Assembly (NCBI GenBank): GCA_018402735.1
Contig: JAGYIF010000002.1
Location: 310,001 to 374,000, forward strand
Direction of reading: 5' to 3'
Source: Pelagibacteraceae bacterium
GTDB taxonomy: Bacteria > Pseudomonadota > Alphaproteobacteria > Pelagibacterales > Pelagibacteraceae
Length of the DNA stretch: 64,000 nucleotides
Within the stretch, counting starts at the first letter, position 1. The number at the start of each line of letters is the position of its first letter. A program made the translations under genes and the position numbers. Below the pieces are notes generated by a model. That model was not told the DNA's origin. It searched no databases and saw only the letters and a list, made by a program, of their open reading frames with translations. Shown here piece after piece: positions 1-64,000 of the stretch.

Positions 1-791
1 CCTTCTAATGCAAATCTAGATGTGCCCCAGCCACTTTCATAAGCCGCTTGGGCCAAGGCGATAGAGGGAGGAATAATATCCATTCTTATTTTTAATTCTT
101 CAATACTTTTGTCTGTTATTTTGTATTGCACGAATTTTTCATTGAGCCACTGCTGCTCGGCTTCGTTTAAGCTTTTTTCTCTTAATATTTGGCTTAGATA
201 TTCTCTGTCTTGAGTTATTTGTTCATTTTCATAAAGAATTATAGGTAAAATGACTTTTATAAATAATCTTTTTCTATCAGCTATATTATCTATTTGGGCT
301 ATGCCCGTGGGCAATTTTGACAAAAAAATAGGCTCAACTGCTTTTCCATCACGTATATCTTTTAAATTATAATTTTCTTCCTCAAATAAACTTATTATTG
401 TTCTTGCATCAATATTATTTCCAAAACCAAGCATTTGCTTATCTGAAAATTCAGATGGCTTTTCTATTGGTGCTTGAATTTTTGGCGTTTTGTTAAAATT
501 TAATAAATTTTGATCAATAGCAAGAACGTCATCTTTTGAATAATTATTCACAATCAAAGCTTTGTCTCCTGCAATTTTTGCATAATTTGTATTATTAAAA
601 CTGGGACGAAAAAGAATTGCAAAAAGAATCAAAGTAATAACCCCTCCTTTTGCGTAGGGAAGATTGTAATGCTTGCGTAAGTGATTATCTAATTTTTTTG
701 AAGATTTTCCGAGAACATAGGTGTTAAATTTATAAAAAATATCAATAAACTTGATAAACTTTATAAAATTAATTTTTATATCTTGAAACAT
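1..791 (-). CDS. Bax-like glucosaminidase-domain protein (3' end outside window)
   Basis: Reading leftward from the ATG at 791, 263 codons are open up to the window edge with no stop, so the C-terminal part is missing. One hydrophobic segment lies near residues 49-61, giving a short cytoplasmic N-terminus and a periplasmic body. The last visible residues read PPSIALAQAAYESGWGTSRF, the start of the glucosaminidase (Bax/FlgJ/LytG type) fold, where the Glu in the YESGWG motif is the expected catalytic acid. Known members cleave peptidoglycan glycan strands. It lies 17 nt after the Nfu gene on the same strand. The family is well supported by the motif; the exact cleavage role is inferred. Confidence 0.85.
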   Translation of the reverse strand, partial: MFQDIKINFIKFIKFIDIFYKFNTYVLGKSSKKLDNHLRKHYNLPYAKGGVITLILFAILFRPSFNNTNYAKIAGDKALIVNNYSKDDVLAIDQNLLNFNKTPKIQAPIEKPSEFSDKQMLGFGNNIDARTIISLFEEENYNLKDIRDGKAVEPIFLSKLPTGIAQIDNIADRKRLFIKVILPIILYENEQITQDREYLSQILREKSLNEAEQQWLNEKFVQYKITDKSIEELKIRMDIIPPSIALAQAAYESGWGTSRFALE

Positions 792-808
792 ACTTTAAAT
801 TTTCAAAT

Positions 809-1348
809 TTATTCTAAGTTTACCGCTGTAACGGAATGTACTTCTGGAACATAGTGTTTGATCATACGTTCAACCCCTTGTTTTAATGTAACAACTGAAC
901 TTGGGCAACCAGCACAACTACCTTTTAACATAACTTCAGCTACTCCATTTTTGTAAGATTTTAACTGAATGTCTCCTCCATCTCTTGCAACCGCAGGCCT
1001 AATTTTTTCATTTAATACCTCTTCTATTTTTCGAGAAATATCATCTTTAAAATTTGTGGTCTTCTCAAATGAAAATGGTTTAAAATTAGTTCCAATTTCT
1101 TCGCCCAAGATGCTAAGGATGTCTTCTTTAATTTCATTCCAGTTCTTATTCTGAGATTTTTTGATAGTTATAAAATTTGTGTCGATATAAATTAATTCAG
1201 ATAAGTTTGCTGAAAACAATTTTTCTGCAAATTTAATTCCAGAGCACTCATCTAATGATTTTATTTCTTTTGATCCACTAGATGCTAAATCGAATTCAAA
1301 AACAAATTTTTTTGACTCTGGGTTCGGCGTGTCTGTTACATTAATCAT
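809..1348 (-). CDS. NifU-like iron-sulfur scaffold protein (Nfu)
   Basis: The 179-residue product has an Nfu N-terminal domain at about 1-90, opening with TPNP as in mitochondrial-type Nfu proteins, and a NifU C-terminal domain at about 105-179. Cys145 and Cys148 form the CAGC motif that binds a [4Fe-4S] cluster for transfer to client enzymes in the cytoplasm. The two-domain order is the usual alphaproteobacterial one and the length is normal. The ATG is the only sensible start ahead of the conserved N-terminus. It is followed closely by the Bax-like gene. Clients cannot be told from sequence; the scaffold/carrier role is known for the family. Confidence 0.95.
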   Translation of the reverse strand: MINVTDTPNPESKKFVFEFDLASSGSKEIKSLDECSGIKFAEKLFSANLSELIYIDTNFITIKKSQNKNWNEIKEDILSILGEEIGTNFKPFSFEKTTNFKDDISRKIEEVLNEKIRPAVARDGGDIQLKSYKNGVAEVMLKGSCAGCPSSVVTLKQGVERMIKHYVPEVHSVTAVNLE

Positions 1349-1411
1349 AAATTTAAATAATTCTATATCGAATCATTTTAACCCAATTAAAATTCAATTG
1401 AAACTTAGTAA

Positions 1412-1873
1412 TTAAGCAATTAAATCAATATCTTTTTCTCTAAGAGAGCCAGGTACAATAACAATAGGTATGGTTAAATCTTTGATCTTTTTTCCTGTTA
1501 AAGCTTTAATTAATGGCCCTGGATCTTCGCTATTTGGTGTAGAGGCTAAAACAAGAAATCGGATATTTTGATCTTCTCTAATTAGTTTTAACAATTCATC
1601 GGCTCGATCTCCAATTTTAATAATGATTTCACTTTCTATATTAAATCGGGTTTTAATTTTTTGTGACCAAATTCTACAAAGTTTTTTTGCTTTACTCGTC
1701 TCTTCTTGTTCAATTAAATTTTCTATTCTTGCCCACTGCGCATTAATTGCTGGATCAACAATGTACAGTAAGGACAATTGTCCGTCGGTATGAATGGCTC
1801 TATTAGCTGCAAAGTAGACTGCATTTTCAAATTCTTTACTTTCGTCAACTACTATTAAGAATTTTTTTTTCAT
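1412..1873 (-). CDS. Universal stress protein (UspA family)
   Basis: A 153-residue single-domain protein with the Usp fold: strand 1 FLIVVDESKEFENAV carries the conserved Asp, and the C-terminal half ends with a LTIPIVIVPGS strand. The canonical ATP-binding GxxGx9GS signature is only partly kept (LASTPNSEDPGPLIKALTGKK), so nucleotide binding is uncertain. It overlaps the trpS stop codon by one base and is probably cotranscribed after trpS. Usp proteins are cytoplasmic and linked to starvation and stress survival; the specific role here is unknown. Confidence 0.88.
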   Translation of the reverse strand: MKKKFLIVVDESKEFENAVYFAANRAIHTDGQLSLLYIVDPAINAQWARIENLIEQEETSKAKKLCRIWSQKIKTRFNIESEIIIKIGDRADELLKLIREDQNIRFLVLASTPNSEDPGPLIKALTGKKIKDLTIPIVIVPGSLREKDIDLIA

Positions 1874-2874
1874 TATGCCAATCCTACTATTTCTTTTATC
1901 TCTTTTAGATTCTTATTTGCAACTAAATTTGCTTTCATTTTTCCATTTTCAAGAATTTTAATTAAAAAATCTTTATTAGATTTAAATTTTTTAATTTCTT
2001 TTCCGATAGGTAATATTTTTTCTATCAATAAAGCACTTAATTCTTTTTTAAAATCAGAAAATATTTTCCCTTCCCATTCTTGAACGACTTCTTTAACTTT
2101 TTTATTAGTTAAAGCAGAAAAAATATTGATTAAATTTCTGGCTTCTGGTCTTTCTGTTCCAGCAATTATGTTTGGACCGATAGGTTCGCTATCTGTTTTG
2201 GCTTTTTGTATTTTTTTAATAATTAAATCTTCGTCATCTGTTAAGTTAATTCTCGACAAATCTGATTCTTCAGATTTACTCATTTTTTTCAAACCATCTC
2301 GCAAGCTCATAACTCTAGAAATACCTTCAGAGATAATTGGCTCTGGCATTGTAAAAAAGTCTTTTGCATTAAAATCATTATTAAATTTAATTGCTATGTC
2401 TCTACATAATTCTAAATGCTGTTTTTGATCGTCCCCCACAGGAACGTGAGTTGCTTTGTACATAAGTATGTCTGCAGCCATCAATACTGGGTATGTATAC
2501 AGTCCGACACTCGCTTTTTCTTTGTTACTTCCAGCTTTTTCTTTAAATTGCGTCATTCGGTTAAGCCATCCTATTCTTGCAATACAATTAAAAATCCAAG
2601 CAAGTTCAGCATGTGCTCCAACGGACGATTGTACAAAAATAATATTAGTATCTGGATCAATTCCTGAGGCTATAAGAGCAGATGCCGTTTCTAATACATT
2701 TTGACGTAAAATATCTGGATCGTGATTAACTGTAATTGCATGCATATCCGCTAACATAAAAAAACATTCAAATTTTTTTTGCAATAATACAAAATTATTT
2801 ATGGCTCCTAAGTAATTTCCAAGATGCAAATTACCTGTTGGCTGGATACCAGATAGTATTCTATTTTGATTCAT
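1873..2874 (-). CDS. trpS: Tryptophan--tRNA ligase
   Basis: Class I aminoacyl-tRNA synthetase charging tRNA-Trp. The product is 333 residues from the ATG at 2874, which gives the family start MNQNRILSGIQPTGNLHLGN. A longer frame begins at 2931 but adds 19 residues not expected in TrpS and lies inside murJ. The HIGH equivalent is HLGN near residue 17, and the KMSKS loop is intact as KKMSKSEES. Its start overlaps the last 14 nt of murJ, so the two are likely translationally coupled. Length and motifs are normal for the bacterial enzyme. Confidence 0.96.
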   Translation of the reverse strand: MNQNRILSGIQPTGNLHLGNYLGAINNFVLLQKKFECFFMLADMHAITVNHDPDILRQNVLETASALIASGIDPDTNIIFVQSSVGAHAELAWIFNCIARIGWLNRMTQFKEKAGSNKEKASVGLYTYPVLMAADILMYKATHVPVGDDQKQHLELCRDIAIKFNNDFNAKDFFTMPEPIISEGISRVMSLRDGLKKMSKSEESDLSRINLTDDEDLIIKKIQKAKTDSEPIGPNIIAGTERPEARNLINIFSALTNKKVKEVVQEWEGKIFSDFKKELSALLIEKILPIGKEIKKFKSNKDFLIKILENGKMKANLVANKNLKEIKEIVGLA

Positions 2875-4396
2875 ACGTTTTAACTTTAAAATCCTTAATA
2901 CTAAAAGATTTGAATAATATTGAAAGTACAAAATAAATTATTGATGAACTACCAATGATTATGACTAAATTTAATATTTTAGAAAAAGAGCTATTATAAA
3001 AATTAAATTGAAATTTAAACAATAAAAAATAAAGAATTGCACTCATGACAAACGAACAAACAAAAATTTTTCCTATTCTTTTTTTAAACGTTGCATCAAA
3101 TTCATGTAAATTATTTTTTAATAAAAAAATTTGGTAAATAAATACCCCACACCAACAAGAAACCGTTGTTCCTAAAGCAATAGAGATAAAGCCTAAATAA
3201 GAAAAAAAAGCTAAACTTATTAAAATATTTAGTATTACAGTTACAACAGATACATAAAATGGAAATTGAGTATCCGATCTAGCAAAATAAAAACTAGAGT
3301 AAATTTTTAATAATGAAAAAGCAGGTAAACCAAAACCAAAAACAAATAATGCTTTTGATGTCTGAGCAACACTTTCTTGATCAAAAGAGCCATATCCAAA
3401 AAGTGTTGAAATAATTGGCTCTGTAGCCATAACAATACCTATCATAGCAGGAGCCGATAAAAACAAGGATAGTTCAATAGATCTATTTTGTAAAAAGAAA
3501 CTTCTTCCATCTTTTTGTTGAAAAATTTCTTTAGATAAAGCTGGCAGTATAACTGTTCCAATTGCAATTCCAGTTATTGCTAATGGTAATTGATAAATTC
3601 TATCTGCATAATATAAATAAGATACAGCACTAGTTTGAAACGACGCAATAATTGTTCCCACTAAAATATTAATTTGCATTACTCCAGAAGAAAAAATGCT
3701 AGGGAGTAATTTTTTAAAAAAAATTTTAACATCTGGAAAAATTGTAAATTTAAATTTTATTATGGGAGTAAAATATTTTTTTCCGTAGATAAAAAGCATT
3801 ACAAACTGAAGTATTCCGGCAACAGTAACTGCCCATGCCATATAAAAAACTAATTGTTGGTCAAAAAAATTTGCAAATAAAATTGAGGAGATAAGCAATA
3901 CATTAAGAATAATAGGCGCTGCTGCTGCTAAGGCAAATTTTCCTTTGGTATTTAAAATTGCAGAATAAAATGAAGATAGAGATACAAAAAGTAAAAAAGG
4001 AAAGGAAATTCTACTTAAAGTAACAACCAACTCGTACTTTTCTACGTCGCTAATAAATCCTGGAGAAATTAAATAAATAACCGCGCCCATAAAAACCTCA
4101 GCGATACACACAAGGATCAATAAGATGAATATTAATAAATTAAAAACAGAGTTCGCAAACTCAAAAGACTGATTTTTTAAATCTAATTTTACGTATTGCG
4201 GGACGAATGCAGAATTAAAAGAACCTTCAGCAAATAACCTTCTAAAAGTATTGGGCAACCTAAATGCCACAAAAAAAGCGTCAGCTAAGAAACTTGTACC
4301 AAGAAATATAGCGATTAAAATATCTCTTAAATAGCCAAGAATTCTACTAGCTAACGTTAAGAATCCAAAAGAACCGACGGATGACAAAATATTCAT
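2861..4396 (-). CDS. murJ: Lipid II flippase MurJ (MviN)
   Basis: A 511-residue polytopic membrane protein of the MOP superfamily with about 14 hydrophobic segments. The N-terminus carries the MurJ hallmark SRILGYLRDILIAIFLG, followed by ADAFFVAFRLPNTFRRLFAEG, where the conserved arginines line the lipid II cavity. It moves lipid-linked peptidoglycan precursor across the inner membrane. Transcription runs leftward into trpS, with which it overlaps by 14 nt. It diverges from maeB over a 91-nt AT-rich gap. The length is typical. Confidence 0.96.
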   Translation of the reverse strand: MNILSSVGSFGFLTLASRILGYLRDILIAIFLGTSFLADAFFVAFRLPNTFRRLFAEGSFNSAFVPQYVKLDLKNQSFEFANSVFNLLIFILLILVCIAEVFMGAVIYLISPGFISDVEKYELVVTLSRISFPFLLFVSLSSFYSAILNTKGKFALAAAAPIILNVLLISSILFANFFDQQLVFYMAWAVTVAGILQFVMLFIYGKKYFTPIIKFKFTIFPDVKIFFKKLLPSIFSSGVMQINILVGTIIASFQTSAVSYLYYADRIYQLPLAITGIAIGTVILPALSKEIFQQKDGRSFFLQNRSIELSLFLSAPAMIGIVMATEPIISTLFGYGSFDQESVAQTSKALFVFGFGLPAFSLLKIYSSFYFARSDTQFPFYVSVVTVILNILISLAFFSYLGFISIALGTTVSCWCGVFIYQIFLLKNNLHEFDATFKKRIGKIFVCSFVMSAILYFLLFKFQFNFYNSSFSKILNLVIIIGSSSIIYFVLSILFKSFSIKDFKVKTYESK

Positions 4397-4487
4397 TATT
4401 TTTTAATATTTGTATTGTTTTACAATCTTAATGTTCTAAATTCCGTCCTACAAATAAAAATTAACATTTAAATGTGTCAGAAAATAA

Positions 4488-6767
4488 ATGACAAAAAAGA
4501 CACCTACTCAAAAATACACTGATAAGGAAGCATTAGACTTCCACACAGAAGGAAAGCCTGGAAAAATAGAGGTAATATCCTCAAAAAGTTTATCTACTCA
4601 AAGAGATTTGGCTTTAGCTTATTCTCCAGGAGTTGCTGTTCCTTGTATAGAAATCGGGAAGAATCCTGAAGCTGCTTACGATTACACCAGTAAAGGAAAT
4701 TTAGTTGCGGTGATTAGTAATGGAACTGCAATTTTAGGACTGGGTGATTTAGGAGCTCTTGCATCAAAACCTGTAATGGAAGGAAAATCAGTTTTATTTA
4801 AAAGATTTGCCGACATTGACTCGATAGATATTGAAATAGATTCTAAAGATGCAAATGAAATTATTAACGTCGTATCTAAAATCGCAGTTACATTTGGAGG
4901 AATTAATTTAGAAGATATCGCCGCACCAGACTGTTTCGTTATAGAACAAAAATTAAAAGAATTAGTTGATATCCCAATTTTTCACGATGACCAACATGGA
5001 ACAGCAATTATCACGACTGCGGGATTAATTAATGCATTAGACATTTCTGGAAAATCTATAAAAGATGTCAGGATTGTTGTGAATGGAGCTGGAGCTTCTG
5101 CGATAGCATGTACAGAATTATTTAAAAATAGTGGTGTACCAAATGAAAATGTTACAATGATAGACCGCAAAGGAGTTATTTATAGAGGAAGAGCAGAAGG
5201 CATGGATCAGTGGAAATCCAAGCACGCTGTAGAAACAAAACATAGAACATTAGCTGAAGCAATAAATGGAGCGGACGTCTTTTTAGGTTTGTCAGCAAAA
5301 GACGCTCTTACACAAGAAATGGTAAAATCAATGGCAAAAAATCCAATTATTTTTGCTTGTGCCAATCCAGATCCAGAAATTAGACCAGAGTTAGTAAAAG
5401 AAGTTAGAGATGATGCAATTATTGCAACTGGAAGATCTGACTATCCTAACCAGGTAAATAACTTGATAGGTTTTCCATATATTTTTAGAGGTGCTTTAGA
5501 TGTTAGGGCAAAAGAAATTAACGAAGCTATGAAAGTGGCAGCAGCAAATGCAATTGCTCAGCTTGCAAGAGATAACGTACCAGATGAAGTTGTGGCTGCT
5601 TATGGTGGTGAACGACCAGTTTATGGGAGAGATTATATTATTCCATCAACTTTTGACCCAAGACTAATCACTGTAATTCCTATGGCGGTAGCTAAAGCAG
5701 CAATGGATAGTGGTGTAGCTAGAAAACCTATTGAAGATTTTGAAAAATATGAAAATCAACTAGCTGCTAGATTAGATCAGTCGATGAATTTTATGAGGAC
5801 GATTAATTCTACTATTAAAGGAAAGAAAAAAAGAGTTGTCTTCGCTGAAGGAGAAGATGCCGAAACTCTAAAAGCTGCTGTAGCATTTAAAAATAGTGGT
5901 TTAGGAGAACCAGTATTGATTGCAAATGAAGAAAAATTAAAAGAAACATTTAAAAAAATAGGATTAGACGAAAACTATAAAATAGAAATTTCAAACTCAG
6001 CCGACAAAGATAGGAGTGAGGAATATGTTAAGTTTTTGTACAATAAGCTTCAGCGTAAAGGTGTTCTTGAAGCAGACTGTAATAAGTTAGTAAAAACCGA
6101 TAGAGCAACATGGGGATCTTGTATGGTGTCTTGTGGTCACGCCGATGCAATGGTTACCGGAAATACACGTCACTATGCTGCAACTGTTGAAAAATTAATG
6201 CAATCTGTAGGTCCTAGAGAAAATGAACTAGTTTTTGGAATGTGTATTTTCGTTAACAAAGGAAAAACAATTATTATTGCTGACACAAATGTTATCGAGT
6301 ATCCAGATTCTGAACAATTAGCAGATATGGCCATTTCTTCTGCAAGAGTTGCCAAACAATTAGGATTGGATCCTAAAGTTGCTTTTTTATCGCACTCAAC
6401 ATTTGGGCAACCGGAAACAGATCGAACTAAAAGAGTTGCAAAATCAGTTGAAATTCTAAAACAAAAAAAGGTTGATTTTATATTTGATGGAGAAATGCAG
6501 CCAGACGTTGCTTTAAATAAAAAATATCAATCTACTTACTCTTTTTCTGCATTAGTTGGGAATGCAAATATTTTAATCATGCCCTCCATTCATGCTGCTG
6601 CGATATCAATTAAATTATTAAAAGAATTAAGTGGAGGAAAAGTTATAGGACCAATGCTTATAGGGTTGGGTCAGCCTATCGAAGTTGCTCCTTTAAGATC
6701 AACTAGTAATGAAATTTTAAATCTAGCTTCTATTGCAGCGTACTCGGCCGAAACAATTAAATACTAA
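4488..6767 (+). CDS. maeB: NADP-type malic enzyme with C-terminal phosphotransacetylase-like domain
   Basis: A 759-residue MaeB-type enzyme that decarboxylates malate to pyruvate. The N-terminal malic domain contains SPGVAVPC (residues about 45-52). The NAD(P)-binding domain carries VVNGAGASAIACTELF near 190, and a PTA_PTB domain fills about 425-759 (from KRVVFAEGEDAETLKAA). In characterised MaeB proteins this PTA part is regulatory and acetyl-CoA-responsive rather than a phosphotransacetylase. It stands alone, diverging from murJ and converging with the BON lipoprotein gene two bases after its stop. It connects the TCA cycle to pyruvate, fitting with acs in the same window. Confidence 0.96.
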   Translation: MTKKTPTQKYTDKEALDFHTEGKPGKIEVISSKSLSTQRDLALAYSPGVAVPCIEIGKNPEAAYDYTSKGNLVAVISNGTAILGLGDLGALASKPVMEGKSVLFKRFADIDSIDIEIDSKDANEIINVVSKIAVTFGGINLEDIAAPDCFVIEQKLKELVDIPIFHDDQHGTAIITTAGLINALDISGKSIKDVRIVVNGAGASAIACTELFKNSGVPNENVTMIDRKGVIYRGRAEGMDQWKSKHAVETKHRTLAEAINGADVFLGLSAKDALTQEMVKSMAKNPIIFACANPDPEIRPELVKEVRDDAIIATGRSDYPNQVNNLIGFPYIFRGALDVRAKEINEAMKVAAANAIAQLARDNVPDEVVAAYGGERPVYGRDYIIPSTFDPRLITVIPMAVAKAAMDSGVARKPIEDFEKYENQLAARLDQSMNFMRTINSTIKGKKKRVVFAEGEDAETLKAAVAFKNSGLGEPVLIANEEKLKETFKKIGLDENYKIEISNSADKDRSEEYVKFLYNKLQRKGVLEADCNKLVKTDRATWGSCMVSCGHADAMVTGNTRHYAATVEKLMQSVGPRENELVFGMCIFVNKGKTIIIADTNVIEYPDSEQLADMAISSARVAKQLGLDPKVAFLSHSTFGQPETDRTKRVAKSVEILKQKKVDFIFDGEMQPDVALNKKYQSTYSFSALVGNANILIMPSIHAAAISIKLLKELSGGKVIGPMLIGLGQPIEVAPLRSTSNEILNLASIAAYSAETIKY

Positions 6768-6769
6768 TT

Positions 6770-7360
6770 CTATTTTTTATTTTTTGAAAGCTCTTCTATC
6801 AATAAAATTGAAGCATCAACACTTTTAACATCTTTAATTAGAGAAGCTTCATTAATAACTTCCCTTCGTTCTTCTTCGTTAGCAGCAATTCCAAACACGA
6901 ATATAACTTGGTTGACTGTGTTTATATTATAATTGGCAATTTTGATTTTTTTATTAGTAAGCATTGCCACATTAAGCTGCGAAGTAATAAGTACATCTTT
7001 TGAATAATTTTTTAATGAAAATTTATCTTTTACTTCAATATTATTTTTTACCGACCTTGCCCCTTCTGTTTTCCAAGCAAGTTTGGTCATTAAAATCTTT
7101 TCATCCACTGTTTTCACTGATCCTGTCAAAAAAATATGTCCATCTACAACTTTAGAAGAAACATTCAAAATATGCTTTTTATCTACTTGCGCCATTCTTA
7201 TTAAAATAGATTTTTGCATAATAGAGTCATCAATTTGTGTTCCTAGGGTTCTTGGATCTGTATAAATGCTAACTCCACTTCCCAAAACACCTTCTGAACT
7301 AACTCCGATACATCCATTAAGGGTTAGTAAAGATACAAATATAATTAAAATTTTTTTCAT
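6770..7360 (-). CDS. BON-domain outer-membrane lipoprotein (DolP/YraP-like)
   Basis: A 196-residue protein with a lipoprotein signal peptide ending LTLNGC, with Cys17 as the lipidation site. Two BON-like domains follow at about 45-115 (SILIRMAQVDKKHILNVSSKVVDGHIFLTGSV) and 120-190 (VLITSQLNVAM...VIFVFGIAANEEER). This is the DolP/YraP/OsmY arrangement; these proteins bind phospholipid at the outer membrane or division site. It overlaps the rsmI stop by 4 nt and is likely cotranscribed with it, as in many proteobacteria. The family is clear, the exact role inferred. Confidence 0.9.
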   Translation of the reverse strand: MKKILIIFVSLLTLNGCIGVSSEGVLGSGVSIYTDPRTLGTQIDDSIMQKSILIRMAQVDKKHILNVSSKVVDGHIFLTGSVKTVDEKILMTKLAWKTEGARSVKNNIEVKDKFSLKNYSKDVLITSQLNVAMLTNKKIKIANYNINTVNQVIFVFGIAANEEERREVINEASLIKDVKSVDASILLIEELSKNKK

Positions 7361-8208
7361 TTATTTATTTTTAATATGTTCTGATAAATAATTTTTTTAC
7401 TTATTTTCAATTTTTTCGCAAGATATTCCGAAATATCTTTTGATGACATTTTATTTAGCAAAAGTTTTATCTCCTTAATTAAATCTATATTACTAATATT
7501 TTTAGAATTCTCTCCTTTGCTACTAATAACAAGAGTTATTTCTCCTCTTAAATCATTGGTGCTAATATTGTTTATTAATTCGCTCACACTCCCAAACAAA
7601 TATGTCTCGTGCAATTTTGTAATTTCTCTTCCAATAAAAATTGACCTGTCTTCAAAGTAAGGGGGGAACTCCTTTAAAATTTTTTTTAAGTCTCTTGCGG
7701 GCAAAAATAAAACTATAGAGCTATTTATTTTTGATAATAATTCCAATTCTTGCTCTCTTTGATTGGTGGTTTTAGACAAAAAACCATAAAAATAAAATTT
7801 TGTGTCAAAACCTGATACAGACATAGCAGCAGTAACAGAAGATGGTCCAGGTATGGGTACTACCTTGATATTTTGTTCTCGTGCTGACTTAACTAAAAAA
7901 TGTCCTGGATCAGATATGAGTGGCGTTCCAGCATCTGATATTAATGATACTATTTTTCCTTCACTAATATCTTTAAAAATTTCTTCTACATTTTTAATCT
8001 CATTAAATTTATGAAAAGAAATTAATTTTTTTTTGATATTGTAGTAATTAAGTAGCTTTAAAGAATGTCTTGTATCTTCACATAAAATATAATCCGATTG
8101 TTTTAAAACTTCTAAAGCTCTAAAAGTTATATCGGATAAATTTCCAATAGGAGTGGAAACAACGTAAAGAGCTGGATAAATTAGATTATTTTTTTTGTTT
8201 ACCAACAT
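7357..8208 (-). CDS. rsmI: 16S rRNA (cytidine(1402)-2'-O)-methyltransferase
   Basis: A 283-residue SAM-dependent methyltransferase of the tetrapyrrole-methylase fold. Visible motifs are LYVVSTPIGNLSDITFRALE at residues 14-33, SDAGTPLISDPG near 90, and VPIPGPSSVTAAMSVSG near 117. It modifies C1402 in the ribosomal decoding centre. It diverges from the LpoA-like gene over only 29 nt; the rsmI/LpoA-like pairing is common in proteobacteria. The C-terminal KMSSKDISEYLAKKLKISKK helix pair is usual for RsmI. Confidence 0.95.
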   Translation of the reverse strand: MLVNKKNNLIYPALYVVSTPIGNLSDITFRALEVLKQSDYILCEDTRHSLKLLNYYNIKKKLISFHKFNEIKNVEEIFKDISEGKIVSLISDAGTPLISDPGHFLVKSAREQNIKVVPIPGPSSVTAAMSVSGFDTKFYFYGFLSKTTNQREQELELLSKINSSIVLFLPARDLKKILKEFPPYFEDRSIFIGREITKLHETYLFGSVSELINNISTNDLRGEITLVISSKGENSKNISNIDLIKEIKLLLNKMSSKDISEYLAKKLKISKKIIYQNILKINK

Positions 8209-8237
8209 ATTTTCATCTATATCATTAACACAATTTT

Positions 8238-9398
8238 ATGAAAAATTTTTGTATTAAATTTTTTTTGCTTTCATTTCTTTTGTTAAATTTAACAATCGCA
8301 GCTAATAGTAAAAATCAATCTTTAAGAATAGGTGCAATTCTCCCCCTTACGGGAGATTATCAAGAACTTGGAAATAAAATATTAAAAACTTTTGAGTTGA
8401 CAATTTTTGAGCTTTCAAATGTTGATGTGACTCTTATACCTTTCGACAACAACAGCACTGAAGCTGGAACTAGATTTGCTTTTAAAGAACTCCAAACACA
8501 AAGAGTTGATATTGTTTTGGGGCCAATTTTTATGAAAAATTTACTATCAATTACACAAGAAGAAAATTTTTCAAAATATATCTTTATATCATTAAGTAAT
8601 AACAATGTTGGACTGCCAAGTAATGTAATTACATTCGGAATAAATTTAGATAGTCAAATTTTAGCACTGAGCTCAACTATTAATGATAAAAATAAAAAAA
8701 AAATATTTTTTGCTGATAACTCCGAATTTTCAATGAATGTTTTAAAAAGAATTGAAGAAATTAAAATTCCATTATCATCAAAATATCAATATTCAAATTT
8801 TGATGAAATTAGCGAAAAAGCTAAAATGGCAACCTCATATAATTATAGACACAAAAAACTACTAAACTTGATTGCTGAATTAAAAAAATCAGACAATAGC
8901 AATGATCAGGCCAAAGTTAAAAGTCTTGAAAAAAAGGATACATTGGGAGGTGTGGGCTATCAACAAATTATAGTCCCATTGTTTGATGATGATTTAATAA
9001 GCGTGGTTTCTTTTTTTGATTACTACGATGTTAATTACAAAGAAGCTACATTTGTAACGTTAAACCAATGGTTTAATCAAAAATTGTTACTCGAGCCATC
9101 GCTGCAAAATATTATTTTTCCCTCAATTAACTACGCAAATTTTCAAGAACTAAATAAAAAACTTAAAGAAAACTATAATATTGAAATATCAAATATTGAA
9201 ATCTTAGCTTACGATATTATTCCCTTATTAGTATCGAGTTGGTATGACAAAAAAAATGATTTCTTTTCAACGGAAGACTTTGTTGGCAAAGAGTTTAGAG
9301 GAAAAAGTGGAATATTTAAAATAAATAACCAGAACTACGCAGATCGCAAATTAGATTTATATCAAATTAAAAATAAGTCTTTTGTTAAAATTAACTAA
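8238..9398 (+). CDS. LpoA-like penicillin-binding-protein activator / periplasmic ligand-binding-fold protein
   Basis: The 386-residue product starts with a signal peptide (FFLLSFLLLNLTIAANS, no lipobox cysteine) and then a type I periplasmic-binding fold. Markers are IGAILPLTGDYQELGNKI at the first lobe and VDIVLGPIFMKNLLSI. Its position beside rsmI matches the LpoA family, which in Enterobacteria stimulates PBP1A from the outer membrane. Lack of a lipid anchor suggests a soluble periplasmic form. An alternative is an amino-acid ABC binding protein, but no permease or ATPase is nearby. It converges on rdgB with an 8-nt overlap. Confidence 0.78.
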   Translation: MKNFCIKFFLLSFLLLNLTIAANSKNQSLRIGAILPLTGDYQELGNKILKTFELTIFELSNVDVTLIPFDNNSTEAGTRFAFKELQTQRVDIVLGPIFMKNLLSITQEENFSKYIFISLSNNNVGLPSNVITFGINLDSQILALSSTINDKNKKKIFFADNSEFSMNVLKRIEEIKIPLSSKYQYSNFDEISEKAKMATSYNYRHKKLLNLIAELKKSDNSNDQAKVKSLEKKDTLGGVGYQQIIVPLFDDDLISVVSFFDYYDVNYKEATFVTLNQWFNQKLLLEPSLQNIIFPSINYANFQELNKKLKENYNIEISNIEILAYDIIPLLVSSWYDKKNDFFSTEDFVGKEFRGKSGIFKINNQNYADRKLDLYQIKNKSFVKIN

Positions 9399-10002
9399 AC
9401 TTAAAATACTTCTTTAGTTTTTTAAAAGCTTTATATCTATGAGATATTTTGTTTTTATATTTTGGGTTAAGTTCACCAAAAGTTTTTGTTTCCCCGTTGG
9501 CTGTAAAGATGGCATCATAACCAAATCCTTTTGACCCTTTTGCAGGAAAACAAATTTTTCCAAAAACCTTTCCTACAAACTCAAAAGATTTACCTGCAGG
9601 ATATCCAATAGAGATACAACATGTAAAATTTGCTTTTGATTGTAATAATTTTTTTTTAAGAAGAAGTTGTCTAACTTTTTCCATTGCTTCACCGAAATCT
9701 TTTTTTTTGCCAGCCCATCTAGCAGAGTAAATTCCTGGCTTATTATTTAGCTTTCTAACTTCAAGACCAGAATCATCTGAAATAGTAATTAGACCTGATT
9801 TCTTTGCACAATATAAAGATTTAATTTTAGCATTACCTTTAAATGTTTTGGCAGTTTCTTTTGGCTCTTTTAGGTTAAAATCTTTCGGGCTTAGACAAAG
9901 CACTTGTTTTGGCAACAATTCTCTTATTTCCTTAAATTTTCCTGGGTTATTTGTTGCTATAAGAATACGATTTATTCTTTTTAATTCTTTAAGTTTATGC
10001 AC
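9391..10002 (-). CDS. rdgB: Non-canonical purine NTP (XTP/dITP) pyrophosphatase
   Basis: A 203-residue Ham1/RdgB enzyme that removes dITP, XTP and ITP from the nucleotide pool. Motifs are IATNNPGKFKEI near residue 15, ISDDSGLEV near 74 (catalytic/metal Asp pair), ARWAGK, and KGFGYDAIF near 158. The start overlaps the rph stop by 8 nt, giving the common rph-rdgB pair. The first residues (MHKLKELKRI) are slightly longer than in some homologues; an internal start is possible but would leave a gap from rph. Confidence 0.95.
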   Translation of the reverse strand: MHKLKELKRINRILIATNNPGKFKEIRELLPKQVLCLSPKDFNLKEPKETAKTFKGNAKIKSLYCAKKSGLITISDDSGLEVRKLNNKPGIYSARWAGKKKDFGEAMEKVRQLLLKKKLLQSKANFTCCISIGYPAGKSFEFVGKVFGKICFPAKGSKGFGYDAIFTANGETKTFGELNPKYKNKISHRYKAFKKLKKYFKFS

Positions 10003-10708
10003 TGAATACTTTTTTTTGTATTAAGATAATTTCTTCAATAGATTTTTTAGAATGCTGCATCATTTCTAAAAATTGAGTTTCACTGCAAGTTGTTTTTTCT
10101 CCTGTTAACTGTAATTCTATTATTTGGTTTTTGTCATTCATCACATAATTGGAATCTATATCTGCTTTGCTATCTTCTTCGTAATCAAGATCCATCATAA
10201 TCTTCCCGTTAATAATTCCACAACTTATTGCCGCAACATAATTTTTGATTGGGTTATGATTGATCTGTTTTCTTTTAATCATTAAATCTATGCATTTTTT
10301 TAATGCAACAAACCCTCCGGTAATAGACGCGGTTCTAGTTCCGCCATCAGCCTGCAAAACATCACAATCAATGGTAATTAAATACTCTCCTAATAACTGA
10401 GTATCAATGGATGCTCTTAGGGATCTTCCTATTAATCTTTGGATTTCGGACGTTCTTCCACCGACTTTACCTACTGAAGCTTCTCTTCTCATTCTTTCAT
10501 GAGTAGATCTTGGAAGCATTCCATATTCTGCTGTGACCCACCCATTACCTGACCCTTTAAGCCACCTAGGTAACTTGTCCTCAATAGAAGCTGTGCAAAC
10601 TACATGTGTGTCACCAGATTTAATTAAACATGACGCATCAGCATTTTTTATGAAGTCTGGAATGATTTCTATTTTTCGAAGCTCTAAATTTTTTCTATTA
10701 TTGCGCAT
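9995..10708 (-). CDS. rph: Ribonuclease PH
   Basis: A 237-residue phosphorolytic exoribonuclease trimming tRNA 3' ends and degrading rRNA. Family signatures are GWVTAEYGMLPRSTHERMRRE near residue 56, and the phosphate-site LQADGGTRTASITGG near 118. The C-terminal motif QLTGE is present. Length is standard. It is transcribed leftward into rdgB and diverges from grpE; many proteobacteria have hrcA next to this gene pair, but there is no hrcA here. Confidence 0.96.
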   Translation of the reverse strand: MRNNRKNLELRKIEIIPDFIKNADASCLIKSGDTHVVCTASIEDKLPRWLKGSGNGWVTAEYGMLPRSTHERMRREASVGKVGGRTSEIQRLIGRSLRASIDTQLLGEYLITIDCDVLQADGGTRTASITGGFVALKKCIDLMIKRKQINHNPIKNYVAAISCGIINGKIMMDLDYEEDSKADIDSNYVMNDKNQIIELQLTGEKTTCSETQFLEMMQHSKKSIEEIILIQKKVFSA

Positions 10709-10716
10709 AATTTGGT

Positions 10717-10746
10717 CTTGGAATTTAATAATTAGTAACTATATAT
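10717..10746 (+). promoter_or_regulatory. Weak RpoH-like promoter candidate upstream of grpE
   Basis: CTTGGAA at 10717-10723 and CTATATAT at 10739-10746 with a 15-nt spacer resemble the E. coli heat-shock consensus CTTGAAA/CCCCATNT (6/7 and 5/8 matches). No CIRCE inverted repeat is visible. The site is weaker than the ones before dnaK and hslV and could be chance in AT-rich DNA. Confidence 0.3.
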
Positions 10747-10771
10747 GCGTTCATTATAAATTATAAAGAAA

Positions 10772-11353
10772 ATGAATACAGAAAAAAATCCCAATTCAAA
10801 TGATGAATCCAATATAGAAGAATCATCTCAAGAATCAGCGAATAATGTTGAAACACCAGAACAACAAGAAAATCTAAGCGAACAATCTACTCAGGAGCAA
10901 TTAGAAAAAACAATAGATGAGCTTAATAATAAAGTCTTAAGACTTCTTGCTGAAAATCAAAATTTAAGAAAAAATCATGAAAGAGAAAAAGAAGATATTT
11001 TAAAATATGGATCTTTTAATTTTGCATCTCAAATTCTAAGCTTAACCGACAACTTAGACCGGGCTTTTTCTATTTTTAAAAATAATGATAAATTTAAGGA
11101 TAAAGAATTTGTTGATATTAAAAATGGAATTGAACTAATAGAAAAAGAACTTCTAATAACCTTAGAAAAAAATAATATTACTTATATAGACTGTCTAAAC
11201 AAAAAATTTGATCCAAATTTTCACCAAGCTTTAAGTGAGGTTGAAAGTGATAAAGACCATGGAACTGTTATTGAAGAAATTCAAAAAGGTTACATGTTAC
11301 ATGACCGTCTTTTAAGACCATCTCTAGTAAACATTGCTAAATCAGCTAAATAG
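10772..11353 (+). CDS. grpE: Nucleotide exchange factor GrpE
   Basis: A 193-residue GrpE, the ADP/ATP exchange factor for DnaK. An acidic, low-complexity N-terminus (about 1-40) is followed by a long coiled coil (about 40-95, LEKTIDELNNKVLRLLAENQ) and the beta-wing C-terminal domain, where FDPNFHQALSEVE matches the family signature. It is immediately upstream of dnaK and dnaJ on the same strand. The start ATG is preceded by an A-rich leader (AAAGAAA) rather than a strong Shine-Dalgarno. Confidence 0.96.
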   Translation: MNTEKNPNSNDESNIEESSQESANNVETPEQQENLSEQSTQEQLEKTIDELNNKVLRLLAENQNLRKNHEREKEDILKYGSFNFASQILSLTDNLDRAFSIFKNNDKFKDKEFVDIKNGIELIEKELLITLEKNNITYIDCLNKKFDPNFHQALSEVESDKDHGTVIEEIQKGYMLHDRLLRPSLVNIAKSAK

Positions 11354-11370
11354 AAGATTAAAAAATAATT

Positions 11371-11396
11371 GTTTTAGAGGTTGTAATCTCCAAAAC
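11371..11396 (+). terminator. Imperfect hairpin in the grpE-dnaK gap
   Basis: GTTTT (11371-11375) pairs with AAAAC (11392-11396), and GAG (11377-11379) pairs with CTC (11388-11390), separated by one A/C mismatch and closing an 8-nt loop. There is no U-run after it, so it is at best a weak or attenuating terminator for grpE. It overlaps the -35 of the proposed dnaK promoter. Confidence 0.3.
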
Positions 11397-11407
11397 ACCC
11401 CCCATAT
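11381..11407 (+). promoter_or_regulatory. RpoH (sigma-32)-like promoter for dnaK
   Basis: TTGTAA at 11381-11386 (preceded by G) and CCCCATAT at 11400-11407 are separated by 13 nt. The -10 is a perfect match to the E. coli sigma-32 consensus CCCCATNT, and a run of six C is striking in this AT-rich DNA. The -35 matches CTTGAAA at 5 of 7 positions. It leaves an expected leader of roughly 35 nt before the dnaK ATG. Confidence 0.6.
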
Positions 11408-11449
11408 CCAATACAGAATTAAGAAATACTAATAAAAGGATTAAAGATT

Positions 11450-13378
11450 ATGTCAAAAATAATAGGAATAGATTTAGGAACAACAAATTCATGTGTTGCA
11501 GTTATGGATGGAGCAACGCCTAAAGTTTTAGAAAATTTAGAAGGAGCACGAACTACACCCTCTGTTGTTGCTTTTACCGAAGGCGGAGAAAAATTAGTTG
11601 GTATGGCTGCAAAAAGACAAGGTGTTACTAATGCAGAAAATACTTTTTTCGCCGTAAAAAGATTAATTGGCAGAAAATTTGATGGTGATGCAGTTAAAAA
11701 AGATATCAAGGGGCTACCATATAAAATTATTAAAGCAGATAATGGCGATGCCTGGGTAGAGTCTAGGGGTACGAAATATTCTCCAAGTCAAATCTCGGCT
11801 TTTGTTTTGCAAAAAATGAAAGAAACTGCAGAAAAATATTTAGGTTCTGAAGTTAAGGAAGCTGTCATCACAGTCCCCGCTTATTTTAACGACTCTCAAA
11901 GACAAGCAACAAAAGATGCAGGTAAAATTGCTGGACTAGATGTAAAAAGAATTATTAATGAACCGACTGCTGCAGCTCTAGCATATGGTTTGGATAAAAA
12001 AAATGCAAAGACGGTTGCTGTGTACGATTTGGGTGGAGGAACATTTGACGTTTCTATTCTTGAACTAGGAGATGGAGTTTTTGAAGTTAAATCTACAAAT
12101 GGAGATACAACACTTGGTGGTGAGGATTTTGATTCACATATCGTTGACTACCTTGCTGCTGAATTTAAAAAAGATAATGCTATAGATTTAAAACAAGATA
12201 AATTAGCATTACAAAGATTAAGAGAAGCTGCTGAAAAAGCTAAAATTGAACTTTCTTCTGCAACTCAAACCGAAATTAATTTGCCTTTTATCACAGCTGA
12301 TAAAACTGGCCCAAAACATTTAAATCTGAAATTAACAAGATCTAAACTAGAATCAATTGTTGCTGAACTAATTGAAAGAACTATTGCACCTTGCAAAACT
12401 GCGTTGAAAGATGCTGGATTAAGTGCGGGAGAAATCGGAGAAGTTATTCTTGTGGGTGGTATGACAAGAATGCCAAAAGTGGCTGAGACTGTTAAAAACT
12501 TTTTTGGAAAAGAACCTAATAAAAGTGTAAATCCTGATGAAGTGGTGGCTATGGGTGCTGCAATCCAAGCTGGTGTTCTCCAGGGCGATGTTAAAGATGT
12601 TTTATTGTTAGATGTTACTCCATTGTCTCTAGGTATTGAAACTTTAGGCGGAGTTGCAACAAAACTTATTGAAAAAAATACAACAATACCAACTAAAAAA
12701 AGCCAAGTGTTTTCGACCGCTGAAAACAACCAACCTGCCGTCTCGATAAGGGTGGTTCAGGGCGAAAGGGAGATGGCGGCTGATAATAAATCACTTGGTA
12801 ACTTTGAACTAACAGGAATTGCACCAGCACCAAGGGGTGTACCTCAAATTGAAGTGACTTTTGACATAGATGCTAACGGTATTGTAAATGTTTCTGCAAA
12901 AGATAAAGGCACCGGCAAAGAACAGAAGATTCAAATCCAAGCTTCAGGCGGTCTTACAGATGAAGAAATTGAAAGAATGGTAAAGGATGCGGAAGCAAAT
13001 AAAGAAGCTGACAAAAAGAAGAGGGAGGAAATTGATGCAAAAAATAGTGCGGATAGTTTAGTTGCATCTACTGAACAAAGCATAAAAGAACATGGTGATA
13101 AAGTTTCTGCAGAAGATAAAAAAACTATTGAAGCAGATATGCAAAGTTTAAGAGATGCTATCAAAGCAGACAATGTTGAAGATATTAAAACTAAAACACA
13201 AACATTAATGCAATCTTCTATGAAGATGGGTGAAGCAATTTACAAAGCTCAACAAGCGAGCCAAGAAGCTGGTGCTCAGGGTGAAAATAAATCTTCTGAT
13301 GGAAAAAAAGAGGATGTTGTTGATGCTGAATTTGAAGAAGTTAAAGACTCCAAAGACGACAAAAAAGATAGTGCTTAA
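11450..13378 (+). CDS. dnaK: Molecular chaperone DnaK (Hsp70)
   Basis: A 642-residue Hsp70. The ATPase domain shows [15 protein letters not shown] at residues 3-17, [16 protein letters not shown] near 193 and [13 protein letters not shown] near 338. The substrate-binding domain begins near 385 with the [14 protein letters not shown] linker region, and an alpha-helical lid ends with the acidic tail [12 protein letters not shown] good Shine-Dalgarno (AAGGA) lies 10 nt before the ATG. It lies between grpE and dnaJ, probably with its own heat-shock promoter. Length and motifs are complete. Confidence 0.98.
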
Positions 13379-13404
13379 TTTTTAATTAGGCATTAGATAG
13401 GGGC

Positions 13405-14547
13405 ATGGCTAAAGCTGACTACTACAATACACTAGGTGTTTCTAAAAATGCTTCACAAGAAGAAATTAAATCTGCTTACAGAAAATTAGCAATGAAATAC
13501 CACCCGGACAAAAATCCGGGAGATACCTCTTCTGAGGCAAAATTTAAAGAAGCCTCTGAGGCCTATCAAGTATTATCCGATTCTCAAAAAAAATCTAACT
13601 ATGATCAGTTTGGCCATGCTGCTTTTGAGAATGGTGGTGGTGGAGGTGGTGGAGGTTTTGGTGATTTTGGTGGCTTTGATTCTGGTTCTTTTTCTAATAT
13701 TTTTGACGATTTTTTTGGGGATTTTACGGGGGGAGGTAGAAGAAGATCTTCTTCAAGATCAAAAAGAGGTTCTGATTTAAAAATTAATATTGAAGTGACG
13801 TTGGAGGAGGCTTACCAAGGAAAAAAACAAACATTTGAGGTGCCAACTTCCGAAAAATGTGTTGAATGTTCAGGAAGCGGCGCTGCCACTGGATCAAAAG
13901 CAAGTACATGTAGAACTTGCGATGGACATGGCCAGGTGCGTGCTCAACAAGGTTTTTTTACTTTACAACAAACTTGCCCAGATTGTGGTGGTGAAGGTAA
14001 AACAATTTCTAAACCATGTAAAATTTGCAGAGGAACAGGAACCAATAGGGTTAATAAAACACTATCTATTCAAATTCCAAAAGGTGTAGATGATGGAACA
14101 CAAATGCGCTTAGCGGGCAAAGGAGAGGCTGGACCTAGAGGAGGTACTCAGGGTGATTTATATGTTTATCTATCTTTAAAAAAACATCCTATTTTTAAAA
14201 GAGAAGAGGAAAATTTATATTTTGAATTACCAGTATCCATAGTTGACGCTGCTCTTGGAACTACAATTGAAATTCCAACAATTGATGGTTCAAAATCTAA
14301 CGTTAAAATTCCGTCGGGCACACAAACTGGAAAGCAGTTGCGACTCAAAGATAAAGGAATGCCCCTATTAAGAGGATCTGGATTTGGTGATTTATATTTA
14401 CAAATAAAAGTTGAAGTGCCTGTCAACTTAAGTAGAGAACAAAAAATATTACTTGAAAAATATAAAGAATTAGAAGACTCTAAAAACAATCCAGAAAATG
14501 AATCTTTTCTAAAAAAAGCTAAAAATTTTTGGGATAGTTTAAGCTAA
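13405..14547 (+). CDS. dnaJ: Chaperone protein DnaJ (Hsp40)
   Basis: A 380-residue type I J-protein. The J domain (about 1-70) has the HPD tripeptide at 33-35. A glycine/phenylalanine-rich linker (about 75-115) follows. Then come four CxxCxGxG zinc-finger repeats at about 151-215 ([32 protein letters not shown]), all eight cysteines present. Beta-barrel client domains fill the rest. It works with DnaK and GrpE. It follows dnaK by 26 nt and its stop overlaps the dapB start by one base. Confidence 0.98.
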
Positions 14548-15317
14548 TGAAAAAAATTAATATCACAATTAGTGGTGGATTAGGTCGAATGGGATCCCTA
14601 CTCATACAAAAAACTATTCAAGATAAACAGTTAAAGTTAGAAAGTGTTACAGAACAAAAGTCACTTACAAAAAATGGCATCAAATACGACAAAAACTCCA
14701 TCTACTCTCTTAAAAATACCAACGTAATTATTGATTTTACAAAACCAAATTGCACTTTGGAAATTTTAAAATTAGCCATTAAACTTAAAAAAAAGTTAAT
14801 TATCGGCACCACAGGGTTTAATAAGAAACAACAGGAAGAAATAAATAGATCCTCAAAAAAAATTGCAATTCTTCAATCTGGAAATATGAGTTTAGGAATA
14901 AATTTAATGCAGTATTTATCTAGAATCTTATCAGAAAAAATTTTGAAAGAATTTCAAATAGAAATACACGACGCCCATCATAAAATGAAAATAGATTACC
15001 CTTCTGGTACAGCTCTCATGCTTGGACAAGCTGTTGCTAAAGGAAAAAGAAAATCTTTAGAAAAGTTAAAAGGAAGTGTTTTTTTAAATAGGAAAGGCAA
15101 TGGAAAGAAAGGGAAAATAAATTTTTTTATAAAAAGAGAGGGGACGATTCCAGGAACTCATTCTGTTATTTTTCAAACTGCTAAAGAAACTATTGAGCTC
15201 AAGCATGTTGCAAAATCAAGAGATTTATTCGCAGATGGAGCGCTAAGTGCTGCTAAGTGGTTAGCGCATAAAAAACCAGGTCTGTATAGTATGCATGACG
15301 TGCTCAAGATAAGATAA
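14547..15317 (+). CDS. dapB: 4-hydroxy-tetrahydrodipicolinate reductase
   Basis: A 256-residue DapB of the lysine/diaminopimelate pathway. The nucleotide-binding motif ISGGLGRMGSLL is at residues 8-19, and the catalytic segment HDAHHKMKIDYPSGTA is near 142-157 with the paired His, the Lys and the PSGTA loop. It is translationally coupled to dnaJ through a TAATG overlap, and nth begins directly after its stop. dnaJ-dapB adjacency is common in alphaproteobacteria. Confidence 0.96.
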   Translation: MKKINITISGGLGRMGSLLIQKTIQDKQLKLESVTEQKSLTKNGIKYDKNSIYSLKNTNVIIDFTKPNCTLEILKLAIKLKKKLIIGTTGFNKKQQEEINRSSKKIAILQSGNMSLGINLMQYLSRILSEKILKEFQIEIHDAHHKMKIDYPSGTALMLGQAVAKGKRKSLEKLKGSVFLNRKGNGKKGKINFFIKREGTIPGTHSVIFQTAKETIELKHVAKSRDLFADGALSAAKWLAHKKPGLYSMHDVLKIR

Positions 15318-15950
15318 GTGAATACGCAAAGCGAACAAATATTCAAACAACTAAGTAAGATTATAAAAAATCCTAAAAGTGATTTACAATATACTAATAA
15401 ATTTACATTATTAGTCTCAGTAGTTCTTTCTGCTCAATGTACAGATGTTAATGTTAATAATGTTACTAAAGATATTTATTCTAAATATAATAAGCCTGAG
15501 CACTTTGTAAAATTAGGACAAAAAAAAATAGAAAAATTAATAAACCGCATAGGTCTTTTCCGCAATAAATCTAAAAATATTTATTTACTCTCAAAAATTC
15601 TTGTTGAAAATTATGGGAGTAAAGTACCAAATGATTTTGATAAGCTATATGCCTTACCTGGGGTAGGCAGAAAAACAGCAAATGTCGTTCTTAATGAAGG
15701 ATTTGGGAAGCCAACAATAGCTGTCGACACTCATATATTTAGAGTAAGCAATAGGACTGGGCTTGCTCCAGGCAAGGGTCCCGATCAAGTAGAGCAAAAT
15801 TTATACAAAGTAGTTCCAAAAAAATACTTAAAAGACGCACATCATTTACTCTTGCTCCATGGGAGGTATACCTGCAAAGCAAGAACACCTAATTGTAAAT
15901 CTTGTGTAATTATCAACCATTGCAAATTTGGTAGGAAGATAATTAATTAG
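15318..15950 (+). CDS. nth: Endonuclease III (DNA glycosylase/AP lyase)
   Basis: A 210-residue base-excision repair enzyme. The helix-hairpin-helix ALPGVGRKTANVVLNEGFG lies near residues 111-129, with the catalytic Lys in GVGRKTA and the Asp in VDTHIFRVSNRTGL. The C-terminal [4Fe-4S] loop has the spacing C-x6-C-x2-C-x5-C (CKARTPNCKSC...C). The start is a GTG at 15318, immediately after the dapB stop; it gives the expected N-terminus. Confidence 0.96.
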   Translation: MNTQSEQIFKQLSKIIKNPKSDLQYTNKFTLLVSVVLSAQCTDVNVNNVTKDIYSKYNKPEHFVKLGQKKIEKLINRIGLFRNKSKNIYLLSKILVENYGSKVPNDFDKLYALPGVGRKTANVVLNEGFGKPTIAVDTHIFRVSNRTGLAPGKGPDQVEQNLYKVVPKKYLKDAHHLLLLHGRYTCKARTPNCKSCVIINHCKFGRKIIN

Positions 15951-15951
15951 T

Positions 15952-16617
15952 ATGAGTATTTATCATAATAAAAAAACATTATTTTTTAAAATTAAAAATA
16001 AATCTCTAAAAGAGTGGAAAGAATATACAAATCATCCATTTGTAATTAAGTTGGGCAATGGGACCTTGCCATTATCCTGCTTTAAAATTTATCTTCTACA
16101 AGATTATATTTTTTTGCAAAAATTAATTAAAATACTTTGCTTATCTGCTTATAAAGCAAATACTACACTTGATAGAGATCGATCTTTGAAATTTATTATG
16201 GGTATTAAGCATGAGTTGAGTCTTCATATAAAATATTGTCGGAAATTTAATATTCCTAAATCTAAAATACTTGCAACAAAAGAAAAGTCACAAAATCGAA
16301 CCTACACTGATTATGTTTTAAACATAGGAACCAAAAAAAGTAATTTAGAATTATTTATTGCTCTATCACCATGTATCATAGGGTATGGTGAGATTGGTCA
16401 TAATCTTAGTAAAATAAAAAATTGGAAAAAAAACAAATACGCTTCTTGGATTAAAATGTATTCTTCAAAAGAATATCAAAGTATAGCAGCCAAAAATATT
16501 AAGTATTTAGATAAATTATTTACTAATAATAATAAAAATAGTTATAAGTCATTAGTTAAAATTTTTAAAAAAGCTTCTTTGTTAGAAGCTAATTTTTGGG
16601 AGATGTGTCTATCATGA
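15952..16617 (+). CDS. tenA: TenA-family thiaminase II / aminopyrimidine aminohydrolase
   Basis: A 221-residue all-helical TenA protein. Residues matching the known active site are visible: Asp51-Tyr52 in LLQDYIFL, Cys141 in LSPCIIGYGEIG, and Glu212 before the terminal FWEM. FMGIKHELSLHIKYC-type helix (IMGIKHELSLHIKYC, 82-96) is typical. Characterised TenA enzymes hydrolyse thiamine breakdown products (amino-HMP) to hydroxymethylpyrimidine for salvage. Its ATGA overlap with the following kinase gene suggests coupling. A ThiE/TenI-like gene lies 3 kb downstream. Substrate is inferred. Confidence 0.88.
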   Translation: MSIYHNKKTLFFKIKNKSLKEWKEYTNHPFVIKLGNGTLPLSCFKIYLLQDYIFLQKLIKILCLSAYKANTTLDRDRSLKFIMGIKHELSLHIKYCRKFNIPKSKILATKEKSQNRTYTDYVLNIGTKKSNLELFIALSPCIIGYGEIGHNLSKIKNWKKNKYASWIKMYSSKEYQSIAAKNIKYLDKLFTNNNKNSYKSLVKIFKKASLLEANFWEMCLS

Positions 16618-17543
16618 AAGTTGTCGGAGTTGGAAATGCAATCGTTGATGTGATTTGTAAAGTGAACGATGAATTCTTAGTACAAAACGGTTTAACAAAA
16701 AGTACCATGAAATTAGTGGATGAGATAGAATTTAAAAAACTATTATCAAGTTTAACTATTGCTGAAACTGTTGCCGGTGGCTCAGTTGCAAACACTATTG
16801 TTGGCTTATCTCAATTGGGAAATAATGTATCTTTTATTGGAAAAGTTAATGATGATAATCTAGGCAATAAATATGAAGAAAGTTTAATTAAAGAAAAAGT
16901 AACATACTTTTATAAAAAACGAAAAGAAACTATCCCTACGGGTACATGTTTAATTCTAATCACTCCCGACTCAGAAAGAACTATGTGTACTTTCCTAGGA
17001 ATTGCGGGAAAAATTAATGAACAAGATATTGATGAGTTAGCAATAAAACAAAGTAAGCTTGTTTTTTTAGAGGGTTATTTGTGGGACGAGGGAGAGCCTA
17101 AATCTGCATTTTCAAAAGCATTTAAAATGGCAAATAGAACCGCGATATCATTATCAGATAAGTTTTGTGTAGAGCGACATAAAGAAAGTTTTTTAGATTT
17201 AGTGAAAAACAAATTAGATATTACATTTGCAAATGAACAAGAAATACTTCATTTGATAGATGCCAACTCATTCGCTGAAGTTATAGAATTTGGAAAGAAT
17301 CTTGGAAAATTATTAATTGTTACGAGATCTGCAAAAGGCAGTATTGCAATATTTAATAACGAAGTATTTGAGTGTGAAAGTCAAAAAAATCTCAAATTAG
17401 TTGATTTGACCGGAGCAGGGGACTTGTTTGCTGCAGGATTTTTACATGGCTACATTAACGAAATGTCTATTCAAGAAAGCCTGGAAAAGGGAACAGAGAT
17501 GGCTTCTAAAATAATACAAAAAATTGGGGCCAGGTTAAATTAG
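16614..17543 (+). CDS. PfkB-family carbohydrate/nucleoside kinase (adenosine kinase-like)
   Basis: A 309-residue ribokinase-superfamily enzyme from the ATG at 16614, which overlaps the TenA stop as ATGA. A TTG 18 nt upstream would add six unlikely residues. The N-terminus VVGVGNAIVDV, the GGSVANT segment near 50, and the C-terminal PfkB signature DLTGAGDLFAAGFLHG (Asp as the catalytic base) are all intact. The pattern is closest to adenosine/ribokinase members common in alphaproteobacteria. Placement after TenA raises the idea of a pyrimidine (HMP) kinase role, but this is only contextual. Confidence 0.9.
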   Translation: MKVVGVGNAIVDVICKVNDEFLVQNGLTKSTMKLVDEIEFKKLLSSLTIAETVAGGSVANTIVGLSQLGNNVSFIGKVNDDNLGNKYEESLIKEKVTYFYKKRKETIPTGTCLILITPDSERTMCTFLGIAGKINEQDIDELAIKQSKLVFLEGYLWDEGEPKSAFSKAFKMANRTAISLSDKFCVERHKESFLDLVKNKLDITFANEQEILHLIDANSFAEVIEFGKNLGKLLIVTRSAKGSIAIFNNEVFECESQKNLKLVDLTGAGDLFAAGFLHGYINEMSIQESLEKGTEMASKIIQKIGARLN

Positions 17544-17645
17544 TTTTTTTCTTTTAAAACTCCCTTTTCCTTTTTTTGGTTGTATAATTCTTTTTTTGTA
17601 CTTAGCGGTTCTTAAATCTTTGGCTATAATATTCTTTTTCTTCAT
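17535..17645 (-). CDS. arfA: Minimal ArfA-like alternative ribosome-rescue factor (36 aa)
   Basis: A short frame from the ATG at 17645 to the TAA at 17535 encodes 36 residues, very Lys/Arg-rich. It contains AKDLRTAKYKKRIIQ followed by KKGKGSFKRK, matching the conserved core of ArfA, which in E. coli recruits RF2 to non-stop ribosomes. The variable extensions of E. coli ArfA are absent. It begins 12 nt after the response-regulator stop on the same strand and ends inside the last 9 nt of the convergent pfkB-type gene. The family call rests on the motif alone. Confidence 0.75.
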   Translation of the reverse strand: MKKKNIIAKDLRTAKYKKRIIQPKKGKGSFKRKKLI

Positions 17646-17657
17646 ATTTTCTTACTA

Positions 17658-18314
17658 CTAGTATCTGAGAAAATATTTTCCTTCTTTGATTTCTATAAAA
17701 TTTTTATCTTTTAACTTTGTTTGTATTTTTTGACGCAATCTATAAAGATGTGTCTCATAAGTGTGCGTATCAACCTGTTCTGAGTAAGACCAAACATCCT
17801 TCATTATATCTTTTTTAGAAGCTCCATCTTTTTTGCCAAATAAATAAACAATAATATCTTGTTCTTTTTCCGTAAGTTTAGTGCTTTTTCTTCCTAGGGA
17901 TAGCGTTCTTTTATTCTTATCTAAAATGTACTGTCCAATTTCTACTTTTGTTTGGAAGTGAAATTTAAATTTTAAAATTGATAACTTAATAATTTTTTCT
18001 AAGTCAAAAAAATTAATAGGTAGCTGTAAAAAAGTACTAAATAAATTATCTTTTTTTAGTTCCTGAAAGTTCTTAGGATCGGCTGATAAAAATACTTTAG
18101 GAAACATTATTTTTTTAACTTCTGAATTTTTTATTTTTTCCAAATTATCTAAGAAAAATAGGAATACAAATCCATCTTGAACATTATAATTTTTAAAAAG
18201 TGAATTTACATCTTTAAAACTCTTTAATTGATTAATGTTATAGTCAAGCTTTTGCTCACTAATACATTCAAAAAAAACATCTGAGCCGACTGTAACTATT
18301 GAATAATTTTGCAT
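17658..18314 (-). CDS. OmpR-type winged-helix regulator with degenerate receiver domain
   Basis: A 218-residue protein. Residues about 125-218 form an OmpR/PhoB-type winged helix (KLTEKEQDIIVYLFGKKDG, then THTYETHLYRLRQKIQTK as the recognition region). The N-terminal 1-115 has receiver-like alternation, but the acidic pair after strand 1 is missing (IVTVGSD). The usual Lys-Pro after strand 5 is Leu98-Pro99. Asp56 sits where the phosphoacceptor would be. It may therefore act without classical phosphorylation. No sensor kinase is adjacent. It is upstream of the ArfA-like gene and diverges from an L,D-transpeptidase gene over 21 nt. Confidence 0.85.
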   Translation of the reverse strand: MQNYSIVTVGSDVFFECISEQKLDYNINQLKSFKDVNSLFKNYNVQDGFVFLFFLDNLEKIKNSEVKKIMFPKVFLSADPKNFQELKKDNLFSTFLQLPINFFDLEKIIKLSILKFKFHFQTKVEIGQYILDKNKRTLSLGRKSTKLTEKEQDIIVYLFGKKDGASKKDIMKDVWSYSEQVDTHTYETHLYRLRQKIQTKLKDKNFIEIKEGKYFLRY

Positions 18315-18335
18315 ACAATGAAAATATAAATTTTT

Positions 18336-18830
18336 ATGATCATAGTAAATAATAAGGGTGAACTTTGGTACAAGAAAAAACGGTATAAATGTGCCTATGG
18401 CAAAAATGGCTTTACTAAATTCAAAAAAGAAGGAGATAGTTGTACGCCTATTGGGACATTTTCATTAAATAGACTATTCGTCAGGACAGATAGAATCAAA
18501 TTTCTAAAAACAAAACTTTCTTATAGCTCTATTGATGAAAGTATGGCCTGGGAAGATAATCCTAAAAAAAAAAATTATAACAAGTTGATTACGATAAAAA
18601 ATTATTCCCATAGGGAAAAATTGAAAAGAACTGACCATCTTTATGACTTGGTATTAGTTATTGAATATAACACAAAAAAGATAATCAAGGGGAAAGGTAG
18701 CGCAATTTTTATGCACTTAGCAAAACCAGGATACAAACCAACGCAAGGATGTATCGCTTTAAGTAAAAAAAGTTTTTTAGATATTTTAGGTAAGATCACA
18801 CCGAAAGAAAAAATTAAAATTACTGGCTAG
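18336..18830 (+). CDS. L,D-transpeptidase (YkuD) catalytic-domain protein
   Basis: A 164-residue single YkuD domain. The catalytic signature is His127 in FMHLAKPG and Cys139 in TQGCIALSKKSF, the HxxxxxxxxxxxGC spacing of this family. An early TPIGTFSLNRLF segment is also typical. Family members make 3-3 crosslinks in peptidoglycan or attach lipoproteins. No signal peptide or membrane segment is visible at the N-terminus, as in other short members of this subgroup, so the route to the periplasm is unclear. It converges on the YggS gene with an 11-nt overlap. Confidence 0.88.
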   Translation: MIIVNNKGELWYKKKRYKCAYGKNGFTKFKKEGDSCTPIGTFSLNRLFVRTDRIKFLKTKLSYSSIDESMAWEDNPKKKNYNKLITIKNYSHREKLKRTDHLYDLVLVIEYNTKKIIKGKGSAIFMHLAKPGYKPTQGCIALSKKSFLDILGKITPKEKIKITG

Positions 18831-19470
18831 TCCTAACCCCAAAAATTTTACTTCCTACCCTAATATGTGTGGCTCCTAATTCAGCGGCATCCATATAATC
18901 TCCGCTCATACCCATACTCATTTTCGGTAAATGATGTTCTGTATTTAATTTTTTTAGTAATTTAAAAAATGGAATGGGGTCAGAATCATATGGAGGAATG
19001 CACATTAAGCCAACAATCTCCAATTTTTTTTCATTAACACAAACTTTTAGCAAATCAAAAAGTTCTTCCATTGCGACACCGGACTTTTGGCTTTCTTTAC
19101 CAACATTTACTTGAACAAAATATTTTCTTTTTATTTGCAACTTTTCTTCAGCTTTTGAAAGTTCATTAGCTAGTTTCACACTATCAACGGAATGAATATA
19201 ATCAAACAACTCGACGGCTTCCTTTGCCTTATTTGATTGAAGGCCTCCTATCAAATGTAGCTCTAAGTCTTTGATCTCTTTTTTAATATTACTCCACTTT
19301 ATTTTGGCTTCTTGAACCTTATTTTCTCCGAATACTTTGTGTCCATAATCTATCAACGGTCTAATATGCTCCAAAGGAAAAGTTTTGCTTACTGCAATAA
19401 TTGTTGGATGCAGATTACCATGATGTAATTCATCTCTTATTTTTAAAAAATTTTGTATAATGTCGTTCAT
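18820..19470 (-). CDS. YggS/PLPBP-family pyridoxal-phosphate homeostasis protein
   Basis: A 216-residue alanine-racemase-fold protein. The PLP lysine is in TIIAVSKTFP near residue 28. Other signatures are GENKVQEAKIKW, HLIGGLQSNKAK near 72, and MSMGMSGDYMDAAELGATHIRVG near 181-203. Family members bind PLP and influence B6 and amino-acid balance; no enzymatic reaction is established. It diverges from the ThiE/TenI-like gene with start codons one base apart. Confidence 0.95.
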   Translation of the reverse strand: MNDIIQNFLKIRDELHHGNLHPTIIAVSKTFPLEHIRPLIDYGHKVFGENKVQEAKIKWSNIKKEIKDLELHLIGGLQSNKAKEAVELFDYIHSVDSVKLANELSKAEEKLQIKRKYFVQVNVGKESQKSGVAMEELFDLLKVCVNEKKLEIVGLMCIPPYDSDPIPFFKLLKKLNTEHHLPKMSMGMSGDYMDAAELGATHIRVGSKIFGVRTSQ

Positions 19471-19471
19471 A

Positions 19472-20077
19472 ATGAAAAAAACGCAAATTTATTTTTTTTT
19501 AGAAGAACTTAACAGTATCAATATTTCTATTTTAAAAAAATTAAAAAACGCTTCAATTATCTATAGAAACTATTCTAAAAATAACTACATAGCTAGAGCT
19601 TTTGAGTTAAAAAAATTTTCAAAACGTTTTGGTCACGATCTTTATGTATCGAATGATCTTAGATTAGCTAGAAGTATTGAGGCTAATCTTTATATACCCA
19701 ATTTTAACAAAAGATTGAGATACACAGTTACTCCGAGTAATAAAAAAATTAAAGTTATAGGGTCCGCGCACAATTATTCAGAAATAAACCGAAAATTTTT
19801 TCAAGGCTGCTCTGGTATTTTTTTATCTCCTATTTTTAAAACGACATCTCATCCAAGAAGTAAGCCATTGGGAATCTCAAGATTTAATTTTTTAAAAAAA
19901 CATTTTAGTACTAAACTAGAATTGTATGCTCTAGGAGGCATTAATGAAAATAATTTAAAAAAAATATATAACTCGAATATATTTGCTTTTGGTTTAAAAA
20001 GCTTTTTAGATAAAGTGCAATGTCAAAAAACCTTGAGTTTTCTTAATTTAATTGCACGATCTAATGTAATAAGTTAA
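19472..20077 (+). CDS. Thiamine-phosphate synthase (ThiE/TenI)-like protein, diverged
   Basis: A 201-residue TIM-barrel protein from the ATG at 19472 (an ATG 12 nt earlier would overlap the divergent yggS start). Family landmarks kept are SNDLRLA, IGSAHNYSEI, GIFLSPIFKTTSHP and LYALGGINENNLKKI. The HLGQ-type loop of true ThiE reads LYIPN, and the TK of the phosphate loop reads TSHP, so substrate contacts have changed. It could be a thiazole tautomerase (TenI-like) or a reduced TMP synthase. It is very A/T-rich and lysine-rich. It is followed by leuS after 9 nt. Confidence 0.72.
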   Translation: MKKTQIYFFLEELNSINISILKKLKNASIIYRNYSKNNYIARAFELKKFSKRFGHDLYVSNDLRLARSIEANLYIPNFNKRLRYTVTPSNKKIKVIGSAHNYSEINRKFFQGCSGIFLSPIFKTTSHPRSKPLGISRFNFLKKHFSTKLELYALGGINENNLKKIYNSNIFAFGLKSFLDKVQCQKTLSFLNLIARSNVIS

Positions 20078-20086
20078 TTGTAAAAA

Positions 20087-22651
20087 ATGCTAGTTGAAAA
20101 ATTTAATCATACTGTCGCTGAAAAAAAATGGCATACTTTTTGGGAACAAAATAAAATTTTTAAAGCTAGTGCAGATAGGTCATTAAAAAAATTCTATTGT
20201 TTAGAAATGTTTCCATATCCCTCGGGTAAAATTCATATGGGACATGTAAGAAATTATACACTCGGGGATGTTATAGCCAATTATAAAAGGTTGAACAGTT
20301 ACAATGTTTTACATCCTATGGGATGGGATTCGTTCGGAATGCCCGCTGAGAATGCGGCAATTCAGAATAAGTTGCATCCTAAAGATTGGACAAATAGCAA
20401 TATCCAAGCCATGAAATCACAGCTAAAGTTATTAGGGTTTTCTATTGATTGGGACAGAGAAATTTCTACATGTGATTCAAGTTATTACAAGCACCAACAA
20501 AAATATTTTTTAGAATTATACAAAAAAGGAATCGTTTACAAAAAGGAAAGTTTAGTAAATTGGGATCCAGTAGATAATACAGTTTTAGCAAACGAACAGG
20601 TAGTTGACGGAAAAGGATGGAGATCCGGAGCGAGTGTAATACAAAAAAAATTATCTCAATGGTTTTTTAAAATTACAGATTTTGCTGAAGTATTAAATGA
20701 ATCTTTGGATACATTAATTAGCTGGCCGGAAAAGGTTAAGTTAATGCAAAAAAATTGGATAGGAAAATCCAAGGGCTGTGAAATTCAATTTAATCTTAAT
20801 TCTTCAGATGAAAATAAAAAAATTACAATATTTACGACTAGACCAGATACAATATTTGGAGCATCTTTTATTGCACTTGCAATAGATCATCCTCTTGCTA
20901 AAAAGTACGAAAAAGACAGTAAATTCAATGAATTTAAAGAGGAATGTTACAAAATAGGAAATACTGACGAAGCTATAGCCAAAACAGATAAGTTTGGTTT
21001 TAAAACCGAATATGTCGCTGATCATCCATTTATTAAAAATAAAAAAATACCAGTTTATTTTGCGAACTTTGTTTTGATGGAATATGGAACAGGTGCAATT
21101 TTTGGATGTCCGGCACATGATCAGAGAGATTTAGATTTTGCTAATAAATATAATTTAGATGTAACTCCTGTTATTCTTCCACCCAAGACAGATAAAAAAG
21201 ACTTTAAAATTAAAAATGAAGCATATGTTGAAAATGGAACGCTAATTAATTCTGATTTTTTGAATAACTTAACTGTAGAAGAGGCAAAAGAATTAATTAT
21301 AGAAAAATTTGAGAAAGAAAAAAAAGGTAAAGGAAAAACAACTTATAGATTAAGAGATTGGGGTATTTCCAGACAAAGATATTGGGGCTGCCCTATTCCA
21401 ATAATGTACAGGGAAGATGGTGCTATTGTTCCCGTTCCTGAAAAAGATTTACCCATTAAATTGCCGGAAGACATAAATTTTGAAAAACCTGGAAATCCAT
21501 TAGAACACCACCCTACTTGGAAATTTACAACTTGCCCCGAAACTGGAATGAAAGCAATTAGAGAAACTGATACCTTAGATACTTTTGTTGACTCTTCTTG
21601 GTATTTTTTGAGGTTTTGTTCGAGCAATAATTCAGAAAAGGGCTATGACATTACAGATGCCAAATATTGGATGCCTGTAGACCAGTATATTGGTGGTGTG
21701 GAGCATGCGATTTTACACTTGTTATATTCTCGATTCTTTTCTAGAGCAATTAGTATGAACACTGAGCTTGAAATTAAGGAGCCATTCCAAGGATTATTTA
21801 CACAAGGGATGGTTTGTCACAAAACTTTCAAAACTGAAGATGGTCAGTGGACATATCCTGAGGATGTTATTGAAAAAAATAATAATTTTTTTGAAAAAAA
21901 TACCGACAAAAAAATTATAGTTGGCTCTTCCGAGTCTATGTCGAAATCAAAAAAAAATGTAGTTGATCCACAATCTGTAATAGAAATGTATGGAGCCGAT
22001 GCCGTTCGATGGTTCATGCTTTCTGATAGCCCTCCTGAAAGGGACATTCAGTGGAGTGATGAAGGAATAGCTGGTTGTTACAAGTTTATTCAAAAAATTT
22101 GGTCTATTTCTGAAAAAATTCATAATATAAAAAATACTCAAAAAATTTCGGAAAAAGAAAAAATCAATTTAAACATTTTACTTAATAAATTTATTAAAGA
22201 AATTACATATAATATTGAAAATTTTCATTTTAATGTTGCAGTTGCAAAGTTTTACGAATTTACAAATAATCTAAACAAAATTTTATCAGATACTGATTGT
22301 GACAAAGATGAATTTGTTAATATACTAAAACAGTTTATTATTTTAATTTACCCATTTACACCCCACGTAGCTTGCGAGATTTGGGAAAAAATTACTAACC
22401 AAAATGATCTTCACCTCCAAAAATGGCCGTCTTACAAAGAAGATCTTCTTAAACGAGAGCAAAACAATATAGTTATTCAAATAAATGGTAAAAAAAGAGC
22501 TATTTTATTAGCAAAAGATGGAGAAGACGAAAACTCGTTATTTCAAATGAGTTTAGAACTAGATAATGTTAAAAAACTTATAAAAAATAAAAAAATTATC
22601 AAAAAAGTGTACGTTAAAAATAAATTAATAAATTTTGTAATCAATGAATAA
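20087..22651 (+). CDS. leuS: Leucine--tRNA ligase
   Basis: An 854-residue class Ia synthetase. The HIGH motif is HMGH within [19 protein letters not shown] (near residue 48). The CP1 editing domain spans about 220-410 ([16 protein letters not shown], and [15 protein letters not shown] with the editing Asp). The KMSKS loop is MSKSKKN near 623. It starts the conserved leuS-lptE-holA cluster and overlaps lptE by 8 nt. Length is standard. Confidence 0.98.
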
Positions 22652-23114
22652 AAAAATATTTCTTTCTACCATTTTAATTTTATTAGCTGGATGTGGATTT
22701 ACTCCAATGCTTAAAAATTTTGATTTATCAAAACTAAATGTACAAAAAATTAATTACTCTGGGAAAAATGACCTTAGTTACCTTATTAAAACATATTTAA
22801 ATATTCAGGAAACGACAAGTTCTCAAGGCATGACCGTAAATATTTCGGTAAGTGAAACAATATCTTCTGCAACAAAAAATTCTGCAGGAATTACAACGGA
22901 AGAAGATTTAACAATTAATATTGGACTGAATGTTCTCGACGGTAAAGATAAGATAATTATAAGCGATAGTTTTACTTCCTCAAGAAGATTAACTGTAACC
23001 AACAATCTTAGTTCTGATGAGGAAACTAGAAGAATAGAAAGAAGAAATTTAATTCAAAACCTTTCACAAAAAATTAAATTTAAATTACAACTGATTGCCA
23101 AACAGAACCAATGA
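22644..23114 (+). CDS. lptE: LPS-assembly lipoprotein LptE
   Basis: A 156-residue lipoprotein with a signal peptide ending LILLAGC (Cys17 lipidated), followed by GFTPML, typical of LptE/RlpB. Position directly between leuS and holA is diagnostic in proteobacteria. LptE plugs the LptD barrel for LPS insertion in the outer membrane, so the organism presumably makes LPS. The sequence body (beta-strand rich, with [16 protein letters not shown]-terminal helix) is weakly conserved as usual. It overlaps leuS by 8 nt and holA by 4 nt. Confidence 0.87.
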
Positions 23115-24124
23115 TACTTAAAAGTTTTGGTTTAAACTTTAAAGATCTATTAAAAAAACCATTAATTTTAATATACGGGGAAAATTTATCTCTCATTACC
23201 GAAATTGAAGAGAAAATTATAGAAGAGTCTAAAGAAAATCTTTCTTTATCTATTAAAAGGTATCAAGAGGAATATGTTCTTAGTAATCTTGAGATTTTTA
23301 ATCAATTAATTAGCTCTAATAGTTTATTTGGAGAACAAGAACTTATTATTATAAGTAAAGCGACCGATAAACTTTTGGATTTTCTAGACGAAGATACAAT
23401 AATTATTAATCAAAAAAAAATATTAATATTATCAGATCCGTTAACTAAAAAATCTGGACTAAGATTATTAGCTGAAAATTCAAATAATTTTGCATGCATT
23501 GCCTGCTACAATGACACCCAAGAACAACTACAATCAATTTTGATCCAAAAATTTAGAGAGAACAAAATTATAGCTTCCCGAGAATTTGTAAATTCATTAT
23601 TTGAAACAAACTCCTTAAATCGCCAAGATATCAGTGATGCAATAAACAAAATACAATTAATTCAGAAATCTACTGTCGTGGATGAAAAAGTTTTAAAGAA
23701 TATTTTTTATTCTTCCAACGAAGATGATAATTTTGAAATAATCAATTTTTGCTTACTAGGTGATAAAAAAAATATAAATAGAATTCTAAATAATGTTTAT
23801 CTTCAGGGTATTAATTTTAACGAAATATTGTCAGCTCTTAAATACAAAACAAATAAACTTATAGAAATTCAGGAATCGAATAACAACGGTTTGAGTGTAA
23901 GCCAGTTAGTCGATAACTATAAGCCGCCTATTTTTTGGAAAGAAAAAAATATAGTTAAAGAACAACTTAAAAGATGGAGCAAATCAGAGTTAAGTAAGTT
24001 AATGGATATTATTTACGAAATAGAAATAAGTTGTAAAAAAAACTACGAAACTTCTTCAATCATACTTCAAAACTTCATAGTTGGAGCTTCGGACAAGTCT
24101 TGCCTTCAAAATAGAATATTTTAA
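23111..24124 (+). CDS. holA: DNA polymerase III subunit delta
   Basis: A 337-residue clamp-loader subunit opening the sliding clamp. Domain I has LILIYGENLSLITEIEEKI near the N-terminus, in the position of a degenerate nucleotide-binding loop, and the region NSLFGEQELIII matches the family. The C-terminal domain has the AALKYKTNKLIEIQ-like helix (SALKYKTNKLIE). It is coupled to lptE by a 4-nt overlap and converges on parB with a 2-nt gap. Confidence 0.92.
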   Translation: MILKSFGLNFKDLLKKPLILIYGENLSLITEIEEKIIEESKENLSLSIKRYQEEYVLSNLEIFNQLISSNSLFGEQELIIISKATDKLLDFLDEDTIIINQKKILILSDPLTKKSGLRLLAENSNNFACIACYNDTQEQLQSILIQKFRENKIIASREFVNSLFETNSLNRQDISDAINKIQLIQKSTVVDEKVLKNIFYSSNEDDNFEIINFCLLGDKKNINRILNNVYLQGINFNEILSALKYKTNKLIEIQESNNNGLSVSQLVDNYKPPIFWKEKNIVKEQLKRWSKSELSKLMDIIYEIEISCKKNYETSSIILQNFIVGASDKSCLQNRIF

Positions 24125-24126
24125 AT

Positions 24127-25005
24127 TTAATAATTTTCTTTAATAGTTTTAATTAAATGATCAAGCTGTGCCAGGTTAGTATAATCAAAACTAATACGAC
24201 CACTTTTATTTTTTTTAGAGGATATAGCGACGGACATTCCAGTTTTATTTTGTATCTCCTCAATCAAAGAAATAATATTGGGATCCTGAAGTTTGTTTTT
24301 TTTATTTTTGCTAATGGCTCCTTTAGATTGACTGTTTTTGGCCAAAAGTTCAGCTTGGCGCACAGATAGATTATTATTCGCTATATCTTTAGCTAATTCG
24401 ACGTTGCCCTCGACATCAATAAGAGCCCTTGCATGACCTGGAGTCAGAAGACCGCTGATAACCATCTCTTGGATTGCATTGGGCAGTTTTTTAAGTCTTA
24501 AAGTGTTAGCAATATGAGCTCTGCTTTTACCAATAACTTCGGAGAGCTTGTCTTGGGTATAGTTGAACTTGCTAATTAATAATTCAAACCCACTTGCCTC
24601 CTCTAATGCGTTTAGACCTTCTCTTTGGATATTTTCTAAAACAGCAAATTCGGCAGCTAAGTTATCATCAACGTCTAGTTTAACAACTGGCACCTCATGT
24701 AATTGCGCAAGTTGCGCGGCTCTCCAACGTCTTTCCCCTGCTATAATTTCAAAATTATTCTCTCCTAGTTTTCTAACAACTATCGGCTGAATAATTCCTC
24801 TTATCTTAATAGACTGAGCAAGTTCCTCTAGTTGAGATTTGTTAAAATTTTTTCTTGGTTGATACTTATTTGGTTTTAAAAAATGAATTGCTACTTTTTC
24901 TGTATTAAAGTTTTTTTGAATTTCCTTTTCTTTTATTTCAGACTCCCCCAATAAAGCTGCCAGACCTTTTCCCAATCCTTTACCTTTGAAATTATTTAAT
25001 ACCAT
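24127..25005 (-). CDS. parB: Chromosome partitioning protein ParB
   Basis: A 292-residue ParB. An N-terminal ParA-stimulating start GLGKGLAALLGE is at residues 8-19. The ParB/Srx CTPase domain spans about 36-130 with NKYQPRKNF and the CTP-binding GERRWRAAQ. A helix-turn-helix follows near 150-190 (KLSEVIGKSRAHIANTLRL), and a C-terminal dimerisation domain closes the protein. It loads at parS and spreads as a clamp. It overlaps the parA stop by one base. A perfect parS lies about 1.4 kb upstream in rsmG. Confidence 0.97.
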   Translation of the reverse strand: MVLNNFKGKGLGKGLAALLGESEIKEKEIQKNFNTEKVAIHFLKPNKYQPRKNFNKSQLEELAQSIKIRGIIQPIVVRKLGENNFEIIAGERRWRAAQLAQLHEVPVVKLDVDDNLAAEFAVLENIQREGLNALEEASGFELLISKFNYTQDKLSEVIGKSRAHIANTLRLKKLPNAIQEMVISGLLTPGHARALIDVEGNVELAKDIANNNLSVRQAELLAKNSQSKGAISKNKKNKLQDPNIISLIEEIQNKTGMSVAISSKKNKSGRISFDYTNLAQLDHLIKTIKENY

Positions 25006-25796
25006 TACGCTGCAAAATTAAATTTTTTTTGTTTTTCTAAAATTTCTACTGCCAATTTTTCATAAGCAATAGAGCCTGCACAATATTTATCATAAACTAA
25101 AACTGGTAAACCATGAGAAGGGGCTTCTGAAATTCTAATATTTCTTGGTATTACAGTATTATATACTTGCTCACCAAAAAATTTTCTTGCTTCCGCCTCT
25201 ACTTGAGAACAAAGTTTATTTCGTTTATCGAACATAGTTAAAATTATTCCCTCGACCTCTAGAATTTTGTTTAAACTTAATTTAATTCTATTAATTGTTT
25301 TTAATAGTTGAGTTAATCCCTCCAAAGCAAAAAATTCAGTTTGTAGAGGAACAATTACTGAATTGGAAGCAACCAAAGACATGACCGTTAGCAAGCTTAG
25401 AGAAGGAGGGCAGTCAATAAGTATTTGATTATATTGATTTTTTTCTCTTATTTCATTCATTATTTCCTTTAGAATAAAAGCCCTGTTTTTGTCTTCGGCT
25501 ACTTCAGTTTCAAAGCCGGATAATTCAACATTTGCACAAATAATGTCTAAGTTTTGTATTTTAGTTTGTTTCACGTAATATTGCGAATTATTTCTCTCTG
25601 TTAAAAGTTTGTAAATAGAATTTTCTCTATCATTATTTTCTACGCCAACTCCTGTAGAAGCATTACCTTGTGGATCTAGATCTATAATTAATGTCTTTTG
25701 ACCTAACTGTGCAAAAGCACAACCAAGATTAATTGTTGATGTAGTTTTTCCTACACCACCTTTTTGATTTATTACTGAGACTACATGATTGATCAT
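25005..25796 (-). CDS. parA: Chromosome partitioning ATPase ParA
   Basis: A 263-residue ParA/Soj ATPase. The deviant Walker A KGGVGKTTST begins at residue 13, Walker A' DLDPQGNASTGVGV near 41, and Walker B ILIDCPPSLSLLTV near 122. It forms nucleoid-bound ATP dimers that pull ParB-parS complexes apart. It lies between rsmG (stop directly abutting) and parB (one-base overlap). A parS-like half site lies within its coding sequence at 25567-25576. Confidence 0.98.
   Translation of the reverse strand: MINHVVSVINQKGGVGKTTSTINLGCAFAQLGQKTLIIDLDPQGNASTGVGVENNDRENSIYKLLTERNNSQYYVKQTKIQNLDIICANVELSGFETEVAEDKNRAFILKEIMNEIREKNQYNQILIDCPPSLSLLTVMSLVASNSVIVPLQTEFFALEGLTQLLKTINRIKLSLNKILEVEGIILTMFDKRNKLCSQVEAEARKFFGEQVYNTVIPRNIRISEAPSHGLPVLVYDKYCAGSIAYEKLAVEILEKQKKFNFAA
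25567..25576 (+). other. Half parS-like sequence within parA
   Basis: TGTTTCACGT at 25567-25576 equals the first 10 of the 16 bases of parS, then diverges (AATATT in place of GAAACA). ParB normally needs the full palindrome, so this may be a decayed or weak site, or a coincidence of the codons for VKQT. Confidence 0.25.
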
Positions 25797-26414
25797 CTAG
25801 ATTCTTTGTACACTATTTATTACAAAAACTTTCGAGCCAGGTTTTGTAATGCTTTCATGTTGATCACAGTTTATTACCCAATGTTTCAAAGCTTGTTCCA
25901 TTTCTTTTTTATGGTTTTCACCTTTTAATAGCAATATTTTTTCAAAATTAATGCCGCCTTCTTCTAAAATCTCCAAAAAAATATCTAAAGGCTTAAAGGC
26001 TCTGCTTACTAATGTGCTAAAGTCATTTTTTTTTATTTTTCTAACATCATCATTATGTATTACCACATCTATTTTTAGATAATCGCACAATTCCTGTAGA
26101 TAAGTACATTTTCTTATACTTTTTTCGACTAGTTCTAATTTAAATTCAAAACCAAGGTCTTTTTTAACTAATTCCATTACTATTCCTGGAAAACCTGCTC
26201 CAGACCCAATATCTAGTATTTTTTTATCATTTTTATCAATAAATCTCATTATTTGTGCAGAATCCTCTATGTGCCTGCTCATTATTAATTCTTCTGATGA
26301 CTTAGATATTAAATTGATTTTTTTATTATATTCTATCAAAAAATCACTGTATTTGTTCAATTTATTGTATGTTTCACGTGAAACAATGCTATCAAGATAT
26401 TTTGTTTTAATCAT
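25797..26414 (-). CDS. rsmG: 16S rRNA (guanine(527)-N7)-methyltransferase
   Basis: A 205-residue SAM-dependent methyltransferase (GidB). The SAM motif ILDIGSGAGFPGIVM is near residues 65-79, and VSRAFKPLD near 125 is typical. The N-terminal motif VSRET (residues 11-15) is encoded by the parS palindrome. Position in mnmG-rsmG-parA-parB is the classical origin-proximal order. Its ATG abuts the mnmG stop and its stop abuts the parA start. Confidence 0.97.
   Translation of the reverse strand: MIKTKYLDSIVSRETYNKLNKYSDFLIEYNKKINLISKSSEELIMSRHIEDSAQIMRFIDKNDKKILDIGSGAGFPGIVMELVKKDLGFEFKLELVEKSIRKCTYLQELCDYLKIDVVIHNDDVRKIKKNDFSTLVSRAFKPLDIFLEILEEGGINFEKILLLKGENHKKEMEQALKHWVINCDQHESITKPGSKVFVINSVQRI
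26370..26385. other. parS: parS centromere site
   Basis: TGTTTCACGTGAAACA is a perfect 16-bp palindrome identical to the widely conserved bacterial parS consensus. It lies within the first codons of rsmG and encodes residues VSRET. ParB, encoded 1.4 kb further along, is expected to load here. Sequence identity is complete; binding is inferred. Confidence 0.95.
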
Positions 26415-28277
26415 TTAAGCAGACTGCTTAAATTTATATCTTTTTGTATGGGCTAATAAAAGATTAATCGCAGATGGAGTCATTCCTTCTATTCTTAAAG
26501 CTTGTCCAAATGTTTCTGGTTTAACTAGCATTAGCTTCTTCTTTACCTCAGCAGTAAGGCCGCTGATTTTATCATAATCTATGTTTTCTGGTATTTTTAA
26601 GTCCTCATCCTTTTTAAATTTTCTAATGTCTGCATCTTGTTTTGAATAATAACCTTTATAATGATTGTCTATTTTAATTTGATTTATAACATCTTCGCTT
26701 GATTCAGGTAAATCTTCAAATATTTCTCTTAATTTTTGGTAATTTACCCCCTTATATCCCATTAACTCAATGCCGTTCCTTTTAACTCCGTCCATTGATA
26801 TGGAAATATCATGCTTTTTTGCTTGATTTGGAGTTAAATTTACCCCTGAAAGAGCTATTTTAACTTTATTAATGCTATCCTGCTTATAATTAAAATTTTT
26901 AATCCTTTCTTTTCCTAAACATCCAAGTTTAATTGCCATAGGAGAAAGTCTAATATCAGCATTATCAGCTCTTAATGTAAGCCTATACTCTGCTCTAGAA
27001 GTAAACATTCTGTAAGGCTCAGCTACTCCTTTAGTCACTAAATCATCTACCATTACGCCTATGTAAGCCTCGGACCTGTCAAGTACGAAAGGTTCTCTCC
27101 CTTGGCACGATAAAGCTGCGTTCATGCCTGCCACTAACCCTTGAGCAGCAGCTTCTTCATAGCCAGTGGTTCCATTAATTTGGCCAGCTAAATAAAAAGA
27201 TTTAATTTTTTTAAGTTCTAAGGTGTACTTTAGCTCTCTTGGATCAACATAATCATATTCTATGGCATAGCCAGCTCTTATCATCTTAACATTAGATAAA
27301 CCATTGATTTTAAACAATATTTCTTGCTGAACGTCTTCCGGCAATGAAGTTGAAATACCATTAGGATAAATTGTGAAGTCGTCCAGCCCTTCTGGTTCTA
27401 AAAATATTTGATGTCTTTGTTTGTCAGCAAATTTTATAATCTTATCTTCGATTGAAGGACAGTACCTTGGTCCAACACCTTTTATGTTGCCAGAGTACAC
27501 TGCAGATTTTTTTATGTTGCGAGAAATAATTTTATGAACCTCATCATTTGTATATGTGATGCTGCACGCAACTTGTCTTGCATTTATTTTTTTTGTCTGT
27601 GTTGAGAAGAAAAAAGGGTTTTCATCAGCAACTTGTTTTTCCAAACCTTCAAAATTTATGGTTCGAGAATCTAATCTTGGTGGCGTTCCAGTTTTTAATC
27701 TTCCAAACATTAAATTAAATTTTTGTAGTTGCTCTGTGAGACCAAGAGTAGGAGCTTCACCAAATCTTCCGGCCGGAGTCATCTTATTGCCAACATGAAT
27801 AACTCCATTTAAAAAAGTTCCTGTAGTTAAAATAATTTTTTTAAATTTAATTTCTTTTCCTGAAGCTAAAATCACCGCTTTGATCTCATTTTTATCAAAA
27901 ACAAACGACTTAACAGGATCATAAATAATGCTTAAATTAGAATGACTTATTAGTGTTTCAAGCATATATTTTTTATAAAGTGACCTATCTGATTGTGTTC
28001 TAGGTCCTCGAACCGCCGGTCCTCTGCTCGCATTTAATAATTTAAATTGAATACCTGATGCATCAGAAACTTTTGACATCACACCGTCAAAAGCATCTAT
28101 CTCTCTTACCAAATGTCCTTTTCCTAATCCACCGATCGCAGGATTACATGACATCTCGCCAATTGAATTTTCTGTAGTGGTAATGAGAGCAGTATTGACT
28201 CCCATTCTTGCAGAGACTGCTGCAGCTTCACAACCTGCATGACCTCCGCCAATGACAACAACATCAAAATTTTCCAT
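26415..28277 (-). CDS. mnmG: tRNA uridine-5-carboxymethylaminomethyl modification enzyme MnmG (GidA)
   Basis: A 620-residue FAD protein that with MnmE modifies the wobble uridine of several tRNAs. The FAD-binding [15 protein letters not shown] is at residues 6-20. GidA signatures [19 protein letters not shown] near 44 and [16 protein letters not shown] near 369 are intact. The C-terminal helical region that docks MnmE is present ([20 protein letters not shown]). Operon order mnmE-mnmG-rsmG-parA-parB runs leftward, with a 63-nt gap from mnmE that could hold a separate promoter. Confidence 0.98.
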
Positions 28278-28340
28278 GACAGAAATGTATATGTCAGAAA
28301 TTTATTTACAAGTGACTTATAGAAATTGAAAAAACAAGAT

Positions 28341-29678
28341 CTATTTTCCTATACAAAAATCCTTGAAAATCCTACCCAAAACCTCTTCAACACCAATAAA
28401 ACCGACTATTTCACCAAGATAATTAGAAGCAATTCTCAGCTCTTCAGCAACTTTTTCTACATCATTAGATTGCGAAATTTTTAGATAGTTATTGAGGTGC
28501 TTAGAAGTTTTTTCTAACAAATTTCTATGTCTTGATCTCGATATTAAAGTATCAGATTGATTAACATACAAACTATTTACAATATTTTCCAAATCCTGAA
28601 TTAGTTTTTTATAACCAAATTTTGTTACTATAGATATCTGGTGAACACCTATAAAAGAAAAATTTTTTAAATTTTTAATAACAAATTTACCATTAAAATT
28701 TTTTTTATCCTGCTTATTAATTATAATTAGAGTTTTTTTATCTATTAATTTTTTTATATCTTGAGAGATATTTTTTGTTGTTCCATCTAATATTAAAATA
28801 TTTAAATTAGAATTTTTAATTTGCTTCAAAGCCAACCCAATACCAATTTTTTCAATTTTATTTTTAGTATGCCTAATGCCAGCAGTGTCAGAAAGAATAA
28901 CCGGAAAATTTTTAATTTGAAAATGAACCTCGATCACATCTCGAGTTGTTCCTTTTAATTCAGAAACAATCGCTGCTTGTCTTTTTGCAAGAAGGTTCAA
29001 AAAACTAGATTTACCTGAATTTGGAGGTCCAAAAATGGCTATTTTAAAGCCTTCCCGCATAATTTCTCCGACTTTAGCATCATTTAACATGGTCTGAATT
29101 TCACTGTTAATTTTACTAATTTTTTCATTATTTCCCTCTAAAATGCTGGGGGGCAAATCCTCCTCTGAAAAGTCTATGGCTGCTTCACATTTACTTCTAA
29201 CATCTAGAATTTGCTCCCTCCATTTCATAAATAAAGGAGAGCTATTTTTTAATCTTAAGGCCTGTACTCTTTGTCCCTCAGTCTCAGCATTTAACAAATC
29301 AGCAATACTTTCAGCCTCATATAAATTAATTTTATTATTTAAAAAAGCTTGCTTAGTAAATTCTCCTGGCTGTGCAAGCTGGCAGTCGGATCGCAATGAT
29401 AGTTCATTTAAAAATTTATTTATAACTGCTTTGCTTCCATGAATGTGAAATTCTACTAAATCATCCCCGGTGTAACTTTGCCCTTTCGGATACCAAATAA
29501 CAATTCCTTCATCGATAATTTTATGTTTTGAATCAACAATATTTTTTAGAATAGCCATTCTAGGTTTGTCGATTGTACCAACAAAGTTCTTGGCAATTCT
29601 CAAAGCATTTGTTCCTGACAATCTTATGATTGCAATACCAGAAACTCCTGGCGGAGTAGATAAAGCATAGATAGTCAT
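28341..29678 (-). CDS. mnmE: tRNA modification GTPase MnmE (TrmE)
   Basis: A 445-residue partner of MnmG. The N-terminal tetrahydrofolate-binding domain (DTIYALSTPPG-type start, here TIYALSTPPGVSGIAIIRLSG) spans about 1-118. The GTPase domain at about 212-370 has the P-loop GPPNSGKSSFLN and the DTAG motif SDTAGIRHTKN. The protein ends with the invariant C-terminal CIGK, which carries the catalytic Cys. Helical domain lengths are slightly compact. It is transcribed after the UbiH-like gene with a one-base gap. Confidence 0.97.
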   Translation of the reverse strand: MTIYALSTPPGVSGIAIIRLSGTNALRIAKNFVGTIDKPRMAILKNIVDSKHKIIDEGIVIWYPKGQSYTGDDLVEFHIHGSKAVINKFLNELSLRSDCQLAQPGEFTKQAFLNNKINLYEAESIADLLNAETEGQRVQALRLKNSSPLFMKWREQILDVRSKCEAAIDFSEEDLPPSILEGNNEKISKINSEIQTMLNDAKVGEIMREGFKIAIFGPPNSGKSSFLNLLAKRQAAIVSELKGTTRDVIEVHFQIKNFPVILSDTAGIRHTKNKIEKIGIGLALKQIKNSNLNILILDGTTKNISQDIKKLIDKKTLIIINKQDKKNFNGKFVIKNLKNFSFIGVHQISIVTKFGYKKLIQDLENIVNSLYVNQSDTLISRSRHRNLLEKTSKHLNNYLKISQSNDVEKVAEELRIASNYLGEIVGFIGVEEVLGRIFKDFCIGK

Positions 29679-29679
29679 A

Positions 29680-30837
29680 TTAAATTCTTAATCCTTTATC
29701 TGCGATGTTTATTATTTTGCTCATAATCTCTGGTTGTGATGCCAAAGAAAAACTTTTTTTTCGCAAAGAAGAAATGGCGGGGGATTGAGCTCTAAATGAT
29801 TTTCTAATAAGATCGATTGAGACCGCAAATAATAAATTGCTAGTTTTGGTTTTTTTTTCAAACTCCCTAAGAAGATTTATGTCTCCAATATCATAACCTT
29901 TATTAATATTATCTTTTAAATCTTTTACCAAAATATCAATATCTCTAAGTGTCATATTCCAACCTTGGCCAGCTATAGGATGTATTTTATGGGTAATATC
30001 ACCTAGAAAAATCGTCCTAGAAAGCACAGTTTTCTTAAGAAATTCGAATGTTAAAGGAAAATAATCCAAATCTTTAGAGCAAGTATTAATTTGATAAAAA
30101 TTAGAAGAGATATTTCTTAAAAAATTTAATCTGTCCTTAACGTTATGAATAATTTTTTCAGCTTTAGACTTGTTTTGAACAGACCAGACTACAGAAGTTG
30201 TAGTATTGGAAATTGGTAAAAAAGCTAAAGGTCCATCTTCTAAAAAAAATTGTCTGGCACAGTGATTATCTATTTTTGTATGATAAATTAAAAATGTATA
30301 TGCGGTTTCGGAATAATTCCAATTAAGTTTTTCTTCATTCGATAATAATTTTAAATATTCAAATTCGGTTGCTATTATCAAATTATATTCTAATTGCTTT
30401 TTATTTTTAAAAATTATTTTTTTTAGAAATCCTTTGTCTTCAATTGAAGAAACTTTATTTTTAATTACATTTATGTTAGTTAGTTTTTTTGTAATTAATT
30501 TTTCTAAATTATTTTTTTTTACTATATAGCTTAAATATTTTTTCTGATCGATATTATAAAATTCCGTATCTGGTTTAGATTGATTATTTCCATTATCAAA
30601 TAAAGTAATTTTTTTTACTGGCCAAAAAATAGATGAATTTTTTTTTATTCCTATATTTTCAAGAATTTTAAAAGAAGCATCACTGATAGAAAGAGTAGCA
30701 TTGGAAAGTTTTTTTGGTGTCAATTTTTCTTGAATTAAATCAATATTTAAATTGAGACTGGAAAGGGCTAAAGCAACAGCATTTGCGGTCAATCCAGAGC
30801 CCAAAACGGCTATCTTCTGTTTGTTCAAGGTTTTCAC
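29680..30837 (-). CDS. UbiH/UbiF-family FAD-dependent monooxygenase
   Basis: A 385-residue flavoprotein hydroxylase of the ubiquinone-biosynthesis type. The N-terminal dinucleotide fold is IAVLGSGLTANAVALAL, where the third Gly of GxGxxG is Asn. The second FAD motif is GDITHKIHPIAGQGWNMTLRD near residue 283-303, close to the family GD-H-P-GQG-N-D pattern. It probably hydroxylates a ring carbon of a ubiquinone precursor in the inner membrane. Which carbon (C1, C5 or C6) cannot be told. It diverges from ftsK and leads into mnmE. Confidence 0.85.
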   Translation of the reverse strand: MKTLNKQKIAVLGSGLTANAVALALSSLNLNIDLIQEKLTPKKLSNATLSISDASFKILENIGIKKNSSIFWPVKKITLFDNGNNQSKPDTEFYNIDQKKYLSYIVKKNNLEKLITKKLTNINVIKNKVSSIEDKGFLKKIIFKNKKQLEYNLIIATEFEYLKLLSNEEKLNWNYSETAYTFLIYHTKIDNHCARQFFLEDGPLAFLPISNTTTSVVWSVQNKSKAEKIIHNVKDRLNFLRNISSNFYQINTCSKDLDYFPLTFEFLKKTVLSRTIFLGDITHKIHPIAGQGWNMTLRDIDILVKDLKDNINKGYDIGDINLLREFEKKTKTSNLLFAVSIDLIRKSFRAQSPAISSLRKKSFSLASQPEIMSKIINIADKGLRI

Positions 30838-30897
30838 GATTAATTTTCATCAATTGTACAAAAAATGTTAAAAAACAACAGCAAATGATTCGAAAAT

Positions 30898-33009
30898 ATG
30901 GATAAAATTGTAAATTTTATAAAATTACGATTGATAGAAATAACAGGCCTAATTTTAGTGGCCACGGGAATATTCATTTTTTACAGCCTAATAACTTACT
31001 CTCCTGCAAATCCTACTATAATTTTTCCTGAAAACGCAGATCCGCGGGCACTCTTAATTAGATATGGGTCATCTTTTGCTGACTTCATTTTACAAGCCTT
31101 TGGACTAATTGCTTTTGGCTTGTGTATGAATTTTATGACATGGGGGGCAAAACTTGGGTTGGATAAAAAAATAGCTAATATTTGGCTCTTATTTTTGTTC
31201 GTTGTGATCTATTTAATTTTTGGTTCTGCATTTTTTAAAATTTACAGTGATCAAAGTTTTTGGTTACCAGACCATGGAAATGGTGGATTTTTAGGAAGTT
31301 ACATAATTGATTTATTTGGACCTTTTGCAGCAAAAATTAAAATATTTTCATTTATTGCTCTTTTGCTTTCAATTATATTTTTTATTGTAAGCTTAGGATT
31401 TTCTTTTTCTAACTGGAAAAGTATTATAAAAAATTTAACGAAACCTTTTTATTCAATAACAAAAAAATTATTCAAAAAAAAATCTGAAATAGAAGAAACT
31501 ATCAATAATGATTTTATAACGAACCCAATAATAAATAAAATAGAAGAAAATATTGTTCAAGAAATACAGACTAGTTTGCCTCTGCAGGAAAATGCTAAGG
31601 CAAAATCTTTTGAGTATAGATTGCCTTCATTGTCTTTTCTAAAAGATCCAGACAATAAAGTTTCAGATACCGAATTGAGCGATAGCTTTGAGAAGCAGTC
31701 TAAATTTTTAGAAGACACTCTTCTAGATTTTGGCATTATGGGGAAAATAAAAAGAGTTAGCGCTGGTCCTGTAGTCACTCTTTATGAATTTGAACCTGCC
31801 GCAGGTATCAAAACCTCTAAAATAATAAATTTGTCAGATGATATAGCTAGAAGCACCAGTTCAATTGCTACTAGGGTGGCTACAGTTCCTGGGAAAAATA
31901 CGATTGGAATTGAAATTCCAAACAAAAATATTGAGCCAGTTTATCTAAAAGAAATTCTTTCTAGCAAAGAATTTGCAAATAAAAGCATAAGATTGCCAAT
32001 AACACTTGGAAAAAGTATTTCTGGCTATCCAATTGTAGGTGATCTGGTAAGCATGCCTCACTTATTAATTGCGGGAACAACTGGATCTGGGAAATCTGTT
32101 TGTATCAATACTCTTATTCTTTCAATTTTGTACAGACACAAGCCGGAATATTGTAAGTTGATATTAATTGATCCAAAGATGCTAGAGCTGTCTATTTATC
32201 AAGGAATTCCTCACTTATTGTCACCTGTAATTACGGAGCCAAAAAAAGCTACTGCAGCTTTAAAATGGGTAGTGGGAGAAATGGAAAATAGGTACCGACG
32301 AATGACTGAGGAAGGCGTTAGGAATATATCCAGTTATAATGAAAAAATGGGTGAAGACCCAAAAAAAATTATTCCTTATATTGTTGTTATTGTTGATGAG
32401 ATGGCAGACTTGATGATGATTGCAGGAAAAGAAATCGAAAACTATATCCAGAGACTTGCTCAAATGGCAAGGGCAGCGGGCATACATATTGTAATGGCAA
32501 CTCAACGACCAAGTGTAGATGTTATTACTGGAACAATTAAAGCTAATTTTCCAACTCGTATTTCATTTCAAGTTACTTCTAAAATAGATAGTAGAACAAT
32601 TTTGGGAGAACAGGGTGCCGAATTATTATTAGGAAAAGGTGACATGTTATTTATGTCTTCAGCAAGTAGGGTAATTCGAATTCATGGTCCTCTTGTATCG
32701 GATGATGAAATAGAAAAAATCACAACCTTCCTTAGATCTCAAGGTTCACCTGAATATTTAGATGAAGTGACTAAGATCCAAGAAAGTAACGATGAAAATG
32801 GCAACACGATAGGGGGCAATGATAAAGACGAATTATTTGATGAAGCAGTGAGATTGATCAAAATGGAAGGAAAAGCTTCAACAAGTTATTTACAGAGAAA
32901 ATTACAAATAGGCTATAATAGAGCTGCACGCATTGTTGATCAAATGGAAGAAGCCAAAATCATTAGCCCAGCAAACCATGCTGGGAAAAGAGACATTCTT
33001 CCTTCGTAA
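30898..33009 (+). CDS. ftsK: DNA translocase FtsK
   Basis: A 703-residue FtsK. Four membrane segments lie in about residues 12-165. A short linker replaces the long one found in E. coli. The motor domain begins near 230, with Walker A LIAGTTGSGKSVCINTL near 390 and Walker B IVVIVDEMADLMMI near 495. The C-terminal gamma winged helix (DELFDEAVRLIKMEGKAST..., about 637-703) reads KOPS sequences. It links division to chromosome dimer resolution. Its stop overlaps the lolA start by one base (TAATG). Confidence 0.97.
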   Translation: MDKIVNFIKLRLIEITGLILVATGIFIFYSLITYSPANPTIIFPENADPRALLIRYGSSFADFILQAFGLIAFGLCMNFMTWGAKLGLDKKIANIWLLFLFVVIYLIFGSAFFKIYSDQSFWLPDHGNGGFLGSYIIDLFGPFAAKIKIFSFIALLLSIIFFIVSLGFSFSNWKSIIKNLTKPFYSITKKLFKKKSEIEETINNDFITNPIINKIEENIVQEIQTSLPLQENAKAKSFEYRLPSLSFLKDPDNKVSDTELSDSFEKQSKFLEDTLLDFGIMGKIKRVSAGPVVTLYEFEPAAGIKTSKIINLSDDIARSTSSIATRVATVPGKNTIGIEIPNKNIEPVYLKEILSSKEFANKSIRLPITLGKSISGYPIVGDLVSMPHLLIAGTTGSGKSVCINTLILSILYRHKPEYCKLILIDPKMLELSIYQGIPHLLSPVITEPKKATAALKWVVGEMENRYRRMTEEGVRNISSYNEKMGEDPKKIIPYIVVIVDEMADLMMIAGKEIENYIQRLAQMARAAGIHIVMATQRPSVDVITGTIKANFPTRISFQVTSKIDSRTILGEQGAELLLGKGDMLFMSSASRVIRIHGPLVSDDEIEKITTFLRSQGSPEYLDEVTKIQESNDENGNTIGGNDKDELFDEAVRLIKMEGKASTSYLQRKLQIGYNRAARIVDQMEEAKIISPANHAGKRDILPS

Positions 33010-33599
33010 TGATTAGACAATTTTTTTGTTTTGTTTTATTTTATTTACTTTCTTTCTCTGCACAATCTAAAAATAATTCTGAACTTGCAGAAAAAATTAA
33101 TAACAAATTTGCTACTATAAAAAATATTAAATTTGATTTTACTCAAAACATTGGTGACACTGTAGAAATAGGAACTTGTTTTTTGGAATATCCAAAAAAA
33201 TTAATCTGTAGATACAAAGGAGATGAGCAAAAGGAAATTGTCATTAAAGAAAACACTTTAGCTATCATCAAAAGAAAATACCAAAGAGTATATTACTATC
33301 GCGTAACTAACTCACCTTTTGCTACTATTTTAGATAAAGAAAAAATAATTAATCAAATTTCTCATATTAAAAATATTTCAAGCAAAAATGGGCTGCTAGT
33401 GCTGGATTTTTATAATGATGATAAAAGTTCTTATCTACAATTATTTTTAAATAAAGTTACTCTAGATATCGAGGGTTGGGAAAGCACTGGTTATGATCAA
33501 CAAACAACAAATTTTACTATTAAAAATAGTCAAATTAATATTGATTCTAATGAGAAATTCGAAATACCAGACTTTGATTTAGGCAGGAACCAAAACTAA
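33009..33599 (+). CDS. lolA: Outer-membrane lipoprotein carrier LolA
   Basis: A 196-residue periplasmic protein with a signal peptide (FFCFVLFYLLSFSAQS) and a LolA fold. INNKFATIKNIKFDFTQNIGD resembles the start of the LolA barrel, and YPKKLICRYKGDEQKEIVI carries the P-x-(x)-R segment of family members. It would carry lipoproteins from LolCDE to the outer membrane. Directly following ftsK is the common location for lolA in proteobacteria. It converges on the GNAT gene with a 21-nt overlap. Confidence 0.9.
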   Translation: MIRQFFCFVLFYLLSFSAQSKNNSELAEKINNKFATIKNIKFDFTQNIGDTVEIGTCFLEYPKKLICRYKGDEQKEIVIKENTLAIIKRKYQRVYYYRVTNSPFATILDKEKIINQISHIKNISSKNGLLVLDFYNDDKSSYLQLFLNKVTLDIEGWESTGYDQQTTNFTIKNSQINIDSNEKFEIPDFDLGRNQN

Positions 33600-34088
33600 T
33601 TCTTTTTTATAAATATTCATACCTCTCGCAATATAATTTCTCAAAGCATTAGGATGATCTAATGTACAGGTATGAACCCAAACACGCTTTGGGTTGTGTT
33701 TCCATCCGGTTTCAAGCGCATGCGTAAGAAGATAAGCACCTAATTTTTTACCAAAATAATTTTTGAATATACCAAAGTATGTAATCTCTACTTCTTGTAT
33801 ATCATCATGATGAAGATATTCATAATAACCAGCAACATCGTCTCCAACATAAGCTATGTAAAATTTCAACTTTTCATTTTTAAGATAATTGTCCCAATCG
33901 CTAATACTCCATGCCAAACGATCTTTCCAGTGAAAGTCTTCCCCTATTTTGTGATATAAAAACTTACAAAATTGAGGATCTTCTTTTCCTCGTTCTTGGA
34001 TAGTTAAATTGTAAATACCACAAACGGAGGGGATTAAGTTTTCTTTATTTTTCATTTCTAAAAAATACCTCTGAACTTTTTTGTCCAT
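33579..34088 (-). CDS. GNAT-family N-acetyltransferase
   Basis: A 169-residue protein with a GNAT acetyl-CoA-binding core: EITYFGIFKNYFGKKLGAYLLTHALETG (strand 4 and helix 3, with a GKKLG pyrophosphate loop), then VWVHTCTLDHPNALRNYIARGM. The latter matches a common bacterial subfamily in which the substrate is unknown. It is the last gene of the histidine operon, 2 nt after the HIT gene. Confidence 0.88.
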   Translation of the reverse strand: MDKKVQRYFLEMKNKENLIPSVCGIYNLTIQERGKEDPQFCKFLYHKIGEDFHWKDRLAWSISDWDNYLKNEKLKFYIAYVGDDVAGYYEYLHHDDIQEVEITYFGIFKNYFGKKLGAYLLTHALETGWKHNPKRVWVHTCTLDHPNALRNYIARGMNIYKKELVLVPA

Positions 34089-34090
34089 AC

Positions 34091-34465
34091 TTATTTTTTT
34101 GATAACATTCTTCCTAGAGATTCTCCGCCAACCATATGAAAATGTAAATGTGGAACTTCTTGTCCTCCATCAGGTCCATTATTGGAAATGTAGCGATAAC
34201 CTTTTCCTTGAGCATATTCAGAAACTCCCGCCAGTTTTGAAACTTCTCCAAGAGCCCTAATAAAGTCAATAATTTCCTCATTTTTTGCATTTTGAGAGAA
34301 ATCATCCATATTTACATAGGGACCTTTTGGAATCACCAAAATATGAATTTTTGCTTGAGGATTGATATCTTTGAACGCCAAAGCGTGGTCACTTTCATAA
34401 ATTTTTTTACAAGGAATTTCCCCTCTTAAAATTTTTGCAAAAATATTATCAGTGTCGTATTTCAT
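34091..34465 (-). CDS. HIT-family (HinT-like) nucleotide hydrolase
   Basis: A 124-residue histidine-triad protein. The C-terminal HLHFHMVGGESLGRM carries the His-x-His-x-His active site (residues about 107-111). The N-terminal NIFAKILRGEIPCKKIYE matches the PKCI/HinT group, which hydrolyses purine phosphoramidates. It sits one base after hisE; a HIT gene beside his genes is frequent in alphaproteobacteria. Its cellular function is poorly defined. Confidence 0.94.
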   Translation of the reverse strand: MKYDTDNIFAKILRGEIPCKKIYESDHALAFKDINPQAKIHILVIPKGPYVNMDDFSQNAKNEEIIDFIRALGEVSKLAGVSEYAQGKGYRYISNNGPDGGQEVPHLHFHMVGGESLGRMLSKK

Positions 34466-34466
34466 T

Positions 34467-34772
34467 TTAACCTCGCCCAGATTTTTCCTCTAAACCTGAT
34501 TGATTTTTTCTTTTTTTAAGTTCTTCTAATACTTTCTCAATTTTAATATCATTACACTCCAACAACACCAATAAATGATAAATCAAATCTGCTGACTCAT
34601 GAACCTGATTATTGTTATTATTTATAGCATCTTTTAATTCCTCCAATTCTTCTTCAACTTTTTCAATAATTAATTTTTTATTATTTAAAAGTTTATGAGT
34701 ATAAGACTTTTCAGATGATGATTTTTTTCTATCTCTAATAGTTTTAACTAAATCTTCTAACGTTTTAAACAT
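34467..34772 (-). CDS. hisE: Phosphoribosyl-ATP pyrophosphatase
   Basis: A 101-residue all-alpha MazG-like hydrolase converting PR-ATP to PR-AMP, the second step of histidine synthesis. The metal-binding EEELEELKDAI (near 39) and HESADLIYHLLVLLE (near 58) motifs are intact. It is monofunctional; hisI is not in this window. It lies 2 nt after hisF in the leftward operon hisB-H-A-F-E. Confidence 0.94.
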   Translation of the reverse strand: MFKTLEDLVKTIRDRKKSSSEKSYTHKLLNNKKLIIEKVEEELEELKDAINNNNNQVHESADLIYHLLVLLECNDIKIEKVLEELKKRKNQSGLEEKSGRG

Positions 34773-34774
34773 AA

Positions 34775-35533
34775 CTATATTCTTACAGAAACACTTTGAG
34801 ACTTCAAATATTCTTTTACTTCTTTAATAGAATATTTCCCAAAGTGAAAAATGGAAGCTGCTAACACCGCACTCGCTCCACCTAGAACTATTCCGTCTTT
34901 AATATGTTCTAATGTTCCAACCCCTCCAGAAGCAATAACTGGTATTGTTAAATTTTCTGAAATAGTCTTGGTAAGCTCAATATCATAGCCTGATTTGGTC
35001 CCATCTTTATCCATCGAAGTTAATAATATTTCGCCTGCTCCACTACTTTGAGCTAATTTAGCAAATTCTAAAACATCCAAGTTAGCAGACTCTCTTCCAC
35101 CATGTGTAAAAACTGTCCACTTATTATCTCCAGTTTTTTTTGCGTCGATCGCAACAACAATACATTGTGAACCAAATTTTAAAGCGCTTTCTTTTATAAG
35201 ATCTGGATTTTTAATTGCAGCTGTATTGATGGAAACTTTATCTGCTCCTGCTAACAAGAGATTTCTTATATCTTGAACGGTTCTGACGCCTCCACCAACT
35301 GTTAGTGGGACAAAACAACATTCGGCGGTTTTTTTTACTGTATCTAGAAGAATATCTCTATTTTCATTTGAAGCAGTGATATCTAAAAAACAAATTTCAT
35401 CAGCACCACTTTTATTATAAATCGAAGCTTGCTCTACTGGATCGCCAGCGTCTACCAAGTTTATAAAATTTATTCCTTTTACCACTCTTCCATTTTTTAC
35501 ATCTAAGCATGGAATAATTCTTTTTTTTAACAT
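34775..35533 (-). CDS. hisF: Imidazole glycerol phosphate synthase cyclase subunit
   Basis: A 252-residue (beta/alpha)8 barrel that uses ammonia from HisH to close the imidazole ring. The start [18 protein letters not shown] holds catalytic Asp10-like residue, and the second Asp is in [14 protein letters not shown]. Phosphate loops TVGGGVRT and VIASGGVG are intact. It overlaps the hisA stop by one base. Length is standard. Confidence 0.97.
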
Positions 35534-36243
35534 TATATTTTAGCTAACTCTTCTAAGTTAATTGACTTATCGTATATAGCCTTGCCGATAATAACTCCTT
35601 TTATTTTTTTAGATTCTTTAATTTGAACAACGTCATTCAAATTTGCCACTCCTCCCGAAGCTATTACAGGAATAGAACTTAAATTTGCTAATCTTATTGT
35701 TTCTTTTAAATTTATTCCCTCTTTAGTCCCATCTTTGTCTATGTCAGTAAAAATAATGCTTTTAATTTTAAGATTTTTAATAGTTGTCACAAAATCGTCT
35801 ACAGATAATTTTGTTTGTTCTTGCCATCCTCGTAAAGCCAAAAATCCATTTCGCACATCTATGCCTACAGATATTTTATTTGGAAATTTAATACATACCT
35901 CTTCTAAAAGTTTTATGTTTGTAACGGCTGCGGTTCCCATCACAATATTCTCAACACCAAGATCTAGGACTTCTTCGATATCTTTTAGTGTTCTCATGCC
36001 CCCACCAACTTGTATTTTTAAATTTGTTTGTTCTGCAATTAGTTTTATTGAGACTAAATTTGATTTGCTAGAATCTAAAGCTCTATCTAAATCAACAATA
36101 TGTAAATTAACAAAGCCATGTTGTTCAAATTTTTGGGCCTGGTTTAAGGGTGAAGTATTAAATATCTCCTGTTTTGAAAAATCACCTTTATATAATCTTA
36201 CACACTTGTTATCTTTCAAGTCTATTGCTGGATAAATAATCAT
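35533..36243 (-). CDS. hisA: Phosphoribosylformimino-AICAR ribotide isomerase
   Basis: A 236-residue (beta/alpha)8 barrel isomerase, paralogous to HisF. The first catalytic Asp is in [19 protein letters not shown], the second in [14 protein letters not shown]; phosphate loops are IQVGGGMRT and VIASGGVAN. It lies 4 nt after hisH and overlaps hisF by one base, which supports coordinate expression. Confidence 0.97.
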
Positions 36244-36247
36244 ACAA

Positions 36248-36883
36248 TTACCAATTTATAAAATTTTCTAAAATTTTTATTCCATTTGTTTGACTTTTTT
36301 CAGGATGAAACTGAGTCCCAAATATATTATCTTTAATAACAGCCGCTGTAATTTCGTCCTGATATAATGTAGATGCAGCAACGTTTATTTCACTTGATGC
36401 AACAAAATGATAGCTATGAACAAAGTAAAAATGTTTGTCGTTACTTAAGTTTTTAAAAAGTCCGTGATCATTTTTAATTTTAATTTCATTCCAGCCCATA
36501 TGAGGAAGTTTTAGCTTTGAATCTATAATATTTATTTTTTTTACTTCTCCTTCGATCCATCCTAAGCCTTTATGCCCACCATCTTCATACCCATAATCAG
36601 AAAAAAGTTGCATCCCAACACAAATGCCAAAAATATATTTTTTCTTTTGAATAACAAATTCGTTTAGCTCGTCTATTGCTCCGGTCATTTTGAACAAAGT
36701 GTCAGCACACTGTTTGAACGAACCTTGTCCAGGTAAAATTATTTTATCAGACAATTTTATTTTGTTTATATCAGCTATAACCTGCACTCGGGCTGACTTT
36801 CCTAAATTTAAAGCAGCATACTCAACCGCTTTAGAAACTGACTTAATATTGCCAGATCCATAATCAAGGATGGAAATAATCAT
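36248..36883 (-). CDS. hisH: Imidazole glycerol phosphate synthase glutaminase subunit
   Basis: A 211-residue class I glutamine amidotransferase feeding ammonia to HisF. The nucleophile Cys lies in GICVGMQLF (near 88), the oxyanion-strand region LPGQGSFKQC is near 50, and the catalytic His/Glu pair is GTQFHPEKS near 193. All triad residues are present. It is between hisB and hisA. Confidence 0.97.
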   Translation of the reverse strand: MIISILDYGSGNIKSVSKAVEYAALNLGKSARVQVIADINKIKLSDKIILPGQGSFKQCADTLFKMTGAIDELNEFVIQKKKYIFGICVGMQLFSDYGYEDGGHKGLGWIEGEVKKINIIDSKLKLPHMGWNEIKIKNDHGLFKNLSNDKHFYFVHSYHFVASSEINVAASTLYQDEITAAVIKDNIFGTQFHPEKSQTNGIKILENFINW

Positions 36884-36890
36884 TAAAAAC

Positions 36891-37478
36891 TTAAATTGTG
36901 CCTTTGGTTGAGGGAATTATGTCCTTCATTCTCTGATCAATTTCAAAAGCTGATCGCAATGTTTTTGCCAAACCTTTGTAGCAAGATTCAATAATATGAT
37001 GACTGTTGTCTCCATAAATATTTTCTATGTGAAGAGTTATTCCTGCAGCTTGAGCAAATGCTTGGAACCACTCTTTAAAAAGTTCTGTGTCCATCTCTCC
37101 AAGTTTTTCTACTTTTAATTTTACATTCCAAACCAAATAAGGACGATTAGAAACATCCAAAGCTACTCTGCTTAAAGTTTCATCCATAGGTATAAGAGCA
37201 TGTGCGTATCTTTTAATTCCTTTTTTATCACCCAGGGCTTTGGCAATAGCTTCGCCCATTGCAATTCCCGTATCTTCCGTGGTGTGGTGCAAATCAATAT
37301 GCAAATCTCCCTTTGCTTTAATTTTAAGATCAATTAAAGAATGCTTAGAAATTTGCTCTAACATATGGTCAAGAAATCCAATACCTGTTTGAATTTCATA
37401 CTGCCCCGTACCATCTAAGTTTACTTGTACACTAATGCTAGTTTCTTTTGTTTTGCGCTCTATGCTTGCTGTTCTCAT
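36891..37478 (-). CDS. hisB: Imidazoleglycerol-phosphate dehydratase
   Basis: A 195-residue monofunctional HisB, removing water in the sixth step of histidine synthesis. Mn-binding motifs [14 protein letters not shown] (near 34), [16 protein letters not shown] (near 62), NSHHIIE (near 146) and a terminal RSAFEID are intact. It is the first gene of the leftward his operon and diverges from hslV over 100 nt. Confidence 0.97.
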
Positions 37479-37522
37479 CGTATATGATTACTCTATTATA
37501 ATAAATAAGCTGAAATTTATAC

Positions 37523-37552
37523 CTTGAAGATATAAGTTTTATAACCACATAA
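37523..37552 (+). promoter_or_regulatory. RpoH-like promoter for hslVU
   Basis: CTTGAAG at 37523-37529 and CCACATAA at 37545-37552 with a 15-nt spacer resemble the heat-shock consensus CTTGAAA/CCCCATNT (6/7 and 6/8). It lies 26 nt before the hslV ATG, in the correct place for a protease operon that is heat induced in other proteobacteria. Confidence 0.5.
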
Positions 37553-37578
37553 GTATTACTAATAAAATAAAGCAAAAT

Positions 37579-38124
37579 ATGGACAATACTAATACCAATT
37601 GGCACGGCACAACGATTGTTTTAATTAGGAAAGGTAAGGATGTAGTCGTAGCTGGAGATGGTCAGGTGAGCATTGGTAACACCATCATGAAAAGCACTGC
37701 TAAGAAGGTAAGAAAAATAGAAGGCAAAAATGTAATAGCTGGTTTTGCCGGATCAACTGCCGATGCTTTTACATTATTCGAAAGATTAGAGGAAAAATTA
37801 GAAAAACATGGGGGGCAATTAACAAGGGCTGCTGTTGAATTGGCGAAAGACTGGAGATCAGACAAATTTTTAAGGAGACTAGAAGCCTTAATGGCCGTAG
37901 CTGATAAAGACAAAAGTTTTATTATAAGTGGTAACGGAGATGTACTCGAACCTGAACATGGGGTAATTGCAATAGGTTCGGGTGGTAATTATGCACTCGC
38001 GGCAGCACGAGCTTTGCTGGGAGAGACAGACAAAACTGCTGAGGAAATTGCTAGAAAATCAATTGAGATTGCATCTGAAATTTGTGTGTTCACAAATAAT
38101 AATATCACAATCGAAAAATTATAA
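37579..38124 (+). CDS. hslV: ATP-dependent protease subunit HslV
   Basis: A 181-residue proteasome-like peptidase. The short propeptide ends at WHG, exposing the catalytic Thr of [31 protein letters not shown] follows as in the family. With HslU it forms the HslUV (ClpQY) protease in the cytoplasm. It abuts hslU with no gap and has a heat-shock-like promoter upstream. Confidence 0.98.
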
Positions 38125-39444
38125 ATGGACGCAGAAAGAAAAATAGTTTCTTTTTCTCCAAGAGAAATAGTATCTGAATTAGATCGTTATGTTATTGGAC
38201 AGGCTGCTGCTAAAAAAGCAGTCGCGATTGCCCTAAGAAATAGATGGAGAAGACAAGAGCTTCCTGCAGATTTAAAAGAGGAAGTGATGCCAAAAAATAT
38301 TTTAATGGTAGGGCCAACGGGTGTTGGAAAAACAGAAATTTCGAGAAGGCTTGCTAAATTAGCTGAGGCTCCCTTTATTAAAGTAGAGGCAACAAAGTTT
38401 ACAGAAGTTGGTTATGTTGGAAAAGATGTTGAACAAATTATTAGAGATTTAATTGAAATAGGAATAGCTCTTATTAAAGATAAAAAAAGAAAAGAAGTAG
38501 AAGCAAAATCTCAGCTTTCATCTGAAGAAAGAGTTTTGGATGAACTTGTGGGAAAAAGTGCAAGTATAGCTACTAAAGAAAGCTTCAGAAAACGCCTGAG
38601 AGCGGGTGATTTAGACAACACTATTATTGAAATTTCTGTTCAAGAAAATCCAACCATGCCCTCATTTGAAATTCCAGGAATGCAGGGAGGTGTTGGAATG
38701 GTTAACATTAGCGAAATATTTAATAAGGGAATGGGCGGAAGAAAGAAAAAGAAAAAAATGACAGTAAAAGAATCTTATGAATATTTAATACAAGAAGAGG
38801 CTGACAAATTAATTGACCAAGAACAAATTATTAAAGAGGCTAAATTTTCTGTGGAAAATAATGGAATTGTATTTCTAGATGAAATAGACAAGGTCTCAGC
38901 TAGAAGCGAAAGATCGGGAGCCGATGTTTCTAGAGAAGGTGTTCAGCGTGATTTATTACCCCTTATTGAAGGAACCACAGTTAATACAAAACATGGACCA
39001 ATCAAAACTGATCACATCCTTTTTATTGCATCTGGTGCATTTCAACTAGCTAAACCTTCCGATTTACTGCCTGAGCTGCAAGGAAGATTACCTATTAGGG
39101 TAGAATTACAACCACTCACTAAGGAAGACTTTATTAAAATTTTGAAAGAGCCAGATAACAGCTTAATCAAACAATATATTGGTTTAATGAAAACTGAAAA
39201 TGTTGATTTACAGTTCACTGATGATGGCATTGAATCAATCGCCGACATTTCTACACATATAAATTCTACCATTGAAAATATTGGAGCGCGAAGATTACAC
39301 ACTATTTTGGAAAAAGTATTAGAGGATATTAGTTTTTCCGCATCTGATAGAAATGGTGAAAAGGTTTTGATTAACAAATCCTACGTAGAGACAAATCTTT
39401 CTAATATCATCAAAGACAAAGACCTATCTAGATTTATTCTATAA
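38125..39444 (+). CDS. hslU: ATP-dependent protease ATPase subunit HslU
   Basis: A 439-residue AAA+ unfoldase. Walker [18 protein letters not shown] is near residue 57, Walker [12 protein letters not shown] near 249, the pore motif [15 protein letters not shown] near 87, and the sensor 2 arginine region [12 protein letters not shown] near 387. The intermediate I-domain (about 110-240) is intact. The C-terminal SRFIL docks into HslV. It ends convergent with the Smr gene (6-nt overlap). Confidence 0.98.
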
Positions 39445-39870
39445 TTTTTTTAGAGTTACTATCATTGATCCTTCGCCTCCCAAAGAAATGGGGCTAGACT
39501 CAATTGTATTAATTGATGATGAGTAATTTTTTTTTAGGTATTCTGGAACTGCATAACGCAAAAGGCTAAGATCCTTGGAAACATATGGATCGCTTTCTTT
39601 GTTTGAATGAAGTCCTTTTCCTGTAATAAGTAGAATTTTTTTAAGCTGTTTTTCTTGAGCAAATAAAATGAGGTGATCAATTTTTTCAAAAGCTTCAGCT
39701 ATAGTATAACCGTGTAAATCTACTCTTAACTCATAACTGGCTACATTTTTCTGCTCATGCTTTGGAGAAAATTGTACATCTTTATCTTCAACTGACTTTG
39801 TTTGATTAATAAAATTATTCCAAGTGTCTAAATCTTCTTTGGAAATTTTAGTGTTTAGTTTCTTTTCCAC
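39439..39870 (-). CDS. Smr-domain protein
   Basis: A 143-residue protein with a C-terminal Smr (MutS2-related) domain: [19 protein letters not shown] near 50 has the DLHG motif, and [11 protein letters not shown] near 78 has the TGKG loop. Such stand-alone Smr proteins may be endonucleases acting on DNA or RNA, and recent work links Smr domains to ribosome collisions. It overlaps the Tim44-like gene by 23 nt on the same strand, suggesting coupling. Confidence 0.9.
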
Positions 39871-40471
39871 TAGACTCTTTTTCGGCAGATAGCTCTGTTA
39901 AATACCATGTGGGGTCTTTGGATTTTAAGTCTCTTTCAAAACTCCAAATATCTGTCGTGGTTTTAGTTTTTTCTGGGTCTCCCTCTATCACCTCGCCTTT
40001 TTCATTTCTCAAACTTGTTATTATTTGGCTAATAAAACGAGCTGTAACTTTGTATTTAGTTCCAACATTGTGCACATGATCAATAGAGAATTTTTGTATC
40101 CCAATAAAGGTTAAGTCTGATTTTAGCTTTTTTGTATTTCGCTCATCAATAATTTTCACAAAATCTTCATACAATTTTTGTGTAAGTAAAGTTTTTAGAG
40201 TGGCTTTGTCTCCGCTTGCAAAAGAGTTAATAATCATTTCATAAGCATATTCTGCTCCTTTTTTGAAAGAGGCCTCATCAAAAGTAAGTTCTTTTGCTTT
40301 TTCTTTGACGTCCTTAACAAAAGAAAAATTTTCCTCCGATTTGTTCGAAAAATCTGTCTTAATGGGAGAATTATCTGCACCTTTGCCTAAAACGTTGCGC
40401 AACCTCAAAAAAATAAAACCAGCCAACATTGCCAGCAAAATAATATCTATATAACCAAAATTTTCGCTCAT
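39848..40471 (-). CDS. Tim44-like inner-membrane protein
   Basis: A 207-residue protein with one N-terminal membrane segment (IDIILLAMLAGFIFLRLRNVLG) and a C-terminal Tim44-like domain (about 70-200, FKKGAEYAYEMIINSFASGDKATLKTLLTQKLYEDF). Bacterial relatives are ancestors of the mitochondrial import motor subunit Tim44; their bacterial role is not settled. The position next to fxsA, secB and an Smr gene is conserved in alphaproteobacteria. Confidence 0.92.
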   Translation of the reverse strand: MSENFGYIDIILLAMLAGFIFLRLRNVLGKGADNSPIKTDFSNKSEENFSFVKDVKEKAKELTFDEASFKKGAEYAYEMIINSFASGDKATLKTLLTQKLYEDFVKIIDERNTKKLKSDLTFIGIQKFSIDHVHNVGTKYKVTARFISQIITSLRNEKGEVIEGDPEKTKTTTDIWSFERDLKSKDPTWYLTELSAEKESSGKETKH

Positions 40472-40519
40472 GTTTGAATTTTAAAATTTAATAATTATAT
40501 GCAATAATAAGTCATCTAT

Positions 40520-40933
40520 ATGCAATTTACACTATTATTTTTTATCTTATTGCCGCTGGTAGAAATATATTTAATGATAAAAATTGGGTCTGTTATTGGT
40601 GCTTTTAATACAATTTCCATAACTATTTTAACTGCCATTATAGGTGTCTATTTTGCTAAACTGCAGGGTCTCTCTACCTTGCGGTCTTTGGCTGAAAACA
40701 TTCGCATTAATAAAAGCTCTATAGGAGAAATAATTAATGGTTTTTGCTTAGTTATTGCAGCTTTTTTACTAATTTTACCTGGATTTTTAACTGATTTTTT
40801 TGGATTTTTATTGTTAATACCTTTTTCAAGAAGCATAATTTTAGGAAATTTTTTTCCTCAAACAAAAAATAGTAAAATAGATATAATAGAAATAAATCCG
40901 GAGGAAATAGAAGAGCATGACAAATTTAAATAA
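40520..40933 (+). CDS. fxsA: FxsA-family membrane protein
   Basis: A 137-residue FxsA protein: LFFILLPLVEIYLMIKIGSVIG at the N-terminus and GFLLLIPFSRSIIL near 95 are family signatures. Three to four hydrophobic segments suggest an inner-membrane protein. In E. coli FxsA affects phage exclusion by F plasmid; its native function is unknown. It diverges from the Tim44-like gene and overlaps secB by 17 nt. Confidence 0.92.
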   Translation: MQFTLLFFILLPLVEIYLMIKIGSVIGAFNTISITILTAIIGVYFAKLQGLSTLRSLAENIRINKSSIGEIINGFCLVIAAFLLILPGFLTDFFGFLLLIPFSRSIILGNFFPQTKNSKIDIIEINPEEIEEHDKFK

Positions 40934-41360
40934 TACTGATTATGAGGTAGTTGCAAAATATATTAAAGATATTTCATTTGAAATTCCTGATCCTGATTGC
41001 TTTATAGATGCGGCTCAGAACTTGGGTGAATACTCAACAAAATTAGATATTAATAGTCAACCATTTAAAAACAACTTGATAGAATTAAATTGCAAATTTA
41101 TTCTTGAGGCACCAGAAAAAATAGAAAAAAAAATTTATACAGAGGTTTGTTTGTCTATTGTTTTTAAAATTACCAATAACAAGCTAACTGCAGATGAGAT
41201 AAAAAAATTAATTTTAATTACTATTCCAACTGAATATTTTCCATTTATGAAGGAAATGGTAACAGACCTGTTTCAAAAATCTGGTTTTAAAAAATTTACA
41301 TTTACAAAAGAAGTAGATTTTAAAGAACTTTACAAACTGCAGTTTCCTACTTCAACATAA
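40917..41360 (+). CDS. secB: Protein-export chaperone SecB
   Basis: A 147-residue SecB. KYIKDISFEIPDPDCF near residue 14 and YFPFMKEMVTDLFQKSGFKKFTF... at the C-terminal region (conserved as P-x-x-R/M-x-x-x-x-D-L-x-x-x-G-F) match the family, but the middle is diverged from the E. coli form. It keeps secretory proteins unfolded for SecA. A good Shine-Dalgarno (GAGG) lies within the end of fxsA. It converges on dnaQ with a 14-nt overlap. Confidence 0.85.
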   Translation: MTNLNNTDYEVVAKYIKDISFEIPDPDCFIDAAQNLGEYSTKLDINSQPFKNNLIELNCKFILEAPEKIEKKIYTEVCLSIVFKITNNKLTADEIKKLILITIPTEYFPFMKEMVTDLFQKSGFKKFTFTKEVDFKELYKLQFPTST

Positions 41361-42024
41361 AAGACTTGGGTACATGTGTTTTTAAAAATTCACTGTGTAA
41401 TTTTAATTCTTCTTCCGTAACAGGAATTACAATTTTTTTTCTGTTTTGGTCTACTTTTCTCACAAAATTTTCGTCACTAGAAGAAATAATGTTTTGCTGC
41501 AAATCTAAGAACGGCTCCTTTTTCTCCAGTAACTCAATGTAGATTTCAGTAAGTAAATTACAATCTACTAAAGCTGAATGTTTTTCTCTTTTAGAAGTAT
41601 CAATTTTAAATCTTTTACAAAGCGCATCAAGACTTGCTTGTGCTCCAGGAAACTTTTGTCTCGCAAGAAACAAAGTGTCAATTACCCTCTCCTTTAATAT
41701 TGGCTTATGATCTAGTAATTGTAGTTCTTTGTTTAAAAAAGCTAAATCAAAATCAGCATTATGAATTATTAATTTGGAATCTTTAATAAATTCTAAAAAT
41801 TCTTTTACTACGTCTTTAAACACTGGTTTGTCTCTTAAAAATTCTCTGGTGATACCATGCGTTTGATAAGCACCATCAGAAATGTCCATTTCCGGATTTA
41901 TAAAAGCATGAAAAACTCTTTTAGTTGGAATTTGATTTTCTAATTCAACACAAGCAATTTCAATAATTTTATCAGAAGTAAAAGATAGGCCCGTTGTTTC
42001 TGTATCTAAAATAACTTCAAGCAT
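41347..42024 (-). CDS. dnaQ: DNA polymerase III subunit epsilon (3'-5' exonuclease)
   Basis: A 225-residue DEDDh exonuclease, the replicase proofreader. Exo I is ILDTETTGLSF with Asp7 and Glu9 positions, Exo II is HNADFDLAFLNKEL near 91, and Exo III is KREKHSALVDCNLL with the His and Asp. The C-terminal extension has EELKLHSEFLKTHVP that may bind the alpha subunit. It is the last gene of the ppsR-maf-aroE-coaE-dnaQ run, abutting coaE. Confidence 0.97.
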   Translation of the reverse strand: MLEVILDTETTGLSFTSDKIIEIACVELENQIPTKRVFHAFINPEMDISDGAYQTHGITREFLRDKPVFKDVVKEFLEFIKDSKLIIHNADFDLAFLNKELQLLDHKPILKERVIDTLFLARQKFPGAQASLDALCKRFKIDTSKREKHSALVDCNLLTEIYIELLEKKEPFLDLQQNIISSSDENFVRKVDQNRKKIVIPVTEEELKLHSEFLKTHVPKSFMLK

Positions 42025-42606
42025 TTATATAATTATACTATCAATAATTTGCTTTGCTCTCAATCTTGTTTTTTTTGGGTTAAAGTCGTTATCAAAAATA
42101 ATATCCGCTTGCATTTTTTTATCATCTGGTTTTAGTTGAATTTCTTTTAAAATATTTACCATTTTTTTATTATAGCCTGACCTTTTTTTTAAGTGATGTT
42201 GTAATAATTTTTTTTTGGGATTAATGTACACAACAATATCTTTGGGCTCATGTAATTTATTTTCTAGAAGAAGGGGTATATCTAATATAACTACTTTTTT
42301 ATTTTTGTTTTTCTTTAAAAATAAATTCATTTTTTTTCTTACCTCTGGATGAATTATTTTAATAATTTTTTTTAAATTTTTTTTATTTGACAAAATAAGT
42401 TTACTTAGCTCTCCTTTGTCTGTGGGAAAAGTTGAAATAAAATGTGGAAACAATTGTTTTAGTTTCAAAAATACTAATTTACTGGTGGAGTAAATATTGC
42501 TAACTTCTTGATCTGCATTGAATAGGGGATATTTTGATCCTGCTAATAAGCGAGCAATATATGTTTTTCCTGAACCAATTTCTCCTATTAAGCATATTTT
42601 AATCAT
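42025..42606 (-). CDS. coaE: Dephospho-CoA kinase
   Basis: A 193-residue P-loop kinase for the last step of CoA synthesis. Walker A is LIGEIGSGKTYIARLL at residues 6-21, DADQE-type motif FNADQEVSNIY near 30, and VILDIPLLLENKL near 109. The sequence is rich in Lys and AAA codons. It overlaps aroE by 8 nt and abuts dnaQ. Confidence 0.95.
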   Translation of the reverse strand: MIKICLIGEIGSGKTYIARLLAGSKYPLFNADQEVSNIYSTSKLVFLKLKQLFPHFISTFPTDKGELSKLILSNKKNLKKIIKIIHPEVRKKMNLFLKKNKNKKVVILDIPLLLENKLHEPKDIVVYINPKKKLLQHHLKKRSGYNKKMVNILKEIQLKPDDKKMQADIIFDNDFNPKKTRLRAKQIIDSIII

Positions 42607-43420
42607 GCAATTTTTTTTTTACTAATTGCAAAAGTTGTTTGTCTATGGTCGGTGAAATCTTATTCCAGATTTGAAAAGCTTTCAGCGCCTGATATAAAAA
42701 CATCTTAAGGCCATTAATTACTTGGTGACCTTGTGCTTCTGCTTGTTTTAAAAAGCTAGTTTGAACTGGGTTATAAATAACATCATAAAAAACTGTGCTT
42801 TTGTTAACCGAGGAGAAGTTAAAATTTAAATCTTCTTTTTTCTCCAAGCCTAAACTCGTAGAATTAACTACCAAATCAACATCAAACTTTTTATGACGAA
42901 GATCATCCCATAAAATTTGTTGTACTAATGGACCAAATTTATTTTTAAGAACTTCAAATTTTTCTTTTGTTCTGTTAGCAATGATAACTTTATTTGTACT
43001 TACATTTTTAAGAGCTTGCACAATTGAAGGAGATACGCCTCCAGCGCCTATTAAAAGTACTGATTGAATTATTTTGTTAGGTACTAATTCTGCTAATGAA
43101 TTCTGAAATCCAAAAACATCCGTGTTGTCACCAATTATTTTATTGTTTTTCTTATATACCGTGTTTACTGAACTGGTCTTTAATGCAACTTCTGACAATT
43201 CGTCTAGTAAAGGTATGATTTTTTGTTTGAAAGGAACGGTCACATTCGCTCCTACTATTTTTTCTTGTCTAATATTTTGAATTACATCCTCCAGTCCTTT
43301 TTCTTCTACAAGCACCTTTTCATATGTCGCTTCAATCATGTTTTGCTCAAACCAGTAATTATGCACCAGCGGGGATAGTGAGTGTTTTATTGGATTGCCA
43401 ATAACTATGAATTTTTTCAT
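42599..43420 (-). CDS. aroE: Shikimate dehydrogenase
   Basis: A 273-residue NADP-dependent enzyme of the aromatic amino-acid pathway. GNPIKHSLSPLVHN is at residues 7-20, the catalytic Lys in NVTVPFKQKIIPL near 66, and Asp in IGDNTDVFGFQ near 103. The nucleotide fold LLIGAGGVSPSI is near 126. The start overlaps the maf stop as ATGA. Confidence 0.97.
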   Translation of the reverse strand: MKKFIVIGNPIKHSLSPLVHNYWFEQNMIEATYEKVLVEEKGLEDVIQNIRQEKIVGANVTVPFKQKIIPLLDELSEVALKTSSVNTVYKKNNKIIGDNTDVFGFQNSLAELVPNKIIQSVLLIGAGGVSPSIVQALKNVSTNKVIIANRTKEKFEVLKNKFGPLVQQILWDDLRHKKFDVDLVVNSTSLGLEKKEDLNFNFSSVNKSTVFYDVIYNPVQTSFLKQAEAQGHQVINGLKMFLYQALKAFQIWNKISPTIDKQLLQLVKKKLHD

Positions 43421-44007
43421 TGTGTTTGTTGATTAAAATAATTTGTGACGGCTGCAATTGGCATTCCTAAAATAGAATTCTGATCTCCCTTAATAGTTTC
43501 AAATAGATATTTTCCTTCTCCTTCTATTTGATACACCCCATATTTCTTCATTACTTCTATACCAATTTTTTTAAGATATTTTTTTATTTCAGAATTAGAA
43601 ATTTTTTTCATTGTTAAACTGGAAGTGTCATGGTGGTGCCAAACCATGCTACCGTTTTTAGAAACACAAACTGCACTATGTAGTTGGTGCGTTTTGCCAT
43701 TTAATTGTCCCATAATGAACTCCGCCTCTTCGATGTTTTTTGGCTTACTAATATAATTATTTTCTAAATCTAAAACCTGATCTGCGCCTAAAACAAAAAA
43801 ATTAGAAAATTTACCACTAATTCTATTCGCTTTATGCTCTGCTAGACTTTTTGCTATAGCCACACAACTTGCGTTGTTTGCTTTTAGAGATTGTTTAATT
43901 TCATCTTCATCCACTCCCGAAACTTCTGTTCTTATTTCAAATCCTGCGTTTTCTAATATTGTTTTTCTTATCTCGCTTTTAGAGGCTAAAATAATATTTT
44001 TAATCAT
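43417..44007 (-). CDS. Maf-like nucleoside triphosphate pyrophosphatase
   Basis: A 196-residue Maf/YhdE-family enzyme. ILASKSEIRKTILENAGF is at residues 5-22 (S-x-x-R motif), GADQVLDLENN near 70 holds the catalytic Asp, and IEGEGKYLFETIKGDQNSILGMP near 160 is the C-terminal motif. The family removes modified or canonical nucleotides such as dTTP/UTP. It lies in the conserved ppsR-maf-aroE-coaE-dnaQ order. Confidence 0.94.
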   Translation of the reverse strand: MIKNIILASKSEIRKTILENAGFEIRTEVSGVDEDEIKQSLKANNASCVAIAKSLAEHKANRISGKFSNFFVLGADQVLDLENNYISKPKNIEEAEFIMGQLNGKTHQLHSAVCVSKNGSMVWHHHDTSSLTMKKISNSEIKKYLKKIGIEVMKKYGVYQIEGEGKYLFETIKGDQNSILGMPIAAVTNYFNQQTQ

Positions 44008-44815
44008 CAGTTTTTTTTATCTCATACATTTTTACAATAGCTGCTGCTGTTTCCTCTACTGATTTTCTTGTTACATCAATTGTTGGAATTTTTTTTGTGG
44101 TGAACATTTTCTTTGATTTGTTAACTTCATCTTTTATAAAATCGATATTCGCATAATCTTGCTGTTTATCATTCAAAAGATTCATTCTTGTTTTTCTAAT
44201 ATCAACCAGACGATCAGGATCTATGTACAACCCAACCAAAAGAGCTTTTGATTTAAAAATAAAATCTGGAACTTCATGATGAGAGACAAGCGGAATATTG
44301 CCGGTCTTAAAACCTTTTTCTGCCAAATAAATAGAGGTTGGCGTTTTGCTAGTTCTGCTTACTCCCAATAAAATTACATCTGCATCTATCATGCTCTCGA
44401 GTTGCTGCCCGTCGTCATGTGCCAGAGTGTATTGTATTGCTTCTATCTTTTTATAATATTCAGTATTTAGCTCGTGTTGTCCACTCGGACGCCTTGTTGC
44501 TTTCTCAGAGAACAAATTTTCAAATTGTGGAATTAAGTGATCTAAAACTCCAAAACATGGGATATTTAAAGATTTGCTTTCATTTTTAATAAAATTTGAA
44601 GTAGACGATTCTACTAACGTATAAAGAATTATTGGGTTGGCTGTTTTCTTGCACTGCTCCATTAGTTGAGCTGTTTGTGCGCTTGTTCTTATAAAAGAGA
44701 AATGTTGAATAGAAAATTCCATATTTCTAAACTGTGCTTTTATAGCTAAAAAAATTCTATCAAGAGTTTCTCCGGTGGAGTCCGAGACTAAAAAAAAATT
44801 ATATTTCTTGTTCAT
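44000..44815 (-). CDS. ppsR: Pyruvate phosphate dikinase / PEP synthase regulatory protein (DUF299)
   Basis: A 271-residue bifunctional kinase/pyrophosphorylase of the DUF299 family. The start FFLVSDSTGETLDRIFLAIKAQF and P-loop-like LLGVSRTSKTPTSIYLAEKG near 148 are diagnostic. It reversibly phosphorylates PPDK or PEP synthase according to ADP and phosphate. It is the first gene left of the presumed origin, transcribed away from it; the Rickettsia gene RP001 region is the comparable neighbour of hemE. Confidence 0.95.
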   Translation of the reverse strand: MNKKYNFFLVSDSTGETLDRIFLAIKAQFRNMEFSIQHFSFIRTSAQTAQLMEQCKKTANPIILYTLVESSTSNFIKNESKSLNIPCFGVLDHLIPQFENLFSEKATRRPSGQHELNTEYYKKIEAIQYTLAHDDGQQLESMIDADVILLGVSRTSKTPTSIYLAEKGFKTGNIPLVSHHEVPDFIFKSKALLVGLYIDPDRLVDIRKTRMNLLNDKQQDYANIDFIKDEVNKSKKMFTTKKIPTIDVTRKSVEETAAAIVKMYEIKKTDD

Positions 44816-44939
44816 AAGCCTGTTGATAATAATCTATAACTCAATTCAATACATTTATCATCTTCGCTACATTCAACGGCTAAGCGGTCATATGGGTTTT
44901 TCATAAAAGTATTAGATTTTATTGAACAATTAATAAAAA

Positions 44940-44968
44940 GTTAATTTTGTTTATAAGTGTAAATTAAC
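44940..44968. repeat. Inverted repeat around a DnaA-like box in the origin candidate
   Basis: GTTAATTT (44940-44947) and AAATTAAC (44961-44968) are perfect 8-bp inverted arms. The 13-nt spacer holds TGTTTATAA. The TTAAC arms resemble half sites of regulators such as CtrA but not its 7-nt spaced direct repeat. Confidence 0.6.
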
Positions 44969-45022
44969 AATCAAATTGGTAAAAAGGGTGTTTAAAAATT
45001 ATGTATAAGTTGGGAATAAAAA

Positions 45023-45040
45023 GTTAACCTCACTATTAAC
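45023..45040. repeat. Second TTAAC inverted repeat in the origin candidate
   Basis: GTTAA (45023-45027) and TTAAC (45036-45040) face each other across 8 nt. The arms match the ends of the larger inverted repeat at 44940-44968, so TTAAC occurs three times as an outward-reading half site in the gap. Confidence 0.5.
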
Positions 45041-45082
45041 ACTTCCTACCAATACTAATACTTATAATTAATTATTATATAT

Positions 45083-46090
45083 ATGAGTACATTAATTAAG
45101 AAATCTTTGAAAAATGAAAATCCTATCTGGTTAATGAGACAAGCTGGTCGTTATTTACCGGAATATCAAAAAGTAAGAAAAAAACAAAAAGATTTTATTA
45201 AATTTTGCCTAAATACAGATGCAGCAACCAAAGTTACTTTACAACCTATTAAAAGATATAATCTTGATGCTGCAATTATATTTTCAGATATTTTAATAAT
45301 TCCATATGCATTAGGACAAGAAGTTAAGTTTAAAGAAAGCGCAGGTCCAATTCTTGGAAAACCAAATCTAAAACAGTTCCAGCAAATAAAGATAAAAAAT
45401 TTTATAAAAAAAATAGAAAATGTTTACAAAATAATAAAAAAAACAAGGAAAAAATTAAATAAAGAAAAATCCTTAATTGGATTTGCAGGATCACCATGGA
45501 CTATTTTGGTTTATGTATTGAACCGAAAGTCACCTAAAAAAATAAATATTTATGAAAAAATAATAAAAAACAATCAAAGCAAACAATTTCTAAAAATTAT
45601 AGAAAAATTTATCTTCATTCACATTGAACAACAAATAAAAGCAGGAGCTGATACAATTCAGCTATTTGATAGTTGGGCTGGACTGCTAAAAAAAAAAGAT
45701 TTAAATTATTTTTGTTTTCAGCCAACAAAAAGAATAATAACAAAAATTAAAAACAAATATCCCCACATCCCTATTATATGCTTTCCCAAAGGAATAAAAG
45801 AATCAATCAGAGAATTTTGTAGCATTGTAAAACCAAATGTCTTGAGCATAGATTCAAAAATAAACCCAAATTTTATACTTAAAAAAATAAACCCAAATAT
45901 AATTATCCAAGGCGGGATGGATCCTGTTTTTTTATTTAAAAAAAAATCCCAAATGCAAAAAAAAATAAAATTTTACCTAAATAAGTTTAAAAATAGAGCT
46001 TACATTTTTAACTTGGGGCACGGTGTGCCAAAAGAGACAAGTCCCAGCACTATTCAAAACCTAGTTAACACTGTAAGAAATTTCAAATGA
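45083..46090 (+). CDS. hemE: Uroporphyrinogen decarboxylase
   Basis: A 335-residue heme-pathway enzyme making coproporphyrinogen III. The N-terminal signature PIWLMRQAGRYLPEYQKVR (residues 14-32) with the two substrate arginines is intact. GFAGSPWTILVYVL near 133, QLFDSWAGLL near 193 and GHGVPKETSP near 313 are also intact. The gene is unusually A-rich; I counted 7 G/C in the 60 bases 45541-45600, and lysine is over-represented. No Shine-Dalgarno is visible and a -10-like TATAAT lies 15 nt before the ATG, so the mRNA may be nearly leaderless. It overlaps hemH by 4 nt. Confidence 0.97.
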   Translation: MSTLIKKSLKNENPIWLMRQAGRYLPEYQKVRKKQKDFIKFCLNTDAATKVTLQPIKRYNLDAAIIFSDILIIPYALGQEVKFKESAGPILGKPNLKQFQQIKIKNFIKKIENVYKIIKKTRKKLNKEKSLIGFAGSPWTILVYVLNRKSPKKINIYEKIIKNNQSKQFLKIIEKFIFIHIEQQIKAGADTIQLFDSWAGLLKKKDLNYFCFQPTKRIITKIKNKYPHIPIICFPKGIKESIREFCSIVKPNVLSIDSKINPNFILKKINPNIIIQGGMDPVFLFKKKSQMQKKIKFYLNKFKNRAYIFNLGHGVPKETSPSTIQNLVNTVRNFK

Positions 46091-47103
46091 ACGACATTTT
46101 AAAAGCAATTAACCATCCACCCGTAAAGTATGGAAAAACCGGGATTTTAATTGTCAACTTAGGAACCCCAGATAGCACAAGTTGGTGGGATATTAGAAGA
46201 TATTTGAAAGAGTTTTTATCAGACAGAAGAGTAATAGAAACGAATCCAATTTTGTGGAGCATTATTCTAAACCTAATTATTTTAAATTTTAGACCACATA
46301 AAACGGCCAGGGCTTATAAAAAAATTTGGATGAAAGATACAAATGAGTCTCCGCTTCGTTTTTACACAAGATCACAAGCCGAAAAACTTTCAATAAAACT
46401 TAAATCTCACCCTAACCTAATTATTGATTATGCCATGAGATATGGCAATCCAAGTATTAAATCAAAACTAGATTCTTTGCACAAAGAAGGTTGTGAAAAA
46501 TTAATTATTCTACCATTGTACCCACAGTACGCAGCAGCAACTACTGCGACTGTCTGTGATGAGGTATACAGAGTTTTAATGAAAATGCGTTGGCAGCCAA
46601 GTTTGCAAATCATCCCACATTATGAATCGGAACCATTATATATTGATGCTCTTGTGAATAGTATTAACAATCACTTGAAAAAAATTGATTGGGTTCCAGA
46701 TGTAATTCTTTCTTCTTTCCATGGAATACCAAAAAAATATTTTGATAAAGGAGACCCATACCAATGTTATTGTCACAAAACAAATCGTTTAATGAAAGAA
46801 AAATTTGGTAATTCAATACCTGTTGAAATTTCATTTCAATCTAGATTTGGACCGGCAGAGTGGCTGCGCCCGTACACAGACAAGACTTTAAAACGATTAG
46901 CTGAAGAAGGAAAATCAAATGTATTAATGATCTGTCCAGGATTTTCCTCAGATTGTGTAGAGACGCTAGAAGAAATTGAAATGGAAGGGCAAGAGACCTT
47001 CAAAGAAAGTGGTGGTAAAAATTTCTCGATGGTTCCCTGTTTAAATGATAATGAAGATCATATAAATCTTTTAGAATATCTTGTAAAAAAACATCTAGTG
47101 TAA
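46087..47103 (+). CDS. hemH: Ferrochelatase
   Basis: A 338-residue enzyme inserting iron into protoporphyrin IX. GILIVNLGTPDSTSWWDIRRYL is near the N-terminus; the catalytic His is in LSSFHGIPKKYFDKGDPYQ near 212, followed by CYCHKTNRLM; the conserved Glu lies in DCVETLEEIEMEG near 290. The start overlaps the hemE stop as ATGA. hemE-hemH-hemJ therefore covers three late heme steps. Confidence 0.97.
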   Translation: MNDILKAINHPPVKYGKTGILIVNLGTPDSTSWWDIRRYLKEFLSDRRVIETNPILWSIILNLIILNFRPHKTARAYKKIWMKDTNESPLRFYTRSQAEKLSIKLKSHPNLIIDYAMRYGNPSIKSKLDSLHKEGCEKLIILPLYPQYAAATTATVCDEVYRVLMKMRWQPSLQIIPHYESEPLYIDALVNSINNHLKKIDWVPDVILSSFHGIPKKYFDKGDPYQCYCHKTNRLMKEKFGNSIPVEISFQSRFGPAEWLRPYTDKTLKRLAEEGKSNVLMICPGFSSDCVETLEEIEMEGQETFKESGGKNFSMVPCLNDNEDHINLLEYLVKKHLV

Positions 47104-47106
47104 TTT

Positions 47107-47544
47107 ATGAATACCTATTTATTACTTAAATCTGTACACATTATATCAACCATCGCATGGATGGCTGGATTGTTATATTTGCCTAGAATTTATGTTTATC
47201 ACTGTCAAACAACACACGGCTCCGAAGCCCACGACAAATTTGTTACCATGGAATATCGTTTACTAAAATATATTATGAACCCAGCAATGATTTTGTCTTG
47301 GATTTTTGGAATTGGGTTGTTGCTAGTTTTAGGACATGAAGTTTCTATGCAGTTTTGGGTCCAGGCAAAACTAGTTTTGGTGTTATTGTTATCTGGATAT
47401 CATGGGTTTCTTGGAGTTTGCAGAAAGAAATTTATCACCAACACAAACACAAGATCTGAAAATTTTTATCGCTGGATGAATGAAGTTCCAACCGTACTAT
47501 TGATTATTATTGTTTTTTTAGTTGTTTTTAAACCGTTATTGTAA
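47107..47544 (+). CDS. hemJ: Protoporphyrinogen oxidase HemJ
   Basis: A 145-residue four-helix membrane protein. LLLKSVHIISTIAWMAGLLYLPRIYVYH carries the conserved His of the HemJ signature, and YRLLKYIMNPAMILSWIFGIGLLL the Lys. Its place right after hemH fits the missing protoporphyrinogen oxidation step between hemE and hemH. It is followed by rho after 64 nt. Confidence 0.95.
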   Translation: MNTYLLLKSVHIISTIAWMAGLLYLPRIYVYHCQTTHGSEAHDKFVTMEYRLLKYIMNPAMILSWIFGIGLLLVLGHEVSMQFWVQAKLVLVLLLSGYHGFLGVCRKKFITNTNTRSENFYRWMNEVPTVLLIIIVFLVVFKPLL

Positions 47545-47608
47545 GCTTGCCAAACTAGTAACATCCATTATATAATAATTTCATAAGTCAAAATAAGTTT
47601 CCTACAAA

Positions 47609-48877
47609 ATGAATCTCCAAGAACTCAAAGACAAGTCACCAGCTGATTTAATATTAGAAGCAGAAAAGCTTGGTATTGAAAATCCAAGCACTATGCGTAA
47701 GCAAGAAATTCTTTTTGCTATACTTAAAAAATTTGCAGACAAGAATGAGCAAATTACAGGAAGTGGAGTTTTAGAAACGTTGCAAGATGGCTTTGGTTTT
47801 CTAAGAGCTATGGAATCAAATTATTTACCAGGACCAGATGATATTTATGTTAGTCCAAGTCAAATCAAGAGATTTGGTTTAAGAAAAGGCGATACGGTTG
47901 AAGGAGAAATTAGAGCTCCCAAAGAACAAGAGAGATATTTTGCACTTTTAAAAGTAAATAAAATTAATTTTGAAGACCCAGAAAAAACAAAGAATAAAAT
48001 AAATTTTGATAACTTAACGCCGTTATATCCTCAAGAAAGACTAAAGCTAGAAGTGGAGACTACTAAAATTGAAAAAAAAGCAGATGTAACAACAAGATTA
48101 ATAGATTTAATAGCACCGATTGGAAAGGGACAAAGATCACTGATTGTGTCACCTCCAAGAACAGGAAAAACAGTGGTATTACAAAATATTGCCCACGCTA
48201 TTACAACAAATCATCCAGAAGTATATTTGATCGTTTTATTAATTGATGAACGTCCCGAAGAAGTGACAGACATGCAAAGGTCAGTTAGAGGAGAGGTGAT
48301 TAGTTCAACATTTGATGAACCAGCTATGAGACACGTTCAAGTAGCCGAAATGGTTATTGAAAAAGCAAAACGATTAGCTGAACACAAAAAGGATGTTGTT
48401 ATCTTATTAGACTCTATTACCAGATTAGGACGAGCTTACAACGCAGTAGTACCAAGTTCAGGAAAAGTACTAACCGGAGGTGTTGATGCCAATGCTTTAC
48501 AAAGACCAAAAAGATTTTTTGGTGCTGCAAGAAATATTGAGGAGGGTGGTTCTTTAACAATTATATCAACTGCTTTAATTGAAACAGGATCAAGAATGGA
48601 CGAAGTTATTTTTGAAGAATTTAAAGGAACAGGTAATTCAGAAGTTATTATGGACAGAAAAGTGGCTGATAAAAGAATTTATCCTGCAATTGATATTACC
48701 AAGTCAGGAACCAGAAAAGAAGAATTGTTATTCACCAAAGATGAATTACAAAAAATGAATGTACTTAGAAGAATTATAAATCCGATGGGGACAATGGATG
48801 CTGTTGAATTTATGATAGGCAAATTGAGAGAGACAAAAAATAATGCAGAATTTTTTGACTCGATGAATAAGTCATAG
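47609..48877 (+). CDS. rho: Transcription termination factor Rho
   Basis: A 422-residue hexameric RNA helicase. The N-terminal helical hub ([32 protein letters not shown]-like region) is followed by the cold-shock-like primary RNA-binding domain (about 50-125, [22 protein letters not shown]). Walker A is [14 protein letters not shown] near 178, Walker [18 protein letters not shown] near 262, and the Q-loop region [12 protein letters not shown] near 282. No large N-terminal insertion is present. hemJ-rho adjacency is common in alphaproteobacteria. Confidence 0.98.
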
Positions 48878-48878
48878 A

Positions 48879-49052
48879 TTAGTCTTTGATTTTTCTTGCT
48901 TCTTCGGGAAGCATAATGGGAATTCCATCTTTTACAGGATAAGCAAGACCAGATTTTTTAGCTATCAATTCATTTGCATCTTTATCGTAAATTAATTTTT
49001 CCTTTGAAAGAGGGCAAACTAACATTGAAATTAGTTCTTGCTTAAGGTTCAT
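48879..49052 (-). CDS. Trm112-family small protein (UPF0434/YcaR-like)
   Basis: From ATG at 49052 to TAA at 48879, 57 residues are encoded. The pattern ISMLVCPLSKEKLIYD, ELIAKKSGLAYPVKDGIPIM and a LPEEAR end is the typical bacterial Trm112 fold (methyltransferase-activator-like). Only one cysteine remains (Cys13), so zinc binding is doubtful. It begins next to the LON-domain gene stop on the same strand and converges on rho. Confidence 0.9.
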   Translation of the reverse strand: MNLKQELISMLVCPLSKEKLIYDKDANELIAKKSGLAYPVKDGIPIMLPEEARKIKD

Positions 49053-49727
49053 TTAATGAATTTTTCTCTGTGTGTCGGTGGTATTGCCGAGAATATAAAA
49101 ATTAATAATTTGATTTAAAATGTCGTTTCTTTCTTGAATAGAAGTTGTTTCGAGCAAACGTTGTTTCTCGCCTACTGTAAATGGACAAATCATAGCTAGA
49201 GAATTAATTAATTGGCTTGGCTCAACCTTTTCCACGATGCTCCAGTCCGTAGATAATTGAAACATTCTGAAAAATTTTTTTGATTTATCTATGAGTTCTA
49301 GAACCTCAGTTTGAGCTATGACTTTTTCATTTTTTTTTTCATTTTTAAAATCTTGTTCATAGTCTAAATAAGAAACTTTAAATGTACGGTATAGCTTGTC
49401 GGTTTCTAGTTCTTTAATAACCTTAAACCTAGTTATTCCTTCAAGGTTAACTAAATATCTTCCGTCAGGTGTTTGATTGTGTTTGCTTATAACACCAAGA
49501 CAACCTACATTAAAAATAGTCGGTTTGTACGTGTCTGATGTTTGAACATTAGGCTGTGCAATTCCAACAAATTTATTTTGTGAAAGAGCATCCTCGATCA
49601 TCTGTTTATATCTTGGTTCAAAAATATTAAGAGGCAAGATAGTATCAGGAAAAAATATTGCATTGGACAAAGGAAATACAGGAATTTCCTCAGGCATATT
49701 TTGTAAGTTAATTTTTTTGTTATTCAT
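49053..49727 (-). CDS. LON substrate-binding-domain protein
   Basis: A 224-residue protein matching only the N-terminal domain of Lon protease: IPVFPLSNAIFFPDTILPLNIFEPRYKQMIEDAL near residues 14-47 and GCLGVISKHNQTPDGRYLVNLEG near 86. There is no ATPase or protease domain, so it is one of the free-standing LON-domain proteins common in alphaproteobacteria; the function is unknown. It is directly followed by the Trm112-like gene. Confidence 0.92.
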   Translation of the reverse strand: MNNKKINLQNMPEEIPVFPLSNAIFFPDTILPLNIFEPRYKQMIEDALSQNKFVGIAQPNVQTSDTYKPTIFNVGCLGVISKHNQTPDGRYLVNLEGITRFKVIKELETDKLYRTFKVSYLDYEQDFKNEKKNEKVIAQTEVLELIDKSKKFFRMFQLSTDWSIVEKVEPSQLINSLAMICPFTVGEKQRLLETTSIQERNDILNQIINFYILGNTTDTQRKIH

Positions 49728-49739
49728 TTAAAATTTGTA

Positions 49740-49768
49740 TTGAAAATATATATTATAAATAATACTTT
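49740..49768 (+). promoter_or_regulatory. Possible sigma-70-type promoter for tRNA-Gly
   Basis: TTGAAA (49740-49745) and TACTTT (49763-49768) with a 17-nt spacer lie 15 nt before the tRNA. The -35 is good and the -10 is weak (4/6); in A/T-rich DNA this is only suggestive. Confidence 0.35.
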
Positions 49769-49783
49769 AAATACTAATTACAA

Positions 49784-49858
49784 GCGGGTGTAGCTCAGTG
49801 GTAGAGCGAATCGTTGCCAACGATTAGGTCGTGGGTTCAATTCCCTTCACCCGCTCCA
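49784..49858 (+). tRNA. tRNA-Gly(GCC)
   Basis: A full cloverleaf: acceptor GCGGGTG/CACCCGC, D arm GCTC-AGTGGTA-GAGC, anticodon arm AATCG-TTGCCAA-CGATT with anticodon GCC, T loop TTCAATT, discriminator T and encoded CCA at 49856-49858. The T stem GTGGG/CCCTT has a U-U mismatch at 50-64 and a G-U at its base. The only RNA gene found in this window. Confidence 0.97.
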
Positions 49859-49864
49859 ATTATT

Positions 49865-50206
49865 ATGACAAATTTACACAAAAAAAAATGTATTGCCTGT
49901 AGTGGAGACATGCCTTCTTTAAAAGAAGAAGAAATTCAAAAGTTAAACTCTGAATTAAATCAATGGATTATAGTAAAAAATCAGGACGGAATTAAAACAC
50001 TCACCAAATATTTAAAATTTAAAAATTTTGAACAGAGTCTTGATTTTATAAACAAACTATCTGCTATTGCAGAACAAGAAGGACATCATCCAGATCTTTC
50101 TTTTGGATGGGGTTATGCAAACGTCACAATCTTTACCCATGCAGTTAAAGGCTTGACTGAAAGTGATTTTATACTCGCTGCTAAAATAGACCAGATTAGT
50201 GTTTGA
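49865..50206 (+). CDS. phhB: Pterin-4a-carbinolamine dehydratase (PCD/DCoH)
   Basis: A 113-residue PCD-fold protein. FEQSLDFINKLSAIAEQEGHHPDLSFGWGYANVTIFTHAVKGLT carries the active-site HHPD and the later His. The N-terminal KKKCIACSGDMP segment is common in bacterial members. The ATG at 49865 is the right start; the open frame continues upstream through the tRNA, but that is an artefact. The enzyme recycles pterins; with no phenylalanine hydroxylase seen here, the substrate (perhaps molybdopterin-related) is unclear. It converges on purH. Confidence 0.92.
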   Translation: MTNLHKKKCIACSGDMPSLKEEEIQKLNSELNQWIIVKNQDGIKTLTKYLKFKNFEQSLDFINKLSAIAEQEGHHPDLSFGWGYANVTIFTHAVKGLTESDFILAAKIDQISV

Positions 50207-51758
50207 AATTTCTTATTCCGGTAAATATCATTGAGATGCCGGCCTTATCAGCAGCATCAATAACTTCCTGATCTCTTACAGAGCCTCCAGGTTGGATTAT
50301 TGATTTTGCTCCTAGTTTTATTAATTCTTCCAGACCATCTGCAAAAGGAAAAAAAGCATCAGATGCAGCTCCACAATTATTTAACTGGTTAGCAAAAAAC
50401 TTTCTAGCATGGTCACAAGCAATTTCACACGAGCCCACACGACTAGTTTGGCCTGCTCCAATACCTAAAGTTTTGTTATCCTTGGTAATTACAATTGCAT
50501 TAGATTTCACATGCTTGCATATAAGGTTAGCAAACAGCAAATTTTCTACTTCTTTTTCTGTAGGTTTTTTTTTCGTCACTATTTGCAAATTATTTTTTTT
50601 AATTTGTTTTGAGTTCTCATCTTGCGCTAAAAACGTTTTTTGCAAAAAAGTTAAATGCTGAATATTATTTTTTTGTGGGTAGTTGTATTGCAATACTCTT
50701 AAATTTTTCTTTTGAGATAAAATCTGCAAAGCCTCCTTATCAATTTCTGGCACTAATATTACTTCATAAAACGTTTTTATGAGTTCTTCAGCCACATCTT
50801 GTCCAATGCCGTAGTTGAAGGCTACAACCCCACCAAAAGCACTTACAGGATCGCCGCTAAGAGCCTTTAAATAGGCGTTTTTCTTATTAGGGTCTACCGC
50901 ACAGCCACAAGGGTTGTTGTGCTTAATAATAGCGCAAATTTGGTCTTTTTGATCAAAATCAGTCACTAAATTATAGGCGTTATAACTATCTAGGTAATTA
51001 TTGTGGCTAAGTTCTTTTCCCTGAAGTTGTTTTAGTTCTGAAAAACCAGGTTGGGCATTTGGTATTTCATATACAGAGCTTTCTTGATGAGGATTTTCAC
51101 CATAACGTAATTTTGAAACAAGTTTTCCACCAATTGTTTTTTTCTCTGAGAATTTTTCCCCATTAATTTCACTCATCCAATTAGAAATCATAGCATCGTA
51201 ATAGGCGGTTTCATTAAATGTTTGGTTTGCCATTTTTGTTCTAAAATTCAGATCGGTTGATCCAGAATTATTATTCATAACGTCTATAAACTCTTTGTAG
51301 TATTTGGTTGAAGGAAGAACAGTAACGTGTTTAAAATTTTTTGCTGATGAGCGAAGCATAGAAGGTCCTCCGATATCAATATTTTCTATAAGAACTTCAT
51401 GGCTTGATTTTGGATCCAACATCTTCTCTTCAAACGGATATAGATTAACCACGAGTAAATTAATCTCCTGGATATTATTTTTTTCCATTGCAGCCGCATG
51501 ATTTTTTTTATCAATATCTCCTAATAAGCCGCCATGGATTTTGGGATGAAGTGTTTTAACTCGTCCATCCATAATTTCAGGAAAACCAGTGTAATTTGAT
51601 ATTTCAGTACAATCATAACCTTTATCTTTAATAAATTGATAAGTGCCACCGGTACTTATAATTTCAACATTAAATTGTTTAAGTGTTTGCAATAAATCTT
51701 CGAGGTTCGTTTTGTCGGAAACAGAAATAAGAGCTCTAGATATTTTTTTTAATGCCAT
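50196..51758 (-). CDS. purH: Bifunctional AICAR formyltransferase / IMP cyclohydrolase
   Basis: A 520-residue enzyme for the last two steps of IMP synthesis. The MGS-like IMP cyclohydrolase domain (about 1-190) shows ALISVSDKTNLEDLL, STGGTYQFIKDKG and DGRVKTLHPKIHGG. The AICAR transformylase domain has RYGENPHQESS near 220, IKHNNPCGCAV (catalytic Lys-His) near 258 and SDAFFPFADGLE near 464. I chose the ATG at 51758; a TTG 6 nt upstream would add two residues. It follows the heparinase-like gene leftward. Confidence 0.97.
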   Translation of the reverse strand: MALKKISRALISVSDKTNLEDLLQTLKQFNVEIISTGGTYQFIKDKGYDCTEISNYTGFPEIMDGRVKTLHPKIHGGLLGDIDKKNHAAAMEKNNIQEINLLVVNLYPFEEKMLDPKSSHEVLIENIDIGGPSMLRSSAKNFKHVTVLPSTKYYKEFIDVMNNNSGSTDLNFRTKMANQTFNETAYYDAMISNWMSEINGEKFSEKKTIGGKLVSKLRYGENPHQESSVYEIPNAQPGFSELKQLQGKELSHNNYLDSYNAYNLVTDFDQKDQICAIIKHNNPCGCAVDPNKKNAYLKALSGDPVSAFGGVVAFNYGIGQDVAEELIKTFYEVILVPEIDKEALQILSQKKNLRVLQYNYPQKNNIQHLTFLQKTFLAQDENSKQIKKNNLQIVTKKKPTEKEVENLLFANLICKHVKSNAIVITKDNKTLGIGAGQTSRVGSCEIACDHARKFFANQLNNCGAASDAFFPFADGLEELIKLGAKSIIQPGGSVRDQEVIDAADKAGISMIFTGIRNFKH

Positions 51759-51779
51759 TACCAAGTTAGTTATAAAGAA

Positions 51780-53423
51780 TTAATTGGTTTTTTCTATAGA
51801 CCACACAATTTTGTTTATTTCTTGTTTTAAAGTTCCCTCGACCACAATGCAGTTAGTTTCTTGGACTTTTGTGTGTTCTGCGAAGTATAAACTATTTTCT
51901 ATTTTAACATCTTGTTCAGAGCAGCGAAATTTCCAACCTTGATTTCTAACGCTAATAAGAATGTCGCCGCCATGGGTAGGTATTAATTTCGCATCTGGTA
52001 ATACGTGAAAACGAATTGCAAAATTTAAAAACGCATAATCATTTTTTTCTACAGTAAGCGTGTCTTCCCCGTGAACTAAATTTTCTTCACCATTCATAAC
52101 AAGAGCTCTTTGATGTAATGTTGAATATTTTGCAGCATAACCATTGTGTTTTGCAGTTAAACTTGCTGTAATTTTATTATTTGTAAATTCTTTATTAGTA
52201 ATCATAGCTTTTTGTAGCAATGTATTGCCGTAATATTTTCTCAGCACAGGATTTTTTTGAAAAATACATGAAGAAGTATCGTTGATTACAAGACAACTAT
52301 GAGCGGCTGTAGATTGGGCTATGTATGATAATTCCTTTGAAAAATTTTTGGCAGAACCGGTATTTGTTATTATTTTAATGCCATTATACAAAAGTTCAAA
52401 AGACAAACAGCCAGCTTGATAATTTTGTGCATAAGAATTTGATGGAGGATTATTAGCATCCATTAGTAATTCTAATTTTTTTATTTTACCAAATAAGAAG
52501 TCAGTATCATTAGCGTCAGAGGCAAATTTATATCCTTTAATTTTTAAAAAGTTTAAAAATTGTGAGCAGTCATAATGTTTAGAACCATTAAATAACGGAA
52601 TGGTATTATTAGAATATAATAACGAAGAAAAACATTTTCCCACTATTTCTATATGATCTTCAAGTGTTTCTGGAATTGCATTTTGCGATACTTTAAGACT
52701 TTCTTTAATTAGAATTAGATGATGCAAAAGCCAAAATTGGTCTTCAATATTTTTGCTTCGCACCAAACCTTTTTTATCTACAATTTCCTTAGTTTGTTCG
52801 TTTAGTTTTTTTAAAGATATTTCAAGAAGTTTTTTATATCCTTCAAAAGATGTGCTTACTAAAATCAGTGAAAAAATGGCTAAAATCCCATCTATTTTGC
52901 TTTGAATCAGGGATAAATTTTTAGATAAATGAATGGCTTGCTTTAAAATAATATTATTAATTCTTGTTCTAAAAATTAAATCTTCGTTACGAATAGTACT
53001 AGGTCCATTTGTAACCCAAAAAATAAGTCTATTAGAAATAATAGAAGGATCCCAGACTGAGGATTTATAATTAGAAAAACTAGTTAACCATTCTTCAATT
53101 ATAACTTTTACAAACTCTTTATCTTTTTTAATATCAATATAAGGTAACCAGGAAAATTTATGCAAATCATCTATTTTATTTGGATGCAAATTATTAATTT
53201 TCCAAAGATTCTTTTTAAATTTCTGAGCTAGTAAATAATTTTTGTTATCTTTGTCTTTAAGTTCACCTAAAATATAAATATTATGAATATCGTATATTCT
53301 CGATACAGGTTCGATTGTTAATGATTTATTGTAATATTTAGAGTTAAAATAAATAGCTCTTAATTGTTCTTTCACATATCGCCATAATGCAGTTAGCCAT
53401 AATTTTATAAAACCAACTTTCAT
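51780..53423 (-). CDS. Heparinase II/III-family protein
   Basis: A 547-residue protein. An N-terminal alpha/alpha-toroid half (about 40-310) is followed by a heparinase II/III C-terminal beta-sheet domain with IAQSTAAHSCLVINDTSSC near 390, the usual position of the conserved His. There is no signal peptide. The gene sits between rpe and purH, as in many alphaproteobacteria, where the family is linked to unknown cell-envelope functions rather than to uronic-acid catabolism. No polysaccharide uptake genes are nearby. Confidence 0.85.
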   Translation of the reverse strand: MKVGFIKLWLTALWRYVKEQLRAIYFNSKYYNKSLTIEPVSRIYDIHNIYILGELKDKDNKNYLLAQKFKKNLWKINNLHPNKIDDLHKFSWLPYIDIKKDKEFVKVIIEEWLTSFSNYKSSVWDPSIISNRLIFWVTNGPSTIRNEDLIFRTRINNIILKQAIHLSKNLSLIQSKIDGILAIFSLILVSTSFEGYKKLLEISLKKLNEQTKEIVDKKGLVRSKNIEDQFWLLHHLILIKESLKVSQNAIPETLEDHIEIVGKCFSSLLYSNNTIPLFNGSKHYDCSQFLNFLKIKGYKFASDANDTDFLFGKIKKLELLMDANNPPSNSYAQNYQAGCLSFELLYNGIKIITNTGSAKNFSKELSYIAQSTAAHSCLVINDTSSCIFQKNPVLRKYYGNTLLQKAMITNKEFTNNKITASLTAKHNGYAAKYSTLHQRALVMNGEENLVHGEDTLTVEKNDYAFLNFAIRFHVLPDAKLIPTHGGDILISVRNQGWKFRCSEQDVKIENSLYFAEHTKVQETNCIVVEGTLKQEINKIVWSIEKTN

Positions 53424-53431
53424 TTATCGAA

Positions 53432-54091
53432 TTAACAATTTCTTAATTTTTCAATATTGTCTTTTAGACTTTGCTTGCTATCGAACAAGGTTGTGCCAGA
53501 AACTAAAATATCCACACCTGCCTTTTTTGCCAATGCTGCTGTTTCAAAATTAATTCCTCCATCAATCTCAATGTCGATATTAAGCTGTTCTTTATCTATT
53601 TTTTTTCTTAATTCTTTCACTTTTGTTAATACTTCAGGCATAAATGCCTGACCACCAAACCCAGGTTGAACGCTCATAATTAATATTAAATCAATAAATG
53701 GGAGGGCCGGCAGTAATGCTTCAATATTAGTTTTAGGATTAAGTGAAACACCAGCTTTCTTTCCCAAAGATTTAATTAATTGTACGCTTTGAATTAGGTT
53801 ATCCGTTGCTTCTGGGTGAATGGTTATAATGTCAGCACCGGCATCAGAAAAATCCTTAATATACCTTTCAACAGGAGCTATCATTAAATGTACATCAAAA
53901 GGTATTGTAGAATATTTTCTTATTTTTTTTATGATGGGAGGCCCTAAAGTAATGTTGGGAACAAAGTGACCATCCATGACATCTACGTGGACCATATCAG
54001 CTCCTGATTGATTTAATTCCTCTAGAACTTCAGCCAAACGGCTGAAATCTGAAGCGAGAATGGAAGGTGCAATTTTAATAGATTTTGTCAT
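53432..54091 (-). CDS. rpe: Ribulose-phosphate 3-epimerase
   Basis: A 219-residue (beta/alpha)8 barrel. IAPSILASDFSRLAEVLEEL starts the barrel, MVHVDVMDGHFVPNITLGPP near 34 has the metal-binding His and Asp, HLMIAPVERYI has the next His, and MSVQPGFGGQAF near 139 is the phosphate/cap loop. The enzyme works in the non-oxidative pentose phosphate pathway. It is transcribed into the heparinase-like gene after 8 nt. Confidence 0.97.
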   Translation of the reverse strand: MTKSIKIAPSILASDFSRLAEVLEELNQSGADMVHVDVMDGHFVPNITLGPPIIKKIRKYSTIPFDVHLMIAPVERYIKDFSDAGADIITIHPEATDNLIQSVQLIKSLGKKAGVSLNPKTNIEALLPALPFIDLILIMSVQPGFGGQAFMPEVLTKVKELRKKIDKEQLNIDIEIDGGINFETAALAKKAGVDILVSGTTLFDSKQSLKDNIEKLRNC

Positions 54092-54167
54092 TTATTTAGT
54101 CAATTACTTATAATCTTAATAAAGAAAAAGACAAAAAAAATTCGCGAAAGTGGAGTCTGTGTATTAT

Positions 54168-54515
54168 TTATTTTGTTTTAGAAAAAAGCTGAATTAGCGA
54201 CTGGGTGATTTCACTTTCTAATGGAAAAGAAAGCATGCCCATGACTGAGTATCCTAGGGCATAGGGCATAAAGTAGAATCGAAACATATAAAAAAACCAG
54301 GCGACGTAAAGAGGAACTAGGGGTCCAATTAAAAAACTTGGAGTGATTATTTTAAAAAATGAAATGACAGGATTAGTAAATTTAACAAATACTTTCATGA
54401 AGAAAAATTCTGAATCTTCTTTTTGAAAGATGTTCATTGCCGATCTGCCAATCAGCGTCCACATTATAATTCCCAATATGTAATCTAAAAAAAGGATATA
54501 GGCCGGAATTGGCAT
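54168..54515 (-). CDS. Small integral membrane protein (YggT-like layout)
   Basis: A 115-residue protein with two or three membrane segments: IPAYILFLDYILGIIMWTLIG at the N-terminus and SFLIGPLVPLYVAWFFYMFRFYF in the middle. A pair of hydrophobic hairpins joined by a FVKFTNPVISFFKIITPSF segment recalls YggT proteins, but their full proline/arginine motif is absent. It follows the symporter gene and its GC-rich hairpin. Function is unknown. Confidence 0.75.
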   Translation of the reverse strand: MPIPAYILFLDYILGIIMWTLIGRSAMNIFQKEDSEFFFMKVFVKFTNPVISFFKIITPSFLIGPLVPLYVAWFFYMFRFYFMPYALGYSVMGMLSFPLESEITQSLIQLFSKTK

Positions 54516-54530
54516 GGAAGAATTTTATTA

Positions 54531-54554
54531 AGGGGCGGTCTAAAAACCGCCCCT
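54531..54554 (-). terminator. GC-rich hairpin after the symporter operon
   Basis: AGGGGCGGT (54531-54539) and ACCGCCCCT (54546-54554) form a perfect 9-bp stem with a 6-nt loop, 13 nt beyond the symporter stop codon in its transcription direction. The following RNA is UAAUAAAAUU, so the U-tract is poor. It may terminate transcription partly or protect the 3' end of the symporter mRNA. Confidence 0.7.
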
Positions 54555-54567
54555 AAAATATAACTAA

Positions 54568-56403
54568 TTATGTATGTTTGATAACTGTTCTACCGCTTGG
54601 TATACGAATATCATCAACCATTTTTTGAGTAGCAGCATCTGGCTCTTCAGTAGCTAAGCTTACAACAACCATTGCAACTAAGCTTACAGAAGCACCGATG
54701 ATACCAAATCGTAGATTGTCGATTCCTAACCAAGGTGTTTGGTTCATAAATGTAGGTCCTACGTATATCAAATACCAAGTTCCTGAAATTAAACCAGCCA
54801 ACATTCCTGCGATAGCACCTTGTCTTGTAGCTCTCTTCCACCATACACCTAAAACAAGTGGGAAGAATAACCCAGACATCGCAAAATCGAATGCCCAAGC
54901 AACAGCACCAAGAATTGAGGTTAATCTCATGGAAGCAATGTATGCTGCAGCCACTCCGATTATTACTAATCCTAAACGAGCAATTAGTAACCTCTTCTTA
55001 ACGTCCGCTTTCGGGTCAATCATTTTGTAGTAAACGTCGTGCGATATGCAATTGGCCATTGCAAGAATTAATCCGTCTGCAGTTGACATAGCAGCTGCCA
55101 TTCCTCCAGCAGCAACCAATCCTGAAACCACATAAGGTAATCCAGCAACTTCTGGCGTAGCTAACACAACAACGTCACCTCGCATGAACCACTCGTTCAA
55201 TTGAAGAATACCGTCATTATTGAAGTCAACAATAAATGCTTGCTTCACGCCAATCCAGTTTTTCACCCATTCAATAGCCATAACTTGATCAATCGGTTTC
55301 CCAATGATCGAAGTTGCTTGATTAGGATCTATCAACATAATTTTTGATAGTGTCGCTAACATAGGTGCTGAGAAGTATAGCAAGAAGATAAAGAACAATG
55401 ACCAAGCCACTGATCTTCTAGCTGAAGTTACGTTTGGAGTTGTGAAATATCTCATTAGGATATGTGGTAAAGAAGCTGTTCCTACCATCATACAAATCGC
55501 TAACGAAATAAACTTCCATGCAGCCATTGCGCCTTCAGGAGCAGTAGCATGTGGAGTGCTTATATAAGATAGTCCTCCCGGAACGCCTGCAGCTTTCATA
55601 GCCGCGGCAGTATTTTTCACTAGTCCGTATTGCGCTTCTAGTTCTGCAATTCTTGCAACTTCACTTCCCAAGGTAAAGTGAGGAAAAAGTCCAAAATCAC
55701 CTCTAAGAGAAATCCAAAAAATTGGAAGAAGATAAGCAATAATTAGAACGATATACTGAGCCACCTGTGTCCAAGTAACTGCTCGCATTCCGCCAAGCAT
55801 TGAACATAACAATATACTTATTAGACCTACCCATACTCCTGCACCGAAAGGAATACCAAGAGCTCTAGAAGCAATTGTACCAGTTGCGTTAATTTGTGCT
55901 GTCACGTAAGTGAATGACGCTAACACCAAAACTAACACTGCGCAGAAACGAGCAAAGTTTCCACCGTATCTAGTTCCGATGAAATCGGGAACCGTGTAAC
56001 AACCAAACTTTCGTAAGTATGGAGCAAGTAGTGTTGATACTAAAACGTATCCACCAGTCCATCCCACTAGAAACGCCATGTAAGTATATCCACCGTAGTA
56101 AATACCACCAGCCATTGCAACGAACGAAGCTCCAGACATCCAGTCTGCCGCAGTCGCCATTCCATTGAATACTGTTGGAACTTCTCTACCTGAAACATAA
56201 TACTCACTGACGTTCATTGTTCTCGATAAAACACCAATTAGCGCATAAATCGCAATTGTGAATGTCAAAAACAATATTCCAATCATTTTTGCGGACACAC
56301 CATTTTTCTCGGCGATCATCATCGCAAAGAAAAACAATAAAAAGCCCCCAGTGTAGAAACCGTAAATTTTCGGAAGGTTATCGACAAATTTGCCTTTAAA
56401 CAT
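54568..56403 (-). CDS. Sodium:solute symporter, large subunit (VC_2705-type; acetate/monocarboxylate transporter-like)
   Basis: A 611-residue SSS-family transporter with about 13 membrane helices. NVSEYYVSGREVPTVFNGMATAADWMSGASFVAMAGGIYY near 66-105 and RFCAVLVLVLASFTYVTAQINATG near 152 resemble ActP-type cation/acetate symporters. Long periplasmic insertions (about 250-290, 370-410) and the paired DUF4212 partner fit the VC_2705 subfamily. The gene is G/C-richer than its neighbours: I counted 30 G/C in bases 55141-55200, suggesting strong codon selection and high expression. It lies 3 nt after the small subunit. Substrate is inferred. Confidence 0.92.
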   Translation of the reverse strand: MFKGKFVDNLPKIYGFYTGGFLLFFFAMMIAEKNGVSAKMIGILFLTFTIAIYALIGVLSRTMNVSEYYVSGREVPTVFNGMATAADWMSGASFVAMAGGIYYGGYTYMAFLVGWTGGYVLVSTLLAPYLRKFGCYTVPDFIGTRYGGNFARFCAVLVLVLASFTYVTAQINATGTIASRALGIPFGAGVWVGLISILLCSMLGGMRAVTWTQVAQYIVLIIAYLLPIFWISLRGDFGLFPHFTLGSEVARIAELEAQYGLVKNTAAAMKAAGVPGGLSYISTPHATAPEGAMAAWKFISLAICMMVGTASLPHILMRYFTTPNVTSARRSVAWSLFFIFLLYFSAPMLATLSKIMLIDPNQATSIIGKPIDQVMAIEWVKNWIGVKQAFIVDFNNDGILQLNEWFMRGDVVVLATPEVAGLPYVVSGLVAAGGMAAAMSTADGLILAMANCISHDVYYKMIDPKADVKKRLLIARLGLVIIGVAAAYIASMRLTSILGAVAWAFDFAMSGLFFPLVLGVWWKRATRQGAIAGMLAGLISGTWYLIYVGPTFMNQTPWLGIDNLRFGIIGASVSLVAMVVVSLATEEPDAATQKMVDDIRIPSGRTVIKHT

Positions 56404-56406
56404 AAT

Positions 56407-56682
56407 TTAATCCTCCGTTTTTTCCGCATCGCTAACGCCATGCTTCATATCTATCTCTTCCTGCTTGCCAGAAGACCAAAAGATTAAAATCACGAATGCT
56501 GCAAGTGAACCTTGTGCACACATGTAATAACTTAGTGGATATCCTAACAAAGGAACATTGACAGAGTTTAATTGGTAGCCAAACATAAAGATGACGATTG
56601 AAAAGAAAAACCAAAGCGCTAATGTTATTCTCATTAGTCCTTTGGTATCATTCCAATGCGCCTCAAGTTTAGAAGTAGCCAT
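56407..56682 (-). CDS. Sodium:solute symporter small subunit (DUF4212)
   Basis: A 91-residue protein with two membrane helices (LALWFFFSIVIFMFGYQL and YYMCAQGSLAAFVILIFW). The layout HWNDTKGLMRITLALWF plus GYPLSYYMCAQGS is the DUF4212 signature found before VC_2705-type symporters. It ends 3 nt before the large subunit. A strong Shine-Dalgarno (AAGGGAG) lies 9 nt before the ATG, unusual here and consistent with high expression. Confidence 0.94.
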   Translation of the reverse strand: MATSKLEAHWNDTKGLMRITLALWFFFSIVIFMFGYQLNSVNVPLLGYPLSYYMCAQGSLAAFVILIFWSSGKQEEIDMKHGVSDAEKTED

Positions 56683-56709
56683 TGATTTTCTCCCTTGTTT
56701 ATTTTTAAA

Positions 56710-56743
56710 ATTATAATGAACCTACTTAAGTTTTCAGTTAAGT
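56710..56743 (-). promoter_or_regulatory. Promoter and possible operator of the symporter operon
   Basis: On the minus strand TATAAT occupies 56715-56710, with ACTGAA 17 nt upstream at the -35 position (weak match). ACTTAA (56724-56729) and TTAAGT (56738-56743) form a perfect 6-bp inverted repeat with an 8-nt centre over the -35 zone. The arrangement suits activator or repressor binding. It leaves about 27 nt between the -10 and the DUF4212 start. Confidence 0.45.
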
Positions 56744-56846
56744 CAAAGCCAAATCTTGATATTTTTTTTAGATTGATGTTTAAAAATAACGCATTTTCGC
56801 TTTAAAAGTGTAAAAATAATAGCATTTGTTATAGAGATAATTAAAA

Positions 56847-57509
56847 ATGATAAAAAAATTAAAAAATATCGATTTAAATAAGGTTTTAGAGGAAACTAAG
56901 AATTTTTTTATAATATTTGTACTAAATCCATTCATTTATTTACTAAAAGGTGAAAAAAAAATTGAAAATATTGACATTCTTCAGGATTATATTCAGAGAA
57001 AGTCTGCTTTTATTACCCAGGAAACCTTATTTGGTTATTTAAAAACAAGAATAGGAACCAACTACGTCAAGATGTATGAGAATGATGATTTTGTTGCTTC
57101 GATCAATATTGCAAAATGGAATATTTATCTTATTGCAATCCAGGATATGTTATTTTTTTCTTTTTCTTATCTTTATGCAAAAAATAGATACCTAAACAAG
57201 GACGATGCAAAAATTCTTTTTCAAAAAATTTTAAATAAGGAGCTTCACGAAAAAGACCATCCATTACCTAGTGACATTTATCAAAAAAGACTTAAACAGT
57301 TTGAGGAGCGAATTCAAACTGTTAGTTGGATGACTTATTATAAAGATAACCCATTTAAAACCAGTTCTGAGTCTCTTCATTATTGGGCCCCGATTGCAGA
57401 CGAGTTAAAAAATTTAGATAAAGAAATTGTAATTAATTCTATGCAATTAAAATGGAAAAATATTGTGGAAGAGTTTATTAAAATAATTAACATTAATAAA
57501 GTTGTATAA
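56847..57509 (+). CDS. Conserved alphaproteobacterial protein of unknown function
   Basis: A 220-residue protein without signal peptide or certain membrane helices; one hydrophobic stretch ([16 protein letters not shown]) near 20-35 may be amphipathic. Recognisable segments are [24 protein letters not shown] near 49-72 and [24 protein letters not shown] near 82-105; I recall similar segments in alphaproteobacterial proteins sometimes labelled esterase without evidence. Its stop overlaps the SDHAF4-like gene by one base, so the pair is likely coupled. It diverges from the symporter operon over 164 nt. Confidence 0.8.
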
Positions 57510-57685
57510 TGAAATCAACATTTGAAAAAAATTCGGCAAAAGCTCTAGTAGAGGCAGGACAAAGAAAAAAGTTACAAGCAAAAAATAAAACCAATAAACC
57601 AGTTAAAGAAATTGGGGGTCCAGACGGACCAGAGCCAACAAGGTTTGGTGACTGGGAAAAAAAGGGAATAGTCTCTGATTTCTAG
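57509..57685 (+). CDS. SDHAF4-like small protein (DUF1674)
   Basis: A 58-residue protein from ATG at 57509 to TAG at 57685. The C-terminal half reads [20 protein letters not shown] then IVSDF, the hallmark of the DUF1674/SDHAF4 family. The mitochondrial member helps flavinylated SdhA assemble into succinate dehydrogenase. The N-terminus is a basic helix. It overlaps the upstream unknown gene by one base and ends one base before the convergent acs stop. sdh genes are not in this window. Confidence 0.9.
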
Positions 57686-57686
57686 A

Positions 57687-59633
57687 TTATTTATTTAATC
57701 TATTATCAACCAAACTTTGAACTACGGTTGGGTCTGCCAAAGTAGAAGTATCTCCTAAATTACCATAATCATTTTCTGCAATTTTTCTTAAAATTCTTCT
57801 CATAATTTTTCCAGATCTTGTTTTAGGAAGCCCAGGAGTAAAATGTATTAAGTCTGGTGTTGCAAGAGGTCCAATTTCTTTTCGTACCCATTGAGTTAAT
57901 TCTTTTTTTAATTCGTCACTACCTTGCTGGCCGGCGTTGAGGGTAACGTAGCAATATAAACCATTACCTTTGATTTCGTGAGGGTATCCAACGATTGCAG
58001 CTTCAGCTACTTTTGGATGTGCAACAAATGCACTTTCTATTTCAGCAGTTCCTAAGTTATGACCAGAAACAATTACAACATCATCGACACGGCCGGTGAT
58101 CCAATAATAACCATCCGCATCACGTCTGCAACCATCCCCAGTAAAATATTTTCCATCATACGCTGAAAAATAAGTATCTATAAATCTTTGATGGTCTCCA
58201 TATATAGTTCTCATTTGCCCAGGCCAAGATTGACTTATGCATAAAGTTCCCGAACACTCGCCTTTGAGCTCATTTCCTTTCTCATCGACGATCGCAGGCT
58301 TAATGCCATAGAATGGTTTTGTTGCAGAGCCTGGTTTTAAATCAATTGCCCCTGGTTGTGGTGAAATTAATATTCCACCAGTTTCTGTTTGCCACCACGT
58401 ATCTACAATTGGACAACGCGAATCTCCGACTACTTTATGGTACCAAAGCCACGCCTCCGGATTAATAGGCTCACCGACAGAGCCAAGAAGTTTTAAAGAT
58501 TTTCGATTATATTTTGTCACAAAATTATCTCCCTCGCGCATAAGAGCTCTTAGAGCAGTAGGAGCAGTGTAAAAAATGTTAACTTGATGTTTGTCACAAA
58601 CTTGCCAGAAGCGTCCAGCATCAGGATAATTGGGTACTCCTTCAAATACTAAAGTTGTAGCCCCATTTGCAAGTGGACCATAGACGATATAGCTGTGTCC
58701 GGTTATCCAACCAACATCTGCCGTACACCAATAAATATCACCAGCCTTGTAATTAAAAATATATTCATGAGTCATCGATGCATAAACTATATATCCACCA
58801 GTTGTATGCAAAACTCCTTTAGGCTTTCCAGTCGAACCAGATGTGTACAATATAAATAAAGGATCTTCGGCGTTCATTTCTTCAGGTTGACAAGTTGTGG
58901 ATTCATTATTTGTCAAATCATGATACCAAACATCAATCTTGTTATTCCAAGCAATAGAACCACCCGTATGCTTAAAAACAATATTTTTTTTAACGTTTGA
59001 ACATTTTTTTAAAGCTTCATCTGTATTCTTTTTTAAAGGAATTATTTTTTTACCACGGATACCTTCATCAGCAGTAATGACAAATTCAGATTTACAATCA
59101 ATAATTCTTCCCGCTAAAGAATCAGGAGAAAATCCCCCAAACACTACAGAATGAATAGCTCCAATTCTTGCACAGGCAAGCATAGAGTAAACGGCCGCAG
59201 GAATCATGGGCATATAAATAGTAACCCTGTCGCCTTTTTTAATTCCTATTTTTTTTAATCCATTTGCTAGTTTACAAACTTCATCACTTAATTCTTGATA
59301 ACTTATTTTTTTAGAAACAGAAGGATCATCACCTTCAAAAATAATAGCGGTATGATTTCCTTTTGTAGCTAAATGCCGATCAATACAGTTGTAAGATGCA
59401 TTAAGCGTACCGTCATAAAACCATTTAATTTCTGTTTTACTTTTGCTGTAGGTTACATCCTTAATTTTTGTGTAGGGTTTAATCCAATCAATACGCTTTC
59501 CTTCTTTTGCCCAAAAAGCATCATTGTCGTTTATAGACTCATTGTATTTCTCTTCGTAACTTTTTTTATTTACGAGTCCGATTTTTGACCATTCATCGGT
59601 AACATTAAAAATTTTGTTATGATTTTCAGACAT
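57687..59633 (-). CDS. acs: Acetyl-CoA synthetase
   Basis: A 648-residue AMP-forming enzyme activating acetate. The P-loop [20 protein letters not shown] lies near residue 258, the hinge/A8 region near 510-525 reads [20 protein letters not shown], and the catalytic and acetylated Lys is in [13 protein letters not shown] near 605. The start is 7 nt after a run of seven G that serves as an exaggerated Shine-Dalgarno. It is codirectional with tsaD and the EVE gene (22-nt gap). It fits with the nearby SSS transporter as an acetate uptake and activation set. Confidence 0.97.
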
Positions 59634-59640
59634 CTATTAT

Positions 59641-59647
59641 CCCCCCC
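59641..59647 (-). promoter_or_regulatory. Poly-G Shine-Dalgarno of acs
   Basis: On the minus strand seven consecutive G precede AT AATAG ATG, placing the tract 7 nt before the acs start. It can pair with the CCUCC of 16S rRNA only in part. Such a homopolymer is rare in this A/T-rich DNA. Confidence 0.6.
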
Positions 59648-59655
59648 GATTTTTT

Positions 59656-60069
59656 TTATAGTGTACCCATCTTACAAATTATTTTCCAGCTTTTTGGATC
59701 GATGGGCATTACTGACAATCTGCTCTGAGTAATAAGTGATAAATGGCATAATTCCTCATTTTTCTTAATATTTTCTAAGCTTACAGGCCGATCTAGTTTT
59801 TGTTTAAATTTGACCTGTACAGCTACAAATCTTTTTTCTTCATCTGTACTATCTATAAAAGCTGTTTTGATTACTTCAATTATTCCAACAATTTCTTTGC
59901 CGATGTTGGAGTGGTAAAAAAAACACAAATCTCCTTTCGCCATTTTTTTTAAGTTATTAGCCGCTTGATAATTTCGTACCCCATCCCAAGCTGTACCCGC
60001 AGCCCCAGATTTTTTTTGCTGATCAATGGACCAAACGTTTGGTTCTGATTTCATTAACCAATAATTCAT
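59656..60069 (-). CDS. EVE-domain protein (PUA-like)
   Basis: A 137-residue EVE domain from the ATG at 60069, which overlaps the tsaD stop as ATGA; a longer open frame inside tsaD is not supported. MNYWLMKSEPNVWSIDQQ is the diagnostic start, with AWDGVRNYQAANNLKKMAKGDLCFFYHSN near 26-54. EVE domains are thought to bind modified bases in nucleic acids. Coupling to tsaD is seen in many alphaproteobacteria. Confidence 0.94.
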   Translation of the reverse strand: MNYWLMKSEPNVWSIDQQKKSGAAGTAWDGVRNYQAANNLKKMAKGDLCFFYHSNIGKEIVGIIEVIKTAFIDSTDEEKRFVAVQVKFKQKLDRPVSLENIKKNEELCHLSLITQSRLSVMPIDPKSWKIICKMGTL

Positions 60070-61145
60070 GAATGATTTACTCCCGATCCTTTTAAAAAAG
60101 GCGCTTTGGGATCTAGTGGCCACCTTGGTCTTGCGGCAAATGTTACGTCGTCAACTAATCTTTTTTTATAACGCTCTATTCCCGCCCAAGCAATCATGGC
60201 AGCATTATCAGTACAAAGTTCAGCGGGAGGAAAAATATATTTAAAATTCATATCTGCACACACTTGCTGCAAATTCTTTCTGATAGTTTTATTTGATGCA
60301 ACACCACCCGCAATAACAAAATAATTTTCCTTATTTTTTTTATTATTTTGCAAAAACATTTCCATGGCTTTTTTACATTTAACTTTTAGAATCTCGTTAA
60401 TAGTATGTTGAAAAGAAGCTGCCATATTATATTTGTCTTGTTTATTTTTAATTTTTTTAGAAGCATGTAGAACGGCAGTTTTTAATCCAGCAAAAGAAAG
60501 GTTGCAGCCACTCGTATGCAAGATAGGTTTTGGTAAAACGAACCCAATTTTATCCCCATTTTCCGCGTATTTTTCAATTTGGGGTCCTCCTGGAAACTCT
60601 ATTCCAAGTATTTTTGCCGTCTTGTCAAAAGCCTCTCCAAGAGCATCATCAATAGTCGTTCCAAGCCTTTTGTATTTATTGACTCCCCTAACTTCTAAGA
60701 ACTGACTGTGCCCTCCAGAAATTAATAAAAGTAAATAAGGAAATGTTATTTTTTTAACAAGACGAGGACTCAGCGCATGGCCTTCTAAGTGATTAATGGC
60801 AAGAAAAGGTTTTTTTAAAAAAGTGGCAATTGTTTTTGCAGCGCTCATTCCAACCATTAAACAAACTAACAATCCTGGACCTGAGGTTACAGCAACACCT
60901 GTAATCGCCTTCAGTGGTACTTTGCTTTTTTCGATAGCTTTTTTTATAATTATATCAATTTTTTCAACGTGTGATCTTGCTGCTAATTCTGGAACTACTC
61001 CTCCAAAAGGCTTGTGCTCTTCAACCTGGCTGGATATGATATTAGATAAAATATGGACCTTACCATTCTTATCTTCTTTAACGATTGATGCCGCAGTTTC
61101 ATCGCAACTGGTCTCAATACCTAAAAAAATCAACTCTTTCTTCAT
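60066..61145 (-). CDS. tsaD: tRNA N6-adenosine threonylcarbamoyltransferase TsaD
   Basis: A 359-residue ASKHA-fold enzyme completing the t6A37 modification of ANN-decoding tRNAs. LGIETSCDETAASIV is at residues 8-22, the metal-binding NHLEGHALSPRL near 115, LLLISGGHSQFLEVRG near 137, and VIAGGVASNKTIR near 274. It diverges from hemC over 68 nt and leads into the EVE gene. Confidence 0.97.
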   Translation of the reverse strand: MKKELIFLGIETSCDETAASIVKEDKNGKVHILSNIISSQVEEHKPFGGVVPELAARSHVEKIDIIIKKAIEKSKVPLKAITGVAVTSGPGLLVCLMVGMSAAKTIATFLKKPFLAINHLEGHALSPRLVKKITFPYLLLLISGGHSQFLEVRGVNKYKRLGTTIDDALGEAFDKTAKILGIEFPGGPQIEKYAENGDKIGFVLPKPILHTSGCNLSFAGLKTAVLHASKKIKNKQDKYNMAASFQHTINEILKVKCKKAMEMFLQNNKKNKENYFVIAGGVASNKTIRKNLQQVCADMNFKYIFPPAELCTDNAAMIAWAGIERYKKRLVDDVTFAARPRWPLDPKAPFLKGSGVNHS

Positions 61146-61213
61146 TTTATGCGACCTCCCGTCGCTTAATATTTAATACTAATATAATGGAAAATAATAT
61201 TTAAACACAAAAA

Positions 61214-62179
61214 ATGACATTAAAAGAAAAACTAATAATAGGAAGTAGAGGCAGCAGGCTTTCTCTAGCCCAAGCCGAACATTTTAAAGACGAGCTACTT
61301 CTCGCAAATCCACAGCTTAGATCTGAACAAATAGAGATTAAAGTAATAAAAACATCAGGCGATAAATTTAAAATTGAAAATTTAGCAACCATGGGAGGCA
61401 AAGGTCTTTTTGTCAAAGAGATTGAGCAAGAATTAATTAATATGAATATTGATTTTGCCGTTCATTCATTAAAAGACGTTCCCACTTTTGGTTCCGACTC
61501 TTTAATTCTTGCTGCTTTCTTAAAAAGAAAAGATGAGAGAGATGCTTTTATTTCTCCAATAGCAAAATCTTTTGAACAATTAAAACCAGGCTCCACAGTT
61601 GGCACTTCTTCAGTAAGAAGAATTGCCCAATTAAAAAAATTAAGAAATGATTTAAATATTATTACCATGAGAGGAAATATTGATACAAGAATCGAAAAAG
61701 TTAAAGAAGGAATTTATGATTCTATTGTTCTTGCTTACGCAGGATTAAAACGACTTGGTTTTCATAATTACGTTTCAGAAATATTTGAAAAAGATAAAAT
61801 GTTACCAGCTGCTGGGCAGGGCGTCGTTACTATACAATGTAGAGCAAATGATTTTGAAATGATTAAACTTTTAGATTCTGTGAATGATAAAGAAACAGAA
61901 ATTATCGTTAATGCCGAAAGAAGCTTTTTGCATCGGGTAAATGGAGCTTGCGATACCCCGGTTGCTGTTAATGCCGTTTTAAATGATGATGGCGAGATTT
62001 TTGTGCGCGCAGAATTGTTATCGTTAGATGGAACAAAAGTATTTTATGCACACAAAACAGGTATTTCAGAAAATGCAGCAATAATAGGACTGGATGTTGC
62101 TGAAGAAATTTTAGACAAAGCTGGTCATGATTTTATAGTCTCGGAGACTAAACTTGCACATACTATTCACAAGACCTGA
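61214..62179 (+). CDS. hemC: Porphobilinogen deaminase (hydroxymethylbilane synthase)
   Basis: A 321-residue heme-pathway enzyme. IIGSRGSRLSLAQAEHFKDEL starts the fold, the catalytic Asp is in FAVHSLKDVP near 85, SSVRRIAQLKKLR near 133 binds substrate, and the dipyrromethane cofactor attaches to Cys in HRVNGACDTPVAV near 247. It overlaps hemD by 26 nt. Confidence 0.97.
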   Translation: MTLKEKLIIGSRGSRLSLAQAEHFKDELLLANPQLRSEQIEIKVIKTSGDKFKIENLATMGGKGLFVKEIEQELINMNIDFAVHSLKDVPTFGSDSLILAAFLKRKDERDAFISPIAKSFEQLKPGSTVGTSSVRRIAQLKKLRNDLNIITMRGNIDTRIEKVKEGIYDSIVLAYAGLKRLGFHNYVSEIFEKDKMLPAAGQGVVTIQCRANDFEMIKLLDSVNDKETEIIVNAERSFLHRVNGACDTPVAVNAVLNDDGEIFVRAELLSLDGTKVFYAHKTGISENAAIIGLDVAEEILDKAGHDFIVSETKLAHTIHKT

Positions 62180-62843
62180 GCTAGAGTCGGTTTATCTTGC
62201 TAAGAAATTTATCCAATTAGGTCATCAGGCAAGTATTTTTCCTGTGCTCAATATCGTAAAAAAAAATATTATTAATATTAATTTTTCAAATTATCATTCT
62301 GTTGTATTTACCAGTTCCAATGCTGTTTTGTGTCTAGATCAAGAAGGAAGTTCGAGCATTAGATGTTATTGCGTGGGCCCTGCAACAGCAGAGCAAGCCA
62401 GAAAAAAAGGATTTACGGATATTGTAACAGCCGGGGGCAACTATCAGCAGTTAAAAGAAACAATTTTAAATCTTTCTAACAAAACAGAAGGGAAATTTTT
62501 GTACTTAAGAGGAGAATACATTTCTAATGATCTAGAAAAAGACTTAACAGACGAAGGATACCGGGTAGATAGTTTTGTGAATTACACAACATTTCCCAAT
62601 CCCGACTTCGATCAACAAACGCTACAAATTTTTAAAGACCAGAATATTGATTTAATTTTCATATATTCAAAAAGGTCAGCTGAACATCTTTTGAAATTAA
62701 TTCTTAATAATCATTTAGAGTCGAAGTGCAATTTAATTCAGTTACGATGTATCAGTGAAAATGTTTTTTACCCTCTACAAAAAGTTAAATGGAAAAATAT
62801 CAAAATGTTTTCTCCAGGTAATGAGGAGTTAAGTCTTGATTAG
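62154..62843 (+). CDS. hemD: Uroporphyrinogen-III synthase
   Basis: A 229-residue HemD. HILFTRPELESVYLAKKF is the N-terminal strand, VVFTSSNAVLCL near 50 and IFIYSKRSAEHLLKLI near 170 are family markers. The start is a TTG at 62154, the only initiator before the conserved strand, inside the last 26 nt of hemC. Low sequence conservation is normal for HemD; position after hemC supports the call. With hemE, hemH and hemJ in the window, five heme genes are in two groups. Confidence 0.9.
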   Translation: MHILFTRPELESVYLAKKFIQLGHQASIFPVLNIVKKNIININFSNYHSVVFTSSNAVLCLDQEGSSSIRCYCVGPATAEQARKKGFTDIVTAGGNYQQLKETILNLSNKTEGKFLYLRGEYISNDLEKDLTDEGYRVDSFVNYTTFPNPDFDQQTLQIFKDQNIDLIFIYSKRSAEHLLKLILNNHLESKCNLIQLRCISENVFYPLQKVKWKNIKMFSPGNEELSLD

Positions 62844-62877
62844 ATATCGCTAGAGGTATAGTTTTGTAGGTAGAAGA

Positions 62878-63975
62878 ATGGATACTATTAAAAACTTTTC
62901 TAATTTATTTTTAGATGTCTGGAGTGGAGGAGCTGCAGGAATAAATTTTAATGAAGTTTTTTTTGCTATTATTATTTTTTTGTTATTTCTTCTATTTAGA
63001 GGAATTTTTGCAAAAATTATTATTAGAAAATTAGAAAAATTTGTATCCAAAACAACCAATCAATTCGATATAAAATTAGTTGAGTCTTTAAAAGGACCAG
63101 TTAAGTTTTTCCCTTTAGTAATTGGATTTTTTATTGCCAGTAATTATTTAGATTTTGAGGGGAAGTCATTATTATTTATAGAAAATGTAAATCGTTCTTT
63201 AATGACTATTATAATTTTTTGGTTTATCCACCAGATTGTTGAGCCTATTTCATTTCTTATTAAAAAAATTGAAGATCTTCTATCTAAAGATCTTTTGCAT
63301 TGGATTTTACGGGCCTTTAAAATTATTATTATTATTTTAGGATCAGCTTCTGTATTGGAAATATGGGGAGTTAAAGTTGTTACGATAATTGCTGGTCTAG
63401 GTTTGTTTGGAGTGGCAGTTGCTTTAGGAGCCCAAGATTTGTTTAAAAATTTGATTTCTGGAGTTTTGGTATTGGTAGAGAAAAGATTTAAAATTGGAGA
63501 TTCGATTTCTGTTGAAGGTATTGTTGAAGGCACGGTTGAAAAAATTGGCTTTCGATCCACGGTTATTAGAAAATTTGACAAGTCTTTAGCCATTATTCCA
63601 AATTTTCAATTTGCAGAAAAAGCGGTTACTAATAATACGGAAAGTACTAATCGCAGAATTAATTGGATTCTAGGATTGGAGTATCGAAGTACTTCTGAAC
63701 AATTAATTAAGTGTAGAGATGGAATCCAAAAATATGTTGAAAACAGTCCTGATTTTTATATCTCGACCGATACTCCAGTGAGCGTTAAGTTGCTCAAATT
63801 TTCATCCAGCTCGATTGATATGCGAGTAAGGTGTTTTACAAAAACTAAGGATTATTATGAATGGAACAATGTAAAAGATCGTTTAATTATTGCTATTAAA
63901 GAAATAGTGGAAAAAAATGGAACTTCTTTTGCTTTTCCATCTCAATCTTTGTATGTAGAAAAACTTGAAAAATAA
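62878..63975 (+). CDS. Small-conductance mechanosensitive channel (MscS family)
   Basis: A 365-residue membrane protein with about four to five hydrophobic segments in the first 185 residues. The pore helix TM3 is VVTIIAGLGLFGVAVALGAQ near 170-190, with DLFKNLISGVLVLVEKRFKIGDSI as the start of the beta domain. It gates under hypo-osmotic stress. A good GAAGA leader precedes the ATG, and its stop overlaps the next start by one base. hemD lies 34 nt upstream. Confidence 0.93.
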   Translation: MDTIKNFSNLFLDVWSGGAAGINFNEVFFAIIIFLLFLLFRGIFAKIIIRKLEKFVSKTTNQFDIKLVESLKGPVKFFPLVIGFFIASNYLDFEGKSLLFIENVNRSLMTIIIFWFIHQIVEPISFLIKKIEDLLSKDLLHWILRAFKIIIIILGSASVLEIWGVKVVTIIAGLGLFGVAVALGAQDLFKNLISGVLVLVEKRFKIGDSISVEGIVEGTVEKIGFRSTVIRKFDKSLAIIPNFQFAEKAVTNNTESTNRRINWILGLEYRSTSEQLIKCRDGIQKYVENSPDFYISTDTPVSVKLLKFSSSSIDMRVRCFTKTKDYYEWNNVKDRLIIAIKEIVEKNGTSFAFPSQSLYVEKLEK

Positions 63976-64000
63976 TGAAATCACTTTTTATTTTAATAGA
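63975..64000 (+). CDS. Start of a further gene (truncated by window end)
   Basis: An ATG at 63975 overlaps the MscS stop codon (TAATG) and opens MKSLFILI before the window ends. The start context matches the coupled starts used throughout this window. Nothing can be said about the product. Confidence 0.45.

Follow-up and report, generated by a model that had tools for sequence, protein, structure and literature searches.

The replication origins of Caulobacter crescentus (Cori) and Rickettsia prowazekii are of the hemE-COG1806 type (PMC1914354). In this study we predict that the gap between ppsR and hemE is the chromosomal replication origin (oriC) of a SAR11-type bacterium. The preliminary description of this DNA had already made this assignment, and we now regard it as nearly certain, because the skew turn, a single parS nearby, conserved box clusters, synteny and retention of the region after loss of hemE or ppsR all point to it. 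The location of the gap, its box array, the triplet run, the low duplex stability, the orientation of these elements, the parS site and their persistence were computed directly. Location and architecture are of a known kind, namely the Caulobacter/Rickettsia hemE-type origin plus a DnaA-trio element. What is new is the anchored anatomy of a SAR11 origin together with natural gene-loss controls. We found no paper describing the SAR11 origin in the open-licence literature; an earlier database prediction of it is likely.

The window analysed here is a stretch of 64,000 nucleotides (contig C12, 310001-374000) of the source genome G000, which comprises 1.32 Mb in 27 contigs. The gap and its flanking genes are:

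44816 to 45082, no strand: ppsR-hemE intergenic region, predicted oriC (gap length, boxes, and skew and parS in relatives)
44000 to 44815, minus strand: ppsR (Kinase-PPPase, PF03618/COG1806/DUF299; Pfam 3.6e-85), flanking gene
45083 to 46090, plus strand: hemE (uroporphyrinogen decarboxylase; Pfam 1.6e-91), flanking gene

As noted in the preliminary description, this is the longest ORF-free gap in the window (267 bp; the runner-up has 177 bp), it is A/T-rich (24.0% GC vs 31.5% window-wide) and ppsR and hemE diverge from it. The neighbours named there agree with Pfam as well, with ppsR (Kinase-PPPase), maf, aroE, coaE and a dnaQ-like exonuclease on the ppsR side and hemE, hemH, UPF0093/hemJ and rho on the hemE side. 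AT-richness is weak evidence, since other gaps in the window are equally AT-rich, and the inverted repeats that had been listed in favour of an origin were rejected as an origin part and given no weight: their matches are imperfect and represent AT-rich noise. In all relatives of family f1 that have both genes (22 loci) ppsR adjoins hemE. The locus shares with the Caulobacter/Rickettsia origin the identical two flanking genes, an AT-rich intergenic region and DnaA boxes, but the SAR11 gap is shorter and its boxes are mostly of a one-off TTATNAACA type. HemE is 85% identical to a Pelagibacteraceae MAG homologue, the sole close match in the genome contig scan, which marks the source as a SAR11-type bacterium. 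Positions 1 to ~162000 of contig C12 (loci L005-L008, L142) have ~60% GC, followed by a sudden fall to ~30% without Ns, a step that looks like a chimeric contig; the window sits in the ~30% GC part, which agrees with the relatives.

Six 9-mers in the gap match TTWTNCACA with one mismatch, compared with a mean of 1.25 in shuffled sequences, where six were reached in 1 of 500. In the source genome's own gap we found neither a perfect TTWTNCACA box nor the canonical TTATNCACA box. The predicted boxes outside the hemE-side block are:

44809 to 44817, minus strand: DnaA-box-like TTATGAACA across the start codon of ppsR; less certain and in part coding
44821 to 44829, minus strand: weak DnaA box TTATCAACA; relatives L028-L030 have TTATTCACA, TTATACACA or CTATCCACA there
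44948 to 44956, minus strand: weak DnaA box TTATAAACA; L027 and L028 have TTATACACA at the matching place
45000 to 45008, minus strand: weak DnaA box TTATACATA, with the next box 11 bp away
45011 to 45019, minus strand: weak DnaA box TTATTCCCA; perfect TTATTCACA in L017 and L020

The earlier reading had counted one 8/9 and two 7/9 boxes and had expected few canonical ones. Boxes are indeed present and canonical ones are few, but the count was too low and weak TTATNAACA-type boxes are numerous. The comparison of the same gap across relatives that it had proposed revealed boxes conserved across genera (22 family gaps, 12 genera). In the 22 family gaps we found 129 boxes with at most one mismatch where 41.9 were expected (sd 6.1), and 11 perfect boxes where 1.7 were expected. 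Most of the excess is due to TTATNAACA (42 vs 2.9 expected), followed by TTATNCATA (14 vs 2.0) and TTATNCACA (7 vs 0.7). When only one gap per genus was taken to limit shared descent, TTATNAACA occurred 22 times (1.7 expected) and in 11 of the 12 genera; its density in all intergenic DNA of the complete relatives is 0.2-0.3 per kb. The gap ranks first among box clusters both in the window and in what was sampled of G005, G008, G010 and G014, but not in the DNA sampled from G021.

Among the DnaA proteins read, ARPRQ (VRPRQ in genus g4) and RDHTT are kept. Since the RDHTT helix is intact, the off-consensus TTATNAACA-type boxes are more likely to be weak sites than signs of a new DnaA specificity, and we judge an altered specificity to be unlikely. 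In the helix-turn-helix of DnaA from genus g4 (L207, L208), ARPRQ is replaced by VRPRQ and GRDHTTV by NRDHTTI, and the gap of this genus (L030) carries canonical TTATACACA.

CtrA and GANTC sites, and exact IHF consensus sites, were rejected as conserved origin parts after testing in the gaps. One CtrA-site-like sequence was noted:

44930 to 44944, plus strand: TTAA-N7-TTAA, CtrA-site-like, not conserved and judged to be due to chance

The window's gap contains no exact match to WATCAANNNNTTR (the IHF consensus; exact matches alone were scored) and no GANTC, which is missing from 21 of 22 family gaps. No CtrA scored above the curated cut-off in 41 order members, whereas one of the named control genomes passed; the model derives from Rhodobacter-type proteins, so that a very divergent CtrA could score below the cut-off. 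The four OmpR-type regulators examined in the source genome score below it. The window's gap thus differs from the Caulobacter/Rickettsia origin in being without conserved CtrA sites, exact IHF consensus and GANTC, and it also differs from the origins of Wolbachia, Ehrlichia and Anaplasma, which keep CtrA sites in most strains (PMC1914354). CtrA sites do not define the hemE-type oriC, because they are also missing in some of its accepted members (PMC1914354).

Next to hemE the gap ends in a conserved block with the following elements:

45024 to 45032, plus strand: upstream box of a tandem pair, TTAACCTCA (7/9); TTAACCACA in L018
45033 to 45041, plus strand: downstream box of the tandem pair, CTATTAACA (7/9); TTATTAACA in L017
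45046 to 45069, plus strand: DnaA-trio-like run CTA CCA ATA CTA ATA CTT ATA ATT (3'-GAT-5' type, opposite strand)
45053 to 45083, no strand: candidate unwinding element; judged by nearest-neighbour energies, no other 30 bp in the 64 kb are less stable

The order is tandem boxes TTAACCTCA-CTATTAACA, CTTC, the triplet run and AATTATTATATAT up to the hemE start, and the tandem boxes point towards the triplets with a 4-nt spacer. In the bacterial basal origin unwinding system (BUS) of B. subtilis and others, the boxes that adjoin the trios must keep their orientation (PMC6669920, PMC8287927). In sequence the block resembles the BUS: it has tandem boxes that face CTA/ATA triplets across a 4-nt spacer, and an AT-rich stretch. 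Unlike the BUS, the window has boxes of only 7/9 and a CCA second triplet that interrupts the run. For these two reasons the window's own gap fails the published BUS single-box rule as coded, which asks for at least three in-phase trios in the correct direction, no more than 16 bp from a box that has two mismatches at most. Of the 22 family gaps, 8 pass this rule (a mean of 0.8 and a maximum of 4 in shuffles), as do 2 of 8 gaps of the sister family f2. Because the own copy fails, the trio assignment is treated as likely, and trio-type unwinding at the hemE side is what we would expect with reasonable confidence.

The location could be right and the hemE-side triplets nevertheless not a DnaA-trio, with opening elsewhere in the gap, in an E. 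coli-like manner or by another protein. Apart from the failed strict rule, the AT-richness of the entire gap would fit this, as would the lack of triplet runs by a simple rule in L021, L028, L030, L034 and L036. We consider it unlikely, however, as triplets of one sense next to boxes are encountered repeatedly, both in the class and in sister family f2, and the lowest duplex stability coincides exactly with the triplet region. Of the 22 family gaps, 13 have runs of at least four CTA/ATA-like triplets near hemE, against a mean of 2.0 and a maximum of 7 in shuffles. In 30 class loci, ACTAC upstream of hemE occurred 13 times in hemE sense and once in antisense (shuffles: mean 2.9, max 6), in several class hemE loci directly after a box such as TTATCCACAGG. 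The f2 block is cleaner, e.g. TTATAAACAAATTCACAGGTACAACTACTACTACTATTCTATATATAAATATATATG in L043; a clean form CTACTACTACTA is seen as well. Many distant alphaproteobacteria (L151, L153, L155-L158, L160, L164) carry a DnaA-box-like sequence and ACTAC-type triplets just upstream of hemE. It is possible that a box with ACTAC triplets upstream of hemE is a class-wide unwinding element.

Since ppsR and hemE are divergent, both of their promoters must sit in the gap, and TATAAT is present at 45063-45068, ~15 nt before hemE. The gap might hence be only a divergent ppsR/hemE promoter region, with the hemE-side block as the hemE promoter; dual use of the gap is possible. As the whole explanation this is highly improbable, given what natural gene losses reveal. 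In the complete genome G014, hemE, hemH and hemJ are missing at the locus and the order is ppsR, a gap of ~350 bp and rho. Even so, triplets and tandem boxes are kept in this gap (TTAACCCCATTATAAACATGACCTAATAACAAAACTAACTTATATAAATATAATTATT), which is also where skew and box cluster continue to place the origin. Conversely, no ppsR was found in the seven f2 genomes examined, and despite this loss the block is kept upstream of hemE, beside maf. The block survives loss of either neighbour and is therefore not merely a hemE or ppsR promoter. Nor is it a feature of promoters to have boxes enriched or adjacent to one another. In f2 the predicted origin stays by hemE while the other flank changes (maf), much as in the hemE-COG1253 origins of Wolbachia, Ehrlichia and Anaplasma (PMC1914354); G014 is unlike these in having lost hemE itself, the origin being retained beside ppsR. 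Two further observations concern hemE. At the G014 locus (C1 ~141300-141700, L177) the loss of hemE-hemH-hemJ is possibly a haem-pathway change in a complete SAR11-family genome, the sole HemE-like match genome-wide being 32% identical and located at 718 kb. In G005, a complete single-contig genome, hemE (L023) is divided between two frames (239 + 94 aa), through an indel in the sequencing or because the gene is broken.

The preliminary description had also proposed GC skew as a check on the origin. Because the source genome is too fragmented, skew was determined in five complete relatives (~25-42% sampled), and because gene strand dominates raw GC skew, we used a strand-corrected model of third-position GC (GC3). 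The outcome was divided: skew turns at most 25 kb from the gap in three relatives and gives no signal in the other two. In G010 the best skew origin is 1,090 kb and the gap lies at 1,089.6 kb, with a signal that 0 of 200 block permutations attain; the two positions are 140 and ~141.5 kb in G014 (0 of 200) and 1,180 and 1,155 kb in G021 (1 of 200). Replichore skew is not significant in G005, which belongs to the source genus, or in G008 (155 and 91 of 200 permutations, respectively). With the origin set at the gap, the leading strand holds 58-68% of coding bases in the five complete relatives.

In many bacteria oriC lies beside dnaA. Many pipelines and genome start points assume an origin there, which in our case would be 72 kb off; the G010 record itself starts at dnaA, ~72 kb away from where skew places the origin. 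In G014 and G021 skew resolves positions only coarsely and hardly separates the gap from dnaA (1.1 and 0.4 nats, respectively), whereas in G010 the gap is favoured by 13 nats, and only G010 clearly excludes dnaA. An origin at dnaA is extremely improbable. Wherever both share a contig, dnaA is 64-73 kb from the gap. No box cluster is found at dnaA: any 300 bp near it hold no more than one box in G000 and no more than two in the seven relatives examined. The position of parS points the same way, being 8-20 kb from the gap but more than 40 kb from dnaA. In the window these elements are:

26370 to 26385, no strand: perfect parS TGTTTCACGTGAAACA, single in the genome, 18.4 kb from the gap and beside parA/parB
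24127 to 25005, minus strand: parB, adjoining parA
25005 to 25796, minus strand: parA, adjoining parB

The parS and parAB that had been cited as support from 18 kb away thus hold up, and exactly one parS (at most one mismatch) per genome was found near the gap in 8 of 8 genomes.

With the gap as the predicted origin, initiation might proceed as follows. DnaA, encoded 72 kb off, would bind across the gap to the array of mostly weak TTATNAACA / TTATNCATA boxes. With the help of this array and of the tandem boxes at 45024-45041, a DnaA filament would be loaded onto the CTA/ATA run next to them. The filament may open the very unstable TTATAATTAATTATTATATAT immediately upstream of hemE, so that the helicase can enter. 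ParAB at parS, 18 kb away, would then segregate the new origins. DnaA binding, filament loading and the exact opening point are in this scheme predictions from the arrangement of the motifs.

An origin fixed in SAR11-type genomes, 64-73 kb from dnaA, matters for genome orientation and for growth rates estimated from read depth, where one tool sets the origin at dnaA (PMC7852909). The gap also supplies short DNA targets for direct biochemistry. It also emerges which parts of an alphaproteobacterial origin outlast genome streamlining: boxes and unwinding block are retained, whereas CtrA sites can be lost, as can one or the other of the flanking genes. More tentatively, and with some doubt on our side, SAR11 origins might represent a variant class of compact origins, made up almost entirely of weak TTATNAACA-type boxes, with an unchanged DnaA, without CtrA control or GANTC. 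If this were true, initiation would rest mainly on the DnaA level and the trio element, and a very abundant ocean lineage would possess a minimal, lightly regulated origin.
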